Shown here piece after piece: positions 1 to 38,585 of a stretch of DNA of 38,585 nucleotides (positions within the stretch are counted from its first letter, which is position 1; each line of letters starts with the position of its first letter). Under the pieces are notes generated by a model, which ran no database searches, was not told the origin of the DNA, and was given only the letters and a program-made list of their open reading frames with translations. The position numbers and the translations under genes were made by a program. The DNA lies in contig JAFWOB010000095.1 of the NCBI GenBank assembly GCA_017510065.1, positions 1 to 38,585 on the forward strand, read 5' to 3'. Origin of the DNA: Parasporobacterium sp. Its GTDB lineage: Bacteria; Bacillota; Clostridia; Lachnospirales; Lachnospiraceae.

Positions 1-1919
<1,919 letters not shown>

Positions 1920-1931
1920 TTATAGTTCCTT

Positions 1932-3017
1932 TCAGGTTGTTATCGATCCGTTTTCCACATGGATCTTCCGGACATCTCCCAGCTGCTCTTCGATCAATTC
2001 GTCAAGCCCTGTGCAGGTAATGATAGTCTGCACATCATGAAGGCTTTTGATCAGCTGCATCTGCCTGTTTCTGTCCAGTTCGGACATGACGTCGTCCAGA
2101 AGAAGGACCGGTTTTTCTTTTTTTAATTGTTCGATCACATGGATCTCCGACAGTTTCAGGGAAATGGCGCAGCTCCTTTGCTGGCCGCTGCTGCCGTAGA
2201 TCTTAAGATCCTTGTCCAGATCATAAAAACTCAGGTCATCCCGGTGGGGGCCAGCATGGGTCTGCCGGTAAATGCGGTCCCGCTCCCTGTTTTTCAGAAG
2301 CGTTTCGTAAAAATCTTCTTCCTCCACCGACGGCTCATAGCTAATTCGGAGTTTTTCCCTGCCGCCGCTCAGATCATAGTGGATCTCGAAAATGATCTCA
2401 TTGAGCTCCTCCAGGAACTGCCGGCGTCTTTCCATGATCTTCGTTCCGTAGCTGCACAGCTGCAAATCCAGGATATCCAGGGTGTCATTTAGTTCATGGC
2501 TGTCCTTTTCCTCGGCCATTTTGAACAGCTCCCTGCGCTGCTCCAGGATCCTGTTGTAACGCAGCAGATTGTCCAGATAAATGGGATCCAACTGGCACAG
2601 CTGCATATCGAGAAATCTGCGCCGGTCGGAAGGACTCCTTCTTACGATATCCAGATCCTCCGAGGAGAACATGACCACCAGGATATTTCCGTACAGCTCT
2701 CCGAATCTGCGGATCGGGATCCTGTCCAGCGCCATGCCTTTCGGTTTGTTCTTCCGAAGGTGAATATCGACCCGGTGGGAGCTGATCTCGGAAGCAAATT
2801 CGGCTTTGATATGGGATTCCTCGCAGCCGTTCCGGATGATCTCCCGTTCCTTGCTGTTTTTGTGGCTTTTTCCGAAGCCGCACATATAAATGCTTTCCAG
2901 GATATTGGTCTTTCCCTGACCGTTTTCCCCGTAAATGATGTTGCATCCCGGTGAAAACTCCGCAGACAGCGACTCTATATTTCTGTAATTAAGAAGCTCC
3001 AGATGAGTTATTTGCAT
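1932..3017 (-). CDS. recF: DNA replication and repair protein RecF
   Basis: RecF is an SMC-like ATPase that helps load RecA at single-strand gaps. The 361-residue length is normal. Visible motifs are the Walker A loop GENGQGKT (residues 30-37) in an N-terminal start MQITHLELLNYRNI typical of the family, the ABC signature-like YGSSGQQRS, and the Walker B/D-loop LLLDDVMSELD near the C terminus. The start codon overlaps the end of the upstream S4-domain gene by 10 bases, which points to translational coupling. Its place between the S4 protein and gyrB is the conserved Firmicutes order. Confidence 0.97.
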   Translation of the reverse strand: MQITHLELLNYRNIESLSAEFSPGCNIIYGENGQGKTNILESIYMCGFGKSHKNSKEREIIRNGCEESHIKAEFASEISSHRVDIHLRKNKPKGMALDRIPIRRFGELYGNILVVMFSSEDLDIVRRSPSDRRRFLDMQLCQLDPIYLDNLLRYNRILEQRRELFKMAEEKDSHELNDTLDILDLQLCSYGTKIMERRRQFLEELNEIIFEIHYDLSGGREKLRISYEPSVEEEDFYETLLKNRERDRIYRQTHAGPHRDDLSFYDLDKDLKIYGSSGQQRSCAISLKLSEIHVIEQLKKEKPVLLLDDVMSELDRNRQMQLIKSLHDVQTIITCTGLDELIEEQLGDVRKIHVENGSITT

Positions 3018-3232
3018 ATTTTGATCTGGTTTCCTTCGAATTCCACGATATCCCCGTCCTTCAGCTTCTTTCCCCGCTGAAGTTCCGTCTCGCCGTTCAC
3101 TTTGACTTCCCCGTTCAGGATCACATCCTTGGCCATAACGCCGCTGTCCACCAGACCGGCTGCCTTCAGCGCCTGCCCGAGTTTGATATATTCGTCTCTC
3201 AGTTTAATGACTTCCATGATCATGACACCCAT
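3008..3232 (-). CDS. yaaA: S4-domain RNA-binding protein (YaaA/RlbA type)
   Basis: This is a 74-residue single S4-like RNA-binding domain protein, of the kind found between dnaN and recF in most Firmicutes; the B. subtilis homologue is called YaaA or RlbA and is thought to act on ribosome assembly. The S4 core is visible in IKLGQALKAAGLVDSG, the following GVMAKDVILNGEVKVNGE and the final LKDGDIVEFEGNQIKI. The gene begins directly after the dnaN stop codon and its end overlaps recF. The exact start is uncertain because three in-frame ATG codons (coding MGVMIMEV) lie close together and no strong ribosome binding site separates them. Confidence 0.9.
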   Translation of the reverse strand: MGVMIMEVIKLRDEYIKLGQALKAAGLVDSGVMAKDVILNGEVKVNGETELQRGKKLKDGDIVEFEGNQIKICK

Positions 3233-4333
3233 TTACCGATTAATATTGACCGGCAAAATGATATATACATACTCCCCGGCGTCGTTGCGGATAAAGCACG
3301 GCGCGTTGGAATTGACAAAATACATGGCTACTTCCTCATCGTCGATGACCCGCAGGGCATCCATGAGGAATTTCGGGTTAAATCCGATCACGATGTCATC
3401 GCCTGTCTTGTTGGCGTCGATCCGGCCGGACATGGAACCCAGGGAGGAAGTAATATCCATATTGATGAAGCTGTCCCTGATTTCCAGGACCACCGGCTTC
3501 TTGTCGCCTTCCCTTGTCAGGGTAATAGCCCGGTCGATGTTGTTCATGAAATCATTTCTGTTGACTCTCACTTCCGAAGCATAATCAGAAGAGATCATCC
3601 TCTCCACATCGAAGAACTCGCCTTCGATCAGACGGGAGATCACCAATGTCTTATTAAAGCTGAACTTGATAAATCTCTTGTCAAACTCCAGTTCCACCAT
3701 ATCTTCACTGTTTCCGGAAAGGATCCTGCTGATCTCATTCAGCGTCTTGCCGGGAACGATCACGTCGGAATTGTCATAGGAAAGCGCCAGCTTCTCATTA
3801 CGGATGGAAATCCTGTGGCTGTCCAGGGACACCACTTTCAGATTGTCACCTTTAATAGAGAAGAGTTCTCCCTTCATCAGCGCGTTGGAATCATTGACCG
3901 CAATGGAGAAGATCGTCTGCCGGATCATTTCCTTTAAGGTAAATTCGGACATGGTGACCTTTCTGGTCGTACCGGTCTCCGGCAGTTCCGGAAATTCATC
4001 CGGGTTGTTGCCGTTCAGATGAAACTCCAGGCCTTCGCAGCTGATCCTGATCTTGTAGCTGGCGTTGCTTTCGATGGTCAGCTCATTTTCGGGAAGCTTA
4101 CGGATAATATCACTGAACAGTCTGGCTTCGACTGCGATCATGCCGCTTTCCAGAACGACGCCTTCGATCCCGGTGCGGATGCCCATATCATTATCATTGG
4201 AAGTGATCGTGATATCATCCTTTGCTGCGATCAGGAAAGACTCCAGGATCGGCATGACGGATTTGGAGGGCACTGCCCGCAGGGCAATGTTGATGCCGTT
4301 CATAAGCTCTGATTTTGTACACGTGATCTTCAT
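3233..4333 (-). CDS. dnaN: DNA polymerase III beta subunit (sliding clamp)
   Basis: DnaN forms the ring-shaped clamp that holds the replicative polymerase on DNA. The chosen start gives MKITCTKSELMNGINIALRAVPSKS and a 366-residue protein, the usual size, with AAGGAG placed properly upstream of the ATG at 4331-4333; a longer open frame extends upstream to 4462 but has no clamp-like residues in its first 43 codons. Three-domain clamp features are visible: MPILESFLIAA in domain 1, the NDSNALMKGELF region in domain 2, and the C-terminal APCFIRNDAGEYVYIILPVNINR, which matches the family ending. It lies between dnaA and the S4 gene on the same strand. Confidence 0.97.
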   Translation of the reverse strand: MKITCTKSELMNGINIALRAVPSKSVMPILESFLIAAKDDITITSNDNDMGIRTGIEGVVLESGMIAVEARLFSDIIRKLPENELTIESNASYKIRISCEGLEFHLNGNNPDEFPELPETGTTRKVTMSEFTLKEMIRQTIFSIAVNDSNALMKGELFSIKGDNLKVVSLDSHRISIRNEKLALSYDNSDVIVPGKTLNEISRILSGNSEDMVELEFDKRFIKFSFNKTLVISRLIEGEFFDVERMISSDYASEVRVNRNDFMNNIDRAITLTREGDKKPVVLEIRDSFINMDITSSLGSMSGRIDANKTGDDIVIGFNPKFLMDALRVIDDEEVAMYFVNSNAPCFIRNDAGEYVYIILPVNINR

Positions 4334-4591
4334 ATGTGTATTTCTCCTTTCGGTGAGAATGACAGTCTCTATATATAGATAAATGTTATCAGTAGTATCA
4401 GTAGTTGCTGTTGATTTGTTCAAATGCCCTGCGATCCTTGAAGGTAAAGGAAAAGTTATCATAGAAAAAGAGGAGAAACAGCCGGTTATAAAAAGTTGAA
4501 AAGTAATGAGCGGATTTTCAGCATTTTATAAAACGATCTTTATCAACTCTGTTTCTACCCTGCGGATGGACTGATGTGAACAACCTGTGCA
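4334..4591. other. dnaA-dnaN intergenic region, possible second part of origin
   Basis: This 258-bp gap holds the dnaN ribosome binding site. Close to the dnaA stop there are two DnaA-box-like nonamers, TGTGAACAA (4575-4583) and TGTGCATTA (4586-4594), each with one mismatch to TGTGNATAA. The stretch 4450-4560 is AT-rich. In B. subtilis the corresponding gap carries the unwinding element of a bipartite origin, so this may be the same; that is inference from position and composition. No gene is seen. Confidence 0.45.
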
Positions 4592-5944
4592 TTAGTAGGG
4601 GCAGATCTTTTTCTTCAGGATCTCCACGTCATTTTTCGTTCTTTCATCAATGTCGATCTCGGACTGGATCTTCTCATAGCCGTGAAGGACCGTGGAATGA
4701 TCTCTGTTTCCCAGCTTCTTTCCGATCAGGGAAAGGGCGGCTTCCGTCAGGGTCCGGCACAGGTACATGGCCAGCTGCCGCGGATAAACGACATCGGAGC
4801 TTTTCTTCTTGGAGCTCAGGTCTGAGACAGAGATACCGAAATGTTCCGCAACGATCTTGATGATGTTGTCCGGCGTGATCTCCCTCTGGCTGTCCGTGAA
4901 AAGGTCTTTCAGGACGCCTTCGGCAAATTCCAAAGTGATATCGGAAGATGTCAGCTTGGAATAGGCTATGATCTTGGTGAGAGATCCTTCCAGTTCCCGG
5001 ATATTGGAGGAAACATTGGCCGCAATATAAAAGATCACTTCATCAGGAATCGGAGGCGCTCCTTCCAGTTCGATCTTTTTCTTCAGGATGGCGACCCGGG
5101 TCTCATAGTTGGGAGACTGCAGGTCGATGGGAAGACCCCATAAAAATCTGGAGATCAGCCTCTCTTCCAGTCCCTTGATCTCCTTCGGTGGCTTGTCCGA
5201 GGAGATGATGATCTGTTTCTTGTGTTCATACAGGTCATTGAAGGTATGGAAAAACTCTTCCTGTGTGGATTCCTTGCCGCTGATGAACTGGATGTCGTCG
5301 ATCAGGAGGACGTCCGCATTGCGGTATTTTTCACGGAAACGGGAATTGGCCTGAGGGCTGCCGGTCCGGATCGCGTCGATGATCTCGTTGGTGAAGTTTT
5401 CACTGGTGACGTAAAGAACCTTCTTTTCCGGATCCGCCGACAGGATAAAATGAGCAATCGCCTGCATCAGGTGCGTCTTTCCGAGTCCCACGCCGCCGTA
5501 GATATAAAGCGGATTGTAGATCTCGGCCGGGCTTTCCGCCACGGCCAGGGAAGCCGCATGAGCCAGGTTGTTGTTATCCCCGACGATAAAATTGGAAAAT
5601 GTGTATTTGGGGTTCAGGCCGGCTTTTTCAAAAACGTCCTGGGAACCCTGGTTGTCCGGGATCGGAGTAAAATATTCCTTAACCTGATCGGGAAGGATAA
5701 ACTCGATATCCAGGTCCTGTCCGGTGACTTCCGATACGGAGACCTTCAGGGGAAGATAGTATTTCTTCTTAATATAACTGAGGCCGATAGACTCTTCGGG
5801 GACCATGATCACGATGGTGCCGTCTTCCACCGCCGTTACTTCCAGGGGAAGCAGCCACGTCTTAAAAGACACATCGGATATATCATATTCGTTCTTCAGG
5901 TAGTATAATATATCAGACCATTTTTCTCGGATTGTGTTTAACAT
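4592..5944 (-). CDS. dnaA: Chromosomal replication initiator DnaA
   Basis: DnaA binds origin boxes and opens DNA for replication. I chose the ATG complementary to 5942-5944 (MLNTIREKWSDILYYLKNEY), preceded by GGAG at good spacing, rather than an ATG eight codons upstream; this gives 450 residues. The N-terminal domain I is followed by the AAA+ core with FSNFIVGDNNNLAHAA, Walker A GGVGLGKTHL and Walker B LLIDDIQFI. The C-terminal DNA-binding domain IV shows YPRQLAMYLCRTLT and the signature GNRDHSTVLHGYEKI. It is transcribed away from the origin gap on its 5' side and heads the dnaA-dnaN-S4-recF-gyrB cluster. Confidence 0.98.
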   Translation of the reverse strand: MLNTIREKWSDILYYLKNEYDISDVSFKTWLLPLEVTAVEDGTIVIMVPEESIGLSYIKKKYYLPLKVSVSEVTGQDLDIEFILPDQVKEYFTPIPDNQGSQDVFEKAGLNPKYTFSNFIVGDNNNLAHAASLAVAESPAEIYNPLYIYGGVGLGKTHLMQAIAHFILSADPEKKVLYVTSENFTNEIIDAIRTGSPQANSRFREKYRNADVLLIDDIQFISGKESTQEEFFHTFNDLYEHKKQIIISSDKPPKEIKGLEERLISRFLWGLPIDLQSPNYETRVAILKKKIELEGAPPIPDEVIFYIAANVSSNIRELEGSLTKIIAYSKLTSSDITLEFAEGVLKDLFTDSQREITPDNIIKIVAEHFGISVSDLSSKKKSSDVVYPRQLAMYLCRTLTEAALSLIGKKLGNRDHSTVLHGYEKIQSEIDIDERTKNDVEILKKKICPY

Positions 5945-5986
5945 ACGATCACTCCGTTTCCATGACATAAAAAAACAGTGCTATTT

Positions 5987-6015
5987 ATTCTACTATAATT
6001 AAGGTAAAAATTCAA
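5987..6015 (-). promoter_or_regulatory. Candidate dnaA promoter
   Basis: On the minus strand, TTGAAT (complement of 6010-6015) and TAGAAT (complement of 5987-5992) are separated by 17 bases and lie about 45 bases upstream of the dnaA start. This matches a housekeeping sigma factor promoter closely. It is seen in sequence only. Confidence 0.6.
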
Positions 6016-6086
6016 TGTATTTGGAAAATATTACGATGCGGAAAGACTGGCGTGAGTTGGCTGCATTGGCTGCACAAAAAGTCCAG

Positions 6087-6258
6087 TTGTGTACGCCGAT
6101 TGCATAAAAACCTTGATTGTGTACGCTAATTGTACGGAAATATCGTACACAACCGGCATTTTTCAGCAGATATCGTACATAATCGGGAAAAATGTGCTGT
6201 TCTCACGGGAAAATACGTACACAATCGCCATTATTGTGTCATTGACGTACACAATCGG
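6087..6258. repeat. Dyad-symmetric iterons, core CGTACACAA, 30-bp spacing
   Basis: The 9-mer TTGTGTACG occurs at 6087-6095 and 6117-6125. Its complement CGTACACAA occurs at 6144-6152, 6216-6224 and 6246-6254, with the one-base variant CGTACATAA at 6174-6182. The copies are usually followed by TCGG or CCGG. Spacing is 30 bp within each side (42 bp between 6174 and 6216). The inner pair and the outer pair are symmetric about the same point, 6134.5. The TACACA end resembles the second half of a DnaA box (TTATNCACA) but the first bases differ. Copies may bind DnaA or another initiator regulator. Confidence 0.8.
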
Positions 6259-6298
6259 ACTTTTTTGACAGGAAAGAGGAAATGCCAAAACCAACGCC

Positions 6299-6374
6299 TG
6301 TGGAAAAGATGTCCATAACCCGTGGAAAAGGGAGCGGAAAAGCGGTGGAAAGTATGTCTACAATCAGTGGAAAA
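6299..6374. repeat. Row of DnaA-box-like nonamers
   Basis: Four sites lie in the same direction: TGTGGAAAA (6299-6307), CGTGGAAAA (6321-6329), GGTGGAAAG (6344-6352) and AGTGGAAAA (6366-6374). The start-to-start spacing is 22-23 bp, about two helical turns. The first is the complement of TTTTCCACA, one mismatch from the consensus DnaA box TTATCCACA. The arrangement suggests a cooperative DnaA-binding row beside the iterons. Confidence 0.65.
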
Positions 6375-6391
6375 GTAAATTACAAAAAAGC

Positions 6392-6421
6392 TTGACTACA
6401 AAGGCAGTTTTGAAATATAAT
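6392..6421 (+). promoter_or_regulatory. rpmH promoter
   Basis: TTGACT at 6392-6397 and TATAAT at 6416-6421 are separated by 18 bases, 43 bases before the rpmH start. This is a near-consensus housekeeping promoter and would drive rpmH and, past the hairpin, rnpA and later genes. It sits right beside the last DnaA-box-like site. Confidence 0.75.
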
Positions 6422-6464
6422 AATCCACGCGAATTTTCCAGAAACACAAGGGAGGTGAAGCCAT

Positions 6465-6599
6465 ATGAAAATGACCTTTCAGCCGAAGAAAAGATCAAGA
6501 GCGAAAGTTCATGGTTTTAGAGCAAGAATGTCTACTCCTGGCGGAAGAAAAGTTTTAGCAGCCAGAAGAGCGAAAGGAAGAAAAGTACTGTCAGCTTAA
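6465..6599 (+). CDS. rpmH: 50S ribosomal protein L34
   Basis: L34 is a small, very basic protein of the large ribosomal subunit. The 44-residue product begins [19 protein letters not shown] and ends GRKVLSA, matching the family from end to end ([19 protein letters not shown] is the conserved centre). GGAGGTG at 6451-6457 is a strong ribosome binding site. It is the first gene on the plus strand after the origin and is followed by a hairpin before rnpA. Confidence 0.98.
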
Positions 6600-6628
6600 G
6601 ACCACCTGAGAAGAAGGTGGTCTTTCTT
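6598..6628 (+). terminator. Hairpin between rpmH and rnpA
   Basis: AAGACCACCT (6598-6607) pairs with AGGTGGTCTT (6614-6623) around a short loop and is followed by TCTTCT. It overlaps the rpmH stop codon. It looks like an intrinsic terminator or attenuator that would make much more L34 mRNA than rnpA mRNA. Confidence 0.75.
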
Positions 6629-6639
6629 CTATATAGCGT

Positions 6640-6972
6640 ATGAGAAATATTAATTCTCTAAAGAATACGTCCGAATTCAGGGAAGTATATGAAAAAGGCC
6701 GTTCCTCCGCCAACAGACTGCTGGTCATGTATGTGATGAAGAACGGCACGGAAGAAAAGAAGCTGGGGATCTCCGTCAGCAAAAAAGTCGGAAACAGTAT
6801 TGTAAGACACAGGATAACAAGGATCATCAGAGAATGTTTTGTAAAAGCCGGGCCGGATCTTCCGGAGGGTGTGACGATCGTGATCGTCGCAAGGAATCAG
6901 GCTGCAGGGAAAAACTTCTCTGATCTTTATGATGCCTTCCGTTATCTGCTGAAAAGGATGGTGCAGACATGA
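6640..6972 (+). CDS. rnpA: Ribonuclease P protein component
   Basis: RnpA is the protein cofactor of the RNase P ribozyme that trims tRNA 5' ends. The 110-residue product has the family features: an N-terminal [16 protein letters not shown], the central [25 protein letters not shown] (RNR-type motif region) and a C-terminal [12 protein letters not shown]. The order rpmH-rnpA-yidD is conserved. Its end overlaps the start of yidD by four bases (ATGA), so the two are probably translated together. Confidence 0.96.
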
Positions 6973-7184
6973 TACGAAAACTGCTTATAGCGCCGATCCG
7001 CTTTTATCAAAAGTATCTTTCCGGGACAAAAAGATACAGTCATTGTAAATATTACCCTACCTGCTCTCAGTACGCCATCGAGGCGATTGAGAAGTATGGC
7101 CCGCTTAAAGGGCTGGGACTTGCGGCGTGGAGGATCCTCCGCTGCAATCCGTTCTCTAAGGGTGGTTACGACCCGGTACCTTAA
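6969..7184 (+). CDS. yidD: Membrane protein insertion efficiency factor YidD
   Basis: YidD is a small amphipathic protein that helps YidC-dependent membrane insertion. The 71-residue product shows the family hallmark with conserved cysteines and positive residues: [35 protein letters not shown], then [24 protein letters not shown]. It lies between rnpA and yidC, overlapping rnpA by four bases. Confidence 0.96.
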
Positions 7185-7199
7185 AGGAGGGAAAAACAC

Positions 7200-8507
7200 G
7201 TGATTAATTTTATGGTAGCCTGTGCCAGTGCAGGAGCGGCCACCTCAGGCGGCTGTTATGACTGGCCTGTGATCAAGCAGATCATTATTCTGTTTGGTTA
7301 CGCTGTGGAGTATATCTACAAGTTCCTGGAACTGATCGGTCTTCCGAATCTGGGACTTTGTATTATACTTCTGACAATCGTTGTAAAGCTGATCCTGCTT
7401 CCTCTCACCGTGAAGCAGCAGCGGTTCACAAAACTCTCATCTTATGCCCAGCCGGAGATCAAGGCGATCCAGGCAAAATACCAGGGAAAAAGAGATAATT
7501 ACTCCATGCAGGCCATGCAGGAGGAGACGAAGGCGGTATATGCCAAGTACGGCATTTCCCAGACGGCGGGATGTCTTCAGTCCTTTATCCAGTTCCCGAT
7601 CATTATCGCCCTGTACGGCGTGATCAGGAATATCCCGATCTATGTAGATAGTTTTTACCAGTATTATGCAAATGTAGTAAATACGATCGGTGATACCGTT
7701 GTCAATACGGTACCTGGTCTGCAGGGATGGACGGCAGAACTGGCGGATACGGATAAAGTTACCCTTTTGTGCAGTCTTCCCGCCAAGAGCTGGAATGCCC
7801 TGATGGAGCTGTTTACCAACGGCAATCTGACGACAATCCAGGATAACTATGCGGAAATTACCAAATTAAATACCTTCCTGGGCATCAACCTGGGCGATAC
7901 GCCATGGAACCTGGTGGTCGGCGGCGGCATCGGCATTATCGCCATTCTGATCCCGATCATTTCCGGACTTTCCCAGTGGCTGTCCGTGAAACTGTCTCAG
8001 GCAAGCACCCAGGCAACAGGGGGCCAGGATCCGACGGCAGCATCCATGAAGACCATGAACCTCATGATGCCTCTGATCTCTGTTTTCTTCTGCTTTACCC
8101 TGAATGCTTCCATCGGTCTTTACTGGTGCGTCAGCTCATTGTTCCAGGTCCTGCTGCAGATTCTGATCAACAAGCATTACCGCAAAGTTGATATGGAAGA
8201 ATTCATCAAGGCCAACATGGAAAAAGCTGAAGAAAAGGCTAAAAGAAAACGCGAAAAGAAGGGCGTCAGCGGCTCTGCCCTGTCCCAGGCTGCCAATACC
8301 AGCACCAAGAATATGCAGTCTCAGGCTCCCCGGTCTCTTGCCGACAAGGCCAAAATCGATGTATCCGGATCTTCCAAGACATCCAATACTCCTCCTCCGG
8401 CGAATTCCCTGGCCGCCAAAGCCGGCCTGGTCCAGAAATACAATGAAGAGCACGGAATGGATGTAGATGAGTCTACGGGTACTGCCCGTAAGAAGTATAA
8501 GAAGTAG
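7200..8507 (+). CDS. yidC: Membrane protein insertase YidC/Oxa1 family
   Basis: YidC inserts and folds membrane proteins. The start is GTG at 7200 behind AAAGGAGGG. The 435-residue protein has a hydrophobic segment around residues 30-70 (LGLCIILLTIVVKLILLPLTVKQ), a cytoplasmic hairpin with AIQAKYQGKRDNYSMQAMQEETKAVYAKYG, then AGCLQSFIQFPIIIALYGVIRNIP. Later come GIGIIAILIPIISGLSQWLS and the C-terminal membrane part MNLMMPLISVFFCFTLNASIGLYWCVSSLFQ. The tail from about residue 330 is long, Lys-rich and then Ser/Ala-rich; such tails bind ribosomes. No lipobox is seen. It is followed by jag after nine bases. Confidence 0.95.
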   Translation: MINFMVACASAGAATSGGCYDWPVIKQIIILFGYAVEYIYKFLELIGLPNLGLCIILLTIVVKLILLPLTVKQQRFTKLSSYAQPEIKAIQAKYQGKRDNYSMQAMQEETKAVYAKYGISQTAGCLQSFIQFPIIIALYGVIRNIPIYVDSFYQYYANVVNTIGDTVVNTVPGLQGWTAELADTDKVTLLCSLPAKSWNALMELFTNGNLTTIQDNYAEITKLNTFLGINLGDTPWNLVVGGGIGIIAILIPIISGLSQWLSVKLSQASTQATGGQDPTAASMKTMNLMMPLISVFFCFTLNASIGLYWCVSSLFQVLLQILINKHYRKVDMEEFIKANMEKAEEKAKRKREKKGVSGSALSQAANTSTKNMQSQAPRSLADKAKIDVSGSSKTSNTPPPANSLAAKAGLVQKYNEEHGMDVDESTGTARKKYKK

Positions 8508-8516
8508 GAGGAAGAG

Positions 8517-9470
8517 ATGGAATTCAGGGAATTCAAGGGAAAAACCGTTCATGAAGCCATAACGGAAGCATTGATCGAGCTGGAGATCACCAGCGATATG
8601 ATCGAATATGAAGTCATTGAAGAAGGATCTGCAGGTCTTCTGGGCCTGTTCAGCAAAAATGCCGTGATCCGTGCCCGCAGAAAAGAAGACGTCGGCGCAG
8701 ATGAGGATCTGTTCGACATCAAGGCCGAGATCCGTTCCGGATCTTCCCTGCTGGATGGCGGCGAGAAGCCCAAAGCAGAAAAGAAAGCGGCAAAGCCTGC
8801 TCAAAAGGAAAAAGAAATCGAAGCCGACAAGGCTGTGAAGCAGAATCTGAAAGCATCCAAAAAAGGTCCTGCACAGGCGCAGAACGCTCCTGTCAGCAGA
8901 GCAGCCAATGCTCCTGCAGCCGCCAAGACGCCGAACAAAGGGGCGGATATCGCAGCCGTTCGTGAGAACGCCCTTAAGGAAGAAAAGCCTGCCAAGCCTC
9001 TTGCTCCGGCAAAGGATGTGGACGAGAAGCCGCTGAGAGACGTCCTGAATGCGATCTTTGCCAAACTGGATATCACAGCGGATATCAACATTGATGTCAA
9101 CAAGGAAGAGCGGACGGTCAATATCACAGTAGTGGGCGAAGATACCGGAGAGCTGATCGGCAAGAAAGGCCAGACCCTGGATGCAGTGCAGTACATCCTG
9201 AGCATCATCGTCAACAAGGATCAGGACAGCTATTTCCGCGTCAAACTTGACACCAACAATTACCGGGAGCGCCGTCAGAAGACCCTGGAGAACCTGGCCA
9301 GGAACATGGCCGCCAAGGTCAAGAAGACCCATCGGAAAGTCACACTTGAGCCGATGAACCCCTATGAGAGACGCGTGATCCACGCATATCTGCAGTCCGA
9401 CAAGCTGGTCACTACCAAGTCAGAAGGGGAAGAGCCAAACCGCAGGATCGTGATCTATTACAAGAAATAA
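8517..9470 (+). CDS. jag: RNA-binding protein Jag/KhpB
   Basis: Jag (KhpB) is a cytoplasmic RNA-binding protein linked to cell-wall growth and division in Firmicutes. The 317-residue product has the Jag-N domain (MEFREFKGKTVHEAITEALIEL, with SAGLLGLFSKNAVIRAR). A Lys/Ala/Pro-rich linker follows at about residues 80-165. The KH domain (GELIGKKGQTLDAVQYILSIIVN) and the R3H domain (LEPMNPYERRVIHAYLQ) complete it. The start ATG follows GGAGGAAG. It is the last gene before a terminator, which closes the rpmH-jag group. Confidence 0.95.
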   Translation: MEFREFKGKTVHEAITEALIELEITSDMIEYEVIEEGSAGLLGLFSKNAVIRARRKEDVGADEDLFDIKAEIRSGSSLLDGGEKPKAEKKAAKPAQKEKEIEADKAVKQNLKASKKGPAQAQNAPVSRAANAPAAAKTPNKGADIAAVRENALKEEKPAKPLAPAKDVDEKPLRDVLNAIFAKLDITADINIDVNKEERTVNITVVGEDTGELIGKKGQTLDAVQYILSIIVNKDQDSYFRVKLDTNNYRERRQKTLENLARNMAAKVKKTHRKVTLEPMNPYERRVIHAYLQSDKLVTTKSEGEEPNRRIVIYYKK

Positions 9471-9524
9471 TCTGCGCGGCTGGCGAATGTGGCCTGTGCG
9501 CAGGCGGCGAAACAGCAGAATTGT

Positions 9525-9580
9525 AACAGCCTTCGAAAATTCAGGATTGATTTATTTTTCGAAGGCTGTTATTTCTTTAT
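9525..9580 (+). terminator. Terminator after jag
   Basis: AACAGCCTTCGAAAA (9525-9539) pairs perfectly with TTTTCGAAGGCTGTT (9556-9570) and is followed by ATTTCTTTAT. The loop is 16 bases. This is a strong intrinsic terminator 55 bases after the jag stop codon. Confidence 0.85.
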
Positions 9581-9636
9581 CTGGAAGCAGATAGTCGGTG
9601 TGCGGCGTGCGAGTTGCAGTGACTTGCGGCGAGGTT

Positions 9637-10005
9637 GCTGCGAAGAGAAGCATTTTTCTTGATTTCGTATACCGGGCTGCTACGAAGAGAAGCATTTTTC
9701 TCGATTTCGTATACTGGGATGCTACGAAGAGAAGATTTTTTTCGATTTCGTATACTGGGATGCTACGAAGAGAAGATTTTTTTCGATTTCGTATACTGGG
9801 ATGCTACGAAGAGAAAAATTTTCTCGATTTCGTATACCGGACATGCTACGAAATGAAGCATTTTTGCTCTCTTCGTATATTCAGCGTATACGAAATGAAG
9901 CGTTTTTGCTCTCTTCGTAGCATCGGCGTATACGAAAATGGCATTTTTTCCTCTCTTCGTAGCAAGGCGTGCTACGAAAATAAACATTTTTCCTCTCTTC
10001 GTAGC
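9637..10005. repeat. Nine tandem palindromic units, 42-bp period
   Basis: Units begin at 9637, 9679, 9721, 9762, 9803, 9845, 9886, 9928 and 9971, a period of 41-43 bp. Each has arms GCTACGAA (or GTATACGAA) and TTCGTATAC (or TTCGTAGC) around an AT-rich middle, so each could form a hairpin of about 35 bases or bind a dimeric protein. Units 1-5 run GCTACGAAGAGAA to TTTCGTATAC. Units 7 and 8 are in the opposite orientation, and units 6 and 9 are mixed. The array fills most of the 588-bp jag-mnmE gap. Both strands stay open across it only because 42 is a multiple of three; no convincing protein is encoded. Confidence 0.9.
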
Positions 10006-10058
10006 AGGAGCAGGACACGGCATCAAAGCAGCAAAATAACAGACAGGACAAAAAGTCA

Positions 10059-11459
10059 ATGAATACAGAAACCATAGCCGCCATTTCCACGGCGATGAAT
10101 AATTCAGGCATCGGCATTATCCGGATCAGCGGGGAAGAAGCGTTCGATATCATCGGAAAGATCTTCCGGCCGGCCAATCCGGACAAAAAGCTCAGCGAAG
10201 TCAAAAGCCACACAGTCCATTACGGCACCATCATGGATGGGGAAACGATCGTGGATGAAGTGCTGGTTTTGACCATGCGCGCGCCGCACACCTACACCCG
10301 CGAAGATACGGTGGAGATCGACAGCCACGGCGGGATGTTTGTCATGCAGCGCATCATGGAACTGGTACTGAAAGCCGGCGCCAGACCTGCCGAACCAGGG
10401 GAATTCACCAAACGGGCCTTTGTGAACGGCAGGATCGACCTGTCCCAGGCAGAAGCCGTGATCGATATCATCAATGCGGAAAATGATTACGCCCTGAAAA
10501 GCGCCGTCACCCAGCTCAAAGGATCTGTTTCGGAGAAGATCCGGCAGCAGCGATCTGCGCTTTTGGAGCAGATCGCTTATATTGAAGCGGCACTGGATGA
10601 TCCGGAGCATATTGAGATGGAAGGGTATGGGCAGGTTCTTCTTCCGAAGCTGCAGGAGATCGAAGACTGTGTGGAGGAATTGATCCGTTCGGCAGATGAC
10701 GGCCGGATCATTAAGGAAGGCATCCGCACCGTGATCCTGGGAAAGCCAAATGTAGGCAAGTCTTCCCTATTAAATGCCCTGGTTGGCTCCGAGCGGGCAA
10801 TCGTGACCCAGATCCCCGGAACTACCCGGGATGCGCTGGAAGAAAGCATCCGCCTCAAGGACGTAACGCTGAATATCATTGATACGGCAGGGATCCGCAG
10901 TACAGAAGACATTATTGAAAAGATCGGGGTAGACAAAGCCCGGGAATATGCGGCCGAAGCGGATCTGATCGTCTGGGTGGTGGACAGTTCCTCCAACCTG
11001 GATGAAAATGATCTGGAAGTGGCGCAGCTGATCGCCGGGCGGAAAGCAGTGATCTTGCTGAACAAACAAGATCTTCCGGAGGTGACCGGGAAAGAAAAGC
11101 TGTTTGAGCAGCTGGGAAGCAGACAGACAGCGCTTGAGAAGATCCCCGTGATCGGGATCTCCGCTTTGAAAGAATCCGGACTGGATATGTTTTCAGAGAC
11201 AGTGTGCCAGATGTTCTATAACAAAGATATCAATTTCAATGACCAGGTATACATCACCAATATCCGGCAGAAGAAAGCACTGACGGAAGCGAAGGAAAGT
11301 CTTTCCCGCGCAGTGGTGAGCATTGAAGACGGCATGCCGGAGGATTTCTTTACGATTGATATGATGGATGCCTACTCTGCCCTTGGCCGCGTGATCGGGG
11401 AATCCGTGGAAGATGATCTGGCAGATGAGATCTTTGCCAAGTTCTGCATGGGCAAATAA
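10059..11459 (+). CDS. mnmE: tRNA modification GTPase MnmE
   Basis: MnmE acts with MnmG to add an aminomethyl-type group to U34 of certain tRNAs. The 466-residue product has the N-terminal tetrahydrofolate-binding domain (TIAAISTAMNNSGIGIIRISG). The inserted Ras-like GTPase domain has G1 GKPNVGKSS (228-236), TTRD, DTAG and NKQD, and the protein ends in the functionally required FC-x-GK tail (FCMGK). Only a weak ribosome binding site (AGGACA) precedes the ATG. mnmG follows after 43 bases, as is usual. Confidence 0.97.
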   Translation: MNTETIAAISTAMNNSGIGIIRISGEEAFDIIGKIFRPANPDKKLSEVKSHTVHYGTIMDGETIVDEVLVLTMRAPHTYTREDTVEIDSHGGMFVMQRIMELVLKAGARPAEPGEFTKRAFVNGRIDLSQAEAVIDIINAENDYALKSAVTQLKGSVSEKIRQQRSALLEQIAYIEAALDDPEHIEMEGYGQVLLPKLQEIEDCVEELIRSADDGRIIKEGIRTVILGKPNVGKSSLLNALVGSERAIVTQIPGTTRDALEESIRLKDVTLNIIDTAGIRSTEDIIEKIGVDKAREYAAEADLIVWVVDSSSNLDENDLEVAQLIAGRKAVILLNKQDLPEVTGKEKLFEQLGSRQTALEKIPVIGISALKESGLDMFSETVCQMFYNKDINFNDQVYITNIRQKKALTEAKESLSRAVVSIEDGMPEDFFTIDMMDAYSALGRVIGESVEDDLADEIFAKFCMGK

Positions 11460-11502
11460 CAGCCGCAAGGCAGATATTTTATAATTACAGACAGGAAATA
11501 CA

Positions 11503-13383
11503 ATGGGAAATTATGTAGAAGAAACCTATGATATCGTCGTGATCGGCGCCGGTCATGCAGGCTGTGAAGCCGCTCTGGCAGCGGCCCGGCTGGGAATGGA
11601 GACGATCATGTTTACCGTCAGTGTCGACAGCATTGCCCTGATGCCATGCAACCCCAATATCGGCGGCAGCAGCAAGGGCCACCTGGTGCGGGAACTGGAT
11701 GCGCTGGGCGGAGAAATGGGCAAAAATATCGATAAGACATTTATCCAGTCCAGGATGCTGAACACCTCCAAGGGTCCTGCGGTCCATTCCCTGAGAGCCC
11801 AGGCGGACAAGCAGGACTACAGCAGGGAAATGCGTAAGACCCTGGAAAATACCGAGCATCTGACGATCCGGCAGGCAGAAGTGGCGGATTTGATCGTGGA
11901 AGAGCATACGATCAAAGGCGTTAAGACCTATTCCGGTGCTGTATATCATGCAAAAGCGGTAATTATTGCCACCGGAACTTACCTGAAAGCACGCTGTATT
12001 TATGGAGATGTATACAATTATACAGGGCCGAACGGACTGCAGGCAGCCAATCATCTGAGCAGCTCCCTGATCGCAAATGGGATTGAACTTCGGCGATTTA
12101 AGACCGGAACACCAGCCAGGGTTGATAGAAGAAGCCTTGATTTTTCCAAAATGACAGAGCAGCCCGGTGATGAGAGAATCGTACCCTTCTCTTTTTCTAC
12201 GGATCCGGATTCCATTCAGAAGGAGCAGGTGTCCTGTTATCTGACATATACCAATGAAGAGACTCACCGTATTATCCGGGAAAATATCTCCCGATCCCCG
12301 CTGTTTTCCGGCGCGATCGAAGGTACCGGTCCCAGGTATTGTCCGTCAATTGAAGATAAGGTCGTAAAGTTCCCGGACAAAGACAGACATCAGATCTTTA
12401 TTGAGCCGGAAGGCTTATATACTAATGAGATGTATCTGTCCGGTATGAGTTCTTCCCTGCCGGAAGATGTCCAGTTTGCCATGTATAAGACACTGGCGGG
12501 CCTGGAGAACGTTAAGATTGTCCGGAATGCCTACGCCATTGAATATGACTGTGTCAATGCCAATGATGTGAAGGCCAGCCTGGAATTCAAGAAAATTGCA
12601 GGTCTTTACAGCGCCGGACAGTTCAATGGAAGTTCAGGCTATGAAGAAGCTGCGGTACAGGGATTTATGGCAGGCGTCAATGCGGCAAGAAAGATCAAAG
12701 GACTGAATCCGGTGATCCTGGACAGAAGTCAGGCTTATATCGGCGTTCTGATCGATGATCTGGTGACCAAGGAAAACATGGAGCCTTATCGTATGATGAC
12801 AAGCCGTGCGGAATACCGGCTCTTGCTTCGTCAGGATAACGCGGATCTTCGTTTGACAGCTATCGGCCATGAAATTGGGCTGGTCAGCGATGAACGGTAT
12901 GAGTATGTGATGAAAAAACAGCAGACGATCCGTGACGAAGTGGCAAGACTCAAGACGGTACGGGTTGGCGGCGAAGCTCGTGTACAGGAACTTTTGGAAC
13001 GAAATGGGTCTGCTGTCCTGACAAACGGCGTTAATCTGGATGAACTGATCCGAAGACCGGAGCTTGATTACAAGAAAGTCGCGGAACTGGATCCGGAATA
13101 TAAGGATCTGCCGGATGATATCATTGAACAGATTAACATTGAGATCAAATATGAGGGCTATATAGAGCGTCAGCAGAAACAGGTAGACAATTTCCGTCGT
13201 GTGGAAAGCAGAAAACTGCCGGATAACATTGATTATAAGGAAATTTCCGGTTTGCGCCTGGAGGCACAGCAGAAACTGAATCTTTTCAAGCCCATGTCGA
13301 TCGGTCAGGCATCCAGAATCTCCGGCGTTACACCTGCGGATATCTCTGTATTGCTGATCTATTTAACACAAAATAAACTTTGA
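11503..13383 (+). CDS. mnmG: tRNA uridine-5-carboxymethylaminomethyl modification enzyme MnmG (GidA)
   Basis: MnmG is the FAD-dependent partner of MnmE. The 626-residue length is normal. The N-terminal Rossmann motif is [22 protein letters not shown]. Family motifs follow: [33 protein letters not shown]-type [22 protein letters not shown] and the later [18 protein letters not shown]. The C-terminal helical region ends in [18 protein letters not shown]. The stop codon at 13381-13383 abuts the parS-bearing start of rsmG. Confidence 0.97.
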
Positions 13384-13388
13384 GAGGA

Positions 13389-14144
13389 ATGTTTCACGTG
13401 AAACAATTTGAAAAACTGGCTGAATATTGCCTGAAAAACGGGATTCGATACGGCCAGACGGAAGAAGAACGATTTAAATCCTTTTATGAATTCCTGGTCG
13501 AAAAGAATAAAGTCATGAACCTGACGGCAGTCACGGAACCGGAGGAAGTGGAACTTCGACATTATATTGATTCAGTTTCTTCTGTTCCGGTATTAAAAGA
13601 ACTGTTTGGGGACAGAACATCAGAAGAACCGGTAAAAGGGATCGATCTGGGGACCGGCGCGGGCTTTCCAGGCGTTCCGCTGGCCATTGTTCTGCCGGAA
13701 TACCGCTTTACTTTAGCGGATTCTTTGAATAAACGGGTTGATTTCCTGAAAGAAGCCGTAAAAAAGATGGATTTACCTAATGCACAGCCGCTGCAGGGGC
13801 GCGCGGAAGAGATCGGACAGAGCGATCTGCGGGAAAGTTTTGATCTTTGTGTTTCCAGAGCGGTGGCAGATCTTTCTGTCTTACTGGAATACTGCCTCCC
13901 GTTGGTTAAGATCGGCGGATATGCGGTTTTGTATAAATCCGGAGAATTTAAAGATGAATTACATCGTGCAGAATACGCAATGCGTCTTCTTGGGGGAATG
14001 CTGCAGGATGTCAGAGAATTCGTTCTGCCGGGATCAGACATCAGACGCAGCTTTATCATTATCGAAAAAAGAAATGCGGCGCCGATAAAATATCCGCGCC
14101 GCTCGGGAAAACCATCAAAATCACCGTTAATGACTAAACAATAA
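13389..14144 (+). CDS. rsmG: 16S rRNA (guanine-527 N7) methyltransferase RsmG (GidB)
   Basis: RsmG methylates G527 of 16S rRNA using S-adenosylmethionine. Starting at ATG 13389 it is 251 residues, beginning MFHVKQFEKLAEYC. An alternative GTG start at 13398 is better spaced from AGAGGA, and a TTG at 13380 is also in frame. Methyltransferase motif I is GIDLGTGAGFPGVPLAIVLPEY; a later motif is LQGRAEEIGQ; and FDLCVSRAVADLSVLLEYCLPLVKIGG matches the family. A short non-conserved tail after EKRNAAPIKYPRRSGKPSKSPL ends the protein. It sits between mnmG and parA as usual. Confidence 0.95.
   Translation: MFHVKQFEKLAEYCLKNGIRYGQTEEERFKSFYEFLVEKNKVMNLTAVTEPEEVELRHYIDSVSSVPVLKELFGDRTSEEPVKGIDLGTGAGFPGVPLAIVLPEYRFTLADSLNKRVDFLKEAVKKMDLPNAQPLQGRAEEIGQSDLRESFDLCVSRAVADLSVLLEYCLPLVKIGGYAVLYKSGEFKDELHRAEYAMRLLGGMLQDVREFVLPGSDIRRSFIIIEKRNAAPIKYPRRSGKPSKSPLMTKQ
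13390..13405. promoter_or_regulatory. parS: parS site inside the start of rsmG
   Basis: The 16-bp palindrome TGTTTCACGTGAAACA at 13390-13405 is identical to the B. subtilis parS consensus bound by ParB/Spo0J. It overlaps the first codons of rsmG, coding FHVKQ. It lies about 1.8 kb before parB, where origin-proximal parS sites are expected. Confidence 0.93.
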
Positions 14145-14302
14145 CACTCCCCCAAGTTTTACCAGTAGTCGGTGATTTTGTGAATCTGACAAATTGGTGA
14201 AATTCAACAAAATATTTCCTCTTGCAATTCGCATTATAGTACTCATTTAACAAAAACGCAAGCGGATTTCACGTATTATTTGTCATACATAGTACATATT
14301 AC

Positions 14303-14332
14303 AGAGGAATGTTTCACGTGAAACATTCCTCT
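14303..14332. promoter_or_regulatory. parS: Extended parS palindrome before parA
   Basis: A 30-bp perfect palindrome is centred on an exact parS, TGTTTCACGTGAAACA at 14310-14325, with AGAGGAA on the left and TTCCTCT on the right. The palindrome is followed by TCTTTTTA, so it could also act as a transcription terminator for rsmG. A lone half site (TTTCACGT) is at 14269-14276. It lies 110 bp before the parA start. Confidence 0.92.
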
Positions 14333-14441
14333 TCTTTTTATAAAAATCAGCACATTTTTGCATGGATTTCACAGGCATATTGTGATAAAATTCCATTTAC
14401 CATATTCAGGTAAAAATAATACAAAACAACAAGGAGTAACT

Positions 14442-15209
14442 ATGGGAAGAACAATAGCAGTTGCAAATCAAAAAGGCGGTGTCGGCAAGACAACTACAAC
14501 GATCAATCTGGCCGCCGCATTGGCCGAAGGAAAATGCAAAGTCCTGCTCGTTGATCTTGATCCCCAGGGGAATGCCACCAGCGGCGTTGGAATTGATAAA
14601 AACAACGTTCTGCACACGATCTACGAATTATTGACCAACAATGCGACTTTTCAGGATGTTCTGATGGAGACAGAATACGACAACTTGTACGTACTGCCCT
14701 CCAACATTCAGCTTTCCGGTGCGGAGATCGAGCTGATCGACGTGGAAAAACGGGAATTTTTACTGAAAAACATCCTGGACAAACAGAAAAAGAAATTTGA
14801 TTTTATTCTGATCGACTGCCCGCCGTCACTGAACATGCTTACTGTCAACGCCATGACTGCGGCAGATACGGTCCTGGTACCGATCCAGTGCGAATATTAT
14901 GCCCTGGAAGGTCTGTCACAGCTGATCCATACGGTAGACCTGATCAAGCAGAAGCTTAACAAGAAACTGCAGCTGGAAGGCATCGTGTTTACCATGTATG
15001 ATTCCAGAAACCGCCTGTCTAAGGAAGTGGTGGAAAATGTACAGCAGAACCTGGAGGAAAACATTTACAACACGATCATTCCAAGGAATGTTCGTCTGGC
15101 AGAGGCACCCAGCTATGGCATGCCGGTCATCTTCTATGCACCGGACTCCACAGGCGCAGAAGCGTACAGACAGCTGGCACTGGAGATGGTCGCTCACGAG
15201 ATGAAATAA
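14442..15209 (+). CDS. parA: Chromosome-partitioning ATPase ParA (Soj)
   Basis: ParA is a deviant Walker-type ATPase that works with ParB in origin segregation. The start MGRTIAVANQKGGVGKTTTT, behind AAGGAG (14431-14436), gives 255 residues; an open frame extends further upstream but adds no ParA-like residues. The deviant Walker A is KGGVGKTT, followed by VLLVDLDPQGNATSGVGID. The Walker B region is DFILIDCPPSLNMLTVNAM. The C-terminal half contains GIVFTMYDSRNRLSKEVV and IPRNVRLAEAPSYG, both characteristic of Soj. The gene is separated from parB by 18 bases. Confidence 0.97.
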   Translation: MGRTIAVANQKGGVGKTTTTINLAAALAEGKCKVLLVDLDPQGNATSGVGIDKNNVLHTIYELLTNNATFQDVLMETEYDNLYVLPSNIQLSGAEIELIDVEKREFLLKNILDKQKKKFDFILIDCPPSLNMLTVNAMTAADTVLVPIQCEYYALEGLSQLIHTVDLIKQKLNKKLQLEGIVFTMYDSRNRLSKEVVENVQQNLEENIYNTIIPRNVRLAEAPSYGMPVIFYAPDSTGAEAYRQLALEMVAHEMK

Positions 15210-15227
15210 ACGGAGAAGGTGAAACTT

Positions 15228-16100
15228 ATGGTTAAAAAAGCAAAACCCGGGCTGGGAAAAGGCCTGGATCTTCTGATCCCGAAATCGGAGCCGGTGGAAG
15301 AAAAAAAGACAACAGATCCACAGGTGCTGAAGATCTCACAGGTGGAACCGAACCGGAACCAGCCAAGAAAACAGTTTGACAAAGAAAGCCTGCAGGAATT
15401 GGCCGGATCTATCAAACAATACGGAATCATCCAGCCGATCATTGTGGCCAAAAAAGATGATTACTACGAGATCATTGCCGGTGAACGACGCTGGAGAGCC
15501 GCTAAAATGGCGGGTTTAAAGGAAGTTCCCGTTGTGATCAAGGAATATTCCGAAAAAGAGATTGCAGAGATCTCCCTAATCGAGAATATTCAGAGGGAAA
15601 ACCTGAATCCCATTGAAGAAGCCAAAGCATACAAGAGTCTGATCGAGGAATATAACCTCACGCAGGAAGAACTTTCTGAGCGGATTTCCAAGAGCAGGAC
15701 CCAGATCACCAATACCATGAGGCTATTAAAGCTCCATGATAAAGTACAGAAAATGCTGATCGACGGCTCCATCAGCGCGGGCCATGCAAGAGCGCTCCTG
15801 GGCCTGGAAATCCAGGAAGAACAGCTTCTTACCGCACAGAAGATCGTGGCAGAAAACCTGAGTGTCCGTCAAACAGAAGACCTGGTGCGCCAGATCAACA
15901 ATCCGCCGAAAAGCAAAAAATCTTCTCCGAAGATCAAAAACAGCGTATTTTACAAGGATCTGGAGAAGCGCATGACGGAAGCGCTTGGCACAAAAGTAAA
16001 GATCAACCAGAAGGAACAGGGAAAAGGCCGCATTGAGATCAGCTATTTCTCTGAGGATGAGCTGGACCGGATCTTTACGATCATCAACAGCAGCATTTAA
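15228..16100 (+). CDS. parB: Chromosome-partitioning protein ParB (Spo0J)
   Basis: ParB binds parS and spreads as a CTP-dependent clamp. I chose ATG 15228 (MVKKAKPGLGKGLDLLIPK), well spaced from GGAGAAGGTG; a GTG at 15219 is in frame. The product is 290 residues. The ParB N-domain has QVEPNRNQPRKQFDKESLQELAGSI, then the CTP-binding ERRWRAAKMAG box and the following EKEIAEISLIENIQRENLNPIEEA. The helix-turn-helix part is LTQEELSERISKSRTQITNTMRLL, with GHARALLGL after it. The two exact parS sites lie just upstream. Confidence 0.97.
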   Translation: MVKKAKPGLGKGLDLLIPKSEPVEEKKTTDPQVLKISQVEPNRNQPRKQFDKESLQELAGSIKQYGIIQPIIVAKKDDYYEIIAGERRWRAAKMAGLKEVPVVIKEYSEKEIAEISLIENIQRENLNPIEEAKAYKSLIEEYNLTQEELSERISKSRTQITNTMRLLKLHDKVQKMLIDGSISAGHARALLGLEIQEEQLLTAQKIVAENLSVRQTEDLVRQINNPPKSKKSSPKIKNSVFYKDLEKRMTEALGTKVKINQKEQGKGRIEISYFSEDELDRIFTIINSSI

Positions 16101-16233
16101 GAAAACAACACAATACCTGTTCTATAACAGATATAACAGAAAGGTGACAAAAGGGTACTGCCCTGTCATCCGGAAACCCAATCACAACACAGCCGCAAGG
16201 CTGCAAACATAAAAGAATCGAAGGTAAATAGAT

Positions 16234-17511
16234 ATGCTGGATATTAAACTGTTAAGAAACAATTTTGAAGATGTGGAAAAAGCCCTGGCAAACCGGAATG
16301 AAGAATTCGATCTCAGCCTGTTCAAAGTGCTGGACGACAAGCGCCGTGCGCTGCTTGGCGAGGTGGAAGTCCTGAAAGCAAAGCAGAATAAGGATTCCAA
16401 GCTGATCCCGCAGATGAAAAAGGCAGGCGAGGATGTTGCCGCTGTTATGGAGGAGATGAAAGATCTGGCAAACAAGATCAAAGAGCTGGATCAGCAGACC
16501 GCTGAAGCAGACAAGGCTTTAAATGACTATATGCTGACCCTTCCGAACATTCCACATCCTTCGGTACCGATGGGAAAAACAGATGCGGATAACGTAGAAA
16601 TCCGCAAATTCTCGGAGCCGACACATTTTGATTTTGAGCCGAAAGCTCATTGGGATATCGGAGCCGATCTGGGAATCCTGGATCCGGAGACAGCAGCCAA
16701 GATCAGCGGCAGCCGCTTTACAGTATACCGTGGAGACGGTGCCAGACTGGAACGCGCCATCATGAACTTCTTCCTGGATACCCATACGGCAGAGCACGGA
16801 TACACCGAAGTATTCCCGCCGTTCATGGTAAGCCGGGAGAGCATGACCGGTACAGGACAGCTCCCGAAATTTGAAGAGGACGCCTACAAAGTTTACGGCG
16901 ATGGCAAGGAATATTTCCTGGTTCCCACTGCGGAAGTGCCGGTAACCAACATGTATCGGGACCAGATTCTGGACGGCAGCCTCCTTCCGATCAAGCATTG
17001 TGCCTACACGGCATGCTTCCGTGCAGAAGCCGGCAGCGCAGGACGTGATACCAGAGGCCTGATCCGCCAGCATCAGTTCAACAAAGTGGAGCTTGTTAAG
17101 TTCACCAAACCGGAAGATTCCTATGAAGAACTGGAGAAACTGACCGCCGACGCGGAAGATGTTCTGCAGAGACTGGGTCTTCCCTACCGTGTCGTCCGGA
17201 TCTGCATCGGCGATCTGGGATTTACCGCAGCCCTCAAGTACGACATTGAAGTCTGGATGCCCAGCTACGGCAGATATGTGGAAATCAGCAGCTGCTCCAA
17301 TTTCGAAGCCTTCCAGGCCCGCCGTGCCAATATCAAATACAAAGACAACCCGAAAGCCAAAGCAGAATACGTTCACACCCTGAACGGCTCCGGCGTTGCC
17401 ATCGGAAGAACGACCGCCGCAATCCTGGAGAATTACCAGCAGGCAGACGGAACCGTCGTTGTACCGGAAGTTTTGAGAAAATACATGGGCAAAGACGTGA
17501 TCGGCAAATAA
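16234..17511 (+). CDS. serS: Seryl-tRNA synthetase
   Basis: SerS charges tRNA-Ser with serine and also supplies tRNA-Sec where present. The 425-residue protein starts [22 protein letters not shown], with the long antiparallel coiled-coil arm in residues 30-105. The class II core follows, with motif 2 [21 protein letters not shown] and motif 3 [22 protein letters not shown] precedes the ATG. No T-box signature (GGGTGGNACC) is seen in the 133-bp upstream gap, which only contains small hairpins such as CAGCCGCAAGGCTG near 16191. Confidence 0.97.
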
Positions 17512-17593
17512 ACCTGCTGAACACGAAAAAGTGACTGGATATTTCAGGGAAGATATTGTATGATATAGGAGCTGTTCAGACAGCTGTTATAGT

Positions 17594-17665
17594 GTTCCCT
17601 TAGTTTAACGGATAAAACAAGCGCCTCCTAAGCGCTAGCTGTGGGTTCGATTCCCGCAGGGAACG
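17594..17665 (+). tRNA. tRNA-Arg (anticodon CCT)
   Basis: The cloverleaf is clear. Acceptor GTTCCCT (17594-17600) pairs with AGGGAAC (17658-17664), followed by discriminator G. The D arm contains AGTTTAACGGATAAAAC. The anticodon stem AGCGC/GCGCT encloses the loop CTCCTAA, so the anticodon is CCT, reading AGG. The T arm has GGTTCGATTCC. CCA is not encoded. A terminator follows at once. Confidence 0.96.
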
Positions 17666-17669
17666 GAAC

Positions 17670-17708
17670 AGAGCGCTCTGCCTTTTGGCAGGGCGCTCTT
17701 TCGTCTTT
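17670..17708 (+). terminator. Terminator after tRNA-Arg
   Basis: AGAGCGCTCTGCC (17670-17682) pairs with GGCAGGGCGCTCT (17687-17699) with one wobble pair and a TTTT loop, followed by TTCGTCTTT. It lies 5 bases after the tRNA. Confidence 0.85.
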
Positions 17709-17802
17709 CCGACACCACCCTTTTTCCTATTGGCATTTATCCCGCCAATTGATAATATCTACCTGTAGCAAACAAGTGCAGAACATAAGAAGGAGCAGAA
17801 AC

Positions 17803-19110
17803 ATGCGAAACGCAGAGCATTCAGATAGAAACAGAAAAGAAAGAAAGACCCGGGCCGGAATTATGGTTTTGACGCTAATCCTGGCTATCCTGCTGAGCGG
17901 CTGTTCGGGGAAACCGGCATCCGGTTCCGGCGACATCATGGACGGAGACGGCATGCTGAACAGCTATTTGCAGATCACCCAGGAAGAAGCTGCCTATATG
18001 ATGACCAAAGACGACGGTCATGTGGTGGTGGATGTCCGCCGGCAGGACGAGTACGATGCCGGTCACATTCCCGGCGCAATCCTGATCCCCAATGAGAGCA
18101 TTGGGGAGGAGCCGCCGGCAGAGCTGCCGGACAAAGAGCAGATCATCCTTGTCTACTGCAGAAGCGGCCGGCGCAGTAAGGAAGCAGCCCAGAAGCTGTT
18201 TGACATGGGATATGAAAGGGTCTACGAGTTCGGCGGGATCATTGACTGGACCGGCGAAGTGGTGACAGCGCCGGTAGACGAAGAACTCGTAGCCGTCATC
18301 CCGCAGACAGATCCCGTTGCAGCGGCGGATCCCCGCACCCCGGAGGAACTGATCCGGGAGATCATCCTCTATCACGGCTCTTATGATAAGGAAGCAGACG
18401 ATCAGGTGAAGGAGCGCCTTCATATCCTGAAAGCAAAAGACCCGCGGCAGGGCGAGCTTTGGGAAAAGATCATGGACTACTGGGTCTACGCCAATGAAGA
18501 AATGCCGATCAACATGGAGCGGCTGCCGGAAGATCTTCCCCAGGGGCAGGAAATGTGCATCGTGGTCTTGGGATTTGAATTAAATGACGACGGCACCATG
18601 CAGGATGAGCTGATCGGGCGGCTTCAGACCGCGCTGACCTGTGCGGAGCAGTATCCCGAGGCTTATATCGTCTGCACCGGCGGCGGAACGGCCGCCAACA
18701 ATAAAGAGGTGACGGAAGCAGGCCTTATGGGAGATTGGCTGAAGGAACACGGCTTGGATGAGAGCCGCCTGATCATCGAAGATGCCTCCCATACCACAGC
18801 CGAAAATGCAAGGTTTTCCTATGACATCCTGCTGGCAGACTACCCGCAGGTAACGTCGGTAGCCCTTGTAAGCAGCAGCTATCATATCGCATGGGGTTCT
18901 CTTTTGTTCGAGGCGTCCTTCCTGAAGGCAGCTTCTGAGCAGCAGTCCCCGGAGATCCACGTGATCTCCAACGCCGCATATCCATTTGAAAATGCAAAAT
19001 ACATGGACACCCTCCGCTTCGAGACCGGCGGTATGCTGCAGCTGATCGGGGAAAACCCGCTGGCGATGGATTATTATATGGACCGCTATACGAAACCGGA
19101 GCTGGATTGA
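17803..19110 (+). CDS. Predicted lipoprotein: rhodanese domain fused to YdcF/DUF218 domain
   Basis: The 435-residue product starts at ATG 17803 behind AGAAGGAG. A basic N terminus is followed by the hydrophobic run MVLTLILAILLSGC, ending in a lipobox with Cys34, so it should be anchored on the outer face of the membrane. Residues about 53-155 are a rhodanese domain (VVVDVRRQDEYDAGHIPGA, then the active loop CRSGRRS with Cys119), which would carry sulfur or bind thiosulfate or phosphate-like groups. Residues about 250-415 are a YdcF-like domain (IVVLGFELNDDG, YIVCTGGGTA, ASHTTAENARFS, ALVSSSYHI), a family that binds nucleotides or cell-wall precursors but is poorly defined. The two domains on one lipoprotein suggest envelope redox or sulfur chemistry; this is inference. 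It overlaps nothing, and endonuclease IV follows after 14 bases. Confidence 0.88.
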   Translation: MRNAEHSDRNRKERKTRAGIMVLTLILAILLSGCSGKPASGSGDIMDGDGMLNSYLQITQEEAAYMMTKDDGHVVVDVRRQDEYDAGHIPGAILIPNESIGEEPPAELPDKEQIILVYCRSGRRSKEAAQKLFDMGYERVYEFGGIIDWTGEVVTAPVDEELVAVIPQTDPVAAADPRTPEELIREIILYHGSYDKEADDQVKERLHILKAKDPRQGELWEKIMDYWVYANEEMPINMERLPEDLPQGQEMCIVVLGFELNDDGTMQDELIGRLQTALTCAEQYPEAYIVCTGGGTAANNKEVTEAGLMGDWLKEHGLDESRLIIEDASHTTAENARFSYDILLADYPQVTSVALVSSSYHIAWGSLLFEASFLKAASEQQSPEIHVISNAAYPFENAKYMDTLRFETGGMLQLIGENPLAMDYYMDRYTKPELD

Positions 19111-19124
19111 CGAAAGGAGATGCG

Positions 19125-19961
19125 ATGATCTATATCGGATGTCATTTGTCGGTAGGCGATGGCTACGAAGCCATGGGAAAAACCATGAAGTCATTCGGGG
19201 GCAATACCTTTGCCTTCTTTACCCGCAATCCCCGGGGCGGGAAAACAAAAGAGCTGATCCCCGGCGATGCGCAGGCGTTGAGCTCCTTGATGCGGGAGGA
19301 GAAGTTCGGCCCTTTAGTGGCCCATGGAAGCTATACCATGAACCTCTGCTCTGCCAATCTGCAGACCCGGGCAAACGGCCTTGAGATGCTGGAAAAAGAT
19401 CTGGAGCGGATGGAAGTGCTGCCAGGGAATTTCTATAATTTTCATCCCGGTTCTCATACGGGACAGGGCATGGAGGCAGGGATCGAACAGATCGCCGAAG
19501 CCCTGAATAAAGTGATGTATCCCGGTATGCACACCACGGTGCTGCTGGAGACCATGGCGGGCAAAGGTTCCGAAGTGGGCGGCCGGTTTGAAGAACTCCG
19601 GGAGATCATCGACCGGGTCAACTGTCAGGAACAGCTCGGGGTCTGCCTGGACACCTGCCATGTGTGGGACGCCGGTTATGATATTGTGCAGGACCCGGAC
19701 GGGGTGCTGCAGGAATTTGACGATGTGATCGGGCTGGACAGGCTCTTTGCAGTGCATTTTAATGACAGCAAGAACCCCTGCGGCTCCCATAAGGACCGCC
19801 ACGAAAAGCTGGGCCAGGGCTGCATCGGGGAAGATGCCCTGAAGCGCCTCGCGCTGCACCCTGTGTTAGCCGGTAAGCCCTTCATCCTGGAAACGCCCAA
19901 CGATGACGCCGGGTATATCCGCGAGATCCATCAGGTGCTGAACTGGCAGCAGGGGAATTGA
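19125..19961 (+). CDS. nfo: Endonuclease IV (AP endonuclease)
   Basis: Nfo cuts DNA at abasic sites in base excision repair. ATG 19125 follows AAAGGAG (19113-19119) and gives 278 residues. The TIM-barrel metal-binding motifs are all present: GCHLSVGDG near the start, YNFHPGSHTGQG, LLETMAGKGSEVG, VCLDTCHVWDAGYD, VHFNDSKNPCGSHKDRHEKLGQG and FILETPND. The start region lies just after the stop codon of the lipoprotein gene, so they may share a transcript, although their functions do not obviously connect. Confidence 0.96.
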   Translation: MIYIGCHLSVGDGYEAMGKTMKSFGGNTFAFFTRNPRGGKTKELIPGDAQALSSLMREEKFGPLVAHGSYTMNLCSANLQTRANGLEMLEKDLERMEVLPGNFYNFHPGSHTGQGMEAGIEQIAEALNKVMYPGMHTTVLLETMAGKGSEVGGRFEELREIIDRVNCQEQLGVCLDTCHVWDAGYDIVQDPDGVLQEFDDVIGLDRLFAVHFNDSKNPCGSHKDRHEKLGQGCIGEDALKRLALHPVLAGKPFILETPNDDAGYIREIHQVLNWQQGN

Positions 19962-20303
19962 GGAGTTGGCAGGATGCTGAAGGCTTCTCAAAGTTGATCG
20001 GCGAGCCAGCAATAGGGATGTTGTATAGCAGGTCAGGTGGCAGATGTCGACGAGAGGCTGATTTTGTACAGAATTTGGAGTTGTGTACCAAAACCTCAGG
20101 AAATAACCACGAAAAATGGTTAAATAAGTAATAAAATCTTCTGTTTTGGACGGAAAACTGAAAAAAAGGGTTCGTAGCATCCAATTTTATACTGTTAAAA
20201 GTATTTAGACGGTACACAACTCAAAAATCTGTACATTTTTGAGCTGTGTAATGCAAAAAGGGGCTGGCAGGAAGAAGACCCGGACAGGGGAAAGGAGAAA
20301 TCT
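19962..20303. other. Intergenic region upstream of the MEMO-AMMECR1 gene
   Basis: No gene is seen in these 342 bases. The region holds a near-perfect inverted repeat, 20214-20228 with 20235-20249 (14 of 15 pairs around a 6-base loop, no T-run after it). It also holds a lone TTCGTAGCATC (20171-20181) identical to a piece of the 42-bp array near 9914, and TTGTGTACC (20081-20089) and GGTACACAA (20211-20219), which share eight bases with the origin iterons. Confidence 0.6.
20214..20249. repeat. Inverted repeat before the MEMO-AMMECR1 gene
   Basis: ACACAACTCAAAAAT (20214-20228) and ATTTTTGAGCTGTGT (20235-20249) form a 15-base stem with one mismatch. It ends 54 bases before the next start codon. 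It could be an operator, an RNA hairpin in the leader, or the end of the previous transcript; the missing T-run makes a normal terminator less likely. Confidence 0.6.
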
Positions 20304-21689
20304 ATGAGTATTATAGCGGGATTTATGGTGCCGCATCCGCCGATGATCGTTCCGCAGGTCGGACGGGGCAGCGAGGAGCAGATCCGGAAAACGATCGCGG
20401 CTTATGAACAGGTGGCAGAAGACATCGCGGCTCTCCGGCCGGAGACGATCCTGATCTCCAGTCCTCATGCGGTGATGTATTCGGATTATTTTCATATTTC
20501 GCCCGGGAAAGGCGCCCGCGGATCCTTCTCCCGCTTCGGCGCCCGGAGCGTTTCCTTTGATGAGACCTATGATACGGAACTGGTGCATGTTCTGGAGATC
20601 CTGGCCGGAGAACAAGACTTCCCTGCGGGAACACTGGGAGAGCGAGAGAAAGAGCTGGATCACGGGACCATGGTGCCGCTGTATTTTATCCGGCAGAAAT
20701 ATCAGGATTTCCGCCTGGTGCGGATCGGCCTGTCAGGGCTTGCTTTGACAGAACATTACAGGCTGGGCCAGATGATCCGGGAAGCCGTTCAGCTTACCGG
20801 CCGCCGGGCTGTGTATGTCGCCAGCGGGGACCTGTCCCACAAGCTGCAGCCTTACGGACCTTACGGGTTTGCGGAAGAAGGCCCCAGGTATGATGAACGA
20901 ATCATGGATGTCTGCGGCCGGGCTGCGTTCGGCGAACTGTTTGATTTTGACGAGACCTTCTGTGAAAAGGCGGCGGAATGCGGGCACCGCTCTTTTGTGA
21001 TCATGGCCGGTGCGTTTGACCGCACAGAAGTAGAGGTGAAGGCACTGTCCCATGAGGATGTGACCGGTGTAGGCTACGGCATCTGTGAATTCTTCCCGAA
21101 AGAAGAAGCGCCGGAACGGGATTTCCTGGATCAGTACCTGGCCAAAGAAGCAGCCAAAGCTGCGGCCCGGAAAGAAAGCGAGGATCCTTATGTCCGCCTG
21201 GCCCGCACATCCCTGGAAAGCTATATCCGAGACCATCGAAGGATGGATGTGCCTGCGGATCTTCCGGCGGAAATGCTTAATAAGCGGGCCGGCGTGTTTG
21301 TTTCCATTCATGAGCACCAGCGGCTTCGGGGCTGCATCGGCACCATTGCGCCGGTGACCGGCAGCATTGCGGAAGAGATCCTGCGAAATGCCATCAGCGC
21401 CTCCACGGAAGATCCCCGGTTTGAGCCGATCAAAGAGGAAGAACTGGAGTTTCTGGAGATCAACGTGGATGTACTGGGAGAGCCGGAACGGATCAGCGGT
21501 CTTGAGGAGCTGGATGTGAAACGCTACGGCGTTATTGTGTCCAAAGGCCGGCGCCGGGGGCTGCTCCTTCCGGACCTGGACGGGGTGGATACCCCGGCGC
21601 AGCAGGTTTCCATCGCCCGGCGCAAGGCAGGGATCGGCCCTGATGAAGAGGTGGAGCTGGAGCGATTTGAAGTAGTGAGGCATCAGTAA
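20304..21689 (+). CDS. amrB: MEMO-like (AmrB) and AMMECR1-like (AmrA) fusion protein
   Basis: This 461-residue protein joins two conserved domains. Residues about 1-270 are MEMO-like, from the class III extradiol dioxygenase-like (LigB) fold: MVPHPPMIVPQVGRG, then SSPHAVMYSDYF, later ELDHGTMVPLYFI and VYVASGDLSHKL. Residues about 285-460 are AMMECR1-like: VRLARTSLESYI, AGVFVSIHEHQRLRGCIG and the final KAGIGPDEEVELERFEV. The adjacent radical SAM gene completes the set known as AmmeMemoRadiSam, found in archaea and anaerobic bacteria. The joint role is not settled; a modification or metal-linked reaction is inferred from the radical SAM partner. The start follows AAAGGAG. MEMO histidines that would bind a metal are present in the visible HPP, PHA and DH motifs. 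Confidence 0.93.
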   Translation: MSIIAGFMVPHPPMIVPQVGRGSEEQIRKTIAAYEQVAEDIAALRPETILISSPHAVMYSDYFHISPGKGARGSFSRFGARSVSFDETYDTELVHVLEILAGEQDFPAGTLGEREKELDHGTMVPLYFIRQKYQDFRLVRIGLSGLALTEHYRLGQMIREAVQLTGRRAVYVASGDLSHKLQPYGPYGFAEEGPRYDERIMDVCGRAAFGELFDFDETFCEKAAECGHRSFVIMAGAFDRTEVEVKALSHEDVTGVGYGICEFFPKEEAPERDFLDQYLAKEAAKAAARKESEDPYVRLARTSLESYIRDHRRMDVPADLPAEMLNKRAGVFVSIHEHQRLRGCIGTIAPVTGSIAEEILRNAISASTEDPRFEPIKEEELEFLEINVDVLGEPERISGLEELDVKRYGVIVSKGRRRGLLLPDLDGVDTPAQQVSIARRKAGIGPDEEVELERFEVVRHQ

Positions 21690-21704
21690 GCCGGGAGGAA
21701 AAAG

Positions 21705-22565
21705 ATGGCCAGATGCAGTGTATGTTTCCGGCATTGTGAGATCGAAGAAGGCGGCAGAGGATTCTGCGGCGTAAGGACCTGTGAGAACGGGGTGATCCGC
21801 CCGGTCAACTACGGACGGATCACGTCGCTGGCCTTGGACCCTATTGAGAAAAAGCCCCTCCGGCGGTTCCGTCCCGGCAGCAAGATCCTTTCCGCAGGCA
21901 GCTACGGCTGTAATCTGCGCTGTCCTTTCTGCCAGAACTATGAGATCTCGTGGTCTGAGCAGGCGGCACAGTTTGAGGAGCAGGCCGAATACATTTCTCC
22001 GGAAGAACTGGCGGATACGGCAGAATACTATCAACGAAGGGGAAACATCGGCGTCGCCTTTACCTACAATGAGCCTTTAGTGGGCTACGAATACGTCCGG
22101 GACGCCGCCCGTCTGGTCCATGAGCGCGGCATGGTCAATGTCCTGGTCACCAACGGCACGGCCTCCCCGGAAGTGCTTTCCGAACTGGCGCCTTTTATCG
22201 ACGCCATGAACATTGACCTGAAAGGCTTCACGACGGAGTATTATGCGAAGGTGCTGAAAGGGGACTTTGAAATGGTGAAGGCATTTATCCGCGAGGCGGT
22301 GAAGTTCTGTCATGTGGAGCTGACTACCCTGATCGTTCCGGGGGAAAATGACACTGACGAAGAAATGCAGCAGCTGAGCAGCTGGGTCCGCGACCTGCCG
22401 GGGATCTTTGGCGGACGTGACGGAAGGGAGATCCCGCTTCATATTTCCCGCTTCTTCCCGCGGTTTCACATGACTGACCGGGACGCGACGGAGGTGGCGA
22501 AGATCTATCATTTGGCAGAAGTAGCGCGGAAGAATCTGCAGTATGTATATACAGGAAACTGCTGA
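21705..22565 (+). CDS. amrS: AmmeMemoRadiSam system radical SAM enzyme
   Basis: The 286-residue protein belongs to the radical SAM superfamily and begins 15 bases after the MEMO-AMMECR1 fusion stop, behind GGGAGG. The N terminus has a cysteine-rich lead, CSVCFRHCEIEEGGRGFCGVRTC, typical of this subfamily (and of PFL-activase-like proteins). The 4Fe-4S motif is CxxxCxxC in GCNLRCPFCQ (Cys69, Cys73, Cys76). Later parts of the barrel include VAFTYNEPLVGYEY, VLVTNGTASPEVLSEL, AMNIDLKGF and LIVPGENDTDEEM. The substrate is unknown. Confidence 0.93.
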   Translation: MARCSVCFRHCEIEEGGRGFCGVRTCENGVIRPVNYGRITSLALDPIEKKPLRRFRPGSKILSAGSYGCNLRCPFCQNYEISWSEQAAQFEEQAEYISPEELADTAEYYQRRGNIGVAFTYNEPLVGYEYVRDAARLVHERGMVNVLVTNGTASPEVLSELAPFIDAMNIDLKGFTTEYYAKVLKGDFEMVKAFIREAVKFCHVELTTLIVPGENDTDEEMQQLSSWVRDLPGIFGGRDGREIPLHISRFFPRFHMTDRDATEVAKIYHLAEVARKNLQYVYTGNC

Positions 22566-22589
22566 AAATAGCAGGGTTTGAGGAAAAAC

Positions 22590-23801
22590 ATGACAGAAAA
22601 ATTATTTTATCAGGATGCCTATCAAACAGAGTTTACCGCACAGATCCAGGAGTGGATCGAGGATGAGAAGGGCCTCAGGGTCCGGCTGGACCGGACGGCG
22701 TTCTATCCGGAAGGCGGTGGCCAGGGAGCAGATCACGGAACTCTGGAACTGGCAGACGGCAGGACCTTGCAGGTAACGGATGTGCATGAAGCAGATGACG
22801 AAGTCTGGCATTACATAGAAACAGGCAGCACAGCAGGCGGCACAGAAAAAGGCACAACCGGCAGCGAGGCTCCGGCAGCAGGCACTGCGGTGACCGGGCG
22901 GATCGACTGGGCGCGGCGGTTTGATCATATGCAGCAGCATTCCGGCGAGCATATTGTAAGCGGCATGATCTGCCGCCGGTTTGGCTGTGACAATGTGGGA
23001 TTTCATCTGGGAGAGGATATCGTCACCATTGATTTCAATGTCCGCATCAGCATGGAAGAAGCGCTCGAGATCGAAGAACAGGCGAACACATATATCTGGG
23101 AGGACCATTCCTTTGAAGTGCTCTGGCCCACGGCCGAGGAGCTGAAAACCCTGGAATACCGCAGCAAAAAAGAGCTGTCCGGAGACGTGCGGATCGCGAG
23201 GTTCCCCGGCGCGGATACCTGTGCCTGCTGCGGAACTCATGTATCCGGAAGCGCCCAGGTAGGGCTGGTCAAATTCCTGTCGGCGAAGAATTTTCATGAA
23301 GGCACCCGGCTGGAGCTTCTGTGCGGCCGGCGGGCGATGGAATTTCTTTCCATGAACCACCGGGAGAACAAGGCGGCAGCAGTGCTTCTTAGTTCCAGCG
23401 AAGATCAGACGTCCGAGCATGTGAAAAAACTGTTGGAAGAAAACCTTCGCCTGAAGGCGGCGGCAGCAGCCATGGAGGAAAAACTTTTCCGCATGTGGGC
23501 GGAATCTTTCCGGGACCAGGGAAATGTACTGGTGATCGACGATGAGATCACAAACGGGCAGCCCCGGGCCCTGGCCGATCTGATCGCGGAGTGCTGCGGC
23601 GGAATCGCGGCAGTATTTTCCCGGAAAGAAGATCGGTACAACTATGCGGTGATCCAGAAAGGCGGGGAGATCTCAGCCCTCATTAAGGACATGAATCAGG
23701 AACTTTCGGGCCGCGGCGGAGGCCGGAACGGATTTGCCCAGGGATCTGTGGCAGCAGAAAAGGATAGCATCGAGCGGTTCTTCCAAAGGGTCTTTGCATA
23801 A
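22590..23801 (+). CDS. Alanyl-tRNA editing protein, AlaX type with DHHA1 domain
   Basis: AlaX proteins hydrolyse wrongly charged tRNA-Ala (for example Ser-tRNA-Ala). ATG 22590 follows GAGG and gives 403 residues. An N-terminal barrel like that of AlaRS (FYPEGGGQGADHGTLE) is followed by the editing core with HxxxH (His117 and His121 in QQHSGEHIVSG) and CxxxH (Cys213 and His217 in CACCGTHV), the four zinc ligands. A short Gly/Thr-rich insert occupies about 82-103. The C-terminal DHHA1-type region ends in SGRGGGRNGFAQG, making this the long form. It lacks the synthetase domain, so it is not AlaRS. It is 24 bases downstream of the radical SAM gene and may share its transcript. Confidence 0.92.
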   Translation: MTEKLFYQDAYQTEFTAQIQEWIEDEKGLRVRLDRTAFYPEGGGQGADHGTLELADGRTLQVTDVHEADDEVWHYIETGSTAGGTEKGTTGSEAPAAGTAVTGRIDWARRFDHMQQHSGEHIVSGMICRRFGCDNVGFHLGEDIVTIDFNVRISMEEALEIEEQANTYIWEDHSFEVLWPTAEELKTLEYRSKKELSGDVRIARFPGADTCACCGTHVSGSAQVGLVKFLSAKNFHEGTRLELLCGRRAMEFLSMNHRENKAAAVLLSSSEDQTSEHVKKLLEENLRLKAAAAAMEEKLFRMWAESFRDQGNVLVIDDEITNGQPRALADLIAECCGGIAAVFSRKEDRYNYAVIQKGGEISALIKDMNQELSGRGGGRNGFAQGSVAAEKDSIERFFQRVFA

Positions 23802-23821
23802 GGCGCAGCTCCCCTTCTCTA

Positions 23822-23850
23822 TTGACACGGCGGAAGTCCGAGAGTAGAAT
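23822..23850 (+). promoter_or_regulatory. Promoter of the cobalamin-riboswitch transcript
   Basis: TTGACA at 23822-23827 and TAGAAT at 23845-23850 are separated by 17 bases. The -35 is a perfect consensus. Transcription would start just before the riboswitch. Confidence 0.8.
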
Positions 23851-23879
23851 CCCAATATCTGAAACTGAATATAGAAATG

Positions 23880-24040
23880 CAGCGTGCAGGTGCCCGTAAA
23901 TGCGGGTGAAAAGGGAATCCGGTGTGAATCCGGAGCGATGCAGTCACTGTGTACGGGAGTTTTTCTGCAGTCCACTGGGAAACCGGGAAGGAAGAAAAAC
24001 GATGAACGAAGCCAGGAGACCTGCCTGTAACGTGGATGAT
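23880..24040 (+). ncRNA. Cobalamin (B12) riboswitch
   Basis: Core elements appear in the expected order: GCAGGTGCCCG near 23886, GGTGAAAAGGGAATCCGGTG near 23905, GAATCCGGAGC, the B12-box-like TCCACTGGGAAACCGGGAAG near 23971, and the closing GCCAGGAGACCTGCC (24010-24024). These are the hallmarks of an adenosylcobalamin riboswitch. It lies between a consensus promoter and a terminator, about 150 bases before the CbiK-like gene, so cobalamin should lower that gene's expression. Confidence 0.95.
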
Positions 24041-24127
24041 CAGATCTGCTGCCTACGGATCGGTTTTCCGGCATGAATGTCAGACGCCTGCCAGGGCGTC
24101 CCCATGCATTCCCGAAAGAAGTAAGTA

Positions 24128-24152
24128 GCCGCAGCAATGCGGCATTTTTATT
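24128..24152 (+). terminator. Riboswitch expression-platform terminator
   Basis: GCCGCA (24128-24133) pairs with TGCGGC (24138-24143) around a GCAA loop and is followed by ATTTTTATT. It sits after the B12 riboswitch and 37 bases before the gene. A further hairpin (GACGCC, 24083-24088, with GGCGTC, 24095-24100) lies between the two and may be the alternative pairing partner. Confidence 0.75.
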
Positions 24153-24188
24153 GTTCTCTTTCAGAAATAAAAAGAAGAGGTGATATTC

Positions 24189-25637
24189 ATGAAAAAACTT
24201 ATTGTTATGCTTCTTGCATGCGCACTGGTCCTGAGTATGGGCGCCGGGTTTGTATTTGCAGGCGAAGCAGATCAGGCAGCAGCCGATGAAATGCAGGCTC
24301 TGATCGACGCCATCTATGTTCAGGAAAGGACAGAAGACACGGATGCACAGATCGAAGCAGCCAAGGCCGCATGGGATGCCCTGACCGACGAGCAGAAAGA
24401 ACTGGTAGAAGATGCGGACTATTTCGGACGCGATACCGGCGATGCTGCACAGGATGATCCGAGAAATCAGGACGAGATCGGCGAGAAGGAACTCCTGGTA
24501 GTCAGCTTCGGTACTTCCTTCAACGACAGCCGCGCGGCTGATATCAAGGGAATCGAAGATGCCCTGGCAGCAGCTTATCCGGATTGGGCGGTCAGAAGAG
24601 CTTTCACAGCCCAGATCATTATCAACCACATCCAGGCAAGAGACGGCGAAGTCATCGATAACATGACCCAGGCTCTGGACAGAGCTGTAGCCAACGGCGT
24701 TAAGACCCTGGTTGTACAGCCGACTCACTTAATGCACGGCGCAGAATATGATGAAATGTGCGAAGCACTGGAAGCTTATGCTGATCAGATCGAAACCATC
24801 GTTGTGGCAGAGCCTCTGCTGGGCGAAGTTGGTTCTGATGCAACCGTCATCAATGATGACAAGGCTGCAGTAGCACAGTATGTGACTGCAGCAGCAGTTG
24901 AGGCAGCAGGATTTGAGAGCCTGGAAGCAGCTGCAGAAGCAGGCGTGGCATTCGTGTTCATGGGACACGGTACCGCTCATACCGCTAAAGTTACCTACAG
25001 CCAGATGAACACCATGATGAGCGAGCTTGGCTATGCAAACGTATTTGTCGGCACCGTTGAGGGTGAGCCGGAAGAGACTGCAGCAGAAGAAGTCATCGCA
25101 AAGGTGAAAGAAGGCGGATATACCAAGGTTATCCTTCGTCCTCTGATGGTCGTTGCAGGTGATCACGCCAACAACGATATGGCAGATCCGGAAGATGAAG
25201 AGTCCTGGCTGAGCATGTTCGCAGCAGCTGGATTTGACGTAGAATGCCAGATCTCCGGCCTTGGCCGCATCCCGGCAGTGGAAGATCTGTATGTTGCTCA
25301 TACCGCAGCAGCGATGGAAACCCTGGCAGGTGAAGCTCCGGCAGAAGAAGCTCCGGCAGAAGAAGCTGCAGCAGCAGATAGCACCTACACACAGACAAAA
25401 GTGTTCGACGGCACCTATGGATTCGGCGATGCAGAAATCACAGCTTGTACCAATGATGATTTCACAGCATTCCTTCTTACCTGGGAAGCCTTTGATGAAG
25501 ACCAGGTTCTGGAAGGAACCGTTGATGACGGCATTGTCACTGTTGACTATGACGAGACCGGATTCATGACAGGCGATGCACAGCTCATCTGGGATGATGC
25601 TGTTGCAAGCGAGACTCCCTGGGAACCGCTTCCGTAA
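24189..25637 (+). CDS. cbiK: Exported CbiK-like sirohydrochlorin cobaltochelatase with extra domains
   Basis: CbiK inserts Co2+ into sirohydrochlorin in anaerobic B12 synthesis. The 482-residue product begins at ATG 24189 with AGAAGAGGTG upstream. It opens with a signal peptide (MKKLIVMLLACALVLSMGAGFVFAGEA), so it is exported, unlike cytoplasmic CbiK. Residues about 30-85 are an Ala/Glu-rich segment with ALTDEQKELVE, seen in clostridial surface proteins. The chelatase core is about 100-380: LLVVSFGTSFNDSRAADI, VVQPTHLMHGAEYDEM (His180, His183), FVFMGHGTAHTA (His260, His264) and VVAGDHANNDMA (His326). A Glu/Ala/Pro linker (APAEEAPAEEAAAA) then leads to a roughly 85-residue acidic C-terminal domain I do not recognise. 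A B12 riboswitch controls it. No other cobalamin gene is beside it, so scavenging or metal/tetrapyrrole handling outside the membrane is as likely as synthesis. Confidence 0.9.
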   Translation: MKKLIVMLLACALVLSMGAGFVFAGEADQAAADEMQALIDAIYVQERTEDTDAQIEAAKAAWDALTDEQKELVEDADYFGRDTGDAAQDDPRNQDEIGEKELLVVSFGTSFNDSRAADIKGIEDALAAAYPDWAVRRAFTAQIIINHIQARDGEVIDNMTQALDRAVANGVKTLVVQPTHLMHGAEYDEMCEALEAYADQIETIVVAEPLLGEVGSDATVINDDKAAVAQYVTAAAVEAAGFESLEAAAEAGVAFVFMGHGTAHTAKVTYSQMNTMMSELGYANVFVGTVEGEPEETAAEEVIAKVKEGGYTKVILRPLMVVAGDHANNDMADPEDEESWLSMFAAAGFDVECQISGLGRIPAVEDLYVAHTAAAMETLAGEAPAEEAPAEEAAAADSTYTQTKVFDGTYGFGDAEITACTNDDFTAFLLTWEAFDEDQVLEGTVDDGIVTVDYDETGFMTGDAQLIWDDAVASETPWEPLP

Positions 25638-25695
25638 TCCGGAAAGTTGCTTTTGTTAGCAAAACCGCTGCCTTAAGGCAGCGTTCAGACTGAAG

Positions 25696-25748
25696 AAAAA
25701 GTACCAGTTAATGAGGATGGAACTCCACATTCAGCTGGTACTTTTTTG
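25696..25748. terminator. Bidirectional terminator between cbiK and the GH4 gene
   Basis: AAAAAGTACCAG (25696-25707) pairs with CTGGTACTTTTT (25735-25746), followed by TTGTT; the complement also ends in a T-run because the stem starts with A's. The two flanking genes converge here, so one hairpin can stop both. A second palindrome, GCTGCCTTAAGGCAGC (25667-25682), lies just before it. Confidence 0.85.
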
Positions 25749-25793
25749 TTATGTAAAAATAGAATGACGATGATTACAGCGCAAATAACTCCA

Positions 25794-27116
25794 TCAATGA
25801 TACATCTTCATATACTCCCCGTGCGCGGCGATCAGCTCATCGCACATCGAGACGATATCGTCGATATTGAGTTCCGCGGCGGTGTGGGGATCCAGCATTG
25901 CGGCGCGGTAAATGTCTTCGATCTTACGGGTGCGGGCAGCCTTGATGGTAAGGAGCTGCACGTTGATATTGGTGCGGTTCATAGCTGCGCACTGCTCCGG
26001 GAGACGGCCCACATGACAGGGGGTAATGCCGCTGCCGTCCACCAGGCACGGCACTTCCACGCAGGCGTCGGCGGGAAGATTGTCGATCAGGCCGGTATTG
26101 AGCACATTTCCGCCGATCCGGTAAGGCTGGTTGGTCACGATTGCTTCCATAATATAAGAAGCGTACTCGCGGGACCTTTCATGCGTGATCTTGCCATCCG
26201 CCAGAATCTTCGTCTTTTCCTCCTTCCAACCATTGATCTGCTCAATACAGCGGCGGGGATATTCATCCAGGGGGATCTGGAAATTCTCGATCATATCCGG
26301 GTAACGGGATTTGATAAAGAGCGGATTGTACTCTGCGTTGTGTTCGCTGGATTCGGTACAGTAATAACCCAGGCGGTTGATGTATTCGAGGCGGACCATG
26401 TCTTTATGCTTTTCCGTGCGGTTCTTCTCAAGAGCCCGGCGGCGGATCTCCGGATACAGGTCAACTCCGTCACGGTCACGGATCTCTAACAGCCAGGCCA
26501 TGTGGTTAATGCCGGCGATCAGTTCCGTACGGCCTTCCAGTTTCTCCTTCATATCCAGCTCTTCCAGCAAGGTGGAGGAGCAGACCTGCACGCTGTGGCA
26601 CAGCCCCACGGTCTTAACAGATGTGTAGCGCTGCATGTAACCGGACAACATCGCCATGGGGTTCGTATAATTAAGGAAGATACAATCCGGACAGACTTCT
26701 TCCATGTCCCTCGCAAACTCCTCCATTACCGGAATCGTCCTCAAAGCCCGCATAATGCCACCGATGCCTAAAGTATCGGCGATAGTCTGGCGAAGGCAGT
26801 ATTTTTTCGGGATCTCAAAATCCGTAATGGTGCAGGGATCGTATCCGCCCACCTGGATCGCGTTGATCACAAAGCGGGCACCCCGCAGGGCTTCTTTGCG
26901 GTTCTCTGCTCCCAGATAAGTTTTGATCACTGCCCGGGACTCGTTGACGTTTCTGTTCAGAGCCTCCAGGATGATCCGGGAATCCTCCAGCCGTTCCGGA
27001 TCTATATCGTAAAGCGCAATCTCCGCCTCCCTAAGGCTCGGCGTGCACAGGCAGTCGCCGATCACGTTGCGGACAAAGACCGTACTCCCGGCACCCATGA
27101 ATGTAATCTTCAGCAT
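25794..27116 (-). CDS. melA: Family GH4 alpha-galactosidase/alpha-glucosidase (MelA-like)
   Basis: GH4 enzymes cleave glycosides by an NAD+- and metal-dependent redox mechanism. The 440-residue protein starts at the ATG complementary to 27114-27116 behind AAGGAGGAG. It shows the N-terminal dinucleotide motif ITFMGAGSTVFVRNVIGD. DTLGIGGIMRALRTIPV is typical of the MelA/AglA branch, then LNYTNPMAMLSGY, then the metal-binding GLCHSVQ (Cys173, His174) and AGINHMAW (Asn204, His205). The substrate sugar cannot be fixed from sequence alone, but MelA-like motifs favour alpha-galactosides. No transporter or regulator is next to it. It is transcribed towards cbiK and away from the giant surface gene. 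Confidence 0.93.
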   Translation of the reverse strand: MLKITFMGAGSTVFVRNVIGDCLCTPSLREAEIALYDIDPERLEDSRIILEALNRNVNESRAVIKTYLGAENRKEALRGARFVINAIQVGGYDPCTITDFEIPKKYCLRQTIADTLGIGGIMRALRTIPVMEEFARDMEEVCPDCIFLNYTNPMAMLSGYMQRYTSVKTVGLCHSVQVCSSTLLEELDMKEKLEGRTELIAGINHMAWLLEIRDRDGVDLYPEIRRRALEKNRTEKHKDMVRLEYINRLGYYCTESSEHNAEYNPLFIKSRYPDMIENFQIPLDEYPRRCIEQINGWKEEKTKILADGKITHERSREYASYIMEAIVTNQPYRIGGNVLNTGLIDNLPADACVEVPCLVDGSGITPCHVGRLPEQCAAMNRTNINVQLLTIKAARTRKIEDIYRAAMLDPHTAAELNIDDIVSMCDELIAAHGEYMKMYH

Positions 27117-27973
27117 ATAAAACTCCTCCTTTTCTTTCTCGGGAAATCATATAGCACAGCGGAATCAAAAAGGCAATAAGAACAGCAAAGACCGGAAATG
27201 AATCGTTAATATTATCACACACTGATATATATTATATATAAGGAAGAAAAAGCCTAAACCCTTCTCTGTGACACTTCCGTGACATACCCTTTGATAAAAT
27301 CACAGTGGGAAAATAGAAATACCGTTATCTTGTCTGGTTTTTGATGATTGTTTTGACTGTTCAAACGGTAAAATCAGAGCGATAACAAATAGTGTCGCAA
27401 AATGCCGCAGAAAGCAAAAAAATGAAAAAAGGAATTGTGACAATTGTATTACAAAAAAACCAAAAACATGCACAAAAAAAGGGTACACATTTCAAGATTA
27501 GTGTGGTAGTATGTATGATACGATAACATGAGTATATTGTGGGGGAGAAGGCAAAACCTGAAAAAACTGAAAAAACCCACAATTCCATCAGATACATACG
27601 AAGTCGAAGAGACTGCCCTGGCAACAGAAAGGGTGAAAGAAAATGAACAGAAAAATAACAATTAATCATATGAAGGTAGAGATACAATTTTATACAGGAT
27701 ATCAAGTAGGGGTACGCAGGCGTCCCCTTGTTCGCAGGTATTGCGGCCTGGAGACGGATGTGGGCAGTAGTCCCGGCCCCGGTTGGGGGCAATACGAAGA
27801 CCCCGGCGGGGGATAAGCCGCAAAGGTGCAGGCCGACAGAGTTGAAACAGCAATAGCGGCCGACAAAGTAAAAGATACTGCACAAGAGATGCAGAGACAG
27901 GCCGGACAGCCGGCCGGCGGGAAGAGATCCCGTATAGAGTAGGATACAGTATTACTAAAAAGAGGTGTAAGCA
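27117..27973. other. Divergent intergenic region between GH4 and the giant surface gene
   Basis: This 857-bp gap has two parts. 27117-27700 is AT-rich, with A-tracts, TGTGACA motifs near 27269 and 27434, the palindrome-like TTGTGACAATTGTATTACAA near 27432, and a possible -10 TATGAT at 27514-27519. 27705-27935 is a GC-rich stretch full of hairpins (listed separately). Two short open frames (27528-27665 and 27643-27816) lie here without good ribosome binding sites or recognisable products, so I do not call them genes. AGAGGTG before ATG 27974 is the ribosome binding site of the surface gene. Confidence 0.55.
27705..27935 (+). ncRNA. GC-rich structured leader candidate before the surface-protein gene
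   Basis: At least six short hairpins follow one another: GGGGTACGCAGGCGTCCCC (27709-27727); GCCCC/GGGGC (27776-27790); CCCC/GGGG (27801-27811); CTGC/GCAG (27878-27894); GCCGG/CCGGC (27901-27914); and GGGA/TCCC (27919-27931). The G-run at 27785-27790 could also pair with CCCC at 27801-27804, giving two exclusive folds. It ends 38 bases before the giant gene start. I tested it by eye against c-di-GMP-I and -II, cobalamin and other common riboswitch consensuses and found no match. It could be an unknown leader RNA, or a decayed coding segment. Confidence 0.4.
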
Positions 27974-30900
27974 ATGAAGAAACTACAAAGCGCATTAAGT
28001 ATTTTCCTTGCAGCTACATTCATCGCTACAAGCGTTGCTCCGTATGCAACTTATGCGGAGGAGATCATAGAAGATCCAACTGTAGCATATGAGCAGGAAA
28101 CCGAAGCTCCGACATATGAGGAGCCCACGGTTTATGTAGAGCCGGAAACCGAAGCCCCTTACGTAGAGCCGGAAACCGAAGCTCCTTATGTAGAGCCGGA
28201 AACCGAAGCTCCTTACGTAGAGCCGGTAACGGAAGCTCCGACAGAAGCCCCGACTGAGGCTCCGACAGAAGCTCCGACAGAAGCTCCGACGGAAGCCCCG
28301 ACTGAGGCTCCGACGGAAGCTCCGACGGAAGCCCCGACTGAGGCTCCGACCGAGGCTCCGACGGAAGCTCCGACACAGGCTCCGACCCAGCCTGCAACCG
28401 AGGCTCCGACAGAAGCTCCGACCCAGGCTCCGACTCAGCCTGCAACCGAAGCTCCGACCGAAGCTCCGACCCAGGCTCCGACTACGGCAGCAGAAGAAGA
28501 GACTACCACTGCAGAAGAAGTGAAGTATGTCTCCAATCTGACTGTGGGTACCGAAGGCAACTTCCAGGTATACGCAGCACTGTACTCTCAGGTTCCGGAT
28601 ACTACTACCCTGAAGATCCGTACCTATGATGACATGCTGTCCTGGTACAGCTATGACGGCAAAGCACTGACCAATGCTTTCATCAATCCGGTGAAGCAGA
28701 GGGTCGCTGACTACTACGGACTGGATATTACGAACGAAGCGTTCGACAGCATCTTCAAGCTGGTATATCCGTTCGAGTTCTCTCTGCTGGACAAAGACAG
28801 CAACGAGTCCAAGCCGGCCCTTGATATTGCCATGAGCATTCCGAACAATGATGTAGTGACGATGCTCAATGAAGGCAAAGCACAGGTTCGTGTATTCATT
28901 TATGACAAGAACAATCTTTACAATGTAAAGATGCTTAACACATCAAACGAAGCTCCGATCTGGTGGGACAACTACTACAGAACATTCTCCACCAGATTCA
29001 ATACCCAGATCTGCCCGAACTGCTATGTGGCAGTGATGGTCCTGGACGCTGAAGCTATGGCCAAGGTTTCCAAGGAAGCTCAGAAGGCTCCGGCTGAGGA
29101 GAAGGAAGAAGACGGCGAAGATGATGACGCTGACCCTGACTCCGAACTCAGCTTCTCAGGTGTTCTGTCCCTGGGAGCTGAAGGAAACGATGTGGCAGCT
29201 CTGCAGACCAAACTTGCAGAACTGGGATACTACAATGGAGAGATCACTGCACAGTTCGACGAAGCAACTGATGCGGCAGTCAAAGCGTTCCAGGCAGACA
29301 ACGGTCTGGATGTTGACGGCTTTGTAGGCCCCGCTACTCTGTCTGCTATAAATGCTGCAGAAGCTCCGGCTGAAAAAGAAATCATCTTTATGGAAGAAGA
29401 GATCCAGGACGAGGAAGTAGTCGACCTGAATCAGGAAGATGAAGAAACAGCAGAAGAAGATGCTGAAGAAGAAGCCGAAGAAGAGATCGAAGAAGAAGTC
29501 GATGCTCTGATGGATGGTGAAACAAACCAAGAAGACGGTACAAGCTCCAATATAATGGACTTTATTCCTCCTGGAACGATTTCGATGATCCATAAGTCGG
29601 ATGACTCCCCGGTAACCGAAGCCAATCCTGCAAGACCGGGAGAGACAGTGGTTCTCACCTTGTCAAATGTTGCGGAGACCTTAAATGGACTTCAGTTTGA
29701 CATGACCGAGCTATCTTTGAATATCCCGGCAGGACTTGATCCTCCTGAAGAGGACGTGACCGGGACATCTACCGTATATATTACAGATTATAGTGTATCG
29801 CCACAACAGACATATGCTATGCCAAACACCTATGTAATCGGTGCGGATGGAAAAATCAGATACACATGGACGAACCCGTGTACTGAGGAGAGACCTGCAG
29901 GTTCAGGTAATATTGTTGATGTATATGCTTTGGCATGCAATGCAGAAAACTTTAAATTCAGCCTCAGTTTTGAAATAAAAGTAGGTGATGATGCAGATGA
30001 TATCACATTCAGTAATGACATCACTTTCCCGGTAGACCGGTCAGTTTCACTCACAGTCACAAAGTCGATCGAGATACCTGGAATGTCTACAATTTCGCAA
30101 GCGCAGGCACAGCAAATGACATTCGCTCTGTATTACGCGGATGGAGTTACTCCGGTAAAAGATGAAGATGGAAACGACATCACGTTCACGCGGAATGACA
30201 TGACACCCAGTGGCTTGGCAAATGGCCAGTGGAGTATTTCCGGTCTCACAGCTACTACATATCCTGCAGTCTTTGTAGTAAAAGAAACAGGACATCCTGA
30301 AATTGAGGGATATACCTTCCTTTCAGCAGGAGATAATGTCGTGACCGAGAAGGAGGTAACAATACCTGCCGGTCAGTCAGGAACTGCAGCGCTGAAGAAC
30401 AGATATACCAAAGACGTTTCACATCTTAAGGTAAAGAAGTTATTCCCAGCCGGTGCTTTGAATCTTGGCAACCTGACGGATACTCAGAAGGCGAAAATCT
30501 CATTCACGGTAAAAAATTCAAGTGGTGCTACTGTAGCATCCGCCACGCTGGCAGAAACAAATAAATTTGACGCAAATGGTGAATGGAATGTCGGAACTCT
30601 TCCGCCGGGCGAATATACGGTTGTTGAGACAGCTGAACTTGAAGGATATACAAGATATGCTACATATAAGGTAGACACAAGTGCGGCACAGGAAGGTTCC
30701 GAAGCTTCGGTTACATTAGTAACAGATCAGAATCATGTCGTTGAGTTTAACAATACATATACAGAAGAAAGAGATAAACTGAAAATTAAGAAAACCTTTG
30801 AGGGTGCAACACTTACTGATGCGGAAAAGGCTAATATTACATTTACTATCACAGCTCCTGATGGAACCACAACAACAGTGAAATATTCGCAGTTCACAAA

Positions 30901-33900
30901 CGGCGAATACACTCTTAATAATGTTCTGACAGGAACGTACAAAGTTGTTGAGACAAATGTAAACCCGAATACTAATAATTACACGGTTACTTCAACGTAT
31001 GCAGTAAACGGTGGAACTCCGGCTTCAGGAACCACTGCTAATAATGTTGCTGTTACGTTGAATGGAACCAACGAAGTCGATTTTGTGAACACCTATACAG
31101 CTGTTGGCAAGATCACCGTCGTAAAAGAAATTGGTGGTAATTACTGGGCATCAAACGCGAACTATGCAACGAAAAGAAGTAAAATAGGAGCGGGCGTTAC
31201 CTTTAATATTTACAAAGTTGATGATCATGGGAACAGGATTACGCCTGTTTTCAAGACCATTACGCTGAATTCGTCCTCTTGGAACAATAATACCCATGGG
31301 TACACATTTAGCAATATTCCTGCCGGTGATTATGAAATTGAAGAAGTAGTATCGGGAGTTGGAAATATTGCGGCTACTACCCGAACAACGACAGTAAAGG
31401 TTGGCAGTGGAACCGCACAGTCTAGCCAGGAAGCAGATCTTTCTGTTGAAAAGGGCGGAACAACAACTGTAACTTATACTAATAATTACAATAAGAAAAA
31501 AGGTAAGATAAAACTTGATAAAATAGTCGTCAAAGATGGTGCGCAGGTAGATCCGTCTACTCTTACTGAAGCTCAGCAGAAAGCGATGAAGTTTACTATT
31601 TCCGGTAAAGACGCTTTCGGTAATAATGTAAGCAAGGTTGTAACGCTTTACGACATTTTGAATCATCAAAACGGGGTTGGCGCTGACGGCTACATTGAAT
31701 TTGATTACAGCAACAGCACCGGCTACAAAGTAGCGGAGACAGGCGCTGATTTAGACAACTACATCAGAGTTACTACAAGTAAAAAAGACAATGGTGAGTT
31801 TGGACCGGGTGCCAGCGTTTCATCAATAGTGATCAAAGATGATACTGATACACAAACCTTTACGTCACATACCGCTACATTTAAAAATGAATATTCGAGC
31901 AGAGGAAGGCTGAAAGTCGATAAGACTGTTTCCGGACTGAGCAGTGCAGATGAAGCAACAGTCAGAGGCCAGATCTACTTTACGATCGCTGATACCAGCG
32001 GACGTCCGATCGTAAAAGATGCAAGTGGCAAGTATGTACTTGGCCAGACGGGCGCTACAGCGGCACAGATCCCTCTGTCAGAACTGACAGCCGCAAATGG
32101 AATCGAACTTCCTACCGGGACCTATATTCTTACAGAGCATAATGGGGAGTTTAATGAGACCCTCTATACATGGTCTGTAACCAACGTGATTATAGATGAT
32201 GGCCAGCAGATCGATCCAAGAACAGGCGTAGTATCCGGAAATGCAACGGTTACGCTCGGAAATACAAAACATGTCTCCTATACTAATACGTACACCAAAA
32301 AGGCTATAGGACCTGGTGGTGGTGTATCCGTTATTAAGCATGTCCTTCTTGACGGAGTTGAGATCGATGCCAATTACACAGGCGTTTACGCAGACTTATA
32401 TCCCACCGTCATGGCCAATATCAGATTCAAAATATATGAAGGTACCGAGGTCAATGACGCGAATCTGATCGAGGGCTGCCCGGCAGAGGGTTATACCTAT
32501 ACATATCTGCAGGCACATAACCCAATCTTGAATGTTGGTACATATACAATTGAGGAAACGGGTTATGATGTTGAGCACTTTGATCACACCATCTATTTTA
32601 GAGTAAACGGTACTGATACATATTCTACTCATGTGACCATTACACTGACACAGAATCAGCATATCAGTATTAATGTTTATAACGGATATATTCCGCTGGG
32701 AGATTTAGAGGTTCAGAAGCTCTTTGGCGCAAACAGTGAACTTAAGGCAGAGAACCTTACTGATGCCCAGAAGAGCGCGATTAAATTCTCAGTAATAGGG
32801 TATAGTAGTACAGACTCTAGTAGAGTAATATGGCCGGAACAGGCTCCTGGTGCAACAGAACCGCAGCCGGAGGAATTCACATATGCAGACATGACGCCGA
32901 ATACAGCTGGGGTTATGTCAAAGGCATTCCATGATATTCCTACAGGTAATTATGTTGTCACAGAGAGTGCCGAGATTACGAACTACACTCTTACTACGGT
33001 TGAGGATCCGGACGGTAATGCTATAAACGTTTCGTGGAACACTACCGGAACTCAGATGGCAGTAAAGAAATTTACGAATACATATATCCGCCAGAAAGGA
33101 AATCTGGAAGTCACAAAGACAGTCGATGCACCGAGCACTCTTACTGATGCACAGAGAAAACTTATTACATTCACGGTCGACGGACCTGATCCGAGCATGC
33201 CGCAGACGTTCACTTATGCAGACATGACGAGCGGCCATCATTATACGATCGAAAATGTGATAACCGGAACGTATACAATTACAGAAACAAATGCAGACTT
33301 TGACTTCTTTGTTCGCACAACGACAGCAACCGTTGAAGGAGATGCGACTACATACTCTGATGCGGACGGAGTAAGCGCTTCTGTAGTATATGACGATACT
33401 ACCAATGTTAATATCACCAATGCATATCAAGAGACAGGCGCTCTGATCATCAATAAGACATTTAATGGCAGTGAATGGATTAATGAGCTCACAAATGCTC
33501 AGAAGAACGCTATCAAATTTACCGTTAAAGACGCTGCTGGGAATGAAATAAAAACTATTACCTATGCTCAGATCCAAAGCTGGATACAGAGCCATCCTTC
33601 ACAGAATCCGAAAGGCTACAGATTCCTTGTGCTTCCGGGAACTTACACCATTGAGGAGTCAAATGCAGACTTCACCGGCTATACCCGCACAACTACAGCG
33701 ACTGTAGACGGCCAGTCCGCTACGGTATCTGAAGATAGCGTTACTGCTACGGTTGTGAAGTTTGAAGAAGGGAACGTTGTATTCAACAACAAGTACAATG
33801 AGATAGGCAAACTTAAGGTCAAGAAGATTGTTGAAGATCTTACCCTTAATAATGAGCAGAAAGCTGCTATTAAGTTCACGGTTACGAAGTTCGACCCTGA

Positions 33901-36900
33901 TACGAAGGCCGAAACGGTAATAGCAGAGTTCACTTATGCAGACATCCTAGCTGCACCAAATCAAGAATATGTTATCGAGAATCTTCCTGCTGGAAATTAT
34001 ACCGTTACTGAGACGGTTATCGATGAAGAATCCATATTCTACGGCAAGACACGCAGAACCTCCGTTAGAATCGGAGCCGGCGATTGGACTGAAAACTACA
34101 CTACGGGTGTCCAGGTAGACAGTAAAGATAAGGTAGTTACATTCAGAAACAAATACGGAAACACTGATGTGCTTACTGTACAGAAGGAGATCGGAGGAGC
34201 TCCGACGGTTTACATTGAAAAGAATGACTCACTGTATCCGGTCTGGAAGTTCAATCTCAAGATAGCTAACCTTGAGCCTTCAACTACAAGTAATGGATCG
34301 ACAGATATCATCGATTACATTGACAACAAAGCCGTTTTGGGTCTCTTCGAGGTCGTAACGGATCCGGCTGATCTGGCGCTTATTGATGCGAAGGATCCTG
34401 GTGCTGCAACAATTGCAAACAAGCTCACTACTACAGAAGCGAAACCGACTGCAAATGTTGCACTCGTAGAGGACTATGACAACGGCAAAGTGACATTCCA
34501 CATCACCGGAATTACAGCAGATACAGCTACGAGCAATGATCTGACTTACTACCTGATCCCGAAGGATGCGAATGCTCTGGAAACACTGAATGCCAGAGCA
34601 GGTACAGCGGCGGGTACTCCTAATAACCAGCTGAAGAAGTACTTCGCCAATGTTGCAGAGTATAAGAAGCTGCCTCTATTTGACTATGAGACAACGAATC
34701 AGGTAAATTATGAGTATGAAAAATTAGTAGTCAAGAAAAGCATCCTTAACTATAATTCTGAAACACATCAGCTGAAAGATGAGTATGGCAATGTCGTTGA
34801 CTATGCTTTGTATCAGTTCGTTATCAATCCTGAGGAGATGAAACTCAGTACTGATGGTTATATAGACGTAACAGACAGTTTCTCGACAAACCAGTCAGTG
34901 GATCCGGAAAGTATAACTGTTAAACGTTGTGTTTATGATAAGGTCACTGGTACAGTTATTTCGACAAGCCCTGCAGAGGAGGGGGATGTAACTCGCAAGG
35001 ATCTTTCGGGTCACTCGATCGTGCTGACGCTGAGAGATGAGACATGCTTCATAGTTACATACACAGCTACTCTTCTTTATACCGCTGATGATATTGGTAA
35101 TCCAGTAGAGCTGAATAATCTTGTCGAGGTAGAAGGTTACAGCGATGGAATAGAGCCTACGATAATTCCTACCAGCCAGGGCGGCGGCTCTGTATATCGG
35201 ATCAGACTCAGGAAGTATGAGAATGGTAACCTTGACAATCCGCTTAAGGGTGCAAAGTTCTATATGTACCTGGATAAAACAGCCGCCGATAATGCCAGAA
35301 CATCGGGGAATTATTCACAGGGTATCGGACCGTTTGTTACAGATCAGAATGGCATTATCATGATTACGGAATATACTGATAAGCAGGGTTATGTACATCA
35401 CATAACTGCTGATAAGGTCAATCCGATCATTTACTACTTTGTAGAAGCAGAAACACCTGTAGGATACTCAATGATCGATTATACCGTTAAGGTTCAGCTT
35501 GCCGCTGAAGGTGAGACCGCTGATTACACGCAGTACATTTACCTTCCAACTGATACTGTAGGTATCAAAAATACTCCGTTTGATACGATGGTTGCTCTTG
35601 GCGCACTCAAGAACTTTGAGACCAACGGAAGTGCAAGACAGCTTGTAGAAGGTGAATTCTCCTTCAGAATTAGGGCTAAGAATAATGCAAACATTCCTAT
35701 GCCTGAAGGAACCACCGGCGGTGAAAAGATTGTCGCTAATGATGCAGAGGGCAAGGCAGTTTTCGGAGCCATTTACTACGATACGGAAGATGTCGTAACA
35801 AGGGACAACACAGGAAAAGTCGTTGGAACGTCCAAGACTTTCACTTACGAGGTAAGCGAAGTGCTGCCGAATGATCTTGATCCTAACGGCAACAAGAACG
35901 GCGTACATTACGATTCTCATGTGTACGAAGTAGCTGTTACGGTATCATTGGTTGATGAAGATCATGACGATGTATTAGAGAAACTTAAAGTAACAAGCGT
36001 AACCGTAGACGGGGATCCAGTTACTGCTGATTCTACTAAGTATCAGTATCACGATACTTCTACGGATCCTGAGACCATTATAAATGTCGACTTGTATTTT
36101 GCAGGCCTGACGAATGAGTACAATGCTGAAGGCCCATGGACTCCTTACATCCAGAAAGCTATCGAGGGACGTAATCTTGATGAAGATGATGAGTTCACAT
36201 TCCAGATCAAGAAGGGTGATAAGGTTCTTGCAACAGGTACGAATAATGCAGACGGAACAGTCAGCATGACTCCTGCAAGCCTGACATTTACACTTGCTGA
36301 TCTTGGAGAAAATACCCTTACTGTCCATGAAGTGTATACTATTGAGACAGATGATGGAATTTACGAACTTGCTGCTGATGAAACAGTTAAAGTTACCGTT
36401 GAAGAAAAGAAGGATGATGATAATAATCCGATTTATGATGGTACACTGAAAGTCACATCAGACAAAGCTACTTTCGAAGCTCCTCTCGTCATGACGAACA
36501 AGTTCAAAGCCAACGGTTCATGGCATCCGAATGTTGTCAAGACACTTGTAGGCCGTGACATGCAAGAAGGTGAAGTATTCAACTTCGAAGTTCACAAGGA
36601 TACTGCAGAAGGCGAAGTCGTCATGACCGGTACGGCAACTGCCGGTGCAAACGGTGAACCTGTGAATGTAGTATGGACTCCTGAGAATCTCACGTATAAT
36701 CAGGACGATCTGAAGGATGCGGATGGTAACTATATTCCTTCCAAGAACTTCACCTATGTCGTCAACGAGGTAGCCGGCAATGCAGCAGGCATCACATATG
36801 ATAGCCATACTGATACGGTCGTTGTGACTGTAGCACTTGAGAAAAACGAAAACGGAAAAATTAAGAAACAGCTGAAGGTTACAGAAAACCCGGATACCGC

Positions 36901-38585
36901 AGGTAAGCCGCTCGCGTTCAAGAACAACTATCAGCATAATCCGACCAACGAGCCGACCTCTGTGACCAAAGAGATCACGGGTCAGGTCCCGGCATCGGAT
37001 GCAACATTCAGGTTCGACATCAAACTGACAAGCGATAACGCAGCTAATGTCAAGACCAAGAATGCTGCAGGTGAATTAGAAGCATATGCAGCCCAAACGG
37101 CAGAATTGACGATCACAGCCGGTCAGTTGGTCGGTACCGTCGATTTCGAAAAGGATTACTGGTTCACAGATCCGGGCGAATATGTATTTACCATAACAGA
37201 ACAGAAACTAACAAACCATGACCCAGGATATACACCGGATCCGCACTATTCATATGACACCAAGACATATACAAAAACAGTGACGATCACCAAGAATCAG
37301 TCAACCGGTAACCTGGAGAAGAGTGTTTCGGTTACTCCGGACACAACAATCAAATTTGTTAACCCGTACACACCGACACCTGTAACAGATAATCTGAAGG
37401 TTAAGAAGGTTATCGAAAGTGACGATGCAAACTTAGCACAGCTGATTGCAGAAGGATTAGTTCCTGACGTAGAATTTGAGTTTACATTGACAGCTGGAGA
37501 TGCAACACCAAATCTTATTCCTGTACCGACGGATGCGAAGTCTCCGATGCCGACAGATCCGGCTGACGCTGTCAGAAAGATCAAGGCAAGTGATGCACTG
37601 GCCGATAATGCTGCTGCTATAGCAACATTTGGTGACATTGAGTTCACCGCAGCCGGAACTTACCATTACACGATTAAAGAAAAAGATGAAAGCAATCTGT
37701 ATCCGATGTTTGCTTATTACACGGATCCGATTGATGTAACGGTAACGGTAAGCGATACAGGCACAGCTCTTAAAGTTGATAAGATCGAGTATTCGATCGG
37801 TGAAGATGATAAGTACGCAGAAATTACAAACGAATATGTACTAAACGAAGTTACATTTACACCTTCTGTCAAGAAGATATTTAAGAGTTATACTAACGTA
37901 ACGTATATCTTTACATTTGAACTGTATGAAGGTAAGGAGGCTACCGGAACACCGCTTAAGGTTCGTACCATTACTATGAAGGGTTCACCTTCAGGTTTGA
38001 ACGAGAGCGATATCACACCGTTCCCAGGTGTTACGATCACCGCCGCAGGAACTACCTATTACACGGTAGTAGAAAAAGCATCTGCATACATGAATGACAA
38101 CTGGGTGCATGACGAAACCGCTTATACATATGAAGTAACAACAGGATGGGCAAGCACCCCGACAGGCTACGTGCTTACGATCACATCTGTTGTTCCTGCA
38201 CTGGATGAGGAGCATCCGGCCGAGCCTGCAGTTGCAGTATTCACCAACGAGTTTGATCTTAAGGGTGAATGCGAACCGGAGATCACAAAGGAAATGGTCG
38301 GCCGTGACCTGACAGAAGATGACGATTTTGTCTTCGTTATCAGAAACAGTGCAGGTACTGAAGTAGCAAGAGGCCATTCTGATGCAACCGGAAAAGTAAC
38401 TTGGAATCATAAACTTGAGTATACTCTGAAAGATCTGAAGGGTGCATGGAGCAAGATATTCATGTACAAGATCTACGAGGTTGTTGGAGACGAAACCGGT
38501 GTTACTTATGGTGCACCTACCAATCCGACTACAGCAGAAGTATATGTTGCAGATTACACAGTCGTTGTTACACAAATAGACGACA
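27974..38585 (+). CDS. Giant secreted surface protein with TEAPT repeats, PG-binding and CnaB/pilin domains (3' end beyond window)
   Basis: One frame stays open from ATG 27974 (AGAGGTG upstream) to the window end, over 3,530 residues. It begins with a signal peptide (MKKLQSALSIFLAATFIATSVAPYATYAEE). Residues about 40-170 are TEAPTEAP/TQAP repeats, Thr/Pro-rich and perhaps glycosylated. A domain of unknown type follows (about 185-365), then a peptidoglycan-binding type 1 domain (about 395-459: GAEGNDVAALQTKLAELGYY, VKAFQADNGLDVDGFVGPATL), then a Glu-rich linker to about 525. From about 690 come around twenty domains of 105-145 residues, each opening with a Lys motif (LKVKK, LEVTK), carrying a mid Glu (VVETN-like) and ending NTY/NKY/NEY, the Lys-Glu-Asn arrangement of isopeptide-forming CnaB/FctA domains. 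Seven contain LTDAQKxxIxFTV-like cores. 34160-35200 differs from its flanks. After 35200 the domains resemble SpaA and FctA pilin types. An LPXTG end is expected beyond the window. Confidence 0.9.
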   Translation, partial: MKKLQSALSIFLAATFIATSVAPYATYAEEIIEDPTVAYEQETEAPTYEEPTVYVEPETEAPYVEPETEAPYVEPETEAPYVEPVTEAPTEAPTEAPTEAPTEAPTEAPTEAPTEAPTEAPTEAPTEAPTEAPTQAPTQPATEAPTEAPTQAPTQPATEAPTEAPTQAPTTAAEEETTTAEEVKYVSNLTVGTEGNFQVYAALYSQVPDTTTLKIRTYDDMLSWYSYDGKALTNAFINPVKQRVADYYGLDITNEAFDSIFKLVYPFEFSLLDKDSNESKPALDIAMSIPNNDVVTMLNEGKAQVRVFIYDKNNLYNVKMLNTSNEAPIWWDNYYRTFSTRFNTQICPNCYVAVMVLDAEAMAKVSKEAQKAPAEEKEEDGEDDDADPDSELSFSGVLSLGAEGNDVAALQTKLAELGYYNGEITAQFDEATDAAVKAFQADNGLDVDGFVGPATLSAINAAEAPAEKEIIFMEEEIQDEEVVDLNQEDEETAEEDAEEEAEEEIEEEVDALMDGETNQEDGTSSNIMDFIPPGTISMIHKSDDSPVTEANPARPGETVVLTLSNVAETLNGLQFDMTELSLNIPAGLDPPEEDVTGTSTVYITDYSVSPQQTYAMPNTYVIGADGKIRYTWTNPCTEERPAGSGNIVDVYALACNAENFKFSLSFEIKVGDDADDITFSNDITFPVDRSVSLTVTKSIEIPGMSTISQAQAQQMTFALYYADGVTPVKDEDGNDITFTRNDMTPSGLANGQWSISGLTATTYPAVFVVKETGHPEIEGYTFLSAGDNVVTEKEVTIPAGQSGTAALKNRYTKDVSHLKVKKLFPAGALNLGNLTDTQKAKISFTVKNSSGATVASATLAETNKFDANGEWNVGTLPPGEYTVVETAELEGYTRYATYKVDTSAAQEGSEASVTLVTDQNHVVEFNNTYTEERDKLKIKKTFEGATLTDAEKANITFTITAPDGTTTTVKYSQFTNGEYTLNNVLTGTYKVVETNVNPNTNNYTVTSTYAVNGGTPASGTTANNVAVTLNGTNEVDFVNTYTAVGKITVVKEIGGNYWASNANYATKRSKIGAGVTFNIYKVDDHGNRITPVFKTITLNSSSWNNNTHGYTFSNIPAGDYEIEEVVSGVGNIAATTRTTTVKVGSGTAQSSQEADLSVEKGGTTTVTYTNNYNKKKGKIKLDKIVVKDGAQVDPSTLTEAQQKAMKFTISGKDAFGNNVSKVVTLYDILNHQNGVGADGYIEFDYSNSTGYKVAETGADLDNYIRVTTSKKDNGEFGPGASVSSIVIKDDTDTQTFTSHTATFKNEYSSRGRLKVDKTVSGLSSADEATVRGQIYFTIADTSGRPIVKDASGKYVLGQTGATAAQIPLSELTAANGIELPTGTYILTEHNGEFNETLYTWSVTNVIIDDGQQIDPRTGVVSGNATVTLGNTKHVSYTNTYTKKAIGPGGGVSVIKHVLLDGVEIDANYTGVYADLYPTVMANIRFKIYEGTEVNDANLIEGCPAEGYTYTYLQAHNPILNVGTYTIEETGYDVEHFDHTIYFRVNGTDTYSTHVTITLTQNQHISINVYNGYIPLGDLEVQKLFGANSELKAENLTDAQKSAIKFSVIGYSSTDSSRVIWPEQAPGATEPQPEEFTYADMTPNTAGVMSKAFHDIPTGNYVVTESAEITNYTLTTVEDPDGNAINVSWNTTGTQMAVKKFTNTYIRQKGNLEVTKTVDAPSTLTDAQRKLITFTVDGPDPSMPQTFTYADMTSGHHYTIENVITGTYTITETNADFDFFVRTTTATVEGDATTYSDADGVSASVVYDDTTNVNITNAYQETGALIINKTFNGSEWINELTNAQKNAIKFTVKDAAGNEIKTITYAQIQSWIQSHPSQNPKGYRFLVLPGTYTIEESNADFTGYTRTTTATVDGQSATVSEDSVTATVVKFEEGNVVFNNKYNEIGKLKVKKIVEDLTLNNEQKAAIKFTVTKFDPDTKAETVIAEFTYADILAAPNQEYVIENLPAGNYTVTETVIDEESIFYGKTRRTSVRIGAGDWTENYTTGVQVDSKDKVVTFRNKYGNTDVLTVQKEIGGAPTVYIEKNDSLYPVWKFNLKIANLEPSTTSNGSTDIIDYIDNKAVLGLFEVVTDPADLALIDAKDPGAATIANKLTTTEAKPTANVALVEDYDNGKVTFHITGITADTATSNDLTYYLIPKDANALETLNARAGTAAGTPNNQLKKYFANVAEYKKLPLFDYETTNQVNYEYEKLVVKKSILNYNSETHQLKDEYGNVVDYALYQFVINPEEMKLSTDGYIDVTDSFSTNQSVDPESITVKRCVYDKVTGTVISTSPAEEGDVTRKDLSGHSIVLTLRDETCFIVTYTATLLYTADDIGNPVELNNLVEVEGYSDGIEPTIIPTSQGGGSVYRIRLRKYENGNLDNPLKGAKFYMYLDKTAADNARTSGNYSQGIGPFVTDQNGIIMITEYTDKQGYVHHITADKVNPIIYYFVEAETPVGYSMIDYTVKVQLAAEGETADYTQYIYLPTDTVGIKNTPFDTMVALGALKNFETNGSARQLVEGEFSFRIRAKNNANIPMPEGTTGGEKIVANDAEGKAVFGAIYYDTEDVVTRDNTGKVVGTSKTFTYEVSEVLPNDLDPNGNKNGVHYDSHVYEVAVTVSLVDEDHDDVLEKLKVTSVTVDGDPVTADSTKYQYHDTSTDPETIINVDLYFAGLTNEYNAEGPWTPYIQKAIEGRNLDEDDEFTFQIKKGDKVLATGTNNADGTVSMTPASLTFTLADLGENTLTVHEVYTIETDDGIYELAADETVKVTVEEKKDDDNNPIYDGTLKVTSDKATFEAPLVMTNKFKANGSWHPNVVKTLVGRDMQEGEVFNFEVHKDTAEGEVVMTGTATAGANGEPVNVVWTPENLTYNQDDLKDADGNYIPSKNFTYVVNEVAGNAAGITYDSHTDTVVVTVALEKNENGKIKKQLKVTENPDTAGKPLAFKNNYQHNPTNEPTSVTKEITGQVPASDATFRFDIKLTSDNAANVKTKNAAGELEAYAAQTAELTITAGQLVGTVDFEKDYWFTDPGEYVFTITEQKLTNHDPGYTPDPHYSYDTKTYTKTVTITKNQSTGNLEKSVSVTPDTTIKFVNPYTPTPVTDNLKVKKVIESDDANLAQLIAEGLVPDVEFEFTLTAGDATPNLIPVPTDAKSPMPTDPADAVRKIKASDALADNAAAIATFGDIEFTAAGTYHYTIKEKDESNLYPMFAYYTDPIDVTVTVSDTGTALKVDKIEYSIGEDDKYAEITNEYVLNEVTFTPSVKKIFKSYTNVTYIFTFELYEGKEATGTPLKVRTITMKGSPSGLNESDITPFPGVTITAAGTTYYTVVEKASAYMNDNWVHDETAYTYEVTTGWASTPTGYVLTITSVVPALDEEHPAEPAVAVFTNEFDLKGECEPEITKEMVGRDLTEDDDFVFVIRNSAGTEVARGHSDATGKVTWNHKLEYTLKDLKGAWSKIFMYKIYEVVGDETGVTYGAPTNPTTAEVYVADYTVVVTQIDD
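28096..28483. repeat. Tandem DNA repeats coding TEAPTEAP / PETEAP
   Basis: The start of the giant gene has many near-identical units of 12 bases (variants of GAAGCTCCGACN), and before them three units of about 33 bases coding YVEPETEAP. Most changes between units are silent third-base changes. Such runs are prone to slipping, and the unit length keeps the frame, so the stalk length may vary between strains. Confidence 0.85.

Follow-up and report, generated by a model that had tools for sequence, protein, structure and literature searches.

Dispersed intergenic arrays of inverted words in a Parasporobacterium genome as putative docking platforms for a DNA-binding protein

The gyrase sites known as BIME-2 are intergenic repeats which draw a DNA-shaping protein to the space between operons, one repeat family serving one protein. 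The arrays described in this study differ from them in using several words (inverted motifs of 6-8 bp) per genome. REP sequences and BIMEs are described in PMC2817692 and PMC3733652 as short imperfect palindromes which are located between genes, several per cluster, are specific to a lineage and occur in many copies; the former source also describes a RAYT gene flanked by inverted REPs. Our arrays are likewise intergenic palindrome clusters of lineage-specific sequence and high copy number, but they have no GT(A/G)G head, their loops are AT-rich, and no solo units were found in the genome analysed here (G000). Moreover, they contain one orientation switch, whereas REPs and BIMEs alternate, and they show no units near a RAYT-like gene, no covariation at fixed registers and mostly whole-turn spacing.

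Two further systems are comparable. The sopC centromere of the F plasmid is described as twelve 43-bp tandem repeats with ten 16-bp inverted motifs (PMC6238139). It has in common with our arrays a period of about four helical turns and inverted tandem words, which are protein-bound in sopC and putatively so here; in contrast to sopC, the arrays are chromosomal, are present in many copies with several words per genome, have variable DNA between the words, and are without a par gene among the neighbours scanned. BrickBuilt of Porphyromonas gingivalis is presented in PMC4596501 as an intergenic, species-limited minisatellite inside a MITE, found 19 times in one genome and composed of 23-bp repeats without spacers, with a leader and a tail. 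Our arrays are also intergenic, tandem, numerous per genome and species-limited, but they have inverted words, variable cores and no common flanks.

The array between jag and mnmE

The window (the whole stretch of DNA analysed, 38,585 nucleotides) is contig C48 of the 3.47-Mb draft genome G000. Between jag/khpB (8517-9470, plus strand; Jag_N, KH and R3H domains) and mnmE/trmE (10059-11459, plus strand), the initial annotation had placed nine palindromic units with a 42-bp period, and this was borne out: nine A-loop-B units occupy positions 9636-10006 (9639-10003 between the outermost words), with loops of 18-19 bp, spacers of 11-12 bp and a period of 41-42 bp. At 10.45 bp per turn this corresponds to 3.9-4.0 turns, in agreement with the four turns proposed, and Tandem Repeats Finder resolved the region into two adjoining arrays with periods of 41 and 42. 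The complementary arms TACGAA and TTCGTA were also confirmed: exact TACGAA-N17-20-TTCGTA matches occur eight times in the window, all within the array, as compared with a mean of 0.00 in 100 shuffles, and unit 1 carries TGCGAA as its left word.

The units have the form (TGC/TGA/GTA)TACGAA-loop-TTCGTA(...), and each combines one A half-site (TACGAAGAG) with one B half-site (TACGAAATC/AAT). Orientation was called from the GAG/ATC asymmetry inside the arms. In the five forward units, with the A half-site on the left, the loops are 19 bp long in units 1 (9639-9669) and 2 (9681-9711), and 18 bp long in units 3 (9723-9752), 4 (9764-9793) and 5 (9805-9834); units 3 and 4 are identical and look like a recent tandem duplication. 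The orientation switches at the central spacer TACCGGACATGC (9835-9846), where two B half-sites face each other. It is followed by units 6 (9847-9877), 7 (9889-9919), 8 (9931-9961) and 9 (9973-10003), all with 19-bp loops and the A half-site on the right. The switch reported earlier is thus real, and the second part of the array, formerly read as mostly reversed, proved tidier, as all four units are reversed. Outward A half-sites stand at both ends, TGCTGCGAAGAG ... CTCTTCGTAGCA.

The array starts about 65 bp past an inverted repeat, AACAGCCTTCGAAAA...TTTTTCGAAGGCTGTT (9525-9570, plus strand), which was recognized by eye, was missed by a hairpin scan with a loop limit of 8, and is a probable terminator of the jag operon. 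An open frame of 154 codons (9598-10062, plus strand) runs through the array; it matches no Pfam family and is probably due to chance. Elsewhere in the window, the repeat finder reported long 12/27/36/48-bp tandem repeats (GAAGCTCCGACA and kin) at 28132-28483.

Exact copies of TGTTTCACGTGAAACA, which we take to be the parS consensus, are located at 13390-13405 and 14310-14325, approximately 3.4 and 4.3 kb beyond the array and ahead of parB (15219-16100); the former is the parS noted previously at about 3.4 kb. The origin centre suggested to lie 3.5 kb away could not be confirmed, since a scan for exact TTATNCACA gave one DnaA-box match in the window, at 35311.

A dispersed family and its other words

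TACGAA arrays were identified by BLAST, exact patterns and a sequence profile derived from 70 units. G000 contains ten (on contigs C31, C48, C84 continued on C129, C110, C167, C172, C186, C204, C231 and C239) and a second species, G012, contains four (C80, C99, C126 and C189), with 103 unit records counted, two of them repeats from the C84/C129 overlap. No such array was found in the 12 other genomes of the genus; a single weak profile match (E 0.008 to 0.08) was obtained in each of three of them. With 150 candidates scored per genome, there were no solo units in G000 and two weak matches in G012 (C58 and C150). In 120 genomes of the family (one per genus), the inverted TACGAA pair was counted 60 times in G000 and no more than seven times in any other genome; it exceeded a reversed-pattern control in six of the 119 genomes other than G000. 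The window array had no blastn match in plasmids or phages (E up to 0.01), and a one-spacer pattern had none in viral contigs. Among 84,980 named genomes, a set from which the genome of the window or those nearest to it may be missing, a two-spacer pattern yielded three contigs of the second species, a coding repeat (L073) and nothing else. The search of the genome and its relatives, set beforehand as a test, therefore revealed a dispersed family and not a single copy close to the origin.

Apart from some units that could not be classified, thirteen of the 14 TACGAA arrays change once from plus to minus; C231 has no switch, and the order minus then plus was observed in none of the 14. Because of the single switch, 13 of the 14 have outward A half-sites at both ends, i.e. 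terminal inverted repeats, and the outermost half-sites are whole. The other TACGAA arrays are 66-76% identical to that of the window, mostly through the words. Contigs start or stop inside or beside arrays (G000:C84/C129; G034:C4 and C75); short-read assemblies therefore seem to break there, and the arrays are probably undercounted.

The genes adjacent to the other TACGAA arrays are unrelated: they encode, among others, a rubrerythrin-like protein, a DtxR-like repressor, an M18 peptidase, an oligopeptide-binding protein, a radical SAM protein, a class-III aminotransferase, an Asp/Glu racemase, a 2-hydroxyacid dehydrogenase and a PucR-type regulator. DNA-binding regulators accompany the arrays at C186 (DtxR-like; at C80 and C126 through homologs) and C239 (PucR-type), the others being without one. 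Among 20 neighbour proteins scanned, seven of which had no Pfam match, there was no protein family common to the arrays. In the jag-mnmE gap of ten readable relatives within the genus (50-330 bp), no such array is present; for G009 and G012 no mnmE ortholog was found, and G010 was left out of this comparison. In G004 and G007 the gap (L101, L102) holds a single long palindrome of the GTCAAGTGCATTGTGCTTGCACGAATGCA type. Since TACGAA arrays are dispersed beside unrelated genes and absent at jag-mnmE in the ten relatives, the window array does not appear to be an origin landmark.

With reading frames picked by a simple script, the gene pairs flanking 13 TACGAA arrays were co-directional (9), divergent (2) or convergent (2), and those of 12 TTAGAAA records, orthologs included, were co-directional (3), divergent (1), convergent (5) or cut by the locus edge (3). 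This indicates that the arrays are not a fixed part of one type of untranslated region. The array upstream of the M18 gene, examined by eye (L069:9600-10060, L058:8960-9380), lies in both species between a TGATAAAAT promoter-like motif and a ribosome-binding site, and is thus probably part of a leader transcript.

A match to the M18 aminopeptidase gene exists in every one of the 14 genomes of the genus. Four of the 13 upstream regions read contain an array (G010 was excluded as a partial gene match), and the four species have four different arrays: TACGAA of the TGC/TGA type in G000; TACGAA/ATCGAA of the GTA type in G012, which BLAST did not match to the G000 array at E 1e-8, despite 90-94% identity of the neighbouring flanks; GCCGAAA/TTTCGGC in G001; and TCGGGCC/GGCCCGA in G002. 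In the nine other genomes no array was seen by eye in 420 bp each.

Further words were revealed by a detector, and its forerunner version, which look for clusters of inverted 7-mers (six or more in 450 bp, on both strands). The intergenic words obtained in this way were TTAGAAA, AAGAACA/AAGAATA, TCATGCG and TGCATGA in G000; AGGGATA, GAGGATA, TACATGA and GCTAACA in G001; GGAGTAA (twice) and GGCCCGA in G002; and GGTGGTA in G007. Intergenic clusters numbered six in 279 kb of G000 (stretches not selected for arrays), five in 173 kb of G001, three in 171 kb of G002 (one being the known M18 array) and one in 80 kb of G007. None was detected in G013 (85 kb), G005 (78 kb), G006 (80 kb) or 65 kb of four more genomes of the genus, nor in 16 genomes of the order (285 kb); 331 kb from 20 genomes of the family gave two, one of them array-like (G065). 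First-order Markov controls, which cover the eight genus sets, contained no clusters. It should be noted that the stretches are non-random samples (contig starts or places known from other matches), and that the detector misses known arrays, namely TACGAA at C239 (L065) and at the contig end C129 (L060), and the array upstream of the G001 M18 gene.

Several detector rows were judged to be protein-coding, either on inspection or through the ORF filter, and were discarded: CTGCAGA (L057, L200), CTGATCA (L192, L196), CCGGGAA (L195), ATCCGGA (L205), ATGATCA (L215), two rows of the order sample and three of the additional genus sample. The ORF filter also removed a CGGAAAT cluster in L172, in which direct repeats predominate and which is located ahead of a small helix-turn-helix gene; on this 5.3-kb contig (G000:C5), direct CGGAAAT copies recur about every 22 bp and are followed by inverted ones (L172:2004-2257), which looks like an operator of the iteron or excisionase type. 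One family-sample row passed the filter and was rejected for a layout unlike that of the arrays: three tandem GGGCTGC-CTGCG-GCAGCCC hairpins just past an apparent tRNA 3' end (L233:3043-3157, G020).

TTAGAAA arrays number 17 in G000 and eight in G012; the 12 other genomes of the genus gave no match. TACGGTT, the word of G065, forms arrays in G065 and in G034, a member of another genus, and in none of the other 118 family genomes. Taken as sequence patterns, the TACGAA arrays are one dialect of a wider class of intergenic arrays with inverted 6-8 bp words and rigid spacings. No description of such arrays was found in the open-access literature searched.

Spacing, word conservation and competing explanations

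The spacing of the words is specific to each dialect. Loop/linker lengths are 22/5-6 for AAGAACA, AAGAATA and GAGGATA, 21/17 for TACATGA and TCATGCG, 22/16 for GGCCCGA, 23/15 for GGAGTAA, 23/16 for TACGGTT and 22/26 or 17 for GGTGGTA. If TTAGAAA (9 and 30-31) is set aside, the linkers step by approximately one helical turn (5, 16, 26). For 11 of the 13 measured words the period is 41-42, 52-53 or 62 bp, i.e. 3.9-4.0, 5.0-5.1 or 5.9 turns at 10.45 bp per turn, although several periods are based on a small number of exact spacings and the phasing was recognized post hoc. The off-phase words are TTAGAAA (50 and 71-72 bp) and AGGGATA (118), and GCTAACA, being too irregular, stands outside the set. 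The TTAGAAA linker is 9 bp in all 86 matches to a pattern which allowed 8-10. The pattern left the offset between half-arrays free, and this offset is 122 bp (17 arrays) or 121 bp (4 arrays) in all 21 arrays with two same-strand matches, some of which are mutual orthologs. Its loop of 27 was imposed, having first been seen without the pattern.

Two TACGAA loci are common, unit by unit, to G000 and G012 (8 and 8 units; 8 and 7). With both loci pooled and sites with unequal labels left out, the arms had changed at 2/178 positions and the inner loop at 27/178 (Fisher p 6e-7); the other differences were 5/69 in spacer centres, 3/90 and 5/87 in arm-side triplets, and 63/904 in flanks, which are partly coding. 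In three G000/G012 pairs of TTAGAAA arrays, the words had changed at 0/147 positions and the others at 55/424; two of these pairs are biased because they were picked by exact-word search, and the pair not selected in this way (L060-L068) gave 0/56 and 21/154. Homogenisation of the loops, as expected from gene conversion between arrays, was not seen. In this comparison of one species pair, where the window's own array is without an ortholog because no mnmE was found in the G012 assembly, the words have been kept at long-established orthologous sites and the intervening DNA has drifted.

Several alternative readings have to be weighed against these data. According to the first, which we regard as unlikely, the arrays are a MITE-like, non-autonomous mobile repeat whose words are binding sites of a transposase or recombinase and which spreads by copying. 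Such an origin would suit the presence of one-word arrays at ten places in G000 and their absence from the jag-mnmE gap of ten relatives, the different M18 arrays of two species between nearly identical flanks, and the two GGAGTAA arrays of G002, which lie at loci 8 kb apart and are 91% identical over 269 bp. A cluster of about 7 kb, present twice in G012 (L066 = C126, L067 = C80; about 89-94% identical), carries different arrays in the same place: the two copies agree in the first unit and differ in the remaining units and in some 80 bp past the array. The cluster encodes a protein of 1030-1050 aa, a DtxR-like repressor and an S11 carboxypeptidase (the last two named from G000 homologs), and contig C186 of G000 has one copy of it. 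As far as these alignments tell, arrays do appear at loci and do get copied or exchanged, but the REP or MITE origin raised in the initial annotation finds no support in three marks that were looked for: there is neither a GT(A/G)G head, nor a RAYT gene linked to the arrays, nor a target-site duplication. In 15 array records, two of which are halves of one array cut by a contig end, there was neither a target-site duplication nor a common flank or flank motif, and direct repeats near the two array ends (within 40 bp) did not exceed 6 bp, the longest lying off the boundary. No recombinase family or par gene was present among the 20 neighbour proteins (7/20 without a Pfam match). Furthermore, selfish copies should lose their words at old orthologous sites, where the TACGAA and TTAGAAA words are kept, and most copies of both families are alike in words and spacing, with little common sequence between.

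The second alternative, that the units act as hairpins in RNA or single-stranded DNA (either REP/BIME elements with a RAYT protein or a hairpin-rich RNA), appears improbable. The predicted folding of array RNA is much more stable than that of shuffled sequences (z -10.4 and -12.9), which may stem from the repeated complementary words, and the self-complementarity of the inner loops also exceeds that of shuffles (mean z -0.96 for TACGAA and -0.98 for the other words pooled). However, none of the five pairs predicted by RNAalifold (70 units) shows compensatory arm changes, the arm subtype ATATCGAA breaks two outer pairs, and a search of Rfam over 9000-10600 gave no match at the gathering score and two matches far below the cut-offs. 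The inner positions are without covariation at fixed registers in 86 TTAGAAA units (53 after thinning) and in two sets of 34 and 29 diverged TACGAA loops. For TTAGAAA, symmetric-register pairing was observed 462 times against 463 expected when partners were dealt among the sequences, with z from -1.5 to 1.9 (13 registers, two sets); for TACGAA, z ranged from -2.8 to 1.0 (nine registers each for 18- and 19-base loops). As the test considers one register at a time, register-shifting stems between units could escape it. The reading of the unit as RNA was rejected on these grounds, and the small RNA suggested at the outset is disfavoured. The symmetry of the loops thus reflects a preferred composition rather than compensating change: in TTAGAAA loops, A/T predominates close to the words, G/C at about positions 7-9 and 18-22, and A at 12-17. 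This composition could fit a bent or wrapped double-stranded protein site. As for the GT(A/G)G head and GC-rich palindrome of REPs, the inner loops of the TACGAA arrays have 28% G+C, and the prefixes of their arms are mostly TGC, TGA, GTA or AATA.

A RAYT-like Y1 transposase gene with a C-terminal extension does exist in G000 (C199:35062-35799; L118, L151), and it has no match in the 13 other genomes of the genus, including the array-bearing G012 (79% complete). Its 11-kb stretch contains no units, and a link between this single gene and the arrays was rejected.

It is also quite improbable that the arrays consist of sites for site-specific recombination. The sequence TTCGTATCA-N5/6-TGATACGAA is like the core site of a tyrosine recombinase, its half-sites and spacing recall loxP (TTCGTA-N12-TACGAA), and arrays are exchanged at one locus. 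Crossover regions must match, however, and the central bases differ between most neighbouring sites, being alike only in apparent fresh tandem duplicates; the linkers of other words (9, 16 or 26) are not of recombinase geometry, and, as stated above, the scanned neighbours include no recombinase family. A centromere-like segregation site near the origin, suggested by the 41-42 bp period with inverted words (cf. the 43-bp repeats of the F-plasmid parS) and by the proximity of parS 3.4 kb away, is very improbable in view of the nine other TACGAA arrays beside unrelated genes in G000, the four in G012 and the lack of such an array at jag-mnmE in ten relatives.

A putative docking platform between genes

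Conserved words, diverging loops, the absence of fixed-register covariation and periods near whole turns in 11 of 13 words together favour sequence-specific binding to double-stranded DNA and disfavour hairpin RNA or REP elements. Of the interpretations offered in the initial annotation, the protein-binding landmark fits best; the segregation site is not supported, the hairpin small RNA is disfavoured, and a MITE-like expansion finds no support in the three marks named above. We therefore propose, with a probability of roughly 0.55, that the window array belongs to a family of platforms, dispersed between genes, on which a sequence-specific DNA-binding protein docks in several copies, probably with an architectural or insulating function. 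This protein would read the inverted words (here TGC/TGA/GTA-TACGAA-GAG/ATC), and its copies, placed on one face of the helix, would cooperate along 150-370 bp; the resulting complex might shape the chromosome or insulate adjacent transcription units from each other. Each word may have its own cognate protein, and the words may turn over between species faster than the positions of the arrays.

An extension of this proposal to the Lachnospiraceae is more tentative, and we would sooner doubt it than rely on it: genomes such as G000 would carry dozens of intergenic arrays built on several 6-8 bp words, each word with its own protein, as a many-dialect system of chromosome architecture or insulation in which the words change and the positions and spacing persist. 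Dispersed intergenic repeats are usually taken as mobile debris or hairpins, but words which are held while the cores drift are what would be expected of a chromosome landmark written by a protein. The rapid change of the words may moreover offer a natural series in which the joint change of DNA-binding specificity and of its sites could be followed.
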